64,000 nt of DNA from Gammaproteobacteria bacterium MOLA455 (GTDB lineage: Bacteria; Pseudomonadota; Gammaproteobacteria; Pseudomonadales; Porticoccaceae), in contig AZIN01000001.1 in the NCBI GenBank assembly GCA_000511875.1, positions 434,001 through 498,000 on the forward strand, written 5' to 3'. A program made the translations under genes and the position numbers. Shown piece after piece: positions 1 through 64,000 of the stretch. The notes under the pieces were generated by a model. It was not told the DNA's origin, made no database searches, and worked only from the letters and a program-made list of their open reading frames with translations. How positions within the stretch are numbered: the first letter of the stretch is position 1; each line of letters starts with the position of its first letter.

Positions 1-629
1 AGACTGAGAATTTCATTGGTAGGTTCAACCTTGCGCCCGAGCTTATTCGTCGCCACCTCATTGGAATAGACCCCCTCGGCATATTCATAGATATAGTCAC
101 CCAGGTGCAGCACCAGATCTATATCGGTCTGAGCCATATGACGATAGACATTAAAATAGCCCTGAGGATAGTTGGAGCAAGAGGTAATGCCGAGACGGAT
201 CTGGTCTATATCGCCCACCGGTAATGTGCGCGTCCTGCCGATTGGGCTAGCCAACTGATCATCGCTTAAAAAACGGTAAAAGTAGGGGCTATTGGGACTG
301 AGTCCGGCGGCGTCAATCTTGACGGTATAGTCACGCTCAGAATTGGTAGAGGCCATGCCGCTGCTGACGATTTGCTTAAAAGCGCTATCTCTGGCCACTT
401 GCCACTGGCAGTTAATTGCGCTGTGCTCGCCGTTACCTGGAATCAAGCGCGTCCACAGAATCACTCGATCGGATAAGGGGTCACCACTGGCAACGCCATG
501 AGTAAAGTGGGCTGGCGCTGCGGCCTGCACTTCGAAGCCACGGAGAGCCAAGAGGCCGAGACTAGCGCTCATGCCTTTGAGTAATTGACGACGATTTAAG
601 GCGGGCCGGTTAGACGGGCTCTGATTCAT
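1..629 (-). CDS. phoD: PhoD-type alkaline phosphatase, N-terminal part (cut by window edge)
   Basis: Exported phosphodiesterase/alkaline phosphatase of the PhoD family, which releases phosphate from organic phosphoesters outside the inner membrane. About 209 codons are visible and the C-terminal catalytic part lies beyond base 1. The protein begins with a Tat signal: NRRQLLKG at residues 12-19, then a hydrophobic stretch and an Ala-rich cleavage region. The family signature HGVASGDP followed by ILWTRL comes next, then the Fn3-like PhoD N domain, and the metallophosphatase domain starts with LHLGDYIYE near residue 180. The ATG at 627-629 was chosen because it places the twin arginines normally. 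It lies 80 bases downstream of the kynureninase-like gene on the same strand, so co-transcription is possible but no shared function is evident. Confidence 0.88.
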   Translation of the reverse strand, partial: MNQSPSNRPALNRRQLLKGMSASLGLLALRGFEVQAAAPAHFTHGVASGDPLSDRVILWTRLIPGNGEHSAINCQWQVARDSAFKQIVSSGMASTNSERDYTVKIDAAGLSPNSPYFYRFLSDDQLASPIGRTRTLPVGDIDQIRLGITSCSNYPQGYFNVYRHMAQTDIDLVLHLGDYIYEYAEGVYSNEVATNKLGRKVEPTNEILS

Positions 630-709
630 GCTTTTTGCTCTTCTTATATATGAGAGTTTATGAACCTAGACTACCCTATTTCTGCGTTCTGCGTGTGACA
701 AAATATGAA

Positions 710-1804
710 TTAAAAACAGCTGATCAATGTCTCAATTTGCTCCTGACTATTACAGCTGTGAGGCGACAGTCGAATACCCTTGGCCCGCGTATCAAAATGC
801 ACCAGAGAGGCCTTTAGGCGACTGATAATCTGTTGTTGATGTTGGCCAAAATTGACAATTAAAGTGCCACCCCGCTGGCACTCTGGCCTCGGTGAAATTA
901 ATGCCGCAGCCGGTATGGTCTGAATAATTTTGTCGCTCAGGGCAATATTGTTTTGTCGAATTTTATCCACACCCAAAGCATTAATCTGCACCAGGCTACT
1001 GGCTGCCACCGCGTAGGGATAGACCGACGGTGTGCCACCCCAAAATCGCAGGGCGTCTGGAGCATAGCGAAAATGATGGATATCAAACTCAAAGGGATTT
1101 TCATGGGAGAACCAGCCTACATTGTCTGGCTGGCACTGCTCTAGAATCTCTGGATCGACCCAGAGAAACGCCGCTCCTGGGCCACCTCCGATCCACTTAA
1201 CCGATGAACCGACGACAAAATCCGCCTGCCAATGTTGCAGATCAATAGGAATAATGCCCGCTGACTGGGCCACATCCACCAGAGACAAAGCACCTTTCTG
1301 GCGCGCCAGTTCAGTGATCTGCTGCACCGGCAACTGCCGTCCATTATTCGACTGCACATGAGTCACCAAAACCATGCCCACATCAGCTGTCATCTGTCGA
1401 TCCCACTGGGCCAGATCCGAGGTATCTGTATCTGTGGCAATAAATTTTAATTGATAACCCAGACTGGCGGTTTTTTGCAAGGCAAAGGCAATCGACGGGA
1501 AATCCTCTTCGCTCAATAAAATAACCGGCCGCTGGGGACGGACTGGCAGTGAAAAAACAATCTTTGACACGGCGCTAGAGAGGCTACTCTGGGGACAGAT
1601 ATTAGCCATCTCGGTATTCATCAGCATGGCCAGTTGCTCTCGAAAGCTGCTGATCGCACCCAACCAGTGATTCCATATGTCTGCATCACCACGCTGCCAT
1701 GGCTGCCAAAAGGCACTGGCCGCCGCTTGCTCTGCACCGACCAATGGCAGTCCCACAGAGTGACTGAGCATATAGATTCCCTCATGGGCAATAAACGGGT
1801 TCAT
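710..1804 (-). CDS. Class V aminotransferase family protein, kynureninase-like
   Basis: PLP-dependent fold-type I enzyme of 364 residues, closest in pattern to kynureninase (cleavage of kynurenine to anthranilate and alanine). The start resembles kynureninases (YMLSHSVGLPL). The cofactor site is visible: LVDVAQSAG, with the Asp that contacts the pyridine ring, and SSVKWIGGGPG, with the Schiff-base Lys. It is shorter than typical kynureninases (about 410-420 residues). Its start overlaps the stop of the upstream PrnB-like gene by four bases (ATGA), so the two are translationally coupled. The pairing with a haem-dioxygenase-superfamily gene suggests a tryptophan or related indole/aryl-amine breakdown step. 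The substrate is inferred, not shown; a cysteine desulfurase-like activity is less likely from the motifs. Confidence 0.75.
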   Translation of the reverse strand: MNPFIAHEGIYMLSHSVGLPLVGAEQAAASAFWQPWQRGDADIWNHWLGAISSFREQLAMLMNTEMANICPQSSLSSAVSKIVFSLPVRPQRPVILLSEEDFPSIAFALQKTASLGYQLKFIATDTDTSDLAQWDRQMTADVGMVLVTHVQSNNGRQLPVQQITELARQKGALSLVDVAQSAGIIPIDLQHWQADFVVGSSVKWIGGGPGAAFLWVDPEILEQCQPDNVGWFSHENPFEFDIHHFRYAPDALRFWGGTPSVYPYAVAASSLVQINALGVDKIRQNNIALSDKIIQTIPAAALISPRPECQRGGTLIVNFGQHQQQIISRLKASLVHFDTRAKGIRLSPHSCNSQEQIETLISCF

Positions 1805-2976
1805 AGCAGCAAGCCTTTGAGGTGTTCTATATCCCCATGGCGAGTTTTAAATGCGCCACCAACATCTGCAGCGCAGCGCATATCGCAGAGTTTACGCAGG
1901 CTTTTTAACAGCACGGGCAATGGTGGCCCACTGGCAGTAATTCCCTTGGATTTGGTTAACACCCCTGCATCCGCCGGCCGCTCAATAAACTTATTAACCA
2001 ACTGCTCATGATGCTGCAGTGCAGTCTGGCCATGGGCATGGCAAACCTGTAAAAACAGCTCAAGATTCTTCCGCACCCAGGGCTGATCTCTATCCGCATC
2101 GGCCGTGGCTAAAAAGCTGTCCAGCAAGCTAGTGCGGCGCATACAGTCGCGCAACACCAACTGATCCTCTGGGCGCATAAACAGAAACTTATCCACTAAA
2201 AGCTGAGAGTAATAAGGATCGTCAGCGCGGCACAAACCAAGCAGTAAGTCGATCACATTGATCCCGGCAAAATCTCCTGCATTGGCGCCACGGTATTCAT
2301 GCAGCCCCACACGGTGAGGGCGGTAATAAGGCCTGACGCAGTAAAAGAAACGGTCCACATCGAGCTTTTCAAATAGCTCTTGGTTGTAAGCATAAACCTC
2401 TTCCAGTGACTGTTTCGCACTGAGTAAAAGATCGTAGGTTACCGGGTGGGAAACACCCAGAGGCAGAATCTGGCGCAATGCTTCCGAGGCACGAATAAAG
2501 GCAAAGACACTGCGAGTGTTGTAATCGAGAAACAGTTTTTCGTCGTCGAGGTCAGTAAAGGTTTTATAGACACCGCTAATAGCTCGATTGTGGGTTTCCA
2601 GGTGACTGGAGGCAAACCGCGGAATCACGCCCAGAGAGGCGCCCAACTGCAGAGCCAGTGCCGAAGCTTCCTGTAATGGCGAACGGGTTTCTCTGGAGGG
2701 TTCGGTGATTTCGTGGCGGCGGCAGGCGGCCATGTAAAAACCCACATTGCCGAGCAGATCAAAACCACTGTCGAAGCCTTCGTCGGTATTGCCTTCATCA
2801 AGTAGATCACGGATTAAGGCCCTGCCCTCTTCCACTAAACGCTGCGTCAACGTTTCACCCAAGCCCGGATCAGGCAGATGATCGGGCTGGCAAAAATACA
2901 ACTGTTCAAGACCCGTATTGATCTCCCTAAAATCGCTGCGGATCCATGCATCAAGGGCTTTAGCTTTCTCGGTCAT
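1801..2976 (-). CDS. PrnB-like protein of the tryptophan/indoleamine dioxygenase superfamily (DUF1864)
   Basis: Mostly helical protein of 391 residues resembling the PrnB family, whose founding member is monodechloroaminopyrrolnitrin synthase, a haem enzyme related to indoleamine and tryptophan 2,3-dioxygenases. Recognisable features are the long helical N-terminal half and the block VRPYYRPHRVGLHEYRG continuing into ANAGDFAGINVIDLLLG. The His in GLHEYRG is conserved in appearance, but I cannot tell which His binds haem. I chose the ATG at 2974-2976 over an upstream TTG at 3030, because an AGG-type ribosome site sits in front of it and the upstream 18 residues look non-coding. No other pyrrolnitrin genes (PrnA, C, D) are present, so a pyrrolnitrin role is unlikely. 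Together with the kynureninase-like gene and divergent Lrp regulator, an amino-acid (tryptophan-like) oxidation role is inferred. Confidence 0.72.
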   Translation of the reverse strand: MTEKAKALDAWIRSDFREINTGLEQLYFCQPDHLPDPGLGETLTQRLVEEGRALIRDLLDEGNTDEGFDSGFDLLGNVGFYMAACRRHEITEPSRETRSPLQEASALALQLGASLGVIPRFASSHLETHNRAISGVYKTFTDLDDEKLFLDYNTRSVFAFIRASEALRQILPLGVSHPVTYDLLLSAKQSLEEVYAYNQELFEKLDVDRFFYCVRPYYRPHRVGLHEYRGANAGDFAGINVIDLLLGLCRADDPYYSQLLVDKFLFMRPEDQLVLRDCMRRTSLLDSFLATADADRDQPWVRKNLELFLQVCHAHGQTALQHHEQLVNKFIERPADAGVLTKSKGITASGPPLPVLLKSLRKLCDMRCAADVGGAFKTRHGDIEHLKGLLL

Positions 2977-3129
2977 GTTATGTTTTGCCTGTCTGTTTGA
3001 GCATCTATTTGAAGATTCTAATAATGGCAAATAGTAACAAAAGACCTTTAACGCTTTCGGCCAAATACCGCCGCCATACCCACAGAAAATGTATAATCAG
3101 ACTCTTTTATAACTTCTATTGAGTTGATT

Positions 3130-3627
3130 ATGCTCCTGAATCACCAAAACACAGATCACATCAACCTCGACAACACCGACATCAAGATTCTCAACGCCCT
3201 GCAGGCCAATGCACGGATCAGCAATGCCGAGCTCTCAGCTCTGGTCAATCTCTCGCAAACCCCCTGCCTGCGGCGACTGCGCAAACTGGAACAGAGTGGC
3301 CTGATAGAGCAGTACACTGCGCGGCTGAACCACAGCATGCTCGGCATTGGCGTGTCAGCTTTTGTGTTTATTAAACTGACTAAAAACACCTCGAGTAATG
3401 CCTCTGCATTTGAAACAGCGATCGGTGAATTTAGTGAAGTTTTAGAATGTTGTGTGCTGGCCGGTGTGCATGATTATGCACTGCGAATAGTGACCAAAAA
3501 CCTGCAGACTTTTGAATCCTTTTTAAAGGACAGATTGGCCACCGTAGATCAGGTGGAAGATATAGAGTCGACGATTATTCTCAATCAAACCATGGCTCAT
3601 CGTTCCCCCAAGCTTAGTAGACCTTAG
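3130..3627 (+). CDS. Lrp/AsnC family transcriptional regulator
   Basis: Feast/famine regulator of 165 residues. The N-terminal winged HTH is clear (LDNTDIKILNALQANARISNAEL, then a recognition helix around NLSQTPCLRRLRKLEQ), followed by the RAM ligand-binding domain (AFVFIKL; VLAGVHDYALRIV). The normal ATG at 3130 is used rather than the TTG two codons earlier. It is divergent from the PrnB-like/kynureninase-like pair with about 150 bases between starts. The usual habit of Lrp proteins is to control the adjacent amino-acid catabolic gene, so an aromatic amino acid is the plausible effector. The effector itself is not visible in sequence. Confidence 0.9.
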   Translation: MLLNHQNTDHINLDNTDIKILNALQANARISNAELSALVNLSQTPCLRRLRKLEQSGLIEQYTARLNHSMLGIGVSAFVFIKLTKNTSSNASAFETAIGEFSEVLECCVLAGVHDYALRIVTKNLQTFESFLKDRLATVDQVEDIESTIILNQTMAHRSPKLSRP

Positions 3628-3669
3628 TCCTTTCACAGCGACGAAAAGAACAATTCGCGCTATTACTTT

Positions 3670-4617
3670 TCAGCTGCTTGCGGCGTATGTATCAAACATG
3701 GCCACGACTTCATTTAAACGTTTACGCGTTGCTGGGCTAAACTTGCCTGTGGATATAAATCCGTGAGTGCAATCCGGCAAATGAAGATGACATACCGACA
3801 CCTCTGCCAGCTGCAACTTGTCTACAAAGGCAAGGCCTTCATCTCTTAAGACATCGTACTCCGCCGTTACAATCAAGGTATCCGGCGTTGAACTCATATT
3901 CTCACAGAGTATTGGACTACTCTTGGTCGCCTGAGGCTCAAGCTCGCTGGGCAGGTAGGCGTCGCGGAAAAAAGACATAGTTTCCTGCGTTAAGATCAAA
4001 CCCTTACCGAACCGCTGAATCGAATCTGACTCACCACTCATGTCCACCCAGGGATAGAGCAAAAACTGAAAGGCCGGTGTTCGCTTTAACGCTCCATCCA
4101 ACAGATCACCGAAAGTTTGCATGGATAATACCGCTGCTAAATTGCCTCCAGCACTATCACCACCCATACCGATTTTGGTCTGCTCAATACCCAGCTCAGC
4201 GACGTGATCTGTCACCCAGTTCCAGGCGTCCAAACCATCCTGCAATGGAGCCGGGAATGGACTCTCAGGTGCCAGTCGATAATCTACCGTAATCAGGTTG
4301 ATATTGGCCTGACCCGCCAACAGACTGCAGAAGCCATGGTGACTTTTTAAACCGCCGATCACATAGCCACCGCCGTGAAAGTAGACCATGGTCAGCTTTG
4401 GCTCGGCCTCAGTAGGCCTATAGATTCTAATACCGAGCTCGCGCTCACCGACGTCGATTGACCGATCTTCTGTAGTGAGATCAGATCGAGAACCGCTGCC
4501 AAATAGCTGGTCAAAGCTGTCGTAGACGAAGCGAAAAGTTCCGAGCGGCGAGCGGCTCAGCCCAGGGCCCAGGTTGCTAAGTTTGCTGAGAATTCTCTGA
4601 CTTGTAATGAGTTTCAT
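3670..4617 (-). CDS. Alpha/beta hydrolase, hormone-sensitive-lipase (HSL) family esterase
   Basis: Cytoplasmic carboxylesterase of 315 residues. The HSL oxyanion motif HGGGYVIGG lies near residue 80 and the nucleophile elbow GDSAGGN near residue 155. The acid residue is in TAEYDVLRDEG near residue 250 and the catalytic His in DCTHGFI near residue 285, so the triad is complete. There is no signal peptide. It converges on the Lrp gene with about 40 bases between stops and stands alone on the minus strand. Substrate probably a short acyl ester; nothing nearby narrows it. Confidence 0.9.
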   Translation of the reverse strand: MKLITSQRILSKLSNLGPGLSRSPLGTFRFVYDSFDQLFGSGSRSDLTTEDRSIDVGERELGIRIYRPTEAEPKLTMVYFHGGGYVIGGLKSHHGFCSLLAGQANINLITVDYRLAPESPFPAPLQDGLDAWNWVTDHVAELGIEQTKIGMGGDSAGGNLAAVLSMQTFGDLLDGALKRTPAFQFLLYPWVDMSGESDSIQRFGKGLILTQETMSFFRDAYLPSELEPQATKSSPILCENMSSTPDTLIVTAEYDVLRDEGLAFVDKLQLAEVSVCHLHLPDCTHGFISTGKFSPATRKRLNEVVAMFDTYAASS

Positions 4618-4771
4618 TGAGATACCTTGCTTTAAGTGTCAATGCATTTGATCACCAGATAAAGGTCTCTCATGCTTTTGTATCGAGCTCTTTTTAAGAT
4701 GTGGCTCGTTGTTCAATAGCCCTAACCTAAAGCAACCCTGCCTCTCTAGCAATCAGTATCAGCTTTGGTGT

Positions 4772-6082
4772 TTATATTGTTAGCCGCAACGTACCTAAAA
4801 CATGGTCCTGCAATTTGGCCGGAACAGCTATGTCAGTAGCAATCGCTTTCCACTTCGAAAATGCCTCAACAGTACGCTGAATAACCTGTTTTTCACTGCC
4901 CCGAGGCAGTCCCGCATATTGCGCCAGATGTTTTAAATCGCTGCGCTCAAAATCATTGGTTTTACCATTGATACTAAGTTGATGATTGCGAGTGAACTGA
5001 CTTCCCTCTGCGTGACAGAGATCATAGGCCGGCGACAGATCCCAGTTGCCCTGTCGATCCATCATAAAGGCGAAATTTTTAACATGATCGTCTTGGTTGC
5101 AACCGACAATATTAAATACCACGCGGCGAAACTGCTCTTCGAAGGCGCGCTTGGGGAGATTCAAGCGTTTCATCAGCATAAACAGCTGCTCGTAGGAGTG
5201 ATAGCCGCTTTCATAATAGTCGTAGTGAGCCAGCGCGCCAAAGGTCTGCATAAATTGCTTGCCGCCATCGGCATCGCGATCAAAGCGTCGGGTCATAAAA
5301 TGGTTGCGGCCGTTCTCTGAGAAGATACTGCTCTCCATCATTTGGATACCGCAGTCTTTCGCGATCAGATGATAGCTATATTCCAACAGGCCATAGCCTG
5401 AAGGGTCGGCCACGCCCCAATCACCGCTGAACTCTACGCCATCGAATTTGATTAACCAGTGCTCAAAGCCTGAGGGCAACTGCAGCTGCCCAGAGCGCAC
5501 TTGCTTAGTCTCTGGGTTAAAGGCAATAACCGCCTTGGCTCGCGCGCCACCGGCAGAGGTGCCGACTTTTACTATATCGAGCAGCGCATCCCTGCCCTCG
5601 CCTTTACTGAAACCGACTTCAGAGAATTTAGCTTGCAGGGATTCTTTGCTGGCAAAGGCCAGTGAGGCGAGTTCAGTCAGATCGTCTATTGCCAACAACT
5701 TATCTTCGTTTTTGTCTGGCCCTGCAGCGGGTTCAAATTCCAATGCGCCCATTCCGCGGGTGCCGGTATAACAGAGGCGGTCCACCGCATTAAAGTCGGC
5801 GGGCTGACGGCCAGTTTGGGCCAGCCACACATCGATCAGTCGCTGACCATATTTGTCTGGCAAGCTGTCAGCAATCAACCCTGGCATACCGTGAAATGAA
5901 CGCGGATGGAGATCGGGAAATTGATAGATGTGCCGACCCTGCACTGGCATCATCAATGGCGCTGGTTCAATGCCAAAAGCCGCAAAATCTGGAGCATACT
6001 CGAAGCGGGCAAAGCGCTCACCACTGCCCATGGCAACGTAGCCAATAGTGGTGCCCCAGAGTTTTACGGTCGCGGTCGTCAT
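4772..6082 (-). CDS. hipA: HipA-type serine/threonine kinase toxin
   Basis: Full-length HipA-family kinase of 436 residues, the toxin partner of a type II toxin-antitoxin system. E. coli HipA phosphorylates glutamyl-tRNA synthetase; the target here is unknown. Visible motifs are the HipA N domain (VKLWGTTIGYV to FEYAPDF), the P-loop-like segment GTSAGGARAKAV near residue 175, the catalytic loop NQDDHVKNFAF near residue 330, and the metal-binding LSPAYDL near residue 350. The catalytic Asp, His and Asn positions are kept, so the kinase should be active. The start overlaps the stop of the upstream antitoxin gene by four bases, the usual hipBA coupling. Confidence 0.92.
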   Translation of the reverse strand: MTTATVKLWGTTIGYVAMGSGERFARFEYAPDFAAFGIEPAPLMMPVQGRHIYQFPDLHPRSFHGMPGLIADSLPDKYGQRLIDVWLAQTGRQPADFNAVDRLCYTGTRGMGALEFEPAAGPDKNEDKLLAIDDLTELASLAFASKESLQAKFSEVGFSKGEGRDALLDIVKVGTSAGGARAKAVIAFNPETKQVRSGQLQLPSGFEHWLIKFDGVEFSGDWGVADPSGYGLLEYSYHLIAKDCGIQMMESSIFSENGRNHFMTRRFDRDADGGKQFMQTFGALAHYDYYESGYHSYEQLFMLMKRLNLPKRAFEEQFRRVVFNIVGCNQDDHVKNFAFMMDRQGNWDLSPAYDLCHAEGSQFTRNHQLSINGKTNDFERSDLKHLAQYAGLPRGSEKQVIQRTVEAFSKWKAIATDIAVPAKLQDHVLGTLRLTI

Positions 6083-6426
6083 TCCCTCTCATCACCCCAG
6101 CGAACACCAGGCTCTGCGACTCGGCCTTTTTTGCGCTGCTTTGCCGCGGAGAGCACTTCAGCCATAGGTGAAGCGAAACGTTCAGGTAACAGGGCATCAA
6201 TCGCCGCAGTCATACGCAGCGCTTTGAGCAGCTTGATCCATGAAACCATTTGACCATCCTGACCAGACTCGATGCGCCGCAGTGTTGCAACACCAAGACC
6301 TGCCTCTTCGGCCAAGCGAGTCTGGGAGAAGCCCTGCTGCTTGCGCACTCGCGCCAGCCTCTTGCCCATCTCGATGAGGGTGGCGCCCTCTGGGGTTAAG
6401 TAATCAATTTTCATACTATTGACCAT
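6079..6426 (-). CDS. hipB: HipB-type XRE antitoxin
   Basis: Small DNA-binding antitoxin of 115 residues. The HTH runs from about residue 20 to 75 (MGKRLARVRKQQGFSQTRLAEEAG, recognition helix near GVATLRRIESG). The basic tail KQRKKGRVAEPG is longer than in E. coli HipB and could thread into the toxin; that is inference. The start is uncertain: ATG at 6426 or an in-frame ATG four codons later, neither with a good ribosome site. Translationally coupled to hipA. Probably autorepressed through the palindromes listed just upstream. Confidence 0.9.
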   Translation of the reverse strand: MVNSMKIDYLTPEGATLIEMGKRLARVRKQQGFSQTRLAEEAGLGVATLRRIESGQDGQMVSWIKLLKALRMTAAIDALLPERFASPMAEVLSAAKQRKKGRVAEPGVRWGDERE

Positions 6427-6434
6427 GATATTTT

Positions 6435-6449
6435 TCAGTTTAAAACTGA
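6435..6449. promoter_or_regulatory. Perfect 15-bp palindrome next to the hipB start, candidate operator
   Basis: The arms TCAGTTT and AAACTGA flank one central A, nine bases upstream of the hipB ATG. The position would block transcription start or early elongation. That it binds HipB is inferred from location only. Confidence 0.4.
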
Positions 6450-6539
6450 CCGGTTAGCGATCACACCTGAGCACCAACTTAGGGTTAATTTATCGTACAG
6501 ATGGAATATAGCAACAAAACCAGTCACTGAAAATAATAA

Positions 6540-6594
6540 TATCGTTAATGATCGCAATTATGTTATTTGAGGTATATAAATATCATAAATGATA
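6540..6594. promoter_or_regulatory. Two TATC-N-TGAT operator-like sites upstream of hipBA
   Basis: Site 1 (6540-6553) is TATCG-TTAA-TGATC and site 2 (6581-6594) is TATCA-TAAA-TGATA, the latter a perfect palindrome extending to 6579-6596. The starts are 41 bp apart, close to four helical turns. E. coli HipB binds repeated TATCC-N8-GGATA operators, so paired TATC-type half-sites fit an autorepression operator. The rest of 6427-6717 is AT-rich with no gene seen. Confidence 0.45.
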
Positions 6595-6717
6595 TTATAT
6601 TTTCGAAAACCAAAATCACAGCCCCAACCGTGGTATCTAGCCTCACGCTCAGCCTAAGGCTGTCGAGAAATACACCAACAGTGTTGACGCCCTCCATCCC
6701 TGTCAACGACTAAAGAC

Positions 6718-7071
6718 TTAAGACTGCCCCCTTGATCCCGCCGTCACAAGCGGCAACACCACATGCGACGGGTGCGTCTCATCATGCAAGACCCGCTGCG
6801 TTGGCACGACCGCGATGAGAATTCGCCCGCCCTTCGCTGTGTAAATACATCGGCGTGGCTTCAACACCTGGCAGCGGCCACTGGTCGGCCTCCCACCATT
6901 CATTGGCACCCTGCTCGCGCGTGCCGACAAAATTGCATGGTGCACCGTTGAAGTTAAGCCTCCACCAACCGGAAATATTTAAGGCGGGCACGGTCATCTC
7001 GGGCCAAAGGTGCTCATAGCAGCAGGCTTACCAAAAGTCATCGTAAGTGAGACTTCAAGCTTATCGGTCAT
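6718..7071 (-). pseudogene. Remnant of a CocE/NonD-type hydrolase (X-Pro dipeptidyl-peptidase family)
   Basis: A decayed gene just downstream of the transporter. An ATG at 7069-7071 with an AGGAAT ribosome site is kept, but that frame stops after 25 codons. A second frame (about 6782-6997) carries typical CocE/S15 text: VPALNISGWW, NFVGTREQG, then directly EADQWPLPGVEATPMYLHSEG. The first frame resumes with the family's C-terminal ending HDETHPSHVVLPLV and stops at 6718. In intact relatives roughly 200 residues of catalytic-cap and jelly-roll sequence separate these blocks, so there are internal deletions as well as frameshifts. It suggests that the island once encoded an additional peptidase or esterase. 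Confidence 0.7.
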
Positions 7072-7096
7072 AGAGATTCCTGCTCTGTGTCTGGGC

Positions 7097-8539
7097 TTAG
7101 ATATTGCCAGCCAAAAATTTTGACGAGTTTGCCCCGGATGGGGTTCGACTGTCTGACCTTGAATCAGACTCGGAACGCTGCATTTGTTTATCCCGCAACG
7201 ATAATCGACGGCGAATAATGTTCATCCTCGCTTCAGTCAAGGGCATTTTCGCAATAAACACCATCGCCAACAACACAAAGAAAGTCGGGGCCCAGGAAAC
7301 GCTCAGGCGTAAGCCAATCAGGCTCCACTCCGTCTGCTCAAGCGCCTGTACGTCAAAACCAAACCAGCCGACCACGGCGAAACCCAGCGCGCCACCAACG
7401 GCAAGCTGTATCTTCATCATCAGCGCCTGAATAGAAAAATACAGCGCATTGTGCTCCGCCCCATCTTTCAGTCGGCCATAATCAATCACATCGCACAGCA
7501 TCGGGTAGGAAATAACCCCCATGCTCGCAATCGAAAAGGTCATCAGCAGGTTTAGTGCAAACAACTCAAACAACCCCGAGTCACCCGGTCTCAACACAGC
7601 GGTGTACAGAAACACCCCGGTCAGTAACAACATACCAACCAGCCAGGCTTTGCGCTTGCCCCAATACAGCGACAGCCGATACCAAACCGGTATCGCCAGT
7701 GCACCACAAACCATGCCCCACAGGGACAAGTTAGCAAAGGCTTTGCCCAGTTGCAGATAACTGTCCACATAGATAAAAAATAGCCCTGCCCACATGCCAT
7801 AGCCAATACCCAAGCACATAAAGGCGCCGATATAGAGTAAAAAGGGTTTGTTATTGATCAGGGCAGACAGGATATCGGCAAGCCGCTGACTCTGTTGATC
7901 AACGCTCACTAACGGACTGTGTGCCGGACCAGACGGCACGACTTTCACCGCCACCAAAAGCCCAATGAGCAATAACACCGCCCCAGCGATAACGGTCACC
8001 TTTAATACCTCTGGGGTAATGTCGGTCGTTAAAAAAAATGGCAGGAGCGGAATTAAATAGAACAGCCCTGTTCCGCCTTGTGAGGTCATCGCCATCAAGC
8101 TAAACACCAGGGTTTTGTCTTTGGCGGTTTCGGTAAACTCATTGGCCCAAGCTGTGTTGGGAATCATAAAAACCGTCATCGCCAAATAAAAGGCCATATA
8201 CCAAAACGTAAAATAGCCGGTGCTCACGTTTTCCGGTGGCACAAACAAAAAATAACAGCACGGAATCATCAACAAGCCACCCATGAGAATAAAAGGCTTG
8301 CGGGTACCTGTGCGGGCACGCCAGCGGTCAGAGTAATAACCGATCAACGGATCCGTCACCGCATCGAAGATACGCGCCACTAACATGACCGTTGCAATGG
8401 TGGTGAGTGATACGCCGAAGTACTTGCCGTAGATACCCCCAAGCACGGTAATCACAGGTGCAAACAGCAGCGACAAACCTAACTGAGGTGCGACATAGGC
8501 CAGTGCTTTAAGCCAAATACCCTGCTGTGATTGGCTCAT
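7097..8539 (-). CDS. GPH-type MFS cation symporter (MFS_2)
   Basis: Inner-membrane transporter of 480 residues with about twelve hydrophobic segments. The glycoside-pentoside-hexuronide:cation symporter signature is clear: ARIFDAVTDPLIGYYSDR in the loop after TM2, and later YPMLCDVIDYGRLKDG in the second half. The tail after residue 445 is hydrophilic and Ser-rich. GPH proteins usually move sugars with Na+ or H+, but in TonB-receptor/S9-peptidase loci the cargo is often unknown. It lies about 40 bases downstream of the first S9 gene and is very likely in the same transcript. Confidence 0.88.
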   Translation of the reverse strand: MSQSQQGIWLKALAYVAPQLGLSLLFAPVITVLGGIYGKYFGVSLTTIATVMLVARIFDAVTDPLIGYYSDRWRARTGTRKPFILMGGLLMIPCCYFLFVPPENVSTGYFTFWYMAFYLAMTVFMIPNTAWANEFTETAKDKTLVFSLMAMTSQGGTGLFYLIPLLPFFLTTDITPEVLKVTVIAGAVLLLIGLLVAVKVVPSGPAHSPLVSVDQQSQRLADILSALINNKPFLLYIGAFMCLGIGYGMWAGLFFIYVDSYLQLGKAFANLSLWGMVCGALAIPVWYRLSLYWGKRKAWLVGMLLLTGVFLYTAVLRPGDSGLFELFALNLLMTFSIASMGVISYPMLCDVIDYGRLKDGAEHNALYFSIQALMMKIQLAVGGALGFAVVGWFGFDVQALEQTEWSLIGLRLSVSWAPTFFVLLAMVFIAKMPLTEARMNIIRRRLSLRDKQMQRSESDSRSDSRTPSGANSSKFLAGNI

Positions 8540-8579
8540 TTATTTGCTTCCAGAGTCAGGTGCTACAGCAATAGCAAGC

Positions 8580-10889
8580 TTAATCAAAAGAGGTAGTCAG
8601 CTTAAAATCTTCGGGAGGTTCCAACCCTAATAGATGCTCCACCAAATAATCCCACGCACGTTTCACCGTATAGCCATAAGCAGGATTAGGCAGTAACAGT
8701 AAATCAAAATCCTTATTGGCGGTTTGCAAAGCATCAATAATACGCAGTGTTCCTTCAGCAGGCGCTAAGGGATCAATCATGCTGTTCATTAATAATAATT
8801 TGCCTTGTAAGTTGCTTATTTGCTGTTCTGGATAGGGATGGTCAGCGGTGGAGCCAGATAATCCTTCATACCGCTCTCCCCATAACCCTGCCGGGAAATA
8901 CCGACTATCGTAGGTCATCGAAGCCACACCGGCTTTGTAAAATCCGTCCTCTCGGCACAGGCTGCTAACAACCCCCACTCCGCCAGAGCTGTGGCTTGTA
9001 ATGCCAACGCGGTTTAAATCCATATAGGTATAGCGTTTGGCCAACTGTTGAATGCCTGCGATATGATCATCAATCTTACTGGCTGATTCACTCCAGCCAT
9101 AACAGTTATCTAAAAACGCCTTGTGCCTAAAGGGTGTGCCTCGGCCATCAATTTGCACCACAATAAACCCGAGTTCTGCCAGTGCGGCAGCATCAAGATA
9201 AGGCATTCCATAAACCGCGCCATTGGTGAACGAGCCCTTAGATACCCAAGTTAAATCCGGTGAGTTATAAACATGGGAAATCACCGGATAAGACTGGTCC
9301 GTTGAAAAGGTGGAGGGACGAAACACCAAACCGTAAAGATCGGTTTTGCCATCAGCCGCGAGTAATTTAACCGGTTCTGGCCATTGCCAGTTCTTTGGTA
9401 AGCCCGAAATATCCGCCGTTTCAAGTTCAAGTACTGTCTTTCCGTCGCGATTAAGCAACAGGCTCACAGGCACCTCATCGGCTCGCGAGCGCGTGACAAC
9501 CGCAAAGTCACCACTGGGAGAAACACCGCAGGCAATGCCCCGATCATCGCGGCCAGATCCTTTTGCCATCATGGTATTTTGGTGCAGCTGTGTTACCGCA
9601 CAGTATTCATGGTTGCCAGCAATGACGGTGCTTACTTCACCGTTATCCAGATCAATACGGCACAGATCACGATAATAGGGATCCCAATCCGCGACACGGC
9701 CTGCTGTGTGCACAAACACTTCTCGTCGTTTGCTATCGACTTTTATCACATCGCGAACCAGCCAATTACCTTGTGTCACCGGGTGTTTTAGCTGGCCGGT
9801 TTCCAGATCATAAAGGTAGAGATGCGCCCAACCACTGCGTTCTGAGAACCACAATAATTCTCCGCTCTCGGGCAGTGGCATCAAGGTGGGTGGTTCATCA
9901 CTGTTGAGCATCAAGCCGATGAACGTGTCTGAATGCTCTTCAAACAGTATTTTCGTTGCACCGGTGTGAGTATCAAATTCCACAACGCGAGCTGTTTTGT
10001 AATCGCGCTCCACATCGACAAAATAGGCGCGCCGATTATCCGTTGACCACCAGCCTAGGTTGGAATCAAAAAAGGCGAACACACTACGTGTCACGGGAAT
10101 ATTCCGATAGTTCGCTTCTTGTGGTCGCCCTGTTTCAATATCAATCGCTAGCAAGCGGAAGGTTTCTACATTGGCATCACCCGGCAGGGAGACAGCTTTT
10201 TCTTCTAGCTGTGGGCGAATACTACCGTCCTGTGGCACATGATGAACCACGGGGAACAGTTTAACTTGCCGTGCGTCTCGTTGAACAGCGAATAGGCGTG
10301 TTGAGTCCGGTGACCAACGAACTTGTACATTGGTGTAATCAATGGGGGCAAAACAGCACACACCAACGCCGTATTGATAATCCTTTTCACCATCAATGGT
10401 TAAGGCACGCTCGGTATGGTCGTCTAAATCTCGCAGCCATAAATTGAAATCGCGGATAAAAACACCCTGTTTACCGTTGGGAGAAACCATGCAGTCCTGA
10501 TGCACAGTAGCAAGGTCTGTCATGTCAGCGGGCGTGCAGGTTCCAGTCTCAGCATAATAGATCCAATGTTTATCGAATGCGGTAAAGCGAATGATGCTGG
10601 GGTTGAGGTCGATATCAACACGGCGGAGGGGGAGATTGTTCACATCAACTGTTTGTCCTATGGCTTCTGACAAGGCTGTTGCTAATGCGCTGTGATCAAA
10701 GGCGCTGTTATTGGTCGCGGTCTTGGCGTCTACCAGACGGTATTCCTTGCCGTCTTTCGTCTCTCGTTCATACCAGAAACAGTGTGTGTCACCGATCCAG
10801 ACTGGAAATACCGTGGTATTGAAAGCAACGTTTTTGGTGAAGATACCCTGCATTAACTGTTGGGCGCGTTCATAATCTTGTGTAAGCAT
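8580..10889 (-). CDS. S9 (DPP IV-like) peptidase family protein lacking the catalytic His
   Basis: Cytoplasmic protein of 769 residues without a signal peptide. The N-terminal two-thirds is a DPP IV-type beta-propeller (repeats such as RWSPDSTRLF, SERSGWAHLYLYDLETG, DPYYRDLCRIDLDNGEV). The C-terminal third is the alpha/beta-hydrolase domain. The nucleophile elbow GITSHSSGG places Ser at residue 634, and the acid is probably Asp in NSMIDPLAP. Where family members have His (LPNxxH), this protein reads LPNPAYGY, with Tyr738 in the His position (codon TAT; His would be CAT). The triad therefore appears incomplete, and weak or absent peptidase activity is inferred. It is about 70 bases downstream of a paralogue that is degraded further. 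Confidence 0.85.
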   Translation of the reverse strand: MLTQDYERAQQLMQGIFTKNVAFNTTVFPVWIGDTHCFWYERETKDGKEYRLVDAKTATNNSAFDHSALATALSEAIGQTVDVNNLPLRRVDIDLNPSIIRFTAFDKHWIYYAETGTCTPADMTDLATVHQDCMVSPNGKQGVFIRDFNLWLRDLDDHTERALTIDGEKDYQYGVGVCCFAPIDYTNVQVRWSPDSTRLFAVQRDARQVKLFPVVHHVPQDGSIRPQLEEKAVSLPGDANVETFRLLAIDIETGRPQEANYRNIPVTRSVFAFFDSNLGWWSTDNRRAYFVDVERDYKTARVVEFDTHTGATKILFEEHSDTFIGLMLNSDEPPTLMPLPESGELLWFSERSGWAHLYLYDLETGQLKHPVTQGNWLVRDVIKVDSKRREVFVHTAGRVADWDPYYRDLCRIDLDNGEVSTVIAGNHEYCAVTQLHQNTMMAKGSGRDDRGIACGVSPSGDFAVVTRSRADEVPVSLLLNRDGKTVLELETADISGLPKNWQWPEPVKLLAADGKTDLYGLVFRPSTFSTDQSYPVISHVYNSPDLTWVSKGSFTNGAVYGMPYLDAAALAELGFIVVQIDGRGTPFRHKAFLDNCYGWSESASKIDDHIAGIQQLAKRYTYMDLNRVGITSHSSGGVGVVSSLCREDGFYKAGVASMTYDSRYFPAGLWGERYEGLSGSTADHPYPEQQISNLQGKLLLMNSMIDPLAPAEGTLRIIDALQTANKDFDLLLLPNPAYGYTVKRAWDYLVEHLLGLEPPEDFKLTTSFD

Positions 10890-10960
10890 GTTTGGTTCCG
10901 TCTATATAAAATGGGGGGGCTATTGATTTCGTGCATTACTAGTTTTCTCTTGTTACGGAA

Positions 10961-13357
10961 TCATATAGATGCATCGTTAAGGCTGAATTCCTTAGGCGGC
11001 GTAATTTCCAGCAAATGTTTAACCAAAAAATCCCAACCACGGCGGGTCATGTAACTGCTGCAAAATGAGTCCGAAGGCGAGCCGGGAACCATCAGCATCT
11101 CAAAGGCTTTATTGGCCTTTTGCAAGGCCTCAACCACTCGAAAGACAGCCGTTGATGGGTAACCCGCAGACATCTCAGATGTTATTGCATGCATCAGTAT
11201 CAGTTTGCCCTTTAATTGACTCACCAACTCCTCAGGATAACGATGCGTATTGCTATCGGGGCCGTTAATGCCTTCCCATTTATCCCCTTCGACTGTGCAG
11301 CCAATCAGACGATTATCCAGTAGGGCCATCTGCGCACAGACTTTATAAAGATCCTGACGTTCGAGAAAGTTTTGTAGCCCACAGCGGTAGCCTTGACCGC
11401 AGATACCAACGCGGTTGATATCCATATATGGATAACGTTGTGTCAATTGCTGAATGGCACCCGCATGATCATCGGTGTTGGCAGCGGCGGGGATCCAGCC
11501 ATAGCTTTCATCCAGAAAGGCCTTACTTCTCAGTGGTGAACCGCGGCTGTCGAGGTTAAGCACAATAAAACCCAGTTCGGCCATGGCGGCACTGTAAAAA
11601 TAATGCCGATCAGCATAGCCTCTGGAGGTGTGAAAACTGCCCTTGGGCACAGCCGATAACCAGGTGCCGCTGTTGATAAAGTTAATTACCGGATAGCTTT
11701 TGTCGGGTGAGAAATCCGATGGCCGAAATAGCAACCCGTAAATATCGGTTTTGCCGTCGGCGGCCAGCAATTTGACCGGTTCTGGCCATTGCCAGTTATC
11801 CGGCAACGCTGAGAGATCGGCCGATTCTACTTCAAGGATAGTTTGTCCCTGATAATTGATCAGCAGATTAGTTGGTGCTTGATCGGCGCGGGTTTGAGTA
11901 ACGACTATATACTGGCCATCTGGTGATAGCCCACTGGCCTCTCGAGTCATCACACCTAGCATGCTAGCGGTTATAGATGTGATACTTTCTGGATAATTCA
12001 CCAGATATTCATGGTCGCTTGACAGTACAGTGATGATTTCGCCAGTATCAATATTCACTCGGCAGATATCGCGGTAATAGGGGTCGCGCTCCGTTGCCCG
12101 GCCCGCGGTCTGGAGATACAGCGTGCGGTTTTTTGCATCGACGCGCAACAGATCCCGAACCCGCCAGTTGCCCTGAGTGATCGCGTGTTTGAGTGCACCC
12201 GTAGTGAGGTCATACAGATAGAGGTGTGCCCAGCCGCTCCGCTCTGAACACCAGATCAGTTCATTGCTGTCGACCAGAATCTGGTGAAGTGGCAAGTTCA
12301 TGGTATCTGGCATAATATCGATCTGGGTTTCCGAGGTTTCTTCAAACAAAACCTGGGTTGATCCGGTGTACGTATCAAACTTCACCAGTCGTAGCACCTT
12401 GTCGCCACGCTCTTGAGCAATAAAATAGGCGTATTGGTTGCCTTTTGCCCAAAACGACAACTTTGATTTGGCGTAGCCCCAGTACTCATTGCGACCAGCG
12501 GGTAAGGGGTGATAGTCAGCGTAGCAAGCCTGACTGGTATCGACATTGATGTTCAATATTTGATACGTCTCTATTGCCGTATCACCTGAGTAGGCCACTT
12601 TACTCTGTGTTAATTGCGGGCGAGCACTGCCATCCATCGGCAGATGTGTCACTTGAGGTAGAGAGTGCACTTGCCGTTTATCCCGCTTAACGGTCAATAA
12701 GCAGCGTGAATCCGGCGACCACAGTGCGGGGTGACCATGAAGTCCTGACGAGTCTGCGCCCCAGCCGCCGCCCTTCACCGCATAGGCAAAGTCCTCTTCT
12801 CCATCCAGGGTTAACGCTCGCTCTGTGCCGGTAGCAGCAACGCGTACCCATAAATTGTAATCGCGAACAAAGGCGATTTGCCGACCATCGGGAGAAAGCA
12901 CTTCGCTATCGTTGATCAATGTTGATTGCAGTAATTGGCAGATGCCTTCTTCTGCCAAAAACTGCCAACGTTGATCAAAAGCCGTAAAGCTGACGATCAC
13001 TGGAGTCAAGGTGATGGTGACATGGCTGATAGGCAGGTCTTGCGCGTTGACTTCCTGATTGGATGCTTTTGCCAGCGCATGGCTCAATAGCTCGTGATCA
13101 AAGGCGAGGGTATTGGTGCGTTTTTTTGCATCCACCAAGCGGTATTCCTTGCCCGAACGGTTGTCGACTCGAGTACCGCGTTCATACCAGAAACAATAGG
13201 TGCTGGTGTTACTGGCATCAATGATCCAGTGTGGATAAATGGTTTCATTTTGGACCAGGCTTTTTGTACCAAAGCCTTGGATCAATGCTTCGGCTCGGCG
13301 ATAGCGTTCTTCCATGGCTTGGCTATCTGGGGGTTGGGCGGCGCCTACATGAGTCAT
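10961..13357 (-). CDS. S9 (DPP IV-like) peptidase family pseudoenzyme
   Basis: Paralogue of the neighbouring S9 protein, 798 residues, cytoplasmic, with the same propeller-plus-hydrolase layout and long matching blocks (EPVKLLAADGKTD, SERSGWAHLYLYDL, GNWRVRDLLRVDAK). The nucleophile elbow reads GICGQGYRCG: Gly656 (GGC) stands where Ser (AGC) is expected. The acid region reads HAITSEMSAG rather than HG-x-DDN, and the His region reads VPGSPSDSF with no His. All three triad positions seem lost, yet the 798-codon frame is open and keeps the fold-defining sequence. It starts at an ATG with AGGGAA upstream. A binding, regulatory or scaffold role is inferred. Confidence 0.85.
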   Translation of the reverse strand: MTHVGAAQPPDSQAMEERYRRAEALIQGFGTKSLVQNETIYPHWIIDASNTSTYCFWYERGTRVDNRSGKEYRLVDAKKRTNTLAFDHELLSHALAKASNQEVNAQDLPISHVTITLTPVIVSFTAFDQRWQFLAEEGICQLLQSTLINDSEVLSPDGRQIAFVRDYNLWVRVAATGTERALTLDGEEDFAYAVKGGGWGADSSGLHGHPALWSPDSRCLLTVKRDKRQVHSLPQVTHLPMDGSARPQLTQSKVAYSGDTAIETYQILNINVDTSQACYADYHPLPAGRNEYWGYAKSKLSFWAKGNQYAYFIAQERGDKVLRLVKFDTYTGSTQVLFEETSETQIDIMPDTMNLPLHQILVDSNELIWCSERSGWAHLYLYDLTTGALKHAITQGNWRVRDLLRVDAKNRTLYLQTAGRATERDPYYRDICRVNIDTGEIITVLSSDHEYLVNYPESITSITASMLGVMTREASGLSPDGQYIVVTQTRADQAPTNLLINYQGQTILEVESADLSALPDNWQWPEPVKLLAADGKTDIYGLLFRPSDFSPDKSYPVINFINSGTWLSAVPKGSFHTSRGYADRHYFYSAAMAELGFIVLNLDSRGSPLRSKAFLDESYGWIPAAANTDDHAGAIQQLTQRYPYMDINRVGICGQGYRCGLQNFLERQDLYKVCAQMALLDNRLIGCTVEGDKWEGINGPDSNTHRYPEELVSQLKGKLILMHAITSEMSAGYPSTAVFRVVEALQKANKAFEMLMVPGSPSDSFCSSYMTRRGWDFLVKHLLEITPPKEFSLNDASI

Positions 13358-13626
13358 GGTTTTTCCCTATTATAAATCGTAAAAAGTACAGGATACGGTA
13401 GCACCGTTATCTTTTGCTTAGCTATATGGTGGAAATATTATTTTGAGAAAAAGTAGCGCTTCTGGAATGTACTGTGGTACCTCAGTCCTGAGCTTAAAGC
13501 GATTATTAAAAACCTCTCAGTGCAATCACTGCTTTGCATCGATAAGGTCAATAGCATTTAAGCTTAGGCCGGAATAGGTGGCGTAGATGAGCAACTCCTG
13601 CTCAGCAAGACTAAAAAAGGCTGCGG
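13358..13626. other. Intergenic stretch between the TBDT and S9 genes
   Basis: 269 bases without a convincing gene. It holds a six-base-pair hairpin (13588-13604, arms TGAGCA and TGCTCA) downstream of the receptor stop but without a T-run, so it is not a clear terminator. A promoter for the S9 genes may lie here; none was convincing. Confidence 0.4.
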
Positions 13627-16197
13627 TTAAAAGTCATAAGACAATCTAATGCCCAGTGTGCGAGGTCTGTGTTGTGCGGTCTGCTTGGAGAGAGACACGC
13701 CGACAAGCTTATCTTCATCCAGTAAGTTTTGCCCAAACAGTTCAACTGAAAGTGATTGCCACTGAGCACTTAGCTGTGCATCAAGAAAACCAAAGGGTTC
13801 ATTTGGATGTTCCTCAACGGCAAGTGATTGTCCTCGATCAATGACAGCACTTTGGCCTTCTCGATTGTAGCTCAGACGAAAATCACCCGCGACGGCGCTT
13901 GACCAGTTGAAGCTATAATGGCTGTTCACTGAATAACCGTATTCTGGAACAAAGGGTACGAGATCACCTTTGATATTGGAGGGTGCTGGTGCCGTGCTGG
14001 TAATATTGGTGAATTCAGCGTCAGTGACTGCACCGTTAAAACCGATGGACAGTTGATCGGTCACGGCCCAGTCAAACTCCCATTCAAGCCCTTTTATGAC
14101 CGCTTCTCCAACATTCCCAGTAATGCCAACGGTTACGTCATTAGGGAGTGCGGTAGTCGTTATATAATCGTCGTAGTGGCTATAAAAGAGTGCGAAATTA
14201 ACGTTTAAGCGATTATCTAATAGCGCAGATTTTGTGCCCAGTTCATAGGCCAATATTTGCTCGGGATCGTAATTAGGTTGTCCCTGTTGATTGAAGCCAC
14301 CGCTACGAAAGCCTTGGGATACATTGAAATAGGTATTGAGATTATCCGTCCACGCATAACTCAAATAGACTCTAGAACTCAGCTTATCAAATGAGGCTTC
14401 CTTTAAAATGCCTGCTTCTGGACCCGTAAATACTAGCTGTGTTTGATCATCTTCAAAGTAGCGAGTACCTAATCCAGCCGTCAATTGCGAGGTTATGGCG
14501 TAAGAAGCATCAGCGTAGTAGGCGATGGATTTTGTGGTATTAACAATCTCGTATCCTCCTGCTCTTAGATCAATGGGCACCCCTTGTGGAAACAGAGCCC
14601 AGAAAGCATCATAACTAAGCCGCGTTTCTGCGTCATTGTAGAATACGCCTAAAGTCCAATCAAAAAGATTGTTTTTACCAGAGCCTTCATTAGACGTTAA
14701 GCGAATATCTTGTGTAAACGACTTGACGTTGTTGAGCAGAGTCGTAGTGACAGCTTCCACTGGACCGAAAGTGAAATCAATAAGCTGGGAATCGTCACCT
14801 ATAGTCTCTTGTTCATGTTTCGAGCTGCTGCTAATAAGTGTGGCGAAATCAAAATCATAAGCAATGGTTAGGTTATAGAGATCATAATCACTGGTTCCTG
14901 GCGGAACGGCTTGATCTGGGAAAACCCCTCGCCGAAAGTTGCTTTCCTTAAGAGGTGTCGTATTTACCACGCTATATGCACCATAATTGTTGCGATGCCG
15001 AATAGCATTGCCCTTAATGGCTAACTCATCTGTCGCTTGCCACAGACCTTTAATACGAATATTGGACAATTCGCTATCATTAATATCTTTGACACCTGCT
15101 GCTGGCTGGTCTATCCAACCGGGTTTGTCCTTGTAGGTTGCAGAGACGCGGAAAGCTAAGGTATCGTCAATCACTGGAATATTAACAAAGCCGGTTAATT
15201 CCTCGCTCCAGCCGCCTCTATGCGTGTCGTAGCCAGACAATGTCATCCGCCCTTCCACGTCGTCAAAGGAAGGGTCATTGGTAATATAGCGTATGGTGCC
15301 GCCCATCGAACCCTGACCATAAAGTGTGCCCTGCGGTCCTTTTAAAACCTCCACTTGTTGTAAATCAACCACTTGTAAATCCAGTGAATATAATGGGCCT
15401 GAAGAAAGTGGGATTTCATCCAAATAGATGCCGATAGTGGGTGTATTTCCGCGAAGATTGCCGACCCCCCTAATAGTAACGATTTGATACCCAGGTCCGA
15501 TCTCCACTGTTGATAAATTGGGCACGGCATAACTCAAGTCAGCTATATTTTGAATGCTTGCTACGTCTAGATCTTCACCCGATATTGCAGTAATACTGAT
15601 CGGGACATCAATGAGGCGCTGCTCGCGTTTTTGTGCCGTAACCACAACCTCCTCCAACAACCAGTCCATCCCCTCCGCACTTTGCGCCTTTTCAGCCGAG
15701 GTGTGCGACACCCCCCCAGCCCCCATAAAAAACCCAACCGTCGCCGCCAAAATCTTCTTCTTACTATTCATCTCATTCCCCTGATTATTTTGAGTAATAA
15801 TCAGATGACCGTCGGCGCTGAACCTGGCGTACAACCCTGAGCCTTTTAGGAGAATTCGAATACCCTCTTTGCGGGTATACTCCCCATACAAGCGATTGGT
15901 GATATGTTGATTGGCCTCCTCAAAGGCATACATCACCGTCATGTCCGCTTGCTGCCCAAACGCTGGCAACGAATCATCTGCTGATTGCCGGGGAATATCG
16001 AACTGCACCAATGATCTTGTTTGTGGTGCGGCCATCAAAAAACTTGCTTGACCCAGTAAAACCCATAGCACGCTTACACACTTTATTATCGCTATCACGT
16101 CGGTCTTACTAACAATATTGCCTCGACCAACAGCACACAAAAACCTATGTTGTTTTGTATTATTGTGTGCTGTTAGTAGAGAACACGGGTATGGCAT
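13627..16197 (-). CDS. TonB-dependent receptor with N-terminal STN signalling domain and an internal second signal peptide
   Basis: Outer-membrane transporter and signal transducer of about 856 residues. The order is: N-terminal signal (CVSVLWVLLGQASFLMA), STN domain (FDIPRQSADDSLPAFGQQ through GLYARFSADGHLIITQ), plug (EEVVVTAQKREQRLIDVPIS; VEVLKGPQGTLYGQGSMGG), and a 22-strand barrel ending in LSYDF with terminal Phe. Start options are ATG 16197 or GTG 16098; the latter gives a cleaner signal peptide. Between STN and plug, starting at Met 15771, there is a second complete signal-peptide-like segment (MNSKKKILAATVGFFMGAGG), preceded by a strong in-frame Shine-Dalgarno, AGGGGAATGAG. STN domains contact FecR, encoded immediately upstream together with an ECF sigma factor. 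The imported ligand is unknown. Confidence 0.88.
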   Translation of the reverse strand: MPYPCSLLTAHNNTKQHRFLCAVGRGNIVSKTDVIAIIKCVSVLWVLLGQASFLMAAPQTRSLVQFDIPRQSADDSLPAFGQQADMTVMYAFEEANQHITNRLYGEYTRKEGIRILLKGSGLYARFSADGHLIITQNNQGNEMNSKKKILAATVGFFMGAGGVSHTSAEKAQSAEGMDWLLEEVVVTAQKREQRLIDVPISITAISGEDLDVASIQNIADLSYAVPNLSTVEIGPGYQIVTIRGVGNLRGNTPTIGIYLDEIPLSSGPLYSLDLQVVDLQQVEVLKGPQGTLYGQGSMGGTIRYITNDPSFDDVEGRMTLSGYDTHRGGWSEELTGFVNIPVIDDTLAFRVSATYKDKPGWIDQPAAGVKDINDSELSNIRIKGLWQATDELAIKGNAIRHRNNYGAYSVVNTTPLKESNFRRGVFPDQAVPPGTSDYDLYNLTIAYDFDFATLISSSSKHEQETIGDDSQLIDFTFGPVEAVTTTLLNNVKSFTQDIRLTSNEGSGKNNLFDWTLGVFYNDAETRLSYDAFWALFPQGVPIDLRAGGYEIVNTTKSIAYYADASYAITSQLTAGLGTRYFEDDQTQLVFTGPEAGILKEASFDKLSSRVYLSYAWTDNLNTYFNVSQGFRSGGFNQQGQPNYDPEQILAYELGTKSALLDNRLNVNFALFYSHYDDYITTTALPNDVTVGITGNVGEAVIKGLEWEFDWAVTDQLSIGFNGAVTDAEFTNITSTAPAPSNIKGDLVPFVPEYGYSVNSHYSFNWSSAVAGDFRLSYNREGQSAVIDRGQSLAVEEHPNEPFGFLDAQLSAQWQSLSVELFGQNLLDEDKLVGVSLSKQTAQHRPRTLGIRLSYDF
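15769..15784 (-). promoter_or_regulatory. Internal ribosome-binding site and ATG inside the TBDT gene
   Basis: On the minus strand AGGGGAATGAG precedes ATG at 15769-15771, with spacing suited to initiation. The Met opens a signal peptide in the same frame as the receptor. Initiation here would give a receptor without the STN domain. The bases are seen; use in the cell is inferred. Confidence 0.55.
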
Positions 16198-16228
16198 GCA
16201 AAAACCCTTAGTCGGTTTAAAAAGTTTT

Positions 16229-17323
16229 TTATTTTGAAGAAAGTTGGATGACATCATCATCCAGGTAGGCAACATGAATACCAAAACTTTGGCTCATTGA
16301 GCGCAGCAAGCTGTCGATATCATCGGTTTTGTAATAGCCACCCACTTTTGTATTTTTGATGTCAGCATCAACAATGCGTATGTCTTTATCGGTGTAGCGC
16401 CGAACCTCAACCACGACTTGTTCTAAGGTTTCACCTTTGAAGATAAGCGCGCCCTGCTGCCAGGCGAGTTTCTTTTCCAGTTGCTCCCGTTGCATTTCGC
16501 CTTTTTGGGCGATCACCTGACTGTATTGCAGTGCCTCACCCGCTTTCACAAAGGCTTCATTTTGTTGAACGGGTGTTGGCGTGTTTTCAGCGCTGAGAGA
16601 ATCTGTCACTAAGGTCTGCAATGGCTCACTGGGCGCTATGCCTGAATAGACCTTCACCCGCCCTTCCGTCACCGTCAGGTCAACGCTGTCTTCGATCAGG
16701 CGTATATTAAAGGCGGTACCCACCGCCCACACCAAGCCATCACCGGCGTAGACCACAAAGGGTCGGTGCGGATCTTTTGCCACGTCAAAATTCACTTCGC
16801 CGCGGCTTAGGTGAATAATGCGGTTATCGCCGCTGTAGTCCACCGACAACTCACTGTTGGTATTGAGGGTGAGCACCGTGCCATCGTCGAGCCGCTCTAG
16901 GCGCTGCTCACCAATGGCGGTCTGCAAGGACTGGGTTTCTGAATCAAACGCGGATAAGCCATACAGCAGCACGGCAAAGGTACAGGCCACTAGGGAGGCT
17001 GTGGCGGCATAGCCCGCGAACGATAATTTGTTGATCCAGAGGCCCAGCCCATGATGATGCTGTGAGGCTGTGGCGGCGCGGGGGACGGCAAACAGTTCGG
17101 CCAGCTCTTGCAAGACGGCCATATCATCCCAGCTTTGGCTGAGCTGGATAAAGTAGTCGCGGTGAAAGTCGCTGCGGCCTATCCATTCTCGCAGGTCATC
17201 CACATCATCCGCTGACAAGGCATTGTCACTGATGCGAATCAACCAGACGGCGGCCTGTTCTTTTACCGGCGCTCGATGCTCTACCACCTGAGGATCATCA
17301 ATGGCATTAGTATTTCTAGTCAT
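16229..17323 (-). CDS. fecR: FecR-family anti-sigma/signal relay protein
   Basis: Inner-membrane regulator of 364 residues. An N-terminal cytoplasmic DUF4880-type segment (EQAAVWLIRISDNALSADD) binds the sigma factor. One membrane helix follows near residues 105-125 (AATASLVACTFAVLLYG). The periplasmic FecR domain (GEQRLERLDDGTVLTLNTNS; GRVKVY) comes next, and a C-terminal STN-like segment (LIFKGETLEQVVVEVRRYT) meets the receptor's signalling domain. It overlaps the sigma gene by eight bases and ends about 30 bases before the receptor start. The arrangement is the standard FecI-FecR-FecA-like cascade, but no siderophore or citrate genes are nearby. Confidence 0.92.
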   Translation of the reverse strand: MTRNTNAIDDPQVVEHRAPVKEQAAVWLIRISDNALSADDVDDLREWIGRSDFHRDYFIQLSQSWDDMAVLQELAELFAVPRAATASQHHHGLGLWINKLSFAGYAATASLVACTFAVLLYGLSAFDSETQSLQTAIGEQRLERLDDGTVLTLNTNSELSVDYSGDNRIIHLSRGEVNFDVAKDPHRPFVVYAGDGLVWAVGTAFNIRLIEDSVDLTVTEGRVKVYSGIAPSEPLQTLVTDSLSAENTPTPVQQNEAFVKAGEALQYSQVIAQKGEMQREQLEKKLAWQQGALIFKGETLEQVVVEVRRYTDKDIRIVDADIKNTKVGGYYKTDDIDSLLRSMSQSFGIHVAYLDDDVIQLSSK

Positions 17324-17924
17324 TACAATGCTCGCTTGCGCTAACCTTACTCTTGTTCTGCGCTAAATTTGTGTTCACTAGTGGGTGTTCGGCCGTCTGC
17401 TCGGCCATGTAATCAGCGCACCTAACCATGGCTTTGGCCTGATGCGCTTCAACGGTTTTAACGGTAATGCCTAAATAGTCAGCCGTCTCTTTTTGGGTAT
17501 AGCCATAGACACGACGCAATATATAAACCCGCTGACCCTGAGTTGGCAGTCGTCGAACAGCGCGACAAAACACATCAAAGCGCTGTCGTGATTCGAATTG
17601 CTGCTCCATAGTCGGGGTTTGTAGCAGGTCCAGTTCGGGTAATAACTCGCCAACAGTATCGGTCAGCCGATGATGGCTGGACCTCAGCTCACTAATAGCA
17701 AGGTTGCGTGCGGTTTTATACAGGTAGGAACGGGGCTCACGAACTCCCCGGCGATGCTGGGCCTCAATAACTTTTACAAAGGCTTCTTGCACTACATCCT
17801 CAACTTCCTGCGGACGCCGAAAATAGCGAGAGGCAAACCGCATCAATGAAGCTCGCAGATCCTTGTATATTGCCCCCATGTCAGGCTCAGAGTCATCGGG
17901 CACGATGCGTTTCTGTTTTGGCAC
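17316..17924 (-). CDS. ECF RNA polymerase sigma factor, FecI-like
   Basis: Sigma factor of about 202 residues with region 2 (SLMRFASRYFRRPQEVEDVVQEAF) and region 4 (LPTQGQRVYILRRVYGYTQKETADYLGITVKTVEAH). I chose GTG at 17922-17924 because AGGAGG lies seven bases upstream (17932-17937). The longer TTG start at 17960 has no such site, and an ATG at 17879 lacks one as well and trims the N-terminus. First gene of the signalling island; FecR overlaps its 3' end. It presumably activates the receptor promoter and perhaps its own. The C-terminal tail after residue 175 is hydrophilic. Confidence 0.9.
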   Translation of the reverse strand: MPKQKRIVPDDSEPDMGAIYKDLRASLMRFASRYFRRPQEVEDVVQEAFVKVIEAQHRRGVREPRSYLYKTARNLAISELRSSHHRLTDTVGELLPELDLLQTPTMEQQFESRQRFDVFCRAVRRLPTQGQRVYILRRVYGYTQKETADYLGITVKTVEAHQAKAMVRCADYMAEQTAEHPLVNTNLAQNKSKVSASEHCND

Positions 17925-18265
17925 TCTACCGCCTCCTCTGCGCAAGTGGGTGTATATCAATACTTGAGTTACCTTTATGACCAGCGAGCACGATCTGCCA
18001 CCTCAGCTATAAATCCCTTTTTTACTGCCCCGTCACCTTTCACACGCTGTAGGTTCTGAAAACCCTTAGTGAAAAAGAAAAAAACATTGAAATAAGCTGC
18101 TTAATCACGCGCCTATATAATGAGTCTAGGTCGATATATGAGAACAAGCCTGAAAATATGGCAGGTTTAACAGAGTACCTTGCGTGCAACCCAGAGCTGC
18201 CCACAATCACTCGAGCATGGTAAAATGGCCGCCGTTCAACCAAATCTATCTACCGACAACACTTT
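17925..18265. other. Intergenic region between the ECF sigma gene and dusA
   Basis: About 340 bases between two divergent genes. A perfect TATAAT at 18116-18121 faces dusA, but no good -35 element lies 16-18 bases before it. No gene, tRNA or strong hairpin was recognised. Confidence 0.4.
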
Positions 18266-19246
18266 ATGACCGATATATCTCGCCGCTTTAGCGTCGCCCC
18301 TATGCTCGACTGGACTGATCGCCACTGTCGCTATTTTATGCGCCTGATCAGTCAGCACAGCGTTCTCTATACCGAGATGATTACCACAGGGGCAATTATC
18401 CATGGCGACACGCATCGCCATCTGCAGATGGATCCCTTTGAGTATCCTGTGGCGCTGCAGCTGGGCGGCAGCAATCCAAAGGATTTAGCCAGGGCCTGTG
18501 TGCTGGCCAGCCAGTATGACTATGCCGAGATCAATCTAAACTGCGGCTGCCCCAGTGATCGGGTGCAGAATGGGATGTTTGGTGCGGTGATGATGAAAAA
18601 TGCTCAGGTTACGGCGGACTGCATCGCCGCCATGCAAGATGCCGTAGATCTGCCAATTACGGTAAAGCACCGGATTGGCGTGGATGATTTTGATAGCTAT
18701 GAATTTCTCTGCGAGTTTGTCGAGACTATTGCCAAAACAGGTTGCGAGACTTTTCTGGTGCATGCTCGCAAAGCTTGGCTGAAAGGCCTCAGCCCAAAAC
18801 AGAATCGCGAGGTTCCGGAACTGAACTACAATCGGGTGTACCAGCTGAAAAAAGATTTCCCTGATTTGGAGATTATTATCAATGGTGGTGTCACCACGCT
18901 TGAACAGTCTCAGGAGCACTTACAGCACCTCGATGGCGTGATGGTTGGGCGCGAGGCCTATACCAATCCGTACTTGCTGGCTAGTGTAGATCAAGATATT
19001 TATGGTGCTAGCCATGGCATAAAAACCCGGCGACAAATCGCTGAAGAGTTTCTACAATACGCGGATAACGAGCTCAGTAAGGGTACTAAACTAAGCGCCA
19101 TGACCCGGCATATATTGGGCCTGTTTCACGGCATGCCGGGCGCTCGGCAATATCGTCGCCATATTAGCGAGAACGCGCATAAACCCTCTGCGACAATTGA
19201 GGTTTTAACGGACGCACTAGCAAAAACAACTGGAGTAAATGGTTAA
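18266..19246 (+). CDS. dusA: tRNA-dihydrouridine(20/20a) synthase DusA
   Basis: FMN-dependent enzyme of 326 residues that reduces U20/U20a in the tRNA D-loop. The DusA N-terminus ([19 protein letters not shown]) is characteristic, and the catalytic Cys sits in [14 protein letters not shown] near residue 100. TIM-barrel FMN contacts are seen at VKHRIGVDD and [10 protein letters not shown], and the Dus C-terminal helical domain ends in a RHI-type segment ([20 protein letters not shown]). The stop TAA overlaps the ATG of tal (TAATG), so dusA, tal and terB form a coupled operon. Confidence 0.97.
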
Positions 19247-20211
19247 TGAGCAACAACAAGAGCAAACTTGCCCAACTAAAAGAAATCACCACAGTAGTCG
19301 CAGATACAGGGGATTTTGACGCCATTGCCCAGTACTCGCCAGAAGACGCTACCACAAACCCTTCGCTGCTACTGAAAGCCGCACAGATGCCCGCCTATCG
19401 TGGACTGGTTGACTCTATTGTCGCCACAACAATGGATGGTCGCCAGTCGAGTAATGAGCAGTTAACCGATTGTATGGACCGATTGGCAGTGGGCTTTGGT
19501 GAAAAAATTCTCGAGCAGATTCCCGGCCGTGTCTCCACTGAAGTGGACGCCCGCCTCTCCTTTGACACGCCCGCCTCGATTGCCAAAGCGCGCCACCTGA
19601 TCAATCTCTATGAGCAGGCAGGTATTGGCCGCGAGCGCGTGCTGATCAAGATGGCCTCCACCTGGGAAGGTATCCGCGCTGCGGAAACTCTGGAAAAAGA
19701 AGGCATTAATTGCAACCTGACATTGCTCTTTAACTTCACTCAGGCGGTAGCTGCCGCTGATGCTGGCGCCTTTTTGATCTCACCTTTTGTCGGCCGCATT
19801 CTCGATTGGTACAAAATCTCTACTGGGCTCACCGAATATGAGCCTGCAGATGATCCTGGCGTGCAGTCAGTGACGCGAATTTACAACTATTACAAGCAGA
19901 CCGGCTACAACACCGTTGTGATGGGTGCGAGCTTTAGAAATACTGATGAGATTACTGAGTTAGCCGGCTGCGACCGCTTGACGATTAGTCCGCAGCTTTT
20001 ACAGGCCCTTGATGATGACTACGGCACTCTGGAACGCAGGCTTGACCCAGCGGACACAGGTTCGAAGATTCATTACCAACTTAGTGGCGAGAGCGGTTTC
20101 CGTTTTGAGCTCAATCAAGATGCCATGGCCACCGAGAAGTTGGCTGAGGGTATCCGTGGGTTCGTTGCGGATCAGATTAAACTTGAAACCTGGTTAAAAG
20201 ACCTAGATTAA
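19246..20211 (+). CDS. tal: Transaldolase
   Basis: Pentose-phosphate pathway enzyme of 321 residues, transferring the dihydroxyacetone unit between sedoheptulose 7-phosphate and glyceraldehyde 3-phosphate. Type 1 (TalB-like) features are all present: [16 protein letters not shown] near residue 30, the Schiff-base Lys in [12 protein letters not shown] near residue 130, and [20 protein letters not shown] with [11 protein letters not shown]. Length matches E. coli TalB (317). Starts within the dusA stop and its own stop overlaps the terB start. Confidence 0.97.
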
Positions 20212-20654
20212 TGATTACTAAAATTAAGGCATTCTTTGCCAAGAATGTGGTCGATGCGGAAGATAACGCTCTCAGTGCTGAGCAGCTGGCGACAGCAGCG
20301 CTGCTGATTGAAGTCATGGTTATCGACGGCAATCTGGCCGAAGATGAACTGCAGTCGATCAGTGCGACGCTTGCCCAGATGTTAGCACTGAGCTCTGATC
20401 AGGTTGATGAACTGGTGCTGCTCTCTCGGGATGAGGTTGCTGATGCAACGTCACTGTATCAGTTCACTAAGGAGATCAACGCGCACTTCAGTCATGAGAA
20501 GAAACTCAACTTAATGACTGCGATGTGGCGCGTCGCTTTTGCTGACGGCCATTTGGATAAGCATGAGGAAGGCATTATTCGCCGTGTAGCTGATCTGTTG
20601 CATCTGCGTCACAGTGAGTTTATGCAGTGCAAAATATCCGCCAGAGATAGCTAG
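20211..20654 (+). CDS. TerB-family protein
   Basis: Helical protein of 147 residues of the TerB/DjlA-like superfamily. The two acidic metal-binding-type loops are seen (VMVIDGNLAEDEL near residue 40 and AFADGHLDKHEEG near residue 115). The family name comes from tellurite resistance, but stand-alone copies like this are functionally undefined and there is no ter cluster here. Third gene of the dusA-tal operon, its ATG overlapping the tal stop. Confidence 0.85.
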   Translation: MITKIKAFFAKNVVDAEDNALSAEQLATAALLIEVMVIDGNLAEDELQSISATLAQMLALSSDQVDELVLLSRDEVADATSLYQFTKEINAHFSHEKKLNLMTAMWRVAFADGHLDKHEEGIIRRVADLLHLRHSEFMQCKISARDS

Positions 20655-20670
20655 TATCCAGGTGACTTAA

Positions 20671-20691
20671 AACTGCTGTTGCAGCGCAGTT
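20671..20691. terminator. Weak hairpin between convergent terB-like and STAS genes
   Basis: Arms AACTGC and GCAGTT enclose a loop with a smaller inner stem. No T-run follows on either strand, and it touches the STAS stop codon, so function as a terminator is doubtful. Confidence 0.25.
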
Positions 20692-21175
20692 AGTCCCCTG
20701 TCTCTAGGGCGCGTATCAGATCGATAAACTCTGAGCTGTTTTTCGGATTGAGTTGCACCAATAATTTGTGCGCCTCCAAAACCTGCTTGCGGATCTCATC
20801 CACTTCAGAATTAACCGAGGTGATACTCTGCAGCTTAGCGCTGATCTCCGGGACGTCTTGAAAAATATCAAACAGCTCATCAAAGCCCATACAGTCTAAT
20901 GTGCGCAAGATACTCGGGTTCTGGCAGAAGACCTGCACATCTATGCCATATTGTTTGCGGCAGTGCAGCCCAAGCTTGGCCAGCAGTCCCAAGGTCGTGC
21001 TGTCCAGTCCTTCCGCCTCGAGCATATCCACCACTACCTTGTTAACGTCGTGGCTGCCAAAAATGGTTTCCATGTAGTGATTTAGCGAGCCGCAGAGAGT
21101 GACCCTAACATCACCAACAAACTTGATGAGGTAGTTGCCCTGTTCATCAGATACAAAAATTTTACCTGCGCTCAA
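20690..21175 (-). CDS. STAS-domain anti-anti-sigma-type protein
   Basis: Protein of 161 residues. The STAS domain covers about residues 10-110, with the phosphorylatable region in EAEGLDSTTLGLLAKLG (Ser/Thr after Asp), as in SpoIIAA/RsbV proteins. A helical tail follows (EIRKQVLEAHKLLVQLNP). It sits one base downstream of a SpoIIE-type phosphatase, which is expected to dephosphorylate it. No cognate HATPase kinase (RsbW type) is in the window. Confidence 0.85.
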   Translation of the reverse strand: MSAGKIFVSDEQGNYLIKFVGDVRVTLCGSLNHYMETIFGSHDVNKVVVDMLEAEGLDSTTLGLLAKLGLHCRKQYGIDVQVFCQNPSILRTLDCMGFDELFDIFQDVPEISAKLQSITSVNSEVDEIRKQVLEAHKLLVQLNPKNSSEFIDLIRALETGD

Positions 21176-21176
21176 G

Positions 21177-22400
21177 CTACATTCCTCTGGTCAACAGTAG
21201 AACGGATATATCGTCTTGGGGATCTTCAATATCACCTATAAACAGTGCATCTTTCAGTTTATCCAGACTCTCTGAGCTGGTCCTGAGATACTTCAATAGG
21301 GTTTTCTCTTTGTCGACAATCTCTTTGTCTGAGAGCAGATCAAAAACACCGTCAGACAACAGCACCAGAGCGAAAGACTCAGGTAGAGCAACCTCTTCAA
21401 CCGCCCAGGTCGCCCCTTCAAAAATACCTGCGGGCTTGCCCTTTCCGGGGAGGAAACGCGCCTGACCATCACTGATTAAAATTGGAGCAGGTTGCTGGGC
21501 GCCAATCACATAACGCAGTTTTCTGTTCTCGGTGTCCAATGAACCGGCAACAATGGTTAGGTGCTTGCCGAGACCGGTGGCCAGCAGCTGACTGTTAATT
21601 GATTCCACTAGGCCTTCAGGGGCCTGAGCTAGCGCTGCATAGTCTTTTTGCACCTGATGCTTGCGTATCACTCGACCAATCATAAAGCGCAGTAAAACCG
21701 TCACAAAAGCCGAAGAGGAGCCATGCCCCGAGACATCGGCAAAGTAAAACAGCAGATAGCGACCGAGGACAAAGTTGTAACCGACAAAGTCGCCGCTCAA
21801 ATAGAGTGAGGGTGTTATGGAGTGAGAAATTTCATAGTCGCCAAATTTAAGCGGGCTCTCTGGCATCAGACTTTTTTGCACTTCGAGGCCAGCCATCTGG
21901 TCTTGCTTCAATAGGTGCAGGCTCTCGTGTAAATTTTGATTAGTCTTCTCTAACTCGCTGCGGTAGAGGCGTTTCTGATCACGAGAATCAGCGAGACTAT
22001 CAACTCGCTCAAGAATGGCTGCGAGCTCATTGTCACTGCTATGAGGAAAGGCGACATCTGCCACGCCGAGGCGAAAGTAGTCAGCAACGAGATGACTTTG
22101 ATCGGCACCCAACAGGATAATAACGAGAAATTCAGCTGCTAGAGCCTTGAGGTATTCGCGCTGACTGTCACTTTCAATAGCAAGTTGATCTGCACTGACT
22201 AGCAGCGGCTGTAGCAGTGGGTCCTGACATCGAGCGCGTATAGCCTCGATATTTTGCAGCGCAGTCGACTGAGTAATCAGCAGCTGCAGACTGTTACTTG
22301 CCCCTTGAATACTGGGTTCTTTTTCGCCAAGAAAAAAAATCAGATCTGACGGTGCTTTCATCGCTAATACGGCTTTCGCAGGTGGTCGTTTAAGGCTCAT
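21177..22400 (-). CDS. SpoIIE/PP2C-type phosphatase with degenerate receiver-like N-terminus
   Basis: Cytoplasmic Ser/Thr phosphatase of 407 residues. Residues 1-140 look like a receiver fold without a clear phospho-acceptor. A coiled-coil linker follows (SELEKTNQNLHESLHLLKQDQMAG), then the PP2C/SpoIIE domain with metal ligands in LSGDFVGY, FADVSGHGSSSAF near residue 225, VLLSDGVFDL and DDISVLLL. All key Asp residues are present, so it should be active. Partner of the adjacent STAS protein in a partner-switching pathway; the input signal is unknown. Confidence 0.88.
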   Translation of the reverse strand: MSLKRPPAKAVLAMKAPSDLIFFLGEKEPSIQGASNSLQLLITQSTALQNIEAIRARCQDPLLQPLLVSADQLAIESDSQREYLKALAAEFLVIILLGADQSHLVADYFRLGVADVAFPHSSDNELAAILERVDSLADSRDQKRLYRSELEKTNQNLHESLHLLKQDQMAGLEVQKSLMPESPLKFGDYEISHSITPSLYLSGDFVGYNFVLGRYLLFYFADVSGHGSSSAFVTVLLRFMIGRVIRKHQVQKDYAALAQAPEGLVESINSQLLATGLGKHLTIVAGSLDTENRKLRYVIGAQQPAPILISDGQARFLPGKGKPAGIFEGATWAVEEVALPESFALVLLSDGVFDLLSDKEIVDKEKTLLKYLRTSSESLDKLKDALFIGDIEDPQDDISVLLLTRGM

Positions 22401-22436
22401 AGTTAAACATTAACGCTGAGCCAACTGTCTCACTAT

Positions 22437-23177
22437 TTAATAATCGTCAAAATCATCAAAGTCGCCAAAATCGTCTTCTATTGCGCCATCGTTAACCAGA
22501 TACCTGGTGCGCTGCAAATAGACATCTCGAACAAACAGATATTTGTCTCCAGAGGACATTTCATCCAGCCCCAAAAAGCCGACTCTAGTATTTAGGAGGT
22601 CCACTGCTGTGACGGAGTTTTTCGTTCTGACATCATCTGAATAGGAGAAGGGATCGGTAAAACTATCGACAAATTTACTCGGCGCGTCGCGCAATGTCGA
22701 GGGGCCCATCAGCGGTAGCATCAGGTACGGACCTTCCCCTACTCCCCAGACTGCGAGGGTCTGGCCAAAATCTTCGCCATCACTCTCGCTAAGGCCTGCA
22801 CGCTCGGCGACATCAAAGATACCTGCCATACCGATTGTCGAGTTGATCAGAAAACGGCCGCCGTCATGAGCAGCTTGCTTAAACTTCCCCTGCAACAAAT
22901 CATTGGCTACATTGGTAAGCTCATTGAGATTGCTAAAGAAGTTATCAATGCCGCGCTCTAATGGGTTGGGTATAACATCTCTGTAGACAACAGCAATTGG
23001 CCGCAATGCATAGTGGTCAAGGCGCTCATTGAGATAAAACATGTTGCGATTGATGCTTTCCAGCGGATCTACTTCTTCAGCATAGAGCGATGAGCTGAAC
23101 AAGGTCAGTGCTAACATGATTGTCGTCAGCAGTTTAACGGCCGACTGTGGGAGAGTGGAGAAGGGCAAAAGCGTCAT
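22437..23177 (-). CDS. mlaA: MlaA/VacJ-family outer-membrane lipid asymmetry protein, non-lipoprotein form
   Basis: Protein of 246 residues matching MlaA: DPLESINRNMFYLNERLDHYALRPIAVVYRDVIP, FFSNLNELTNVANDLLQGKF, and DFGQTLAVWGVGEGPYLMLPLMGPSTLRD. It removes mislocalised phospholipids from the outer leaflet together with MlaFEDBC. The N-terminus is an ordinary signal peptide (LLTTIMLALTLFSSSLYAEE) with no Cys for lipid attachment, unlike E. coli MlaA. The C-terminus is strongly acidic (GDFDDFDDY). It follows the hvf genes by about 90 bases; the other mla genes are not here. Confidence 0.92.
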   Translation of the reverse strand: MTLLPFSTLPQSAVKLLTTIMLALTLFSSSLYAEEVDPLESINRNMFYLNERLDHYALRPIAVVYRDVIPNPLERGIDNFFSNLNELTNVANDLLQGKFKQAAHDGGRFLINSTIGMAGIFDVAERAGLSESDGEDFGQTLAVWGVGEGPYLMLPLMGPSTLRDAPSKFVDSFTDPFSYSDDVRTKNSVTAVDLLNTRVGFLGLDEMSSGDKYLFVRDVYLQRTRYLVNDGAIEDDFGDFDDFDDY

Positions 23178-23268
23178 AGGTACTCGTAAATTGTCCGTTT
23201 ACAAATAGTGCTATCTTACTGCCCTATTCGCTTGCCGTACACTGCAGAAGCACTCTCAGCACGAATAA

Positions 23269-24039
23269 TTAATATATTCCGCAGATTATATCTTTGCTGC
23301 GCAGTTGCGAGAGAAGATCGGCACCGAATTCAAGTATGGCAGCAGGATTGGAATAGCCAATCTCAGCAGCTAATTGAACTAAAGCGGCCCTGCCGGTAAG
23401 CCGATTTTGATCTAGAATCTGCAGCAGTCGATGGGTAGTTTGATTGATCTCCATAAACCCGACCTGCATCTGACGGTCACGATAAATAACGATTTGGGTG
23501 CTATCAGCGGATGCTTCACTTGGCTGAAAATCTGGCCCGATCAGATGAACTGGGTAATGGTAGCTCATCACCCACGCCAGCGGCGAGATCACTGGCTGAT
23601 TCTCAAGTAAATCTCCCTCTTTGCGCACTTCCGGAAAGTCTATGACTGACACGTCTAGGGCTAACTCTACCCACTCGTAGTGCGCCAATTGCAGCATAAA
23701 CACGGGGTCCTGTGACTGAGTGATGCGTTCGCTTTCGAGATAGTGCAAAAACTCGGCCCCTATATCCAAAAAGTAGGGACTGTGACTTTGGTGGCGATGT
23801 ACGAAGTCACGCACCATCGCAGTCCATCGCTCAGGGTCAGTGATGGATTTAAGGATCGGAAAGCCATTGGCAATAAAGGCTTCGATATTATTAAAAAACA
23901 GGCTTCTGTAGATTTCCAGACGGCGATCTTCGATGCCCTCAGGGGCCGGATTGGACAGAGGGTTTCTGATGTGTGCGGCCAGTTCAAACTGCGCGCGCTG
24001 AAAGGCCGGCTGAGACCCAACCTGAAGGTCTTTTCTCAT
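23269..24039 (-). CDS. hvfC: HvfC-type RiPP maturation partner (DUF2063)
   Basis: Protein of 256 residues with the DUF2063 N-terminal domain (FELAAHIRNPLSNPAPEGIEDRRLEIYRSL), the region that binds the precursor peptide and recruits the MNIO enzyme. A winged-helix-like C-terminal domain follows (MEINQTTHRLLQILDQNRLTGRAAL). In this family the protein is needed with the iron oxidase to modify Cys in the precursor. The ATG overlaps the stop of the upstream hvfB gene by four bases, so the two enzymes are made together. Confidence 0.88.
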   Translation of the reverse strand: MRKDLQVGSQPAFQRAQFELAAHIRNPLSNPAPEGIEDRRLEIYRSLFFNNIEAFIANGFPILKSITDPERWTAMVRDFVHRHQSHSPYFLDIGAEFLHYLESERITQSQDPVFMLQLAHYEWVELALDVSVIDFPEVRKEGDLLENQPVISPLAWVMSYHYPVHLIGPDFQPSEASADSTQIVIYRDRQMQVGFMEINQTTHRLLQILDQNRLTGRAALVQLAAEIGYSNPAAILEFGADLLSQLRSKDIICGIY

Positions 24040-24932
24040 ACCTTTGCCAGCTCAATGCCAGTCTTAGAGGGCTTTTGGCTACCCTGCTCTGCTATGCCAT
24101 TGCTTTGATTAGCGTACTTGCGCTGATAGTCTCTTATCCGGTTGACTTCCAGCAGCAGCTCATCAACTGGAGGAATATTAAAATCTCTCTCTAGCAGGGT
24201 GGGAAACGAGCCAAACTCGGCATAGGCCGCATCCAACAGCTGCCAAACCGGGTCAATCACATCGGCACCGTGGGTATCCACTCGCAGATCTATAGCCTCT
24301 TCGTAGTGGCCGGCAATATGGCCATAGGCAATGCGCTTACCGGGCAGTGCCTTTAAGAATTCATAGGGGTCGTACTGGTGGTTAATGCTGTTGACATAAA
24401 TATTGTTCACGTCGAGTAGCAAATCGCAGTCGGCTTTCTCTAATACCGCATTGAGAAATTCGATCTCCGACATTTCCTGCTGTGGCGCAGCGTAATAGGA
24501 GACATTTTCCATGGCGATACGCTGGCCGAGAAAGTCCTGAATCTGGATGATTCGTTCGGCAACATAGTTAACCGCCTCTTCAGTAAAGGGAATCGGCATC
24601 AGATCATAGAGATGACCGCTGTCGCTGCAGTAGCTGAGGTGCTCGCTGTAACAGCGTATTGAGTGCTCTGACATAAAGGCTTTGATAGAGCGCAGAAGCT
24701 CCCAGTCGAGCCCTGAGGGCGAGCCGATAGAGAGTGAGAGTCCATGCATGACAAAGGGGAACTTTTCGGTATAACGGCGCAGAGCTGCGCCATAGCGACC
24801 ACCGACATTAATCCAGTTTTCTGGCGTCACCTCCATAAACTGTACCTGTTCAAGAGACACTGGGGAGAGAGGTTCGCAAAGCGAGCGCCGCAACCCAAGG
24901 CCTGCCCCCTGAACAGGGTACTGATGCGTCAT
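24036..24932 (-). CDS. hvfB: HvfB-type MNIO (DUF692) multinuclear iron peptide oxidase
   Basis: TIM-barrel enzyme of 298 residues of the DUF692/MNIO family, which uses a di- or tri-iron centre to oxidise Cys residues of small precursors. Metal-ligand regions are visible in order: MHGLSLSIG, CYSEHLSYC, AMENVSYY, LLLDVNNIYVNS, GHIAGH, DTHGADV and LLERDFNIP. Known HvfB proteins turn EGKCG repeats into copper-binding oxazolone/thioamide-type groups, and the gene upstream encodes exactly such a repeat protein. The last 30 residues are hydrophilic and probably disordered. Confidence 0.93.
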   Translation of the reverse strand: MTHQYPVQGAGLGLRRSLCEPLSPVSLEQVQFMEVTPENWINVGGRYGAALRRYTEKFPFVMHGLSLSIGSPSGLDWELLRSIKAFMSEHSIRCYSEHLSYCSDSGHLYDLMPIPFTEEAVNYVAERIIQIQDFLGQRIAMENVSYYAAPQQEMSEIEFLNAVLEKADCDLLLDVNNIYVNSINHQYDPYEFLKALPGKRIAYGHIAGHYEEAIDLRVDTHGADVIDPVWQLLDAAYAEFGSFPTLLERDFNIPPVDELLLEVNRIRDYQRKYANQSNGIAEQGSQKPSKTGIELAKV

Positions 24933-24940
24933 CAGCTAAA

Positions 24941-24960
24941 CAATCCTAGGAATAGGATTG
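24941..24960. repeat. Perfect inverted repeat between hvfA and hvfB
   Basis: Arms CAATCCTA and TAGGATTG with a four-base loop form an 8-bp stem, nine bases before the hvfB ATG. No T-run follows. It could stabilise the hvfA transcript end or limit hvfB expression, giving more precursor than enzyme; that is inference. Confidence 0.55.
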
Positions 24961-25012
24961 ACAGTGTTAATGGGGTCTTTAGACCAGACCAACAACGCGG
25001 GGCACAAGAGCA

Positions 25013-25393
25013 TTAAGCTGCTCCGCCGCAGCTACCTTCGCTGTCAGCTTTGTCACCACCACAGCTACCTTCGCTATCGGCTTTTTCAGTGCCACATTTG
25101 CCTTCGCCGCACTTGCCTTCAGTTTCGGCTTTGGCCTTGCCTTCGCCGCACTTACCTTCACCACATTTGCCTTCAGAGTGAGCCTTGGCTTTGCCTTCTC
25201 CGCATTTTCCTTCGCCACATTTACCTTCGGCATGGCCTCCAGCAAGATTGTAGCCAGAGCGCAATTGATCGGCCTGGAAGGGGTTTTCAGAAGCAAAGGC
25301 CGTTGAGGACAATGCGACAGCTGAGAGCGCTGTGGCAGCGACAAAGGCTGAGCCAAGGGCGGTGACAAGTGGATTGGTTTTTTGTTTATTCAT
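25013..25393 (-). CDS. hvfA: HvfA-type EGKCG-repeat precursor of a RiPP metallophore
   Basis: Small exported protein of 126 residues. A signal peptide (NPLVTALGSAFVAATALSAVAL, cleavage after AFA) is followed by a short spacer (ENPFQADQLRSGYNLAGGH) and a low-complexity tail. The tail contains six EGKCG units arranged as three pairs and two EGSCGG units, so eight Cys in all; the first two pairs belong to an 18-residue repeat. HvfA-family precursors are modified at Cys by HvfB/HvfC and bind copper in the periplasm. ATG 25393 was chosen because AAGGAGA lies seven bases upstream; a longer frame to 25453 has no support. Confidence 0.93.
   Translation of the reverse strand: MNKQKTNPLVTALGSAFVAATALSAVALSSTAFASENPFQADQLRSGYNLAGGHAEGKCGEGKCGEGKAKAHSEGKCGEGKCGEGKAKAETEGKCGEGKCGTEKADSEGSCGGDKADSEGSCGGAA
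25091..25229 (-). repeat. Tandem coding repeat of EGKCG pairs in hvfA
   Basis: Three copies of an about 30-base unit encoding EGKCGEGKCG, the first two separated by EGKAKA-type spacers. The DNA copies differ mainly at third codon positions, so the repeat is kept at the protein level and is not a recent slippage product. Confidence 0.8.
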
Positions 25394-25470
25394 TCGACTT
25401 TCTCCTTGTGATGGCAATGCTGCCAGATGGTTTTTCCCTGTATCCCAGTTCAAGACCGAATTGAGATGCT

Positions 25471-25500
25471 ATTCTGACCTAACAGTAGCAAAGAAGTTTC
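25471..25500 (-). promoter_or_regulatory. Possible ECF-type promoter of hvfABC
   Basis: On the minus strand GAAACTT (25494-25500) and GTCAGAAT (25471-25478) are 15 bases apart, similar to extracytoplasmic-stress sigma promoters (GGAACTT / GTC). It lies about 80 bases before the hvfA ATG. Bufferin/Hvf-type operons are often metal-stress controlled. Base match is partial. Confidence 0.3.
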
Positions 25501-25556
25501 ACTTCAGAATGATTTTTTAAGCGCGATGATCTAAACAGCACTGCCTAACAGGCAGG

Positions 25557-28500
25557 CTAGCCGGCTTGAACGCGGAAGCGCCGCAACTGCTCATCAATCT
25601 CGGCCCAGCGCTTGTTTAAACGCTTCAATGAGACTGGCACTTTGGTCTTTAATTGCTGGGCAAACAGCGACACTCGGTACTCTTCGACCAGCCAGCAGTA
25701 GTCGAGCAACGCGGCTTCAAGGTCGCTTGAAAGCGGCTGATCTTCAACCAAGGCCTCCCGGCATCCGCTCAATAGATCACTGATCTCGGCTATATGCTGA
25801 CGATCTTTACTCTGCTGGACAGTCAGCTTTTCGACTCGCACCTGAATCGCTTTAATATAGCGCGGGTAATGGCTGATGGTTTCATCGGTGACGCTGCTCA
25901 GCGTCTCGGAGGCAAACAGCCAATCGAGCTGATTGCGAATATCCTCAGCGGCGTAAATAGCCGGCAAGCCCATAGTTCGCAGTTGCTTTTGCAGATCATG
26001 CAATCGTGGCAACAGTGATTCAATCGACGCCGCATAGTCTTGAGCCAGTCCGACGACTTGGCTGATACCCTTTTCGAAGGCCTGATCAAACTGCTGTTGG
26101 TCTCTGACAACTTTCTGATCCACGAATAGAGCCTGTTGAAAACTGGCACTGATCAACGCCTCAATTAAGCGCTGACGGGCACCGATATTTGCCGCCTTCA
26201 ATGCAAGATCTTTGCCGCGCAACAGGTTCTTCTCTAGGTATTTAACCTGCTCACGACCTCGCAGCAGCGCCAGTCGCAGCTGCCCCTGGCGACTGATCTT
26301 TTCCGCTTGCAAGGGATTGTCTAACACTTCGAGGGATACAGAGTCGCCGCAGTCACGCAGCGCTGGCCACGCTTTAATACTGATCTTGCCATGCTGCAGT
26401 GCCACTTCTTCTGGCAGCTCATCGAAGTCCCATTCAGTGATGCCCTGTCGCGACGAGCTCTGATCCGCGGCCTTCTCCAGACCCTGACTAATCTGCTGTT
26501 TAAAGTCCCGTTGCAGTTGCTCGAGGCTACGGGCCATGGCAATGGTGGCACCATGTTCATCTTCCAGTACAAAATTCATCTGGTACCAACTGTCGAGACT
26601 CTCTGGACGCCACTGTTCGGGTTCGATGATTACTCCGCTAACGGTGCGCAGATGCTCTGCAAGTACCTCAGTAAGAGGTCGGTCCTGGGGCTTGGCTTTG
26701 CGGAGAAAAACGTCCACATGATCGGGCACCGGCACAAAGTGTCGGCGTGTCTGTTTCGGTAGGCTTTTAACCAGGGCTATACACTTGTCCCGCAGCATGC
26801 CTGGAACCAGCCATTCAAAGAAGTACCTTGGCAGTTGATGCAATAGCGCCAATGGCACCACGGCGCTGACGCCATCCTCTGCGTGGCCGGGCTGAAAGTG
26901 ATAGCGCAGCTGATAGGGAATACCATCACAGCTAATAGTTTCCGGGAACTGCGCCTGCTCATCCTGAGACAGTCCGCGAAGCAATAGATACTCTTTATCT
27001 AACAACAATAATTTGGGTGTTTTGGCCTCGGCTTGTTTGCGCCATTTCTCAAAGGCTGCAAGATTGTAGATGCCCTCGGGGACCAGCTGATCATAGAAAT
27101 CGAATATGGCCTGCTGCTCGACCAGCAGATCTCGACGGCGGAAGCGATCTTCCAACGCTTGCAGCTCTTCCACCAACTTGTGGTTATGCTTGTAGAACTC
27201 GCCCTTGCCACGATAACCCTCTTCCACCAGCGCCTGCTGGACAAAGACTTTCCGCGCGTCCTGAGGTGCGACCTGACCGTAGACACGGTTTTTGTTTTCA
27301 ACAATGCTCAGGCCGAACAATGTCTGGCGTTCTTTGGCCATAACCTGACCGGATTTTTTATTGTAGAAAGGTTCGCTGTAGCTCTTTTTTACCAGGTGGG
27401 CGGCCAGTGGCTCGAGCCAGTCTGAGTCGATTTTGGCAACGGTTAGGGCGAACTGTTTGGTGGTTTCCATCAGCGAGCCAGCCATCAACCATTTCGGTGG
27501 TTTTTTGCTTAACCCAGAACCGGGGAAGATAAAAAATTTACGATTGCGGGTACCCAGATATTCCCATTTGTCCTGGAGAATACCCACCTGCCCCAACAGT
27601 CCTGAAAGAATCGAACGATGGATAGCATCCTGTTCCGCGGGCTCCGTATTGGACGTCAACTTAAGCCCACGGCAGGCGGTGTGAACCTGATGATGTAAAT
27701 CGCGCCATTCTCGCATCCGTAAATAGGAGACATGGTTGCTCTTGCAGTAACGGCTGTATTGATTACCCGACAGCTGCTGGCGCTGCTCTTCAAAGTGGCG
27801 CCACAAATTGAGCAGCGAAACAAAGTCGGAATTGGGCTCCTGCCATTTTTTATGACTCTGATCAGCGGCCTGTTGCTTGTCCGCAGGTCGCTCTCGCGGA
27901 TCCTGAATACTGAGACCAGTGGTGATAATCATCACTTCTGCGAGACAGCCATTATTGGCACTCTCTAACAGCATACGCGCAAAACGCGGGTCCAGTGGAA
28001 TATTCACCAACCGTTTGCCGAGACTGCTCAACTTGTTGTCTTCGGTGACTGCTTGCAGCTCTTCCAGTAGTTTAAAACCATCGCTGATCATACGTTGGTC
28101 TGGGGGGTCAACAAAGGGGAAGTTGCGGATATCACCAATACGCAGGTGCAGCATTTGCAAGATTACCGCGGCTAAATTGGTACGGATTATTTCCGGGTCG
28201 GTAAACGCCGGACGGCCCTGAAAGTCTTCCTCGGAGTAGAGTCGGTAACAGACGCCATCGGCAACTCGACCACAGCGCCCAGCACGCTGATTGGCACTGG
28301 CCTGTGAGATCGCCTCAATGGGCAGTCGCTGGACTTTGGTACGGAAACTATAGCGCGACACTCGCGCCCTGCCGGTGTCGATTACATAGCGAATCCCGGG
28401 CACTGTTAGAGAGGTTTCCGCGACATTGGTACTGAGTACGATACGCCGTCCACGGTGAGGCGAAAAAATCTTGCTCTGCTCTGCGAGACTCAACCTAGCA

Positions 28501-29486
28501 TAGAGCGGCACCACTTCTGTATTGGGCAATTGGGCGCGCTTAATCGCCAGATTCACTTCACGGATCTCCCGCTCGCCACTGAGAAAAATCAGTACGTCAC
28601 CGGCCTTTTGATTGCTGTGAATATCCTGTAAACAGTCGACGATCATCTGATCGCGATCCGTATCCACGTCGTCCGGGTGATTGTAGATAACCTCCACCGG
28701 AAAGCTGCGCCCCGAGACTTCAACCACAGGGGCGTCGTTAAAATGTTTGGAGAACTTGGCGACATCAATGGTCGCCGAGGTGATGATGATTTTTAGATCT
28801 GGCCGCTGGGGCAGCAGATTTTTCAGGTAGCCGAGCAGGAAATCAATATTCAGGCTGCGCTCATGGGCCTCGTCAATAATCAGGGTATCGTAAGCGCTGA
28901 GAAAGCGATCGCGCTGAATTTCGGCTAACAAAATGCCGTCGGTCATCAGCTTGATCAAGCTATTGGGCGCGCTCTGATCGGAGAAGCGCACCTGATAGCC
29001 CACTGCTTCGCCGATTTTGACCTTGAGCTCTTCGGCAATACGCGTGGCGACGGTGCGGGCGGCGATCCGCCGTGGCTGGGTGTGGCCAATTAGGCCTCTG
29101 ACACCGCGCCCAGCTTGCAGACAAATTTTCGGTATCTGAGTGGTTTTACCTGAACCGGTTTCGCCAGCCACGACAATCACTTGATGTTTATTGAGTAGCT
29201 CGGCAATTTCATCGGCGCGGGCGCTCACCGGAAGCTCAGGATAGGTAAAAGCGGGAATAGTCTGACGACGACTGTCGGTCGATGCCTGAGTTTTTAACAG
29301 CGCTGCATGCCATTGCTGCCAGTCAGAGCTAATATCGCGACCACGTTTATGCTGCTGGGCGAGCTCTCTGAGCTGGCGACTAAGTCTAAAGCTATCTCGA
29401 GTGCTGGCTGTTTGGTCGACCAATAGTTGCAGTCGCTGAAAATCTTGCTGACCGCTGGGTAGATCAGGTGCAGGCTGGTTTGTCAT
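25557..29486 (-). CDS. hrpA: ATP-dependent RNA helicase HrpA
   Basis: DEAH-box helicase of 1309 residues, the usual HrpA length. Motif I is GETGSGKTTQIPK near residue 105, motif II DEAHERSLN near residue 205, motif III ITSATID, and motif VI QRAGRCGRV near residue 400. The HA2/OB-fold region and the long DUF3418 C-terminal domain, which is typical of HrpA, follow. In E. coli HrpA helps rescue stalled or collided ribosomes and cleave mRNA. It is followed upstream by dnaQ on the same strand, nine bases away. Confidence 0.97.
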   Translation of the reverse strand: MTNQPAPDLPSGQQDFQRLQLLVDQTASTRDSFRLSRQLRELAQQHKRGRDISSDWQQWHAALLKTQASTDSRRQTIPAFTYPELPVSARADEIAELLNKHQVIVVAGETGSGKTTQIPKICLQAGRGVRGLIGHTQPRRIAARTVATRIAEELKVKIGEAVGYQVRFSDQSAPNSLIKLMTDGILLAEIQRDRFLSAYDTLIIDEAHERSLNIDFLLGYLKNLLPQRPDLKIIITSATIDVAKFSKHFNDAPVVEVSGRSFPVEVIYNHPDDVDTDRDQMIVDCLQDIHSNQKAGDVLIFLSGEREIREVNLAIKRAQLPNTEVVPLYARLSLAEQSKIFSPHRGRRIVLSTNVAETSLTVPGIRYVIDTGRARVSRYSFRTKVQRLPIEAISQASANQRAGRCGRVADGVCYRLYSEEDFQGRPAFTDPEIIRTNLAAVILQMLHLRIGDIRNFPFVDPPDQRMISDGFKLLEELQAVTEDNKLSSLGKRLVNIPLDPRFARMLLESANNGCLAEVMIITTGLSIQDPRERPADKQQAADQSHKKWQEPNSDFVSLLNLWRHFEEQRQQLSGNQYSRYCKSNHVSYLRMREWRDLHHQVHTACRGLKLTSNTEPAEQDAIHRSILSGLLGQVGILQDKWEYLGTRNRKFFIFPGSGLSKKPPKWLMAGSLMETTKQFALTVAKIDSDWLEPLAAHLVKKSYSEPFYNKKSGQVMAKERQTLFGLSIVENKNRVYGQVAPQDARKVFVQQALVEEGYRGKGEFYKHNHKLVEELQALEDRFRRRDLLVEQQAIFDFYDQLVPEGIYNLAAFEKWRKQAEAKTPKLLLLDKEYLLLRGLSQDEQAQFPETISCDGIPYQLRYHFQPGHAEDGVSAVVPLALLHQLPRYFFEWLVPGMLRDKCIALVKSLPKQTRRHFVPVPDHVDVFLRKAKPQDRPLTEVLAEHLRTVSGVIIEPEQWRPESLDSWYQMNFVLEDEHGATIAMARSLEQLQRDFKQQISQGLEKAADQSSSRQGITEWDFDELPEEVALQHGKISIKAWPALRDCGDSVSLEVLDNPLQAEKISRQGQLRLALLRGREQVKYLEKNLLRGKDLALKAANIGARQRLIEALISASFQQALFVDQKVVRDQQQFDQAFEKGISQVVGLAQDYAASIESLLPRLHDLQKQLRTMGLPAIYAAEDIRNQLDWLFASETLSSVTDETISHYPRYIKAIQVRVEKLTVQQSKDRQHIAEISDLLSGCREALVEDQPLSSDLEAALLDYCWLVEEYRVSLFAQQLKTKVPVSLKRLNKRWAEIDEQLRRFRVQAG

Positions 29487-29495
29487 GAATAGGTA

Positions 29496-30215
29496 TCAGT
29501 CGCCGCCATTCATCCAGACACAGGTGCCGCTGCTTTTGTTAATCGCCTCGAGCTTCTGCTGGTGGATTTCTATCTCTTCCTGACTGGCTGTGACAATGCG
29601 CAGGGGTTGGCGATCTTGCGCCAAGCGACGGATATCGCCGCGACTACTGTCTTGGCCACCGTCAGAGGACTGTTGACCGCTGATATTGAGATTCACCTGT
29701 CCGCCTGTCATCAACAGATAGACGTCGGCGAGAATCTCGGCATCCAAGAGTGCGCCGTGAAGGTCGCGCTGGGAGTTATCGACGCCATAGCGTTTACACA
29801 GGGCGTCGAGATTGTTTTTCTGTCCCGGGTGCTTTTGTCGCGCCAGAGCCAGCGTATCAATAATCCGACAGCTGCTTTCGATTACCTGATAGGCACCTTT
29901 GAGTTTGGCGATTTCGTGGTTGATAAAACCGACATCAAAGGGGGCGTTGTGAATAATAAGGTCAGCGCCATCGACAAACTCAAGGAACTCTCGGGCGACA
30001 GTTTCAAATAGCGGTTTGTCCTCGAGAAATTGATCACTGATACCGTGCACCTCTATTGCGCCGGCATCCACCTGACGCTGAGGATTGATGTATTGGTGAT
30101 AATGTCTGCCAGTGAGCTTGCGCCCGACTAACTCGACACAGCCGATTTCAATAATACGGTGATCCTGCGAGGTTTCTAGGCCGGTGGTCTCTGTATCGAG
30201 GACAATCTGTCTCAT
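29496..30215 (-). CDS. dnaQ: DNA polymerase III epsilon subunit (3'-5' proofreading exonuclease)
   Basis: Proofreading subunit of 239 residues. DEDDh motifs are present: ExoI VLDTETTG at residue 5, ExoII HNAPFDVGF near residue 95, and ExoIII HGALLDAEILADVYL near residue 155. After about residue 180 comes a linker and the alpha-binding C-terminal segment. Located next to rnhA as in many gammaproteobacteria, here with both on the same strand 38 bases apart. Confidence 0.97.
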   Translation of the reverse strand: MRQIVLDTETTGLETSQDHRIIEIGCVELVGRKLTGRHYHQYINPQRQVDAGAIEVHGISDQFLEDKPLFETVAREFLEFVDGADLIIHNAPFDVGFINHEIAKLKGAYQVIESSCRIIDTLALARQKHPGQKNNLDALCKRYGVDNSQRDLHGALLDAEILADVYLLMTGGQVNLNISGQQSSDGGQDSSRGDIRRLAQDRQPLRIVTASQEEIEIHQQKLEAINKSSGTCVWMNGGD

Positions 30216-30252
30216 GTTTTCTGCTGCTTATAATGTTGTCTTGATTGGTTCG

Positions 30253-30684
30253 TTAAAGTTCATCTATACCGCGATTGGCCAGCTGATCGGCAATTTCATT
30301 TTCAGCGTGTCCACTGTGCCCTTTTACCCAGTGCCAATCAATATCATGTTGCGTAATCACGGCATCCAGCTTCTGCCACAGATCGACATTCTTCACCGGC
30401 TTCTTGCTCGCGGTTTTCCAGTTGCGTTTTTTCCACGCCGGCAGCCATTCTTGAATGCCTTTAAGCACATAGGTGGAATCTGACGTAATCGATATTTTAC
30501 AAGGTTGACTCAGGGCAGCGATGCCCTCAATAACCGCAGTCAGCTCCATGCGATTATTAGTGGTATCCGCTTCACCTCCACAGAGGGTTTTTTCTTTGTC
30601 ACCGTAGCGCATTAGCACGCCCCAGCCACCGGGGCCCGGATTGCCGCGGCAGGCGCCGTCAGTAAATAGTTCAACTGTTTTCAT
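30253..30684 (-). CDS. rnhA: Ribonuclease HI
   Basis: RNase HI of 143 residues, cutting the RNA strand of RNA-DNA hybrids. The catalytic residues are visible: Asp in [18 protein letters not shown], Glu in [11 protein letters not shown], Asp in [11 protein letters not shown] and the final Asp in [15 protein letters not shown]; His lies in VKGHSGH. The ATG at 30682-30684 gives the standard N-terminus. Confidence 0.97.
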
Positions 30685-30720
30685 GCTCGACCCTTAGGTT
30701 AGTTTCTTACTATTTGGTTA

Positions 30721-31554
30721 CTACTCGATTGCCGCTTTATTATTGTGACTGTTGTTTCTGTTATGAGGTGCCCGTTTAATCCCGCTGGAGGCACGCAAGC
30801 CGTTGCTCGCGGCCCGTTTCCATAAGGGCAATGCCGTCCCTCGTGGAACACGTTTTACGGCATGAATCATATAGACATTGCCCAATGGAAAGCGGATTTT
30901 TTGGAAGGCTCGCTCCCAAAGACTGTCGCGCTGGGCCCAGTCAGGAGACTTTAGTGGAGGATTATAGGCGCCGTGCTCAATTTGTACGACATGGAAATTA
31001 AGCAGCGACAACCAATCAATAAGACGGCCCATACGCAGGTTGTGAAACCGGTACTGAGACTGTTTCGAGAACAGTTGCATAGGGAATTTAAGCAGACCCA
31101 TGGGGCCGTAGGGATTGAACATGCAGATAATCAAGTGGCCGCCGGGCATCACCACCCTGCCCGCTTCAGCCAAAACCGCCCTCGGCGACGTGGAAAACTC
31201 CAGGGCATGATGCAGTAGCATCACGTCAATGGTCTCAGACATCAGGGGCAGATCCATATAGTCAGAAAGAGCCGCATGACCTGCCTTGAGCTCTGAAGGA
31301 TGCATACTGAAGCGATGAATATGATCAAAGCAGTCGAGCGTCTCAGCATCTTCGCTCAGACCCAGGCGCAACATTCTGTACCCCGGCAAGGTAGAACACT
31401 TTTCGCGCAGAATACGTCTTTCACAACTGACTAAGTAACGGCCAAAATCAGTGTCCAGCCAACGCCGGATATCCTCGCACACAAGAGCCAAGTCCTTCAC
31501 TTTGACTCGGTTAAGCAGGTCCTCACCGGCGCGGCGGAGGCGTTTTAAAAACAC
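30721..31554 (-). CDS. Class I SAM-dependent methyltransferase-like protein of the rnhA locus
   Basis: Protein of 277 residues commonly found between rnhA and gloB/mltD in gammaproteobacteria. The second half of the Rossmann methyltransferase fold is clear (SETIDVMLLHHALEFSTSPRAVLAEAGRVVMPGGHLIICMFNP). The glycine-rich motif I is weak (LRLGLSEDAE), so SAM binding is not certain. The start is GTG at 31552-31554 with no good ribosome site; the frame stays open upstream to a TAA at about 31637 without an ATG. The C-terminal tail is basic and Asn/His-rich. Function unknown. Confidence 0.75.
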   Translation of the reverse strand: MFLKRLRRAGEDLLNRVKVKDLALVCEDIRRWLDTDFGRYLVSCERRILREKCSTLPGYRMLRLGLSEDAETLDCFDHIHRFSMHPSELKAGHAALSDYMDLPLMSETIDVMLLHHALEFSTSPRAVLAEAGRVVMPGGHLIICMFNPYGPMGLLKFPMQLFSKQSQYRFHNLRMGRLIDWLSLLNFHVVQIEHGAYNPPLKSPDWAQRDSLWERAFQKIRFPLGNVYMIHAVKRVPRGTALPLWKRAASNGLRASSGIKRAPHNRNNSHNNKAAIE

Positions 31555-31755
31555 GGTAAAAAGAAGATCGTTATCATGGCCGATATTATGTTCCCTGAGT
31601 TGCCTAAAGGCCAGCCCATGACTTCTGACTTCCTCTTATGAGATGATCTTGGGGCAATCCAATCGCTGTCATTTTGGTCACTGTGAAGCAGAAGATTGTG
31701 TCGCCTTCGTCTGATCGTTACAATCCCGTCGTCTTTATCACTGTGAGAATGCAAC

Positions 31756-33345
31756 TTGCTGTCTGTAGCTCTAAAAGCATCTTCCGAGCGGCTTTTTCTG
31801 CCTCTCTGCATAGCGTTGGCTGCGCTCAGCTGTGCGCAGTTGCCTGAGCAGGATCCCATTGCGACTCCAAATGCAGAGCCAACTACTCTAGTGATGGCGC
31901 TAAATCTCGATAAGCCGTCAGAATTAGATGATAAAACCCTGAAAGCTGAGCCCCTTGATCAGGCTGAAGAAACTGAACTAGTTGAGACTCTCCCCACTGA
32001 CCTGTGGCAGCGATTGAGGAGCGGTTTTGCCTTAACACCTGAGAGCATCCCGGCAAGCGTTGTCAAACAGCGTGACTGGTACCTGCGCAATCCAAGTTAC
32101 CTAAAAACTGTTTTCGGCCGAGCCGAACCGTTTATTTTTTATGTCACCGAGCAGCTGGCGGAGGCTGGCCTGCCCCTAGAGCTGGCGCTGCTGCCAATTG
32201 TAGAGAGCACCTATGATCCACTAGCCTATTCTCATAGTCACGCAGTTGGACTCTGGCAGTTTATTCCTTCAACTGGCGAGTCTCTCGGGCTCCGGCGCGA
32301 TCGTTGGTATGACGGCCGCCGCGATGTGGTAGATTCAACCGGCGCAGCGATCACCTACTTAACCCGTCTGCACAGACGTTTTGATAATGATTGGCTATTG
32401 GCGCTGGCGGCCTATAACTCTGGTCAAGGCTATGTCAGTAAATCCATCAGACGCAACCGCAAAGCACAAAAAGATACGGATTTTTGGTCGATCAAGCTGC
32501 CCCGAGAAACGCGTAACTATGTACCCCAGCTACTGGCTCTGGCGACATTAATTCGCGACCCAGAAAAATATGGCATTGAGCTGCCAGCAATTGCCAACCA
32601 GCCCTTCTTTGAAATAGTCGAGATTAACTCGCAGATTGATTTGCGCACTGTGGTTGAGCTGAGCGGCATTGAACTCGCCGACTTCACCAGGCTAAACCCC
32701 GCTTTCCGCCGATCCCTGACACCACCGCAGAAAACCCATAACCTGTTGCTGCCTGTGGGCACTGCACAGCCACTGCGCGACATGCTGGCAACTACTGACC
32801 CCAGGAGTTGGGTTCCCTACACCGAGTACGCGGTAACATACGGCGATACGCTCTCGGAGATTGCCGAACGCTTTGATATACCAACGGCATGGTTGCGCGA
32901 ACGCAATAGCCTCAAGACTGATCGCCTGCAACTTAAGCAGGTGTTATTAATTCCTCACAGCGGCAATTCTGAGGATTATTTAACCAATGCCAAAAGCGGT
33001 GCGTTAGAGCCAAACTATTACACTGTGCGACGTGGTGATTCACTCTGGTCTATCGCCAAGAAATTCAATACCAGCATTAAACGCCTGCGCGAGACCAATA
33101 AGTTATCCAGCAATACGCTGCAACTAAATGATCGTTTGGTGGTTGGCAGTCAAGCCGCTGACGCAACGTCGGAGCATGTTCGCAAGCTTTCGTACCGCGT
33201 AAGGCGCGGTGATTCCCTGTCGCTGATCGCGAGCCGCTTTGATGTTGCAATTTCAGACATTACCAGCTGGAACCAGATAGGCCGCAGCGCCCTGCTGCAG
33301 CCTGGTCAACGTCTGACGCTGTTTATCAATGCTCTGAAGATCTGA
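31756..33345 (+). CDS. mltD: Membrane-bound lytic murein transglycosylase D
   Basis: Peptidoglycan lytic transglycosylase of 529 residues. The N-terminus has a hydrophobic stretch ending LAALSC, a probable lipoprotein site. The SLT catalytic domain spans about residues 115-240: LPLELALLPIVESTYDP carries the catalytic Glu, then AVGLWQFIPSTGESLGL and LLALAAYNSGQG. Three LysM repeats follow (YAVTYGDTLSEIAERF, YTVRRGDSLWSIAKKF, YRVRRGDSLSLIASRF). The start is TTG with a GAGAA site upstream. It is divergent from the methyltransferase gene; the gloB gene often found in this gap is absent. Confidence 0.94.
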   Translation: MLSVALKASSERLFLPLCIALAALSCAQLPEQDPIATPNAEPTTLVMALNLDKPSELDDKTLKAEPLDQAEETELVETLPTDLWQRLRSGFALTPESIPASVVKQRDWYLRNPSYLKTVFGRAEPFIFYVTEQLAEAGLPLELALLPIVESTYDPLAYSHSHAVGLWQFIPSTGESLGLRRDRWYDGRRDVVDSTGAAITYLTRLHRRFDNDWLLALAAYNSGQGYVSKSIRRNRKAQKDTDFWSIKLPRETRNYVPQLLALATLIRDPEKYGIELPAIANQPFFEIVEINSQIDLRTVVELSGIELADFTRLNPAFRRSLTPPQKTHNLLLPVGTAQPLRDMLATTDPRSWVPYTEYAVTYGDTLSEIAERFDIPTAWLRERNSLKTDRLQLKQVLLIPHSGNSEDYLTNAKSGALEPNYYTVRRGDSLWSIAKKFNTSIKRLRETNKLSSNTLQLNDRLVVGSQAADATSEHVRKLSYRVRRGDSLSLIASRFDVAISDITSWNQIGRSALLQPGQRLTLFINALKI

Positions 33346-33379
33346 ATCGCCAGCAAGGTTTATAGCTGAACCTTTGCTG

Positions 33380-33426
33380 AGACTGCTTGAATAGACTGCT
33401 TGAATAGACTGCTTGACTAGACTGCT
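33380..33426. repeat. 13-bp tandem repeat after mltD
   Basis: Units AGACTGCTTGAAT at 33380-33392 and 33393-33405, a third with one change at 33406-33418, and a partial fourth. The region is noncoding, between the mltD stop and the terminator. Confidence 0.85.
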
Positions 33427-33428
33427 GT

Positions 33429-33475
33429 GCAGGTGCCGAAGGCGGCACCTGCAAGAGTTTGATGGTTTTTAACCT
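33429..33475. terminator. Terminator between convergent mltD and ppiD
   Basis: A 10-bp GC-rich stem (GCAGGTGCCG with CGGCACCTGC, loop AAGG) at 33429-33452, followed on the plus strand by GTTTGATGGTTTTT. It suits mltD transcription; the T-run is interrupted. Confidence 0.6.
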
Positions 33476-33502
33476 AAGACCCTAAGCGTAATAGGCTACG
33501 CT

Positions 33503-35359
33503 TTAAAGTTCTATATCGGCACTTGTACGAAGCGATTGCTGCACAGCCTGCAGCTCACTACCGCTATTAGATGAAACACCAGCGTAACTGAGGCTAGCCT
33601 TCTGCGCTTTACTGAGCTTACTGCTATCGCCTGCCTCGACATCTGTTAGGGCCACCAAGACAAAGTCGCCACTGCGAGTATAGAAGCTTTCAATCAGATC
33701 TTTATTAGCCGTAGCCGGAAGCTGGAAAGCAAAGCGTTTGACTTCGCTGTTAATTCCGCCAGTACTGCGCTTGGCATCGAGAACAACCTGCCAATCCAAC
33801 CCTTCAGCTTTGGCCACTGCCTCAACGTCCTCTCCAGACTCAACTTTGGCCAACAGCTCAGCACCACGGGCCGCAAGGCCGGTGCGAGCCAATTGATCAG
33901 TCAATGACGCCACTACTTCGTCCTGCACTTCAGCTAGGCCTTTCTGGCGTGCTGGAATAGACTTATTGAGCTTAACCACCACATAGCGATCATTGCCCAA
34001 ATCTAACACCTCACTGGCATAGGCGTCTTCTAACACTTCGCTACTGAAAGCTGCCTTGAGAACCGCTGGATTGGCGCCGATACCTGCTGCGCCAGCACGT
34101 GTAAAGGGTTCTGAAACCTGCGCCGTCAACCCTAGCTCGGAGGCAATCTCAGATAGGTTCTCGGCGTTGTAGCTGAGCTCTTTCAAACCGGCCAGCTTCT
34201 CAACTAACCAGATATCGGTGAGTTCAGCAATCAGCTCCTGCTCGATACGACCGCGCTCGCTGTCAAAGTCGACAATCTGCTCCTGAATGTCCAGCAGCTT
34301 GATGAAATGAGTACCGCTGTCAGTGGTTACCGGCGCAGAGACTTCGCCTACCTCAAGGGCTGCTAGCGCAGACTCAAAGGACTCGGGGAAGGTGTCGCCT
34401 GAGGTGTAACCCAGGTTGCCACCAAAGTCTGCAGAGCCAACATCTTCTGAGTACTCTTTGGCCAGGGCCTCAAAGCTCTCACCAGCTGCTAGCTTGTCGT
34501 TTATTTCAGCTATAACAACGTCAGTTGGCTGCGCCAAAAGAATGTGCGCAGCTTGACGAGAAGTGCTTGATTCTAGGCTTTCACGCTGCTCCTCATAACG
34601 CGCCCGGACCTGCTCTTCGCCGACGCTTTGAGTTGCACTAAACATTTCTGGATTGAGTTCGACATAGTCAACAACAACCTGTTCAGGAGCTTGATAGCGC
34701 TGTTTGTTGTTTTCGTAATAGGCTGCAATCTGCTCATCACTCAACTGCACTGCGTCGATTGACGGTTGCAGTGGCAAGGTTAGGTAATAGTAGTTGCGCT
34801 GCTGCTCGGTAATGCTGGCAATCAGGTCTAATTCGCTGGCAGTGACGAAGCCTGATGCGACGAAGCCGCGAACATATTGTTCGACCAATAAGTCGTCCTT
34901 GAGCATTTCCAAGAAAGTGCCGCTGGTGAATCCTTGAGCACGGATGGTATAAAGATAGAGGTCTTGGTCAAAGCGGCCGTCATCTGACAAAAAAGCCGGA
35001 GTGCCGAGGAGTAATTTGCTAGTAGTGCGCGACGATATGCCCATACCAGCAGATTTTGCCGACTGAACAAGCAGTTTGCGGCCGATTATTTGTTCCACCA
35101 CCTGTGGACGGATTAGCTCGTCTTCGAGTAACGAGGCATCTAGACCTTCATTTTCATCGAGAATACGGCGCTTCTCACTGCGAATAGCGCGCAGTACGCT
35201 CAACTCTGTAACATTCTCACCGTTAACGGTGACCGCTGTATCAGCACCACTACCGGACATGGACAGTGAACCAATACCAGAAAAAGCGAAAACAATGGCA
35301 ATCAAAATAACGATGCCGAAGGCGATGCCTTTCATATTGTGTCTAAAACTGTCTAACAT
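33503..35359 (-). CDS. ppiD: Periplasmic folding chaperone PpiD (parvulin-type, membrane-anchored)
   Basis: Protein of 618 residues that helps newly exported outer-membrane proteins at the Sec exit. It has a short cytoplasmic start, one membrane helix (GIAFGIVILIAIVFAFSGIG, residues 11-30), and a SurA_N-like chaperone region with ENVTELSVLRAIRSEKRRIL. The single PpiC domain lies near residues 255-360 (RQAAHILLAQPTD; FEALAKEYSEDVGSADFGGNLGY; GTHFIKLLDI), with long flanking helical segments. Located downstream of hupB as in Pseudomonas and relatives. Confidence 0.94.
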   Translation of the reverse strand: MLDSFRHNMKGIAFGIVILIAIVFAFSGIGSLSMSGSGADTAVTVNGENVTELSVLRAIRSEKRRILDENEGLDASLLEDELIRPQVVEQIIGRKLLVQSAKSAGMGISSRTTSKLLLGTPAFLSDDGRFDQDLYLYTIRAQGFTSGTFLEMLKDDLLVEQYVRGFVASGFVTASELDLIASITEQQRNYYYLTLPLQPSIDAVQLSDEQIAAYYENNKQRYQAPEQVVVDYVELNPEMFSATQSVGEEQVRARYEEQRESLESSTSRQAAHILLAQPTDVVIAEINDKLAAGESFEALAKEYSEDVGSADFGGNLGYTSGDTFPESFESALAALEVGEVSAPVTTDSGTHFIKLLDIQEQIVDFDSERGRIEQELIAELTDIWLVEKLAGLKELSYNAENLSEIASELGLTAQVSEPFTRAGAAGIGANPAVLKAAFSSEVLEDAYASEVLDLGNDRYVVVKLNKSIPARQKGLAEVQDEVVASLTDQLARTGLAARGAELLAKVESGEDVEAVAKAEGLDWQVVLDAKRSTGGINSEVKRFAFQLPATANKDLIESFYTRSGDFVLVALTDVEAGDSSKLSKAQKASLSYAGVSSNSGSELQAVQQSLRTSADIEL

Positions 35360-35479
35360 TTTGCTGTCCCTTAATGCTGATAATACGGTAAGTTCGAAGT
35401 GTAATTTTTTATACTGGTGCTGATTTGCTATCTATCAGATATCTATTAAATAGCTATAACATAAGTATTAAATGTGTAT

Positions 35480-35510
35480 TAAAAAAGGCGCATCACCGAT
35501 GCGCCTTTTT
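35480..35510. terminator. Bidirectional-looking terminator after hupB
   Basis: A-run, stem GGCGCATC / GATGCGCC with loop ACC, then T-run. It reads as an intrinsic terminator for hupB on the minus strand, 28 bases past its stop, and in the opposite direction too. Confidence 0.9.
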
Positions 35511-35537
35511 ACCAAATCAACAACCTTTGGATTTATC

Positions 35538-35810
35538 TTAGTTAACAGCGTCTTTCAGCGCTTTACCAGCTTTAAAGCTAGGAACGTTAGCCGCTTTAAT
35601 CTGAATTTCTTGACCAGTCTGAGGATTGCGGCCAGCGCGAGCAGCGCGGTGCTTAACAGCAAAAGTACCAAAGCCAACCAGTGAAACCTGGTCGCCATTC
35701 TTGAGTGAACCAGTTACTGCTTCAAGTGCTGAGTCCAGTGCACGGCCAGCAGATGCTTTAGAGATGTCTGCGCCTGCAGCGATTGCGTCGATAAGTTCGG
35801 ATTTATTCAA
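35538..35810 (-). CDS. hupB: DNA-binding protein HU-beta
   Basis: Nucleoid protein of 90 residues with the HU sequence in full: [41 protein letters not shown] (the DNA-binding arm) and [15 protein letters not shown]. The initiation codon is TTG (35808-35810). No ATG alternative restores the conserved N-terminus, and AGGGGAA sits six bases upstream. A TTG start for such an abundant protein is noteworthy. It lies between lon and ppiD, the usual gammaproteobacterial place. Confidence 0.96.
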
Positions 35811-35913
35811 GGTATTCCCCTTTTTTTTGGAATTAGTAATTTCGTAGTCGAATAGAATGGCTCTCTAGGTGCAAAGTCACTACACATCTGGTCTCAAGCT
35901 CAATCGTGGGTAC

Positions 35914-35942
35914 TTTATACCAATAGCTATTTCGATGGTCAA
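35914..35942 (-). promoter_or_regulatory. hupB promoter
   Basis: On the minus strand TTGACC (35937-35942), a 17-base spacer and TATAAA (35914-35919) form a strong sigma-70-type promoter about 100 bases before hupB. The palindrome AATAGCTATT occurs in the spacer (35922-35931) and again upstream (35957-35966), a possible regulator site. Confidence 0.7.
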
Positions 35943-35976
35943 GCTCCTTTCCCCGAAATAGCTATTTTCTTTAAAT

Positions 35977-38391
35977 CTAGTGAGTACTTGGCCTAGAGGA
36001 CTGTTGGTCCTTATCTTTGGGTGCGCTGCTACGGTTAAATTCTTCGTCGCTTAAGGATTCCGGAGTGTGCTCTAAAGCAATGGCCAATACGTCGTCTATC
36101 CACTTCACCTGGCAGATCCTAAGATCGGCCTTAATATTGTCCGGGATCTCCTTCAAATCACTCCCATTATCATCTGGGATAATGACTGTTGTGATACCTC
36201 CGCGATGGGCTGCGAGAAGCTTTTCCTTGAGTCCGCCAATCTTCAATACCTGCCCGCGAAGTGTTATCTCACCGGTCATGGCCACGTTTGCCTTGACTGG
36301 AATACCGGTTAACACCGATACCAGAGCCGTGCACATGCCAACACCGGCGGAAGGACCATCTTTTGGTGTAGCGCCCTCAGGCACATGGATATGTAAATCG
36401 TTTTCCTGATAGAAATCCTTGCGTATTCCCAAAGCCTTGGCCCGGCTTCTAACCACTGTAAGCGCCGCTTGAATGGACTCCTGCATCACGTCGCCAAGCG
36501 AGCCGGTTTTGATTATACGACCTTTACCGGGGATTGCTGCAGACTCAATCGTCAGTAGCTCACCGCCCACTGAAGTCCAAGCTAGTCCAGTTACCTGCCC
36601 TATCTGGTTTTCGGCTTCGGCACGACCGTAGTCAAAGCGCCGAACACCGAGCAGAGACTCTAGCTGCTCAGAGCCAACACTATCTATTGAGGCGGCACCG
36701 TCACGCACATGCTCAGTAACAATTTTGCGACAGATCTTGGCTATATCGCGATCCAGTCCGCGGACTCCCGCTTCGCGGGTGTAATACCTGATGGCGTCCT
36801 GCAGAGCCCCCTGGGTAATTTCCAGCTCAGATTCTTTCAAACCGTTCGCTTTACGCTGTTTAGGCACCAGATACTTTTCGGCAATAGCGACCTTTTCACC
36901 TTCGGTGTACCCTGGGATGCGAATCACTTCCATACGGTCCAGTAACGGGCCAGGAATGTTCATTGAGTTGGCGGTACAAATAAACATCACATCAGAAAGA
37001 TCGTAATCCACCTCTAAATAATGGTCGTTAAACGTGTGATTCTGCTCTGGATCTAGCACTTCTAGTAGTGCCGATGCCGGATCACCGCGCTGGTCCATGC
37101 CCATCTTGTCGATCTCATCGAGCAGGAATAGCGGATTCTTTACCTTTACCTTTGAGAGCTTTTGAATCACCTTGCCGGGCAATGAACCAATATAGGTGCG
37201 GCGATGGCCACGAATTTCAGCCTCGTCGCGCACGCCACCCAAACTCATGCGAACAAACTGTCTACCCGTGGCTCGAGCTATAGATTCACCCAGTGAGGTT
37301 TTACCTACACCAGGAGGCCCAACCAAACAAAGTACCGGACCTTTAAGCTTTTTAACTCGCTGCTGAACCGCTAGAAATTCGAGGATACGTTCTTTAACCT
37401 CTTCTAGTCCGTGATGGTCTTGATCCAGAGTCTGCTGCGCTTCAACCAGATTGTGCTTCACCCTTGAGCGCTTTTTCCAAGGCACTCCGATCATCCAATC
37501 GATATAGTTGCGCAAGACTGAGGCCTCGGCTGACATGGGCGACATCATTTTAAGCTTGCTCAGCTCAGACTTGGTCTTCTCGAGGGCAGCCTTTGGCATA
37601 CCCACCTCTTCAACTTTTGCCTCTAGTTGGTCAATCTCAGAACCAGCTTCATCTATATCACCCAATTCTTTTTGGATGGCTTTCATCTGCTCGTTGAGGT
37701 AGTACTCGCGCTGACTTTTTTCCATTTGCTTTTTAACACGGCCGCGGATGCGCTGCTCAATCTGAAAAAGATCAATTTCAGATTCCATCAAACCCATCAG
37801 ATGCTCAAAGCGCTCAGTGAGGTCGGCGACCTCCAGTACATCCTGCTTTTGCTCAATACTCAGGGTCATGTGGGAAGCAATGGTGTCAGCAAGACGGTTG
37901 GCGTCTTCGATACCGCTAACTGTGGCAATAACCTCAGCGGGGATTTTTTTGCTTAAATTGACATACTGCTCAAACAGCGACATCGCCGAGCGGGTTAACA
38001 CTTCAGCTTCGCGATCATCTAAGTCACCGTCAGGTAGTTGTTCAATTTTGGTCTGCATAAAAGCGCCACTTTCTGCGGCATCAACCAAGTTAACCCTGGA
38101 TGCACCCTCGACCAAGACTTTTAACGTACCATCAGGCAATTTGAGCATTTGTAGAATAGTTGCGAGAGTTCCCACCGAGTAGAGATCCTTGAGCTCAGGA
38201 TTATCATCAGCGGGGTTACGCTGGGCCAATAAAACAATCTGTTTGTCATTTTCCATGGCGTCTTCTAGGGCGATAATCGACTTCTCGCGCCCCACAAATA
38301 ACGGCACAACCATATGCGGATAAACGACCACATCGCGCAGCGGCAAAAGCGGATAGATCACATCTGTAGTTTTAGTTGGCATAGTGGCCAT
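35977..38391 (-). CDS. lon: ATP-dependent protease Lon (La)
   Basis: Hexameric AAA+ protease of 804 residues. The N-domain starts YPLLPLRDVVVYPHMVVPLFVGR. Walker A is GPPGVGKTSLGES near residue 355, Walker B PLFLLDEIDKMG near residue 415, and the catalytic Ser is in PKDGPSAGVGM near residue 680, with Lys in LKEKLLAAHRGG near residue 720. Start: the ATG at 38389-38391 has GAGG five bases upstream, whereas the GTG at 38397 overlaps that site. The C-terminus has a Ser/Lys-rich tail. Independent transcription from the region 38392-38560 is likely, because a terminator separates it from clpX. Confidence 0.97.
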   Translation of the reverse strand: MATMPTKTTDVIYPLLPLRDVVVYPHMVVPLFVGREKSIIALEDAMENDKQIVLLAQRNPADDNPELKDLYSVGTLATILQMLKLPDGTLKVLVEGASRVNLVDAAESGAFMQTKIEQLPDGDLDDREAEVLTRSAMSLFEQYVNLSKKIPAEVIATVSGIEDANRLADTIASHMTLSIEQKQDVLEVADLTERFEHLMGLMESEIDLFQIEQRIRGRVKKQMEKSQREYYLNEQMKAIQKELGDIDEAGSEIDQLEAKVEEVGMPKAALEKTKSELSKLKMMSPMSAEASVLRNYIDWMIGVPWKKRSRVKHNLVEAQQTLDQDHHGLEEVKERILEFLAVQQRVKKLKGPVLCLVGPPGVGKTSLGESIARATGRQFVRMSLGGVRDEAEIRGHRRTYIGSLPGKVIQKLSKVKVKNPLFLLDEIDKMGMDQRGDPASALLEVLDPEQNHTFNDHYLEVDYDLSDVMFICTANSMNIPGPLLDRMEVIRIPGYTEGEKVAIAEKYLVPKQRKANGLKESELEITQGALQDAIRYYTREAGVRGLDRDIAKICRKIVTEHVRDGAASIDSVGSEQLESLLGVRRFDYGRAEAENQIGQVTGLAWTSVGGELLTIESAAIPGKGRIIKTGSLGDVMQESIQAALTVVRSRAKALGIRKDFYQENDLHIHVPEGATPKDGPSAGVGMCTALVSVLTGIPVKANVAMTGEITLRGQVLKIGGLKEKLLAAHRGGITTVIIPDDNGSDLKEIPDNIKADLRICQVKWIDDVLAIALEHTPESLSDEEFNRSSAPKDKDQQSSRPSTH

Positions 38392-38498
38392 GGGCACCTC
38401 GGATTGTCATGAGCGCGGCGTTGCGCCCCAGTTCAGTTTTAATATCAGACTAGTTGGATATATTGGGACTCGTGAGCGAAAAACAACCTTAGCAGCAC

Positions 38499-38520
38499 GC
38501 TTAATTAGTGAAAATTAAGC
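38499..38520. repeat. Inverted repeat upstream of lon
   Basis: Arms GCTTAAT and ATTAAGC around an eight-base centre, about 110 bases before lon. It is a possible regulator site or weak hairpin. No sigma-32 style CCCCAT element was found near it. Confidence 0.35.
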
Positions 38521-38561
38521 TTTTCACTCAAGCCTAAATTGAAAACAAATATTCAGGACAC

Positions 38562-38590
38562 AAAAAAGGCGACTAAAGTCGCCTTTTGAT
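38562..38590 (-). terminator. Intrinsic terminator after clpX
   Basis: A-run, stem AAAAGGCGAC / GTCGCCTTTT with a four-base loop, 40 bases past the clpX stop. Ends clpX transcription before lon. Confidence 0.85.
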
Positions 38591-38626
38591 CCTACGATCT
38601 CACATCAACCGTCATGAGAAGCAGCG

Positions 38627-39913
38627 TTAAGCTTCATCTGCTGCTTGCTTTTGATCATTTTGCTCATAGACCAGCAGAGGCTCATTATCGCCATTGATCA
38701 CCGCAGCATCCACAACCACCTTAACCACACTGGCCTCAGAGGGTATTAGGTACATTGTGTCGAGCAGTACAGTCTCTAGAATTGAACGCAGGCCTCTAGC
38801 GCCAGTCTTTCGCTCAATGGCTTTTTCAGCAATGGCATCAAGCGCATCACGACGCAGATCAAGCTCCACCCCTTCCATATCAAACAGCGCTTGGTACTGC
38901 TTAACCAGTGCATTCTTTGGCTCGACGAGGATATTGACCAGCGCATCGCGATCGAGTTCTTGCAACGTCGCCACTACTGGCAGACGACCGATAAACTCGG
39001 GAATCAGGCCGTAACCAATCAGATCACTTGGCTGTACATCAAGCAGTGTTTCACCGATCGACTTTTGGCTATCTTTGCTGCTGACTTCAGCACTAAACCC
39101 TATGCCGCCTTTCTCAGAGCGATCTCTGATAACTTTCTCAAGTCCAGCAAATGCACCGCCACAGATAAACAGAATATTGGATGTGTCGACTTGCAAAAAC
39201 TCCTGCTGCGGATGCTTGCGGCCACCCTGGGGTGGAACTGAAGCGACCGTTCCCTCTATCAGTTTTAGCAGGGCTTGCTGCACGCCTTCACCGGAGACGT
39301 CGCGGGTAATTGAAGGATTATCAGATTTGCGTGAGATCTTATCAATTTCATCAATATAGACAATACCGCGCTGCGCCTTGTCGACATCGTAATCACATTT
39401 TTGTAGCAGTTTCTGAATAATATTTTCGACATCTTCACCTACATACCCCGCTTCTGTCAGAGTAGTCGCATCAGCGATTGTAAAGGGGACGTCTAGCATG
39501 CGTGCCAACGTTTCAGCCAAAAGGGTTTTACCGCTACCCGTGGGGCCAATCAGCAAGATATTACTTTTACCTAACTCCACTTCAGAGCCATCAGTGCTAG
39601 ACTCGCTAACCTGCAGACGTTTGTAGTGGTTATAAACAGCTACGGATAGAATGCGTTTGGCGCGCTCTTGACCAATCACGTAGGCATCGAGATTGCCCTT
39701 GATGTCGGAAGGGACTGGCAACTCGTCATTGCCATCGGATGATTCAGCGACTACAGCCTCTTCAGAGATAATATCGTTGCAGAGGTCAACACACTCATCG
39801 CAAATATAGACTGAAGGTCCTGCAATAAGACGCCGCACTTCATTCTGATTCTTGCCGCAGAATGAACAGAAGAGCAGTTTTCCACCTTCTCCTAACGTGT
39901 CATCATCGCTCAT
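38627..39913 (-). CDS. clpX: ATP-dependent Clp protease ATP-binding subunit ClpX
   Basis: AAA+ unfoldase of 428 residues. The N-terminal zinc domain has four Cys ([13 protein letters not shown] and CDECVDLC). Walker A is [15 protein letters not shown] near residue 120, Walker [13 protein letters not shown] near residue 185, and the ClpP-docking IGF loop is KGGIGFSAE near residue 270. Sensor II lies in [12 protein letters not shown]. Follows clpP by about 70 bases on the same strand, the standard clpP-clpX pair. Confidence 0.98.
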
Positions 39914-39982
39914 TGTATGCCTCCAATAAAATCAATATAGAACAGCCGGTTAACCTCAAGAACCAGAGGCTACAATAGAAAT

Positions 39983-40624
39983 CTAGCTACTCTGTTCACG
40001 GTGGTCAAGCACGTCATCAACCAAGCCATAGGCCTTAGATTCTTCCGCACTCATAAAATTGTCACGCTCAGTGTCTTCGGTGACCTTTTCTACCGACTGA
40101 CCAGTATGCTTGGCCATCAAACCATTGAGGCGAGCTTTGATCTTAAGAATTTCCTGAGACTGAATGTGGATATCAGTTGCCTGACCCTGGGCACCACCGC
40201 TTGGCTGGTGAATCATAGTGCGTGAGTTTGGCAGACAATAGCGCTTGCCCTCGGCACCGGCAGCGAGCAAGAAGGCGCCCATGCTTGCGGCCTGACCTAT
40301 GCACATTGTGCTAACGTTTGGCTTAATAAACTGCATGGTGTCGTAGATAGACATTCCCGCAGTAACAGAACCACCGGGAGAATTGATGTAGAGGTGAATA
40401 TCTTTATCGGGATTTTCAGATTCAAGAAACAGCATCTGAGCAACAATTAGGTTGGCCATATGGTCTTCAACCTGACCTACCAAGAAAATCACGCGTTCTT
40501 TTAGCAACCTGGAGTAAATATCGTAGGCTCTCTCACCGCGTGAGGTTTGCTCTACTACCATAGGTACTAGACCACTGGCTTCAACATCGTGCATGTGCCC
40601 GGCATTTGGTTGCTGAAAATTCAT
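39983..40624 (-). CDS. clpP: ATP-dependent Clp protease proteolytic subunit ClpP
   Basis: Serine protease of 213 residues. The catalytic Ser is in [14 protein letters not shown], His in [12 protein letters not shown], and Asp in the [17 protein letters not shown] region; the core signature [13 protein letters not shown] is present. The ATG at 40622-40624 has GAGGA five to six bases upstream and gives normal length; a longer frame to 40684 adds 20 unlikely residues. Together with ClpX it degrades tagged proteins, and Tig upstream is a folding partner. Confidence 0.98.
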
Positions 40625-40844
40625 CGCTTCCTCGCTATTTTCATTATCATGTTTGAATAAGTATGTGTCTCTATACGTATCCATTCGGGCACTCAGATCC
40701 CAGCGCCCGAGATTATTATAACTATAGCCTGTTTCCAGGCAGCAGGCCTGCCTCCGTCCGCCTAAAGTATCAGAGACAACCTGGACTTAAGACTATTTAA
40801 GCCCAGTTTTACTCAAGCTAGAGACTGCATCAGACTCAACGCTA

Positions 40845-42158
40845 TTAAGCACCTGGCTCAGGATCGGGCTTCACTGCCTCTTCATAGGAGCATGTTTCGT
40901 CGACAACTTTGGCCTTAGATAAGACCAATTCAGTTACCTGGTCTTCCAACACTACGGCTTCCACAGAGCTCAGCAGCTGCTGCTGGCTGTAGTAATAGTC
41001 GACAACTTCCTTTGGCTGCTCGTAGGTTGAAGCGATCTCGTTAATTCTTTCACGGACGCTTTCCTCGTTAGGAGTAAGCTCTTCAACTTTAACAATCTCG
41101 GAGACAATCACACCTAAGGATGCGCGACGCTCGGCTTTTTCACGGAACATGTCATCCGGAAGCATGCTTAAATCGATTTGTTGACCACCACCGAACTGCT
41201 GAACCATCTGCTGTTTGAGCTGAGTAATCTCGTTGTCGACCAACACAGCCGGCAACTCGACTTTATTGAGGTCAAACAATTCGTTCATAACACGGTTCTT
41301 AACTTTGCTGCGAACTGCATTGCGCAATTCACGTTCCATATTGTTTTGTACATCTTCGCGGAATTTCTCTACACCGCCTGCATCGACGCCGTAGAGTTTA
41401 AAGAACTCATCGTTCATCTCTGGCAACTGCTTTGACGATACAGAATTGACCACAACGGCAAATTCTACTTTGGCGCCCTTGAGCTCTTCTGCGTGATAGT
41501 CTTTGGGAAACTTCAGCTTGAGGACTTTCTCATCGCCGGCACTGGCGCCGATAAGGGCATCTTCAAAACCAGGAATCATGCTGTTTGAACCCAACACTAG
41601 ATCTTGGCCTTCAGCTTTGCCTCCGGGAAATTCTTCTCCGCCTTTAGTACCAACATAATCGATATTGAGCTGATCGCCTTCGACGGCAGGTTTGTCGGAG
41701 GCTTCAAAGGTGGCTTGCTGATCGCGGAGTACGTCGATCATCTTGTCTAAATCTGATTCGCTCAGATCAGTTACTGGGCGAGTGATCGACACCTTACCTA
41801 AATCAGCCAGAGTAATTTCTGGATAGACTTCGAATACTGCCAAAAACTCTAGATCCTGACCTTCGCTATCCTTTATATCATCGATTCGCGGCTGTCCTAC
41901 TGGCTGCAGTTTTTCTTGGGCAATAGCTTCGTAGAAGCTTGAATTGACGATCTCGCCAACCACTTCCTGACGGACGCCCTTGCCAAACTGCTGCTTGACC
42001 ACTTTGAGAGGCACTTTGCCCTTACGAAAACCTTTGATGCTTACGGTTTTGGTGGCTTTCTGAAGACGCTGAGCGACTTCACTCTCTACACGGTCGGCAG
42101 GGACACCAATCTTGAGTTGACGTTCAAGACCAGTGCTAGACTCGATGGAAACCTGCAT
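40845..42158 (-). CDS. tig: Trigger factor, ribosome-associated chaperone
   Basis: Protein of 437 residues. The ribosome-binding signature is in the N-domain (KGFRKGKVPLKVVKQQFG near residue 45), the FKBP-type prolyl isomerase domain covers about 155-240 (DQLNIDYVGTKGGEEFPGGKAEG; DEKVLKLKFP), and the helical C-domain follows. The start has GAGGA upstream. First gene after the tRNA-Leu in the tig-clpP-clpX-lon chain, a conserved gammaproteobacterial order. Confidence 0.97.
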   Translation of the reverse strand: MQVSIESSTGLERQLKIGVPADRVESEVAQRLQKATKTVSIKGFRKGKVPLKVVKQQFGKGVRQEVVGEIVNSSFYEAIAQEKLQPVGQPRIDDIKDSEGQDLEFLAVFEVYPEITLADLGKVSITRPVTDLSESDLDKMIDVLRDQQATFEASDKPAVEGDQLNIDYVGTKGGEEFPGGKAEGQDLVLGSNSMIPGFEDALIGASAGDEKVLKLKFPKDYHAEELKGAKVEFAVVVNSVSSKQLPEMNDEFFKLYGVDAGGVEKFREDVQNNMERELRNAVRSKVKNRVMNELFDLNKVELPAVLVDNEITQLKQQMVQQFGGGQQIDLSMLPDDMFREKAERRASLGVIVSEIVKVEELTPNEESVRERINEIASTYEQPKEVVDYYYSQQQLLSSVEAVVLEDQVTELVLSKAKVVDETCSYEEAVKPDPEPGA

Positions 42159-42189
42159 GGATTTTCCTCACGATGATACTGATTAAATT

Positions 42190-42274
<85 letters not shown>

Positions 42275-42559
42275 ATTTAAAAGAACTTTTAGTAGTAGGT
42301 AGTTTTCGGAGTCTTTTTTGTTGCTCAAAGACCCCTCTAAAAGCGGCGTGAAGTTTGCCACAGCGATTAGCATTCAGCAACCGGTAAAGCGTTGATTAAG
42401 GTGTAATTAATAGCCTTATTGTTATTGGACTGGATAAAACGTCACCTGATTGACTCAGGTAGTAATATTTTCACAGCATTCGCCTTCCTTTAAGGCTCTG
42501 CTGAACTATGCTTGATGAGAAAAACACATTATTCAAATAACTTAGTAAGGAGTAGAGAT

Positions 42560-42829
42560 ATGAAGAAGTACCATGTTTTGCTAATTGCCACATTGGCTAC
42601 CTTGGGCCTGAGCGCATGTGACAGTGGGACATCACCCGAGGAGGGAACAGTTCCGGCAGTAGAGGACGCGACAATGCCCGACACTGTTGAGAGCGCAGCC
42701 GATGATGCGATTAACATCATAGAAGATACCCTAGACGAAGCCTCTGAGAGCGCTGATCAAATGCTTGAAGATATGGCCAAAGACTCGGAGAACGATCTCT
42801 CTGAGGCTATGGAAAAGATGAAAAATTAA
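42560..42829 (+). CDS. Small acidic lipoprotein
   Basis: 89-residue protein. The N-terminus KKYHVLLIATLATLGLSAC is a lipoprotein signal with Cys about residue 20. The remainder is acidic and helical (DAINIIEDTLDEASESADQMLEDMAKDSENDLSEAM in two segments) with no known domain. ATG 42560 has TAAGGAG seven bases upstream; an upstream in-frame ATG at 42512 lacks support and would bury the signal. A strong terminator follows, so it is a single-gene unit. Probably anchored in the outer membrane; function unknown. Confidence 0.8.
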   Translation: MKKYHVLLIATLATLGLSACDSGTSPEEGTVPAVEDATMPDTVESAADDAINIIEDTLDEASESADQMLEDMAKDSENDLSEAMEKMKN

Positions 42830-42884
42830 TAACCCTGTTCTTGACTGCCGGCAAGCAGCGGCAAAAACGCAAGGCTAGAAAACT

Positions 42885-42912
42885 AAAAACCCCGGTTCTC
42901 ACCGGGGTTTTT
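42885..42912. terminator. Intrinsic terminator after the small lipoprotein gene
   Basis: Stem AAAAACCCCGGT / ACCGGGGTTTTT with loop TCTC, about 55 bases past the stop. Works for the lipoprotein gene and, by symmetry, for the PEP-CTERM gene arriving from the other side. Confidence 0.92.
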
Positions 42913-42969
42913 ATTGTGCCGCAATTTGATAAACACGCGTTGCGGCGCTATTGCATAAAGCTCAGTATC

Positions 42970-43659
42970 TCATGCTAGACGTTGTTGCTGCCTAGCCTGC
43001 GATCTTGCGACGACGCAGTCCAGCAAGACCCAACAGAGCCGAGCCAAACAGCCGGCCGCTGCAGGAAGAGGCACTTCATTGATTCCCGCAACATAGAGGT
43101 TAGTTGTGGTTTCACGACCATTTTGACCAAAGTCACCCTGACCAAAGATCTTTAACGTCATTAACCCAACATGCTGAACGCCCAAGGTAATTTTACCTGC
43201 GACCACAGTGAGCAGATCCCAAGCACCAGCGTCAGTCCAAATCAAAACGCTCTCACCGTTAGCGGACTTGTGTGGACCGTTAATACCCACTTCAATCTGC
43301 TTCTTGGTACTAAACACAAACTCAAGCATTTCACCTAACTGTAAGTTGTCGTCAGAGGCGCCCGTATTGGGGCCGGTGGTTGTCTTGCACTTATTGTCTG
43401 TACCTGTGGTGCCAGAGAGAATTGGCCCATCACAAACACCTAAGCCAGCCAAATACCCCGAATCTAAATAGGCGTAGCTGCTTGAACCATCGGTATAGCC
43501 TTTAACATCAAGATCACCAAAGGTTAACGGCTGACCTCCGCGCTCGTTTTCATCACCATCAAAATCATAATCCCAGGTTGCTGCCATTGACAAACCAGCC
43601 GTAGATAACAGCAAGACGCCCGCACATGACTGCAGTAATTTCACAAAACTTTTATTCAT
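42970..43659 (-). pseudogene. PEP-CTERM exosortase-substrate protein with a frameshift in the sorting tail
   Basis: Exported protein of about 229 residues as read. A signal peptide (CAGVLLLSTAGLSMAA) is followed by a globular region with no named family (acidic DFDGDENERGG, two Cys in VCDGP and NKCKT). The sorting motif VPLPAAA is intact, but the next residues, GCLARLCWVLLDCVV, are out of register. Shifting the frame by one base at about 43053 gives LFGSALLGLAGLRRRKIAG and a TAG stop at 42992, the expected hydrophobic-then-basic exosortase tail. One missing T after the Ala codons (restoring a Trp codon) would explain it. Real mutation or sequencing error cannot be separated here. Start ATG 43659 has AGGAG upstream. 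Confidence 0.75.
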
Positions 43660-43665
43660 AACCAA

Positions 43666-43966
43666 AACTCCTATAACTCCTAAGTAAAACCTCGCACTAA
43701 TTACCCGATATCCAGAATGACCAATTCACGGGCAAATGCGACCAAATCCACATTTTGAAACTAACTTTAAAAACTGCTTAACAGGCAAAGTAAACGTAGT
43801 TCTCATTTTTTCGAAAGTCAAAAAATAAACCTATCTTTTCCCAGAATTCTTGCCTAGCGACATTCACTGCTGAATAGCCAGTCAAGAGAGCAGGTAAAAT
43901 AAACCGTAATAGAAAATTGTAATGTAATTAAAACAATCGATTAGAGGAGAAAAGCAATGTTAAATA
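43666..43966. other. AT-rich intergenic region between the PEP-CTERM gene and the TetR gene
   Basis: About 300 bases holding the promoter of the PEP-CTERM gene (not pinpointed). At its end AGAGGAG precedes an eight-codon plus-strand ORF, MLNIKSDC, at 43957-43983. It overlaps the TetR 3' end and is probably chance or a gene remnant. Confidence 0.4.
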
Positions 43967-44587
43967 TTAAGAGTGATTGCTGATGAACATATTAATTGCG
44001 CAATGGGTGAGCTCTTCAATTTGAGCCGTATCAGTGTAAATACCATCAATAAATAATGTGGCGATACCATGCAGCGCCCCCCAGATAACCTGAGCCGTAC
44101 GCAGCGGATTATCTCCAGAGATTACCCCGCAATCCTGCCAGCAGCGCACCATATCTACCTGATGCTGAAAACAGGGATAGGCGACATCACGGAGCTCTTC
44201 AGTGCTGTTCTGTTGCTTCCAGATACTGCGCCCGAACATCAACTCATACTCTTCAGGATTGTCCACGGCAAACTGCACATAGCCGTTCACATAATCGTGA
44301 AACTTTTCCAGCATGCTCTTGGACGCATCATCAAACCCTTTCGCTGCAGTTTGATGCCGGCGGCGAAAACCTTCAGCGGCAATGGCGCAGAGCAAATCAT
44401 TCTTATCCGAAAAGTGATGGTAGGGAGCGGTGCGGGAAACCCCCGCCCTTTCAGCCAATCGCCGCAGAGATAAATTGTCGATTCCAGCCTCGCCTATCAG
44501 CTGTTTTGCAGAGCGCAGAAGGGCCTGTCGCAAATCACCGTGGTGATAGCTTGGACGGGCAATTGTCTGTGATGGGCTTGGACTCAT
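43967..44587 (-). CDS. TetR/AcrR-family repressor
   Basis: Regulator of 206 residues. The HTH is at residues 15-65 (SYHHGDLRQALLRSAKQLIGEAG, LSLRRLAERAGVSRTAPYHHFSDKNDLL). The C-terminal ligand domain resembles the TetR_C group seen next to fatty-acid genes (NPEEYELMFGRSIW; VIWGALHGIATLFIDG). ATG 44587 was chosen over TTG 44623, because the latter lies within the operator. There is no ribosome site, fitting the predicted leaderless transcript. It is divergent from the FadH-like gene, its likely target. Confidence 0.88.
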   Translation of the reverse strand: MSPSPSQTIARPSYHHGDLRQALLRSAKQLIGEAGIDNLSLRRLAERAGVSRTAPYHHFSDKNDLLCAIAAEGFRRRHQTAAKGFDDASKSMLEKFHDYVNGYVQFAVDNPEEYELMFGRSIWKQQNSTEELRDVAYPCFQHQVDMVRCWQDCGVISGDNPLRTAQVIWGALHGIATLFIDGIYTDTAQIEELTHCAINMFISNHS

Positions 44588-44594
44588 GGCAGGC

Positions 44595-44623
44595 AATGTA
44601 GCAATACATCTTGACAGTGTCAA
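44595..44623 (-). promoter_or_regulatory. Promoter of the TetR gene, predicted leaderless
   Basis: On the minus strand a perfect TTGACA (44618-44623), 17 bases, then TACATT (44595-44600). Transcription would start about at the ATG (44587), leaving no leader. The -35 lies inside the operator palindrome, so autorepression is likely. Confidence 0.6.
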
Positions 44624-44630
44624 AATGCAT
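44604..44630. promoter_or_regulatory. 27-bp TetR operator palindrome
   Basis: Thirteen-base arms about a central G at 44617, core TTGACA-G-TGTCAA perfect, 11 of 13 positions symmetrical overall. Located between the two divergent starts and over the repressor's own -35 element. Confidence 0.7.
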
Positions 44631-44759
44631 CATTAACCTCTTTCCACAGGTCAACCAAAGCGCAAAAATTTTCGTATACCGTCTATTGCTGTTACAGCTG
44701 CTGCCCGCCTCGTCTTACAAGCACCGGTAGCGACTCATAAAAATTAAAAATAATAATGA

Positions 44760-46799
<2,040 letters not shown>

Positions 46800-46945
46800 C
46801 AAAAACCCGGCAATAATCCTTGCAACAGTGGGGCAAGCAACGGATCATGCGCGCTTAATTCGAGCGCGTAGCGTTGCTGCTCTTGTTGTATGAATAACAA
46901 CGCGTTAAACAGCCGCTCTCAACGAATAACTTTAATAGAAGAATT

Positions 46946-47428
46946 ATGTCTGATAAAAAACAGCAAACTCTAGACTTTCGCAATGCACTGGGCAGCTTCG
47001 CCACGGGCATCACTGTTATTACTGCACTGGGCAGAGATGGCCAGAAAGTCGGTATGACCGCCAACAGCTTTAACTCGGTGTCTCTGGATCCAGCACTGGT
47101 GCTCTGGAGTGTCGCTCGGGACGCCAAATGCTTTGATGATTTTGTCGGCGCAGAGTCCTTTGCAATCCACGTGCTCGCCGCAGATCAAGAAGCTGAGTCT
47201 AATCTGTTTGCCAAAAGTGGTGCGGATAAATTTGCCGATTTGGAATGTTCTGAGGGCTTAGCGGGCGTGCCCATACTACCCCATTACAGCGCTTGCTTTG
47301 AATGTCAGGTTGAGAACCAATATGAAGGCGGCGACCATATTATTATAGTGGGTCGCGTGATTGAGTTTAGAGACAATGGCCTAGAGCCACTGATCTTTAA
47401 TCGTGGTAAATATGCAGCCTTAGCTTAA
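46946..47428 (+). CDS. Flavin reductase-like (FMN-binding split barrel) protein
   Basis: Protein of 160 residues of the flavin_reduct family: FRNALGSFATGITVITALG, GMTANSFNSVSLDPALVLWSV, FAIHVLAADQE and HIIIVGRVIEF. Members supply reduced FMN/FAD to two-component monooxygenases, or are reductases of unknown partner. No monooxygenase large subunit is adjacent, so the partner is unknown. It is 146 bases after the FadH-like gene on the same strand and its end overlaps the convergent hydrolase gene by four bases. Confidence 0.85.
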   Translation: MSDKKQQTLDFRNALGSFATGITVITALGRDGQKVGMTANSFNSVSLDPALVLWSVARDAKCFDDFVGAESFAIHVLAADQEAESNLFAKSGADKFADLECSEGLAGVPILPHYSACFECQVENQYEGGDHIIIVGRVIEFRDNGLEPLIFNRGKYAALA

Positions 47429-48054
47429 GATTTGCCAGCGCAGAGTGCTGTTAATTGACTAAGCACCTGAGCAACCGGCAGCACATCAGCGTATTTAGCA
47501 TTTAGATCAAATAGATTAGCGCGGTGGGCCTGAGGATTTCGATCCCCCACTGCCTCTTCCGCAATCACCACCTGATAATCGTTCTGCAGAGCATCCACCG
47601 CTGAGGCACGCACACAGCCACTGGTGGTCAGGCCCGTCACAACCAACGAATCGACACCCAGAACCGAGAGCTGCTGGTCGAGATCCGTATCAAAAAAAGC
47701 ACTGGCCCACTGTTTCTCTATCACCGGCTCGCCGTCCGCGGGCTCTAATGCCGAATCAACTTTTACCCAGTGACTATCTGGCTGCAGCACATTTAGCGCT
47801 GGTACCTTCTGCCGAAAGACCCTGGCCTGCTGCTCATTGTGATAAACCACGGTGGTGAAAAATACCGGTAGGCCCAAAGCCCTAAAAGCCTTGAGCAACT
47901 GCACATTAGCCGCAACCACCTCAGGACAATCAGATCCCAGAGCACAGGTCGGATCGGTAAAGCCATTGATCATATCGACCAGTAGTAAAGCTGGCTTAGC
48001 GGTCAAACCGAGAGCATTTTGCTGGAGATTATGTGAGGTCATAGCCATTACCAT
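47425..48054 (-). CDS. Isochorismatase-family cysteine hydrolase
   Basis: Protein of 209 residues with the cysteine hydrolase triad: Asp in ALLLVDMINGFTDP, Lys in IEKQWASAFFDTDL, and Cys in VVTGLTTSGCVRASAVDAL. The TTSGCVRASA form is typical of N-carbamoylsarcosine amidase and nicotinamidase-like amidases. Start uncertain among three in-frame ATGs (48054, 48048, 48042). It converges tail-to-tail with the flavin reductase-like gene, overlapping by four bases, and lies beyond the terminator of the hyu operon. Possible work on a carbamoyl or amide product of the nearby hydantoinase is speculation. Confidence 0.87.
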   Translation of the reverse strand: MVMAMTSHNLQQNALGLTAKPALLLVDMINGFTDPTCALGSDCPEVVAANVQLLKAFRALGLPVFFTTVVYHNEQQARVFRQKVPALNVLQPDSHWVKVDSALEPADGEPVIEKQWASAFFDTDLDQQLSVLGVDSLVVTGLTTSGCVRASAVDALQNDYQVVIAEEAVGDRNPQAHRANLFDLNAKYADVLPVAQVLSQLTALCAGKS

Positions 48055-48077
48055 TCAAATCACTATTTTCTTGTCGT

Positions 48078-48120
48078 AAAAAAGCGGACTGTGCTTTCCG
48101 AAACCAGAAGCACAGCCCGC
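48078..48120 (-). terminator. Intrinsic terminator of the TBDT/hyu operon
   Basis: On the minus strand a GCGGGCTGTGCTT stem pairs with AAGCACAGTCCGC (one G-U) and is followed by six T. It lies 19 bases past the receptor stop. Confidence 0.85.
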
Positions 48121-48138
48121 ATTAGACACTACGCTATT

Positions 48139-50670
48139 TTAAAAACGGTAGTTAAAGTCAATGCCGTAAGAATCCTTGGCACCTGGGTGAATAAATGAAC
48201 CACCAAATTCAGGTGCTGGAATGATCTCTTCCAGATACTTTTCGTCAGTGACATTGCGACCCCAGATAGTCACACCCCAGTTTTCCGCATCAAAGGAGAT
48301 ACGAGCATTGAGTGTGTCATAGGCATCACGCTTGGCTTTGCTCATATCCTGAGTCAAGCCGGGACCGTTAAATACCTGCCAGATAGTCGGAGTTGCCTCA
48401 CCCTGCAAGGTGTGGAACGCCACCTCACCAACATACTGCCAATCTAAACGTGCAGTCATCTCGACACCATCGCTAACAGCCATCTCGAACTGTGCACCAA
48501 GGTTGTAGGTACGATCTGGCGCCTGTGGCGCTTCATTACCCTCTGAGAGCGGACGGTGATCGTTCTGGGTAATCTCACTGTCCAAGAACCCTGCACCACC
48601 AAATAAAGAGAGGTTTTCTGTAACCACGGCATTAAAGTCCATTTCGAAGCCTTGAATCTCTAACTCGTCAATGGTTGTGACAACACGCATCAAACCAAAT
48701 GGGCCAGCGAAGAACTCAAAGAACTGACTGTCTTCAACTTCAGTTTGGAAAACCGAGGCATTAACCCTCAAACGGTTGTCAAAAAACTCCATCTTGCTAC
48801 CGAATTCAAAGCTCGTAGAGACTTCTTTCTTGTATTCGTCGGTCACACCTAGGTTGGCATCAACCGCCACACCACCAGTCGCACAGCTAGGAACAAAGGC
48901 CGGGCAAGTATCGCCATACCAGAGATCCAACAGTGCTTCACTACCTATGGAGTTGAAGCCACCACTGCGGAAACCCACACCCCAGCTTGCGTAGAGATTG
49001 AGGTCTTCAGCAGCATTCCAGCTCCAAGTAACCTTTGGTTGGAATTGACTAAAGGTCGCACTTCGGTTCGGAATACCATCTGGATTACCAGCAAATGCAG
49101 GATTGATTGAACCAGAGGAATTGATATTTAGTCCCGATCCAGCTTCATTTGGCACCTGATTTCTGACATCGCGTTCTTCACGGTCATAGCGCCCAGCAAC
49201 AGCTATCTCCATGTCGTCACTGATATCAAACTCAAGCTGACCAAATATGGCCACAACTGAGGTATCAAATTGATCGCTGAACATTAGGTCAGTTGGGTTG
49301 GGTCCCGCTGGCGCCACATAACTCTGACGTAAAAAGCCATTGCCCGTATCCGCACCATAGGCCACTACAACTTCACGCTCAATCTCAGCGGCATAGACGC
49401 CTGCGATCCAACTAACATCTGAATCATCATCAGAGGTCAGACGAATTTCTAAACTGGTATCTGACTGGTTGCGTTCCTGATACTGATAGCCATCGCAGGC
49501 TGTTGGGGTATAGGGGCCATAAATGCCAGTGAAGTCGGGATCAGCACCAGCATTTCCAGGGAATACACCAAATGGGCTAAAGAAGTCGCCAAACAAATCA
49601 CTGCGATCGGCACCGCCAAAACCAGCGGGAGTATTGTTTAAGGTCGCACGATCTGACTGACAGGCCTCGGTTAATTCATAACCGTAGAATGTCGCACTGG
49701 TGCCATCAGACAGCAAATACTCTTCCAGATCACTGTAACTAAGCACTGCAGTGACATCGATACCATCTCGATCCCAGTCTGCTTTCATAGAAAACTCAGT
49801 CGTTTCCTGCTCATTCTCACCGGGAACATTATTCGAAAAGATAAACTCGTGATCGTTAACATCTGCAAAGAACGAAGGCCCGAAACCGGCAGCAAATGCA
49901 GGAATCGCAAACACCGCATTGAAGTTAATCGCACCACCGCTGACTTCACTCAAACCACCGCGAAAGTCTAAGGACAACTCTTCGTTAACATCCCAGATCA
50001 AACGTCCACGAACTGTAGTGTCTTCGAGAAAATCAACTGAGTTAGCACCAGTCAGTGCATTGCTATAATGACCGTCTGTTTCCCGCTGATTTACGCTGAT
50101 ACGACCCAGAACACCCTCAGTCAAACCACCACTTAGGGTTAAACTGGCATTCTTAGAACCATTATTACCTGCACCAACCTTAACCTTGCCTTCAAACTCT
50201 TCATCGGGGCGATTAGTGGTGACAATAATTGCGCCGGCCACGGCATTGCGGCCATAGAGGGCACCCTGAGGGCCTTTAAGCACTTCGATCTGACTCACAT
50301 CCATCAGCTCTTCGTTAAAGCCGTTAGGATTGGTTACCAACACACCATCGACCACATAGGCAAAGGTAGATTCGGCATCACGGGTTGAGACAATTCCGCG
50401 AATACTGACCTGAGTATCACCCACGTTAGCGGAGTCAACCATGGTCACGTTGGGCATCAGACTAATGAAGTCTGCTGGACGCTGAATACCTGCACTCTCA
50501 ATTTGCGCTGCGGTAAAGGCGGTTACTGCTATAGGCACTTCCTGAAGATTTTCCGCACGCTTACGTGCCGAAACCACAACTTCTTCAATCGTTATCTCTG
50601 CCACCGAAGTGGTGGCTAGGCTGGCCATGATCGCCATTGCCATAACATTTCTACTGCTAATTGGTTTCAT
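48139..50670 (-). CDS. TonB-dependent receptor
   Basis: Outer-membrane receptor of 843 residues. Signal peptide MAMAIMASLATTSVA, TonB box region EEVVVSARKRAENLQEVPIAV, plug with VEVLKGPQGALYGRNAVAGAI, and barrel ending DFNYRF with terminal Phe. No STN domain, so a pure transporter. It is the family common in marine gammaproteobacteria and sphingomonads for uptake of varied organic compounds, not only siderophores. Placed 85 bases downstream of hyuB and probably in its transcript, so the likely cargo is the compound degraded by this operon. Confidence 0.93.
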   Translation of the reverse strand: MKPISSRNVMAMAIMASLATTSVAEITIEEVVVSARKRAENLQEVPIAVTAFTAAQIESAGIQRPADFISLMPNVTMVDSANVGDTQVSIRGIVSTRDAESTFAYVVDGVLVTNPNGFNEELMDVSQIEVLKGPQGALYGRNAVAGAIIVTTNRPDEEFEGKVKVGAGNNGSKNASLTLSGGLTEGVLGRISVNQRETDGHYSNALTGANSVDFLEDTTVRGRLIWDVNEELSLDFRGGLSEVSGGAINFNAVFAIPAFAAGFGPSFFADVNDHEFIFSNNVPGENEQETTEFSMKADWDRDGIDVTAVLSYSDLEEYLLSDGTSATFYGYELTEACQSDRATLNNTPAGFGGADRSDLFGDFFSPFGVFPGNAGADPDFTGIYGPYTPTACDGYQYQERNQSDTSLEIRLTSDDDSDVSWIAGVYAAEIEREVVVAYGADTGNGFLRQSYVAPAGPNPTDLMFSDQFDTSVVAIFGQLEFDISDDMEIAVAGRYDREERDVRNQVPNEAGSGLNINSSGSINPAFAGNPDGIPNRSATFSQFQPKVTWSWNAAEDLNLYASWGVGFRSGGFNSIGSEALLDLWYGDTCPAFVPSCATGGVAVDANLGVTDEYKKEVSTSFEFGSKMEFFDNRLRVNASVFQTEVEDSQFFEFFAGPFGLMRVVTTIDELEIQGFEMDFNAVVTENLSLFGGAGFLDSEITQNDHRPLSEGNEAPQAPDRTYNLGAQFEMAVSDGVEMTARLDWQYVGEVAFHTLQGEATPTIWQVFNGPGLTQDMSKAKRDAYDTLNARISFDAENWGVTIWGRNVTDEKYLEEIIPAPEFGGSFIHPGAKDSYGIDFNYRF

Positions 50671-50755
50671 AACTGTTCCCCTCGTTTACTTTTTTGGTTT
50701 TATTTATGTTGTTTTAGCGTTTCTTTTTTTGTTTTTTTGCTGCACTTTTAATAAT

Positions 50756-52639
50756 TTACTTTGCCCCGACAAAGGTCGGCTTAACCGGCGCTGGCAAATG
50801 GGTTTCCGCTTCGCAGCGACGGCGAATATCTTCCAGATCACCACCAAAGTTAAACAGCGTACTGTCTGTGCCGCGAGCCGCAATCAACTTCGCACGCAGA
50901 GTTTTAGTGGCCGCCTGATCAACGGTTGCATCACTCGCCATCACTACGCCGTAGCGTTTAGCACCTTCCGTAGACACTAAACGACGCGCCACATCCTGAC
51001 GCACCAACTCGGGGTCGCGGGCAAAAGGATCACCCCAGCCACCGCCACCCCAGGTGTTAAAATAGAGCACATCGCCAGCTTTGACGCTAATGCCTTCAAC
51101 CTTGGCCGGCAGCCACTCTTCAGAACCATCGGCACGCACCAGCTTCTTGGTCGAACGCAGTCCAGTTTCACCCCCGAGCACACCCCAGGGATAGGTCAGC
51201 CAGCGATCATCGTGAATACCAATTTCTCCCTCACAGAGGAACTGATAGGCAACACTCAAACCATTGCCGCCGCGATGCAGACCAGCACCACCGGAATCGG
51301 GAATGGTTTCATAGCGCTCGATACGCAGCGGGAAATAGGACTCGATAAATTCGTTGGGCACGTTGGTAAACCCGGGCCAGAGACTGTGCCCGTCGGGCCC
51401 ATCACCCACTGGGCGACCGGGAACTCCACCGAAACCGATCTGGAATAGCTGGAACCACTCATTGCCCTTGCCTTCACGACTGTCGTAACCGGAGAAGAAT
51501 AGGTGTGGTGAATCTGAGAAGCCCGCCGCGTTCAACATCATCTCTGGCGCGCCCATACCCAACAGGGCCCCGAGCACATCAAAAATACGACCCAGGGCGT
51601 GGGTTCTGCCAGACAATGCCGCAGGATAATTAGGCTTTAACAGTGTGCCCTGAGGAATTCGCACATCCACCAGATCATAGAAACCGTCGTTAAACACAAT
51701 CTGCGGATCCACCACGTTAATGGTGAACGAGCCAAAGAACATTTTGAACATGTCTTCATTGAGGAAGAAGTTCACCGAGCTTTGAGCCTGAGGATCGGTG
51801 CCAGCGAAATCAAAGATCGCCTTCTCCCCCTCTCGCCACATGGTGCACTTAATTTTGTAGGGACCCATGCCCATGCCGTCGTCGCAGATATAGTCTTCAA
51901 ATTCGCGGGGCTCTTCGGGAATAAACATACCAATAATATGTTTCATGGCTTCGTAGTTGCGCTGCAACATGATATCCATGGTAGAGAACAGCACATCGTC
52001 ACCAAAGCGAAGCGCCAGTTCCACACAGCGTTTAGCCGCGGTATTACAAGCGGCAACCAAGGCGTTGAGATCGAAACGGTTCCACTGTGGCGTGCGCACA
52101 TTGTGCAGAATCAGCTCCAGCAGATCGCTCTGCAACACACCTTTTTTGTAAAGCTTTGTTGGCGGAATGCGAATGCCTTCCTGAAAGATCGTTGTCGCCT
52201 GAATAGGAATCGATCCCGGGACCATGCCGCCGTTATCCGACATATGGCCAAACATCGCCGACCACGCCATATGGCGACCATCTTTAAAAATGGGCACCAA
52301 CACAACCCAATCTGGTAAGTGAGAGACCGCAGCATTACACATATAGGGATCATTAGTGAGGATAATATCCCCCTCTTCGATCTCTTCGTCATAGGCCTCT
52401 AAAAAAGGCCCAATAAAGGAACCAAATTGGCCCACTACCATCTTGCCTTCTTTGTTGGCGATCATCGGGAAGCAGTCGCCCTGCTCGCGGATACCTGGAG
52501 ACATAGCCGTTCTAAAAAGCACTGCGTCCATCTCCTCACGGGCATTGCGCAGGGCATTCTCAATAATATCGACTGTCACACCGTCTACATCAATACGCTT
52601 TAGGGGATCATGGTTAGTTTCTAATAGTCTTGCCGTCAT
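50756..52639 (-). CDS. hyuB: Hydantoinase B/oxoprolinase-family subunit
   Basis: Protein of 627 residues of the HyuB family (hydantoinase B, 5-oxoprolinase C-half, acetone carboxylase alpha). Seen: FRTAMSPGIREQGDCFPMI, GDIILTNDPYMCNAAVSHLPDWV, FGHMSDNGGMVPGSIPIQ, GGAGLHRGGNGLSVAYQF and the terminal WGGGGWGDPFARDPE. It works with HyuA in ATP-driven opening of cyclic amides or ATP-driven carboxylation. It starts two bases after hyuA ends. The exact substrate cannot be read from the sequence. Confidence 0.9.
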   Translation of the reverse strand: MTARLLETNHDPLKRIDVDGVTVDIIENALRNAREEMDAVLFRTAMSPGIREQGDCFPMIANKEGKMVVGQFGSFIGPFLEAYDEEIEEGDIILTNDPYMCNAAVSHLPDWVVLVPIFKDGRHMAWSAMFGHMSDNGGMVPGSIPIQATTIFQEGIRIPPTKLYKKGVLQSDLLELILHNVRTPQWNRFDLNALVAACNTAAKRCVELALRFGDDVLFSTMDIMLQRNYEAMKHIIGMFIPEEPREFEDYICDDGMGMGPYKIKCTMWREGEKAIFDFAGTDPQAQSSVNFFLNEDMFKMFFGSFTINVVDPQIVFNDGFYDLVDVRIPQGTLLKPNYPAALSGRTHALGRIFDVLGALLGMGAPEMMLNAAGFSDSPHLFFSGYDSREGKGNEWFQLFQIGFGGVPGRPVGDGPDGHSLWPGFTNVPNEFIESYFPLRIERYETIPDSGGAGLHRGGNGLSVAYQFLCEGEIGIHDDRWLTYPWGVLGGETGLRSTKKLVRADGSEEWLPAKVEGISVKAGDVLYFNTWGGGGWGDPFARDPELVRQDVARRLVSTEGAKRYGVVMASDATVDQAATKTLRAKLIAARGTDSTLFNFGGDLEDIRRRCEAETHLPAPVKPTFVGAK

Positions 52640-52641
52640 GA

Positions 52642-54744
52642 TTAATTACTCCCCTGTTGGTTTAAAGAGTGCGCGGCTGACGCCTGCGGGTTGATCAGCA
52701 AATTGCCGACCTTATCCACTGTCGCAACATAGCCAGGCAGCACCACGGTGGTTGAATCCATCTCACTGACAATTGCCGGACCCACCACCTCTAATCCAGT
52801 GCTGAGTTTATTGCGATCGTAGATAGTGGAGTTGTACCAGTCCCCCTCATAGTAAAAACGACTGTTGGCAATCTTGCACTCTTCAAGACTCATTCCGGTC
52901 TGACCGATTTTACGCTCAGCAATGGCTTTCGCCTTAGCCTTTGCCAGAGCACGAATCATTAGAATCTCGTGACCATCATCCAACTTGAAGGTAAACAATT
53001 TCTCATGCTCAGCATCGAACTGGTCGGTTAGTAGCGCAACACCCTTCTCTTGCAGCTCAGCTTCGGTAAAGTCGATAGTGATTTGAAAAGCCTGTCCCGC
53101 ATAGCGCAGATCAGCCTGATAGGAAATTTCATGTTCTGAGGCAGGAATATTGTCTTTTAACAACGCATCTCCAGCCCTTACTTGCAACTCCATCAGATCC
53201 GCAGTCAATTTCTCATCGCTGAGATCACCGGCCATGGTCAAATAGGTACGCGCCGCTTCATCCTGCACCTGAGTGGTGGCATCACCATAGGCACAGAGCA
53301 CACCTGGACCAGGTGGGATAATCACCGGCCAGGCATCAGTCAGCACACCCAGGGCATTGGCATGCAATGGCCCTGCTCCGCCGAATCCAACCAGGGCGAA
53401 GTCGCGGGGATCGTAGCCCTGTTCTACCGACACCAGACGCAGTGCACCAAACATGGATTCATTAGCAATTTTAATAATGCCTTCCGCCGCAGCCATCAGA
53501 TCAATGCCCATGGCATCGGCAACCGACTGCACTGCCGCCACAGAGGCTTCGCGATTGATTTCCATCTTGCCGCCAAGCTGAACATCCGAGGGTAAATAGC
53601 CCAGTACCACATTGGCGTCACAGACTGTGGGTTGGACACCGCCTTTCATATAGCAAGCGGGACCAGGCACAGCACCGGCAGACTCGGGGCCGACTCGCAG
53701 TGCTTTAGTGAGATCTGGGACAAAGGCAATAGAGCCACCACCGGCACCTACTGTGCGCACATCCACTGAGGGAGCACGAACCCGCACATCGGCAACAATG
53801 GTTTCGCGACGCACGCGAGCACGAGAGTTTTGAATCAAGGCCACATCGGTGGAGGTGCCACCCATATCGCAGGTCAAAATATTGTCGTATCCGGCGCGAC
53901 TGCAGAAGTAAATTGCTCCAGAGACACCCCCAGCAGGACCAGACATCAACATATTCACTGGAGACTCCGCCGAGGCGCGGGCCGAAGCCAGACCGCCATC
54001 GGAACGCAGAATCGACAATTGCGTATCGGGACCCATCTTGTCGTCCAGGGCCGCTTGCAAGTTACTCACATAGCTGGCCACTTCAGGCCGCACATAGGAG
54101 TTCACTACAGTGGTTTCGGTACGCTCATATTCCTGCATCTCTGGCACTACATCGCTGGAAATAGAGATAGGCGTATCGGTAAAAATTTCTGCAGCAATTT
54201 CACTGGCGCGCTGCTCATTGGCACCGTTGATATAGGCATTGATAAAACAGATAGTTAAGGCTTCGACCTCACCCGTGGCATGCAGTGTTGTCAGATCAGC
54301 ACGCAGCTGCCCTTCATCTAGCTCTCTAACCACCTCGCCATCGGCACCCATGCGTTCACGGGCACCAATGGTCAATTCGAGAGGGGCTAATAATGGCTTC
54401 TTGACAAAGCTGACCCAGCCACCCAATCCGCCGGGACAAAAAGATCGCGCTACTTGCAAGGTATCTTCATAGCCAGCCGTGGTCACCAGGCCAACTTTTG
54501 CGCCGCGGCCGGTGAGAACTGCATTGGTCGCGACGGTAGTGCCGTGCATCACCCTGCTCACTTCAGCTGGGTTAACCCCAGACTCGTCGCAGATGCGCGC
54601 AATACCATTGAGAACACCGATGGAGGAGTCCTCCGGTGTGGACGGCACCTTAGCCGTATGGGTTTCTCCAGTGGCTTCATTGATCAGCAGAAGGTCTGTG
54701 AACGTTCCCCCTACATCTACCCCTAACCTATAACTCATCTTCAT
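52642..54744 (-). CDS. hyuA: Hydantoinase A/oxoprolinase-family ATP-binding subunit
   Basis: Protein of 700 residues, ASKHA-type ATPase. The first phosphate-binding loop is LGVDVGGTFTDLLLI at residue 5. Then HGTTVATNAVLTGRGAKVGL, MSGPAGGVSGAIYF, CDMGGTSTDVALI near residue 290, DVRTVGAGGGSIAF and VGPESAGAVPGPACY. It phosphorylates the substrate amide, enol or carboxyl so that HyuB can act. Family relatives include N-methylhydantoinase, 5-oxoprolinase and acetone/acetophenone carboxylase subunits. About 100 bases separate it from the HMG-CoA lyase gene upstream. Confidence 0.92.
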   Translation of the reverse strand: MKMSYRLGVDVGGTFTDLLLINEATGETHTAKVPSTPEDSSIGVLNGIARICDESGVNPAEVSRVMHGTTVATNAVLTGRGAKVGLVTTAGYEDTLQVARSFCPGGLGGWVSFVKKPLLAPLELTIGARERMGADGEVVRELDEGQLRADLTTLHATGEVEALTICFINAYINGANEQRASEIAAEIFTDTPISISSDVVPEMQEYERTETTVVNSYVRPEVASYVSNLQAALDDKMGPDTQLSILRSDGGLASARASAESPVNMLMSGPAGGVSGAIYFCSRAGYDNILTCDMGGTSTDVALIQNSRARVRRETIVADVRVRAPSVDVRTVGAGGGSIAFVPDLTKALRVGPESAGAVPGPACYMKGGVQPTVCDANVVLGYLPSDVQLGGKMEINREASVAAVQSVADAMGIDLMAAAEGIIKIANESMFGALRLVSVEQGYDPRDFALVGFGGAGPLHANALGVLTDAWPVIIPPGPGVLCAYGDATTQVQDEAARTYLTMAGDLSDEKLTADLMELQVRAGDALLKDNIPASEHEISYQADLRYAGQAFQITIDFTEAELQEKGVALLTDQFDAEHEKLFTFKLDDGHEILMIRALAKAKAKAIAERKIGQTGMSLEECKIANSRFYYEGDWYNSTIYDRNKLSTGLEVVGPAIVSEMDSTTVVLPGYVATVDKVGNLLINPQASAAHSLNQQGSN

Positions 54745-54849
54745 CTCCGAGCATTTTTTATGGTTTATTGTTATTGTTTTTGTGGCGATCTTTTTGGCTG
54801 CCGCTATTAATATTCTGTACCTGACCTGCTCTTTATCCTACTTGCTTGT

Positions 54850-55764
54850 TTATCCCACCTGCTTTGCCAAATAACCCTGCAACCAAGCCTTGGATCGACC
54901 ACCTGGGGCTGTGCCGGTTAAAGTCTGCGCTAAATCTGAGGCGCTCATCAGTCTATCTAAATCAATACCTGTGTCAAAGCCCATCTGCTGGAGCATCATC
55001 GCGATATCGTCAGTGGCAACATTACCTGACGCCCCTGGAGCAAATGGACAACCACCCAATCCAGCAATAGAACTGTCAAAACGTCGGATACCCGACTCCA
55101 CCGCGGCATAGACATTGGCCAGACCCATAGCTCTGGTGTCGTGGAAATGGCAGCCAAGCCGCTCTGCGCCATGACTGGCGACCAGCGCGGCAGTTAGCTC
55201 CCTTACCTGCTGAGGATGCGCAGCGCCAATGGTGTCGGCCAACACTAGCTGATCGGCACCAGCGGCAATAAACTTGCCGACTATAGCCTCTACAACCGCA
55301 GGATCTGTGGGACCATCAAATGGACATTCAAAGACAACCGCGATAGTGGCTATCACCTCTATACCATCCTGCTTGGCTAATTTGAGAATCTCCAAGGTTA
55401 CCACTTCCGCTTCCGCCATAGACATGGCAGCATTTTTTTGCGCCATACCATCGCTAGCATAAAGCACCATGGTTACGCTTTTAGCGCCAGCGGCGCGAGC
55501 TAATTCATAGCCTTTCATGTTGGGGATAAGCGCAATGGTCGGGGTGGCAAACTCAGACGCGTTTAGCGCGGCGAACACCTGATCAGTGCCGGCCATGGCA
55601 GGAACTGCTCTAGGCGAGACAAAACTGCCAACCTCAATTTGGGGCACGCCGGCAGCGGCGATAGCGTGCACCAGTTCAAGGCGTTGCTCAACAGAGAGAA
55701 TCTTTGGCTGGTTCTGCAGGCCATCTCTTGGCCCAACATCTGTAATCACAACTGTTTGCGACAT
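54850..55764 (-). CDS. Hydroxymethylglutaryl-CoA lyase
   Basis: TIM-barrel aldolase of 304 residues cleaving HMG-CoA to acetyl-CoA and acetoacetate. Catalytic Arg and Asp in TDVGPRDGLQNQP, metal-binding His pair in CHFHDTRAMGLANV, and the HMGL active-site Cys in GLGGCPFAPGASGNVATDD. All canonical residues are present. It could complete leucine breakdown for the liu genes 3 kb away, or act on the product of the CoA transferase whose stop overlaps its start (TAATG). Both roles are possible. Confidence 0.9.
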   Translation of the reverse strand: MSQTVVITDVGPRDGLQNQPKILSVEQRLELVHAIAAAGVPQIEVGSFVSPRAVPAMAGTDQVFAALNASEFATPTIALIPNMKGYELARAAGAKSVTMVLYASDGMAQKNAAMSMAEAEVVTLEILKLAKQDGIEVIATIAVVFECPFDGPTDPAVVEAIVGKFIAAGADQLVLADTIGAAHPQQVRELTAALVASHGAERLGCHFHDTRAMGLANVYAAVESGIRRFDSSIAGLGGCPFAPGASGNVATDDIAMMLQQMGFDTGIDLDRLMSASDLAQTLTGTAPGGRSKAWLQGYLAKQVG

Positions 55765-56963
55765 TATTTAATAATCCCTTGATCTTTCATCTGTTGTATC
55801 TGCTCTACGCTTAAATTAAGTAATTGGCTCATGACTTCATCTGTGTGCTGCCCCAATGTCGGCGCGGCGGTGAACACCTCATCATTGCTGCGAGATAATT
55901 TGATCGGATTGCCAGGGCCCTTGGTTGAACTGCCATTGGGGTGCTTCAAATCTACCACCATATTGCGGTGCAGCACCTGAGTATCACACAGAGCCTGGCT
56001 AAGACTATTGACCGGTGCACAGGGAATACGCTGGGCTTCAAAAAGCGCCAACCAATGAGCGCAACTATTGACGCTCAACAACTGGTTAAGTCGGGCATTA
56101 ATCATCTCGCGATTTTCCCAGCGGCCGGGCTGAGTGTCATATTTGGCATCATCGAGCTCAGCACAGTTAAGCACGCCTTTGAGATTGGTCCAAAAGTTAT
56201 CAGTGATCACCGCGATAACGATTGACCCATCTGAGCAGGTGAAAGTGTTGTAGGGCACGTGAACAAAATGACTATTGCCTATGGGATACGGATCCTCTCC
56301 AGAGAGAAAATGCATAGTCGCCATATAATTGAGCATTGAAACCTGGCAGTCGAGCATAGAAATATCAACATGCTGACCCAGACCGCTGCGTTCACGTTCA
56401 TAGAGCGCCGCTAAAATTCCCATCACGCCGAACATGCCGCCACCGAGATCCCCTATGGGAATACCAGCGCGGACCATAGTCTCAGGATTAGGTCCAGTTA
56501 TCGACATACCGCCACCCATAGCTTGGGCCACCTGATCAAAAGCCGGACGTTTGCTACCTGGGCCATCGGAACCAAAGCCCGATACAGTGCAGGTGATAAT
56601 GCGTGGGTTCACCGCGCTCAAGGAGCCGTAGTCAATACCCAGACGTTCGGGCACTCCAGCGCCAAAGTTGCTGATCACAATATCCACATTGCATACCAGA
56701 TCCTTAAATAACGCCAAGCCCTCTTCGGACTTGAGATCTACCGCCACGCTTTTCTTATTGCGGTTTAGGGTAATGTAGTAGGCCCCCATTCCATCGAGGG
56801 AATTATTAGGATCTGTGGCCAGGAGCTTGCGGGTGCCCTCACCGGCCAGAGGCTCAACCTTGATCGTCTCCGCACCCAGATCAGCGAGGATCATACTGCC
56901 ATAGGGCCCAGATAGCATGTGAGTGAGGTCGAGTACGCGAATACCGCTGAGTGATTGACTCAC
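55764..56963 (-). CDS. CaiB/BaiF family (class III) CoA transferase
   Basis: Protein of 399 residues. N-terminal VLDLTHMLSGPYGSMILADLGAETIKVEP, CoA-binding LNRNKKSVAVDLKS, the Asp nucleophile region PIGDLGGGMFGVMGILAALYER near residue 170, and GQHVDISMLDCQVSMLNY. It moves CoA between carboxylic acids, often succinyl-CoA to the pathway acid. First gene of the CoA transferase-HMG-CoA lyase-hyuA-hyuB-TBDT run. Acid unknown; it could make a substrate for the lyase. Regulated presumably by the divergent GntR protein. Confidence 0.92.
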   Translation of the reverse strand: MSQSLSGIRVLDLTHMLSGPYGSMILADLGAETIKVEPLAGEGTRKLLATDPNNSLDGMGAYYITLNRNKKSVAVDLKSEEGLALFKDLVCNVDIVISNFGAGVPERLGIDYGSLSAVNPRIITCTVSGFGSDGPGSKRPAFDQVAQAMGGGMSITGPNPETMVRAGIPIGDLGGGMFGVMGILAALYERERSGLGQHVDISMLDCQVSMLNYMATMHFLSGEDPYPIGNSHFVHVPYNTFTCSDGSIVIAVITDNFWTNLKGVLNCAELDDAKYDTQPGRWENREMINARLNQLLSVNSCAHWLALFEAQRIPCAPVNSLSQALCDTQVLHRNMVVDLKHPNGSSTKGPGNPIKLSRSNDEVFTAAPTLGQHTDEVMSQLLNLSVEQIQQMKDQGIIK

Positions 56964-57150
56964 AAGATCTCCTGATCAGTAGGGCCTAAGACCCGATTAA
57001 GTCGATAAAGGCAAGCGCTAAGGAAATCAACAAAAGGCCAATCAATGAGGCAATAAATCATCATAATTGCGCCCGACCCTAGCTGTTGAGGACTTTTGCC
57101 GATTGACCTGCGATGCAAATGCTCGTATAAACTTGGCAGGCAACGTCCGC

Positions 57151-57176
57151 TTACCATTAATGGTATATGTTTATAC
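57151..57176. promoter_or_regulatory. Overlapping palindromes, candidate GntR operator
   Basis: TACCATTAATGGTA (57151-57164) is a perfect 14-bp palindrome, and GGTATA-TGTT-TATACC (57161-57176) overlaps it. They lie between the CoA transferase start (56963) and the GntR start (57247), fitting control of both. Confidence 0.55.
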
Positions 57177-57246
57177 CAAATATTTAATATTGGTTCAAGC
57201 ATCGCTATGCTCTAACGACTACTCGAAACTCGACAAGGCAGGCCAT

Positions 57247-58029
57247 ATGAGCAACACTCACAGCGCAACTCTTTTTACGCGTAATCTGCGCCGGCATATC
57301 TCTGTCGATCTCCCAGCCCCCCTCTATCACCAGCTCTATAGTCTGATCAAAAATTATATTCTCGATGGCTCTTTGCACTATGGCGACAAACTGCCCAGTG
57401 AACAGGAGCTGGCAGAACTGGTTGATGTGTCACGTATTACCGCTAAGCGCGCGGTCAATGAACTGGCTGCCGAGCATCTTGTAGAACGGGCCCGCGGCAA
57501 GGGCACCCATGTTATTTATAAATATTCACCTAAGCCGGTTAAAGCACCGATGCTAGGCGTGCTCGAAGAGATCGAGAACATCGCCGAAAACTCAACCGCA
57601 ACGGTCCTCGAGTGCGCCATGATCAAACCACCTCAGACTATTGGCGTAGAATTTGGCCTCAAGCGGGGAGACACCCTTTTTCATCTATCCAGAACCCGCG
57701 AGCGTGCAGGCAGCGTTTTTGGTTATTTCGATAGCTGGACAGCCGACACACAGGTACCGAAAAGCAGCGATATATTTATTCACCAGTCGCGGCATAAGTA
57801 TTTTCGCGAGAATGGCTTGCACGCCAGCCATATCACCCAAACCATCGGCGCTATCGCTGCCTCTCCGATTCTTGCCAAACATCTCAATATCGAAGTAGGC
57901 GCTCCATTGCTAAGCCTGGTGCGACGCTCCTTTCGTCAAAATGGCAAGCAGGAAGAGCTAGTCGACTATCTCAGTGCAGTGTTCAATACCGATCTGTTTC
58001 AATATCAGATGGATCTCAAACTGGATTAA
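57247..58029 (+). CDS. GntR/HutC-family regulator with UTRA domain
   Basis: Regulator of 260 residues. Winged HTH at residues 25-90 (LYHQLYSLIKNYILDGSLHYGDKLPSEQELAELVDVSRITAKRAVNELAAE in two stretches), then the UTRA ligand domain (FHLSRTRERAGSVFGYFDSW; LNIEVGAPLLSLVRRSF). ATG 57247 was chosen because AAGG lies upstream; an earlier TTG frame (57067) would run through the operator region. Divergent from the CoA transferase operon, its likely target. Confidence 0.9.
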   Translation: MSNTHSATLFTRNLRRHISVDLPAPLYHQLYSLIKNYILDGSLHYGDKLPSEQELAELVDVSRITAKRAVNELAAEHLVERARGKGTHVIYKYSPKPVKAPMLGVLEEIENIAENSTATVLECAMIKPPQTIGVEFGLKRGDTLFHLSRTRERAGSVFGYFDSWTADTQVPKSSDIFIHQSRHKYFRENGLHASHITQTIGAIAASPILAKHLNIEVGAPLLSLVRRSFRQNGKQEELVDYLSAVFNTDLFQYQMDLKLD

Positions 58030-58118
58030 ACCGCAACAATTCCCTCCCTGCTGCCTTCAAGCCGAAAAACGTGTCAAGCAAAGCGGGTAAAAGAAGGCTG
58101 GATAAAACATCAATAAGC

Positions 58119-58153
58119 TTACGTTGACGTAAACGTAATTTAATCATTATACT
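58119..58153 (+). promoter_or_regulatory. liu promoter with LiuR-type operator
   Basis: The palindrome TTACGTTGACGTAA (58119-58132, one central mismatch) covers the -35 TTGACG (58124-58129). An 18-base spacer and TATACT (58148-58153) follow. It resembles the TTACGT-type LiuR site, and the long spacer suits a MerR-family activator. The start codon of liuR is 33 bases further. Confidence 0.6.
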
Positions 58154-58186
58154 GGCCTCCGATTATTCACTTACATCGGATTTGCT

Positions 58187-58591
58187 ATGACGAAAACAGC
58201 GGCCAACAGCAGCACCGAATACAGCATTTCGCAGCTCGCCAAAGAGTTTGACGTTACCACCCGCAGCATTCGTCACTACGAAGATCTCGGTCTTCTCTCC
58301 CCCGCCCGCCGAGGACAGACTCGTATCTACACCCAAGCTGATCGCACCAGACTGCGGCTTATTTTACGCGGCAAGCGACTCGGACTGTCTCTAGAGGATT
58401 CGCGAGAAATTATCGACATGTACGAGCCGGGGAAAACCAATGTCGACCAGCTTAAAAAATTGATCGATGCTATCCAGCTTCAGCGCAACAAGCTCAATCA
58501 ACAACTCGACGATATCAGCAAACTGCTCAAAGACCTCAATCAAGCCGAAGCCGACTGCATCGACGCGCTCAAAACAAATGGAAGCCAATAA
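58187..58591 (+). CDS. liuR: LiuR-type MerR-family regulator of leucine/isovalerate catabolism
   Basis: Regulator of 134 residues. MerR HTH (YSISQLAKEFDVTTRSIRHYEDLGLLSPARRGQTRIY) and an extended dimerisation coiled coil (LKKLIDAIQLQRNKLNQQLDDISKLLKDLNQAEADC). There are no metal-binding Cys pairs as in CueR/ZntR. Position directly before isovaleryl-CoA dehydrogenase, with a matching operator, makes the LiuR assignment strong. Ligand probably a branched acyl-CoA. Confidence 0.93.
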   Translation: MTKTAANSSTEYSISQLAKEFDVTTRSIRHYEDLGLLSPARRGQTRIYTQADRTRLRLILRGKRLGLSLEDSREIIDMYEPGKTNVDQLKKLIDAIQLQRNKLNQQLDDISKLLKDLNQAEADCIDALKTNGSQ

Positions 58592-58594
58592 TTT

Positions 58595-59761
58595 ATGAAC
58601 ACAACCTATCCCAGCCTAAACTTTAATCTCGGCGAAGACATCGACATGCTTCGCGACAGCGTCTTTCAATTCTGCCAGACCGAGATAGCACCCCGCGCCG
58701 CCGAGATCGACCAGAGCAACGAATTCCCTATGGACCTGTGGCGCAAATTTGGCACTATGGGATTGCTTGGCATTACCGTAGACGAAGAGTACGGCGGTTC
58801 GGGCATGGGTTACCTGGCCCACTGCGTGGCCATGGAAGAGATCTCCAGAGCCTCGGCCTCAGTTGGCCTATCCTACGGCGCCCACTCCAACCTCTGCGTT
58901 AATCAGCTAGCCAAAAATGGTACGGTCGAACAGAAACGAAAGTATCTGCCCAAGCTCTGCTCCGGTGAACATATAGGGGCCCTCGCCATGAGCGAGCCCA
59001 ACGCCGGTTCCGATGTGGTGAGCATGAAACTCAGCGCCACCAAACAGGGCGACAAATACCTGCTCAACGGCAATAAGATGTGGATCACCAACGGTCCCGA
59101 CGCTGACACCTATATCATCTATGCTAAAACCGATAGCAGCGCTGGATCCAAAGGTATCACCGCCTTTATTGTCGAGCGCAACGCTCCAGGTTTTTCCCGC
59201 CACCAAAAACTCGACAAGCTGGGTATGCGCGGATCAAACACCTGTGAGCTAGTGTTCCAAGACTGCGAAGTGCCAGCGGAAAACATTCTCGGCGGTGAAG
59301 GCCGCGGTGTCGCCGTACTCATGTCCGGCCTCGACTATGAACGCACCGTATTATCCGGTGGCCCAGTGGGCATTATGCAAGCCTGTTTAGACGTGGTGCT
59401 GCCCTATATCCACGAGCGCACTCAGTTCGGTCAGGCGATTGGAGAGTTCCAGTTAATGCAAGGCAAGATCGCCGACATGTACACCGACCTAAACGCCTCT
59501 CGCGCCTATCTCTACGCCGTTGCTCGAGCCTGTGATCTGGCCCAAGACTCGCGCAAAGACGCCGCCGCAGTGATTTTGTTCACCGCTGAAAAAGCCACCC
59601 AAATGGCCCTACAAACCATTCAGGCACTGGGAGGCAATGGCTACACTAATGACTATGCCGCCGGACGCTTGCTGCGCGACGCCAAACTCTATGAAATTGG
59701 CGCCGGCACCTCTGAAGTGCGCCGCATGCTGATTGGCCGTGAACTGTTTGCCCAAAGCTAG
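58595..59761 (+). CDS. liuA: Isovaleryl-CoA dehydrogenase
   Basis: FAD acyl-CoA dehydrogenase of 388 residues oxidising isovaleryl-CoA to 3-methylcrotonyl-CoA. [16 protein letters not shown] near residue 90, [27 protein letters not shown], and the catalytic Glu in [13 protein letters not shown] near residue 250, the isovaleryl-type position. [12 protein letters not shown] and [18 protein letters not shown] close the protein. Follows liuR by three bases; operon with the carboxylase genes. Confidence 0.96.
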
Positions 59762-59798
59762 TAGAAAAAAGCGAGTAGAAAATAGCGAGTAGAAAAAA
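59761..59798 (+). repeat. 14-bp tandem repeat between liuA and liuB
   Basis: GTAGAAAAAAGCGA (59761-59774), GTAGAAAATAGCGA (59775-59788), then a partial GTAGAAAAAA. It begins at the last base of the liuA stop codon and fills the gap to the liuB start, leaving no clear Shine-Dalgarno. Confidence 0.85.
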
Positions 59799-59800
59799 TT

Positions 59801-61408
59801 ATGCCAATCATCAACAGTAAAATAAGCAACAAAAGCGCAGACTTTACGGCCAATGCCGCAGCCATGCAGACCAAGGTCGATGACCTCAACCACACCTTGG
59901 CAGTGATCCGCCAAGGTGGCGGCGAGAGAGCCTGCGCACGCCACGTCGCCCGGGGTAAATTACTTCCCCGCGAGCGCGTTCAAGGACTGCTTGACCCAGG
60001 CTCGCCGTTCCTCGAATTCTCTGCCCTCGCCGCCCATGAGGTTTACGGCGAATCCGTACCAGCCGCTGGCATCATCACCGGCATAGGTCGAGTCAGTGGT
60101 CAGGAATGCGTCATCGTAGCCAACGATGCCACAGTCAAAGGCGGTAGCTATTACCCCCTAACTGTGAAAAAACACCTCCGTGCCCAAGCCATAGCCGCAG
60201 AGAACAATCTGCCCTGCATTTATCTAGTGGATTCCGGCGGTGCCAACTTACCGCGTCAGGATGAAGTCTTCCCCGACCGCGAACACTTCGGTCGCATCTT
60301 TTTTAACCAAGCCAACATGTCAGCCCAAAATATTCCCCAGATAGCCGCGGTAATGGGTTCCTGCACCGCCGGTGGCGCCTATGTGCCAGCCATGGCCGAC
60401 GAATCCATAATTGTCCGTGATCAGGGCACCATTTTTCTTGCTGGCCCGCCCCTCGTAAAAGCCGCCACCGGTGAAGTGGTGACAGCAGAGGAACTGGGTG
60501 GTGGCGATGTTCACTGCCGCACCTCAGGCGTAGCCGATCACCTGGCCAACAACGATCACCATGCCCTCGAACTAGCCCGCAATGCCGTGGCACGACTAAA
60601 TCGCGTTAAGCCAGTTAACGGCGACTTTAAAGCCGCCATCGAACCACTCTATAGCAGCGCCGAAATCGGCGGCGTAATACCCAGTGACTCGCGCAAGTCC
60701 TACGACGTTCGCGAGATTATTGCACGACTAGTCGACGGCTCTGACTTTGATGAATTTAAAGCACTCTACGGCACCACCCTAGTCTGTGGTTTTGCCAGAA
60801 TATTCGGCTATCCCGTGGGCATAGTGGCCAACAACGGCATTCTATTTGGTGAGTCAGCACAGAAGGGCGCGCACTTTATTGAACTCTGCGCCCAGCGCAA
60901 AATTCCCTTGGTATTTCTGCAAAATATCACCGGTTTTATGGTCGGCAAGCAATATGAAAATAATGGCATAGCCAAACATGGTGCCAAGATGGTCACCGCC
61001 GTCGCCACAGCTAATGTCCCCAAATTCACCGTCTTGATTGGCGGCTCATTTGGCGCCGGCAACTACGGCATGTGTGGTCGTGCCTATGACCCACGATTTA
61101 TGTTTATGTGGCCCAATGCCCGCATCTCAGTAATGGGTGGCGAACAAGCTGCTGGCGTCTTAGCCCAGGTCACCCGCGACAAGTATGAGCGCGACGGAAT
61201 TCAATGGAGTGCCGAGGATGAAGCGGAGTTTAAACAACCGGTTATCCAAAACTATGAGCACCAGGGACATCCCTACTACGCCTCCGCGAGGCTCTGGGAC
61301 GACGGTGTGATCGACCCGGCGGATACCAGAATGGTATTGGGACTGTCGATTTCGGCGAGCCACAATCGAGTGATTGAGGAGACCAAGTTTGGCGTGTTTC
61401 GAATGTGA
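59801..61408 (+). CDS. liuB: Methylcrotonyl-CoA carboxylase, carboxyltransferase (beta) subunit
   Basis: Carboxyltransferase of 535 residues. [96 protein letters not shown] and the C-terminal [17 protein letters not shown]. The full set is the MCC beta pattern rather than propionyl-CoA carboxylase. Transfers CO2 from biotin to 3-methylcrotonyl-CoA to give 3-methylglutaconyl-CoA. Next gene is the alpha subunit after a 126-base gap in which a liuC gene is usually found in relatives. Confidence 0.96.
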
Positions 61409-61534
61409 TATCTGCACAGACGGATATCATCCTGGGAGAGCGCAGCGACCAGAGATCTACTTGCAGAATGGCTCCCGACATTCGACGCGCGCAAGACAAA
61501 CCAGACCATAACCAGCAACAAAACGGACTGAAAA

Positions 61535-63448
61535 ATGTTTAACAAAATACTAATCGCCAACCGCGGTGAAATCGCCTGTCGCATCATTCAGACAGCGAAA
61601 AAAATGGGCATTAAAACCGTTGCCGTCTACAGCGACGCAGACAGCAATTCACTGCATGTCAGCCAAGCCGACGAAGCCATTCACATAGGGCCCTCCCCCT
61701 CCAACGAATCCTACTTGGTTATCGATAAAATCATTCAAGCCGCTCTCAGCAGCGGTGCACAGGCCATCCACCCAGGTTACGGCTTCCTCTCTGAAAACGC
61801 CGACTTCTGCCGCCAGTGCGACGCCAACAATTTAGTGTTTATCGGCCCCCCAGTAGACGCCATTTTAGCCATGGGCTCTAAATCCGCCGCCAAACACATC
61901 ATGGCCAACGCCAAAGTCCCCCTAGTACCCGGCTATCACGGCGACGACCAAAATCCCGCCACTCTAAAACAGTCCGCAGACGACATGGGCTACCCAGTGC
62001 TGCTAAAGGCCGCCGCCGGTGGCGGCGGCAAAGGTATGCGCGCCGTATACCATGCCGACCAATTTGACCAAGCCCTAGCCGCCGCCAAGCGCGAAGCCAA
62101 ACACAGCTTTAACGATGAAATTATGTTGGTAGAGAAATATCTCCAGCAACCTCGCCATGTAGAAATTCAAGTGTTCTGCGATCAGTACAACAATGCAGTC
62201 CACCTATTCGAACGCGACTGTTCGCTGCAACGCCGGCACCAAAAAGTAATCGAAGAAGCACCGGCCCCGGGCATGAGCGAAGAACTGCGCCAGCGCATGG
62301 GCGAAGCCGCAATCCGCGCAGCCAGCGCGATCAATTATCAGGGCGCAGGCACCGTAGAATTTTTACTCGACAGCAGCGGCGAATTCTTCTTTATGGAAAT
62401 GAACACCCGCCTTCAAGTAGAACACCCAGTCACCGAAATGATCAGCGGCCAAGACCTCGTAGAATGGCAGCTGCGAGTCGCCAACGGAGAACCTCTTCCC
62501 TGCACCCAAGATCAACTGCTACTCAAAGGTCACGCCTTTGAAGCGCGGGTTTATGCCGAGGATCCAGAGCAGGACTTCCTGCCCTCTACAGGTCAACTCA
62601 AAGTGCTTCAAGCACCAATAGAAAATGCTCATGTGCGCATCGACAGCGGTGTTGTCGAAGGAGACCAGGTCTCAGTATTCTACGACCCCATGATCGCCAA
62701 GTTAGTGGTCTGGGACAGCAACCGCGAGCGCGCCCTGCAGCGACTCATCCAAGCCCTCAGTGACTATAAAATCGGCGGCGTTACAACAAACATACCATTC
62801 CTCTACAACCTCGTCAGCAGCGCCGCTTTTAAGCGTGGCGAGGTCAACACCGGCTTTATCGAAGAACATGAGCAGGAGATATTCCACCGCCGCCAAGAAG
62901 ATCTAGACTACGCAGCACCACTAGCCGCTCGGGCTATTTTGACAGCGCGAATAGAGAGCGCCCAACAGATCGCCAATCAGTCCAGCGAACCCAACTCACC
63001 CTGGCACCTCGCCAACCATTGGCGCGCGAGTGACAGCAGCCCGCAAAAGCTGAATATCACCGTCGGCACAGACCAGCTTGAAGTGATTGCAGAAACCGCA
63101 CAGATGCCAGCTAACATCAAAGCCGTCAGTGACCAAGCCGGGTTCAATCTATTCACTCCAAAAGGTGTTTTTCACTGCGCCGAAACCCCAGCCGATCTTG
63201 GCCTCAACCAAGACCAAGATAGCAGCGGCAACCTCACCGCTCCCATGAACGGCACAGTAGTCACACTACTGGTAGAGGTTGGCGCAGCCGTCGCCAAAGG
63301 TGAAACCCTACTGGTTATGGAAGCAATGAAAATGGAACACACCATCGCCGCACCCAAGGACGGCAAAGTCAGTGAATTCTTTTATCAGCCGGGTGAATTA
63401 GTCGATGGCGGCGCAGAGTTGTTGGCCTTTGAAATAGCCGAAGCCTAA
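61535..63448 (+). CDS. liuD: Methylcrotonyl-CoA carboxylase, biotin carboxylase (alpha) subunit
   Basis: Biotin-containing subunit of 637 residues. ATP-grasp biotin carboxylase in the first 450 (FNKILIANRGEIACRIIQTAKKMG; KAAAGGGGKGMRAVY; FFMEMNTRLQVEHPVTEM; YDPMIAKLVVWD). The biotin carrier domain is at the C-terminus with VMEAMKMEHTIAAPKDG, biotin on the Lys near residue 600. Expected to pair with the adjacent beta subunit. The ATG follows the short gap after liuB with a weak ribosome site. Confidence 0.96.
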   Translation: MFNKILIANRGEIACRIIQTAKKMGIKTVAVYSDADSNSLHVSQADEAIHIGPSPSNESYLVIDKIIQAALSSGAQAIHPGYGFLSENADFCRQCDANNLVFIGPPVDAILAMGSKSAAKHIMANAKVPLVPGYHGDDQNPATLKQSADDMGYPVLLKAAAGGGGKGMRAVYHADQFDQALAAAKREAKHSFNDEIMLVEKYLQQPRHVEIQVFCDQYNNAVHLFERDCSLQRRHQKVIEEAPAPGMSEELRQRMGEAAIRAASAINYQGAGTVEFLLDSSGEFFFMEMNTRLQVEHPVTEMISGQDLVEWQLRVANGEPLPCTQDQLLLKGHAFEARVYAEDPEQDFLPSTGQLKVLQAPIENAHVRIDSGVVEGDQVSVFYDPMIAKLVVWDSNRERALQRLIQALSDYKIGGVTTNIPFLYNLVSSAAFKRGEVNTGFIEEHEQEIFHRRQEDLDYAAPLAARAILTARIESAQQIANQSSEPNSPWHLANHWRASDSSPQKLNITVGTDQLEVIAETAQMPANIKAVSDQAGFNLFTPKGVFHCAETPADLGLNQDQDSSGNLTAPMNGTVVTLLVEVGAAVAKGETLLVMEAMKMEHTIAAPKDGKVSEFFYQPGELVDGGAELLAFEIAEA

Positions 63449-63480
63449 ACAAAAAATTGGCTTGCAGCCTCGCCAAACAG

Positions 63481-63508
63481 TTGGCACTGCAGGCCAGTAA
63501 GCTATACT
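63481..63508 (+). promoter_or_regulatory. Possible promoter of the HisA-like gene
   Basis: TTGGCA (63481-63486), 16 bases, TATACT (63503-63508), then 33 bases to the TTG start at 63542. Suits separate transcription after liuD. Confidence 0.45.
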
Positions 63509-63541
63509 AGCGCCCTCTCAATCCCATCCGGAGTAGGCTCC

Positions 63542-64000
63542 TTGACCGCGTTTCGTCCATGTATCGACCTTCACCAGGGTCAGGTAAAGCAGATAGTTGG
63601 CGGCAGCCTCAATGATTCCGGTGCCGAAACAAACTTCGTCAGCAGCCACAATGCAGCCTACTATGCCAAACTCTACCGGCAGCAAGGACTCACCGGCGGC
63701 CACGTAATTGCCTTGGGCCCAAACAATCAACAGCAAGTTCTCGAAGCCCTAGCCGCCTACCCCAACGGCATGCAGTTTGGCGGAGGCGTCAATCTTGAGA
63801 ACGCCAGCAGCTATTTAGAAGCCGGCGCATCAGAGATAATTGTCACCTCTTATTTATTTGAAAACGGCGATTTCTCTTGGTCCCGCTTAGAGAAGATAAA
63901 AGCTGAAGTGGGAGCCGATAAACTAGTCCTCGACCTAAGCTGTCGCAAGACCCAAAACGGCTGGATGATCGCCACCGACCGCTGGCAGACCATTACCAAC
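63542..64000 (+). CDS. hisA: Eukaryotic-type HisA (phosphoribosylformimino-AICAR ribotide isomerase), N-terminal part
   Basis: 153 codons of a TIM-barrel isomerase acting in histidine biosynthesis; the 3' end lies beyond the window. The sequence follows the fungal/plant HIS6 form rather than ordinary bacterial HisA: FRPCIDLHQGQVKQIVGG, TNFVSSHNAAYYAKLY, GGHVIALGPNN, FGGGVNLENASSYLEAGAS, VTSYLF and LVLDLSCRKTQNG followed by TDRWQTITN. The start is TTG at 63542 with GGAG about eight bases upstream. It is downstream of liuD on the same strand, with a promoter of its own possible. No other his genes are in view. Confidence 0.85.
   Translation, partial: MTAFRPCIDLHQGQVKQIVGGSLNDSGAETNFVSSHNAAYYAKLYRQQGLTGGHVIALGPNNQQQVLEALAAYPNGMQFGGGVNLENASSYLEAGASEIIVTSYLFENGDFSWSRLEKIKAEVGADKLVLDLSCRKTQNGWMIATDRWQTITN

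Follow-up and report, generated by a model that had tools for sequence, protein, structure and literature searches.

What use does a bacterium have for two adjacent peptidase genes whose products appear unable to cut? The question arises in the window, by which we mean the whole stretch of 64,000 nucleotides analysed from Gammaproteobacteria bacterium MOLA455 (contig AZIN01000001.1, positions 434,001 to 498,000). This SAR92-clade genome (2.6 Mb in four contigs, G000 below) belongs to the same genus as the genomes G019 and G016, and its two S9/DPP IV-like genes, W1 and W2, lie on the minus strand after FecI, FecR and TonB receptor genes and before an MFS_2 gene, as follows:

17316..17960, minus strand: FecI-like ECF sigma factor (family-model match)
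16229..17323, minus strand: FecR-like anti-sigma regulator (family-model match)
13627..16284, minus strand: TonB-dependent receptor; residues 76-176 are weakly FecA-like (43.6 bits, far under the FecA model cut-off)
10961..13357, minus strand: W2, S9/DPP IV-like protein of 798 aa, lacking all three triad residues (ORF, Pfam and predicted model)
8580..10889, minus strand: W1, S9/DPP IV-like protein of 769 aa, triad state Ser-Asp-Tyr (ORF, Pfam and predicted model)
7097..8539, minus strand: MFS_2 (GPH-like) transporter, 40 bases downstream of W1 (153.6 bits with the GPH subfamily model, whose cut-off of 231 is not reached)

Elsewhere in the window, a gene for a PrnB-like protein (PF08933, 607.9 bits) adjoins a class V aminotransferase gene at 710-3030, giving this SAR92 genome an enzyme gene of the pyrrolnitrin type, and a HipA toxin-like gene occupies 4772-6426, preceded by a small ORF that by eye resembles a helix-turn-helix partner.

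The original prediction described both proteins as long open frames with a DPP IV-like layout. As a description of the proteins this is right, although what it took them to mean holds only in part: the open frames, strand and coordinates are exact, and both the DPPIV_N propeller and the Peptidase_S9 domain that mark the S9/DPP IV-like fold score above the Pfam cut-offs (140.8 and 72.4 bits in W1, 131 and 32.3 bits in W2). AlphaFold2 models of the two proteins (mean pLDDT 90.2 for W1 and 89.7 for W2, pTM 0.91 each) find their best PDB matches in prolyl tripeptidyl aminopeptidase and bacterial DPP IV. The Ser-Asp-His triad of an S9 enzyme is nonetheless broken in both, W1 lacking the His and W2 all three residues:

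8988..8990, minus strand: W1 Ser634 (AGC), nucleophile elbow position; Thr in the orthologue G016a/L052
8772..8774, minus strand: W1 Asp706, acid position; Asp is kept in 20 of the 27 clade proteins described below
8676..8678, minus strand: W1 Tyr738 (TAT), His position; His is kept in 19 of the 27
11390..11392, minus strand: W2 Gly656 (GGC), one of two candidate equivalents of the nucleophile (alignment and predicted model)
11168..11170, minus strand: W2 Ser730, acid position (read from alignment columns)
11072..11074, minus strand: W2 Ser762, His position (read from alignment columns)

For W1 the predicted combination of Ser634, an Asp and Tyr738 at the His position is confirmed, with Asp706 as the acid; Gly636 is also kept. 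For W2 the predicted replacement of the acid and His and the loss of the nucleophile stand as well, but the statement that Gly656 is one base away from an AGC serine codon is only one reading, because either of two residues may be the equivalent: the W2 elbow is two residues shorter than that of W1 and carries Gly656-Tyr657, its serine column is a gap in the alignments, and in the predicted model the nucleophile place falls on Gly656 when counted back from the helix start and on Tyr657 when counted on from the strand end. Neither candidate place holds Ser, Cys or Thr. Without a triad, both proteins are apparently catalytically dead. DPP IV proper binds the N-terminus of its substrate with a double Glu motif; in W1, W2 and the wider family the place where it is expected shows no conspicuous motif of this kind, the propeller alignment there being loose. 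Upstream of the assigned starts the frames extend by just 4 codons in W1 (773 aa) and 3 in W2 (801 aa), and inspection by eye finds no hydrophobic N-terminus or signal peptide in either; on these grounds we take W1 and W2 as probably cytosolic, which makes doubtful the proposal that they sense something beside the TonB receptor.

Are these two isolated accidents? A tree of 43 proteins, made from an alignment with the active-site columns taken out, places W1 and W2 within one clade of 27 complete proteins (bootstrap 100, SH-aLRT 99), whose sister, the Kordiimonadaceae protein L058, has an intact triad; in a second, quick tree of 35 proteins, the intact L188 joins L058 (support 82). Within the clade, Ser is found in 2 proteins, Asp in 20 and His in 19, and a single protein (G117a) has the complete Ser-Asp-His. 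Our wider-family control, likewise 43 proteins (35 of the 69 loci L059-L127, together with L058, G033 and six others), has each residue and the whole triad in 43 of 43, so the loss in the clade is more than chance.

The rarity of Ser relative to Asp and His suggests that the nucleophile was lost first, and probably once. Under equal weights, the tree requires at fewest 3 changes for Ser, 3 for Asp and 7 for His; the Ser changes can be read as one loss at the base of the clade followed by a regain in W1 and another in G117a, and many separate losses with retention in those two proteins would be costlier. Since the 86% identical orthologue of W1 (G016a/L052) has Thr at position 634, the W1 serine is more likely to have been regained than retained. 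The tree therefore does not favour the proposal of a stepwise loss in which W1 is the intermediate. The MOLA455 genome itself encodes seven clade proteins, W1 and W2 and five more on its contigs C1, C3 and C4; the serine is absent in these five paralogues, as it is in members from other genomes apart from G117a. Duplicate rows for the same proteins (L051, L053 and L056) were excluded from the comparisons. G016b was rejected as a W2 orthologue, being a GspD-S9 chimera, and enters none of the counts of 27: at L052:7693-10092, in SAR92 BACL16, what remains of the W2 orthologue is joined in frame with the N-terminal portion of the type II secretin GspD, by rearrangement or misassembly.

In the genomes sampled, the clade is uncommon and scattered. 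Specifically, i) a family profile at E <= 1e-60 matches 8 of 50 genomes of the genus, 6 of them with clade proteins, the two others being G033 (triad intact) and G065 (a G033-like gene with an inner stop); ii) at E <= 1e-150, scoring no more than two candidates for each genome, we find matches in 13 of 390 genomes sampled from the order, namely MOLA455, three others of its genus, G117, G364, and seven of the genus f44 g67, in whose proteins the triad is intact; iii) at E <= 1e-230, MOLA455 is the one match among 369 genomes of the class; and iv) at the same threshold, a Parvularculaceae genome is the one match among 299 genomes of its own order. The clade hosts are SAR92, two further genomes of the order (G117 and G364) and, with 80 of 579 relatives considered, MAGs of Exilibacterium and Parvularculaceae and a contig binned as Sedimentisphaerales; these latter three bear isolate names of one series, PL25a. 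G117 carries five complete copies and broken ones within about 55 kb; broken or partial copies lie at 1454495-1456778 (in two frames) and 1469374-1470036 of G117 and on contig C37 of G431. The contig L055 (JANQJS010000044.1), binned as Planctomycetota, holds an NRPS end, a dead S9 gene that groups with the proteobacterial ones and a TonB receptor gene; its binning is doubtful.

The clade genes are under purifying selection. Of eight pairs tried, five gave a dN/dS ratio (0.07-0.31) and three, saturated in dS, gave none. W1 and its orthologue (dN 0.072, dS 0.520) yield 0.14, so W1 is not a decaying gene; the trio C4a, C4b and C1b yields 0.22-0.31, and G019_C4b against L054 yields 0.07 at a dS of 2.25, near saturation.

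Which parts of the protein are constrained has, by contrast with the wider family, been turned round. We estimated site rates separately for the clade (27 proteins) and the wider family (43 proteins) and compared 12 DPP IV pocket residues with random hydrolase-lobe residues; the 12 residues and their numbering follow the DPP IV literature and were mapped by alignment and motif. In the wider family these residues are slow (mean rate percentile 0.172 vs 0.375 for the lobe, p 0.001), whereas in the clade they are fast (0.725 vs 0.486, p 0.003), and faster still when the triad residues are left out (0.775, p 0.001). Sites of the pocket that were once the most conserved thus now rank with the most variable. 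The shift is uneven: pocket residues 663 and 667 show none, and the Asp and His sites move to mid-range only (0.44 and 0.35). The largest slow-to-fast shifts include sites 541, 543, 545, 632, 634-637, eight within 656-670, and 708-710, and 31 of the top 38 lie in the hydrolase lobe. Of the 38 sites that gained conservation, by contrast, 35 fall outside this lobe, which suggests a new interface or ligand contact there. Among the five close pairs, three show more differences at the 12 residues than in the remainder of the lobe (p 0.001-0.02), all three being drawn from one trio of recent copies; the excess is not significant between W1 and G016a (3 of 12 differ, p 0.13) and is absent between G019_C4b and L054 (3 of 12, p 0.59). 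Broader pocket windows exceed the lobe in 4 of 5 close pairs, but these were set partly post hoc, after the rates had been seen, and the 12-residue set is the only independent definition. Pocket pN/pS is below 1 in all five close pairs, so relaxed constraint in the pocket still fits. The case for one clade of dead S9 proteins with inverted pocket conservation is strong.

We read 20 clade neighbourhoods by clustering or BLAST of their ORFs. A TonB receptor is present in 17 (it is absent from the fetched stretches of G016, G034_C11 and G364), an MFS transporter of the same cluster in 15, and FecI and/or FecR in 14, all of them lower bounds since several stretches end at contig ends. The 69 wider-family loci (41 of about 20 kb) have a receptor in 3, FecR in 2, FecI in 1 and MFS relatives in 0, although many of the hosts presumably belong to phyla without TonB systems. 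Receptor linkage occurs also at the intact L058, L188 and L105, the last with FecI and FecR as well. Near the dead copies lie genes for leucyl aminopeptidase, beta-lactamase-like hydrolases (which we class as S12-type), CocE/NonD, D-aminopeptidase M55, peptidase S58, dipeptide-epimerase-like enzymes, amidohydrolases, an amidase and aldehyde dehydrogenases, and in G117 also an asparaginase and an amino-acid permease; the CocE/NonD and Pfam matches pass their cut-offs, while the NCBIfam models for leucyl aminopeptidase, beta-lactamase, epimerase and DppA score below theirs.

One duplication clearly carried the receptor, S9 and MFS genes together (fractions of residues differing 0.28, 0.18 and 0.21, vs 0.63 for FecI and 0.69 for FecR). 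Judged by their ends, the beta-lactamase-like, leucyl aminopeptidase and BioF-like genes beside the C4 and C1b modules (L016:16210-19901 and L018:17003-19899/L019:1-1150) are very alike, and this likeness is recent copying of a whole module. A mirror-tree coupling of S9 to the receptor (r 0.53) and MFS (r 0.61), significant over ten modules, was rejected: it rests on one duplicate pair and is lost when the recent duplicate C1b is omitted (receptor-S9 r 0.17, p 0.13), so we do not claim coevolution; FecI and FecR give r 0.88 with or without C1b. Other genes lie near the modules: that of a recurring small zinc-ribbon protein (7 proteins at 6 loci, L020:12681-13067, L051, L053, L151, L154 twice, and L155), one of which was scanned and matches the restriction alleviation protein Lar (PF14354, 57.2 bits); the start of what by eye is a Cas9-like protein in SAR92 H231 (L154:1-655); and, in and around the module L152 of G023, a reverse transcriptase gene (PF00078) and, by eye, transposase-like genes.

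The two intact sisters, L188 on the Novosphingobium resinovorum plasmid pHR1a and L058, share with the clade the two-domain layout and an adjoining TonB receptor and differ in their intact Ser-Asp-His. L058 further differs from W1 and W2 in its hydrophobic N-terminus (by eye), and the L188 gene set from that of W1 and W2 in having an MFS_1-type transporter and FecR/sigma genes that stand apart. We dropped the idea that loss of a signal peptide coincided with loss of the serine, as L188, though intact, also has no visible signal peptide. L188 is accompanied by genes for the TonB receptor, a cyclophilin-DUF885 protein, an MFS transporter, aminopeptidase P and leucyl aminopeptidase. Cyclophilin-type prolyl isomerase domains lie beside both sisters (L058:6920-7555; L188:14322-16559, fused to DUF885); the gene after the Kordiimonadaceae S9, by eye a DppA-like peptidase, was rejected as such and matches cyclophilin. 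From these cyclophilin and peptidase neighbours we infer that the ancestral substrate may have been proline-containing peptides. Two single cases link clade members to biosynthetic clusters: at L055 the dead S9 gene comes after the end of an NRPS (carrier and reductase domains) and before the TonB receptor gene, and in G364 it comes after a long modular PKS, the final protein of which terminates in a condensation domain, and lies between genes for an RPE65-type oxygenase and a P450, with ketosynthase genes nearby.

The most economical reading is that the dead, probably cytosolic S9 proteins have taken on a new use in the uptake of peptide-like natural products, binding specific ligands or handing them over, a reading that we prefer but hold tentatively, at a little short of even confidence. 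An ancestral S9 peptidase in a TonB receptor-MFS-S9 uptake set would have lost its serine nucleophile once, after which copies multiplied and the former active-site pocket diversified; the FecI/FecR-controlled receptor and the transporter would import a peptide-like, perhaps proline-containing, natural product, around which the two-lobed S9 shell would close, its tailored pocket holding or presenting the ligand without cutting it; and the chemistry would fall to the neighbouring hydrolases (leucyl aminopeptidase, S12-type, M55, S58, CocE/NonD and amidohydrolases) and the epimerase. To this extent the original proposal survives: both peptidases are intact and apparently inactive, they are tied to a TonB receptor, and a role without catalysis, that of binding, is the likeliest. 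Further points tell against the binding reading: most members retain Asp and His, which goes beyond the needs of a pure binder; copies with an intact triad are linked to receptors too; and the G364 and L055 members, in their biosynthetic clusters, could have a chemical role.

One rival is that the peptidase activity was lost in favour of another natural-product reaction (tailoring, isomerisation, chain release or a lyase step) carried out by other residues. The PKS and NRPS settings and the retained Asp and His would be explained, but inspection of the alignment reveals no substitute group of pocket residues that the clade as a whole conserves, the pocket being among its most variable parts, and most sites that gained conservation fall outside the hydrolase lobe; we consider new chemistry unlikely, though worth keeping in view. 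Those outlying sites could instead form an interface by which the dead proteins, in the manner of DPP6 and DPP10, serve as regulatory or structural partners of each other or of active neighbours. The tandem pairs at W1-W2 and G019_C1 would fit this, as would the several copies within one module at G000_C4 and in the G117 island. Complete copies lie directly side by side at those two places only, however (a broken W2 adjoins W1 in G016); most modules have a single copy, the MOLA455 genome has a single strong S9 match outside the clade (C1:977613, 178 bits), and a partner role leaves the hypervariable pocket unexplained. We therefore regard it as quite unlikely, and an obligate W1-W2 heteromer, as originally envisaged, as an improbable unit.

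That some members (W1 or G117a) still cleave, slowly or with another base, is very unlikely: W1 keeps Ser634, Asp706 and Gly636, but it has no His and its orthologue has Thr at 634, and 25 of 27 proteins have no serine at the nucleophile column, the two that do having probably regained it. G117a, with its complete triad, may be an active member. Least credible of all is that the proteins are relics on the way out whose active sites drift unconstrained; pocket variability by itself fits relaxed constraint, and broken or partial copies do occur in G117 and G431, yet the 27 proteins have full-length frames, W1 is constrained, conservation has increased outside the hydrolase lobe, and one duplication carried the S9 gene along with its transport genes.

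We wish to emphasize that dead enzymes are usually studied as single cases, whereas here an entire radiation can be set against active sisters whose gene sets are similar, which makes the passage from cutting a substrate to holding it directly testable. If the pocket reads the imported molecule, the S9 genes would mark the uptake targets of so far unknown TonB receptors of marine SAR92 bacteria. The fullest version of the binding reading is doubtful as a whole. In it, a DPP IV-type peptidase that lost its nucleophile once became a radiating family of cytosolic binders whose pocket sets specificity and evolves fast; each form would go with a TonB receptor and transporter of its own and with a different peptide-like natural product, and in some bacteria the binder would be built into the PKS/NRPS clusters that produce molecules of this kind.

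How do these proteins compare with known systems? The best fold and sequence matches of W1 and W2 are bacterial DPP IV and prolyl tripeptidyl aminopeptidase (2ecf, 5yp1, 2d5l and 2dcm), most of the fold matches being 20-22% identical; these we take to be active enzymes with a triad, unlike W1 and W2. DPP6 and DPP10, inactive mammalian paralogues of DPP IV that serve as membrane-bound channel partners in animals, resemble W1 and W2 as dead proteins of the same fold (W2 matches the DPP10 structure 4wjl weakly, E 8.3e-5) and differ in having no link to uptake. Among the open-licence PMC articles listed, none describes, in its title or the opening of its abstract, a bacterial clade of dead S9 proteins that lies in TonB gene sets. 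Lasso peptide isopeptidases are another comparison, but W1 and W2 are not such enzymes: they score 19.9 and 22.5 bits with the isopeptidase model NF033523 (cut-off 400), and PF13471, which we take to mark lasso peptide maturation genes, has no match in the MOLA455 genome and matches 2 of 14 control genomes. The isopeptidases AtxE2 and SpI-IsoP combine propeller and hydrolase, are specific for their cognate peptide, which they recognize by shape, and occur with a TonB transporter and a sigma/anti-sigma pair (PMC9266682), as are present near W1 and W2; they differ in their active Ser-His-Glu/Asp triad and in the accompanying lasso precursor and maturation genes. Finally, Zmn22 of the zeamine cluster, a prolyl oligopeptidase-family protein that is a proposed hydrolase of 345 aa (PMC3547906), differs in both those respects from the G364 and L055 members but resembles them as an S9-like protein encoded beside PKS/NRPS genes.
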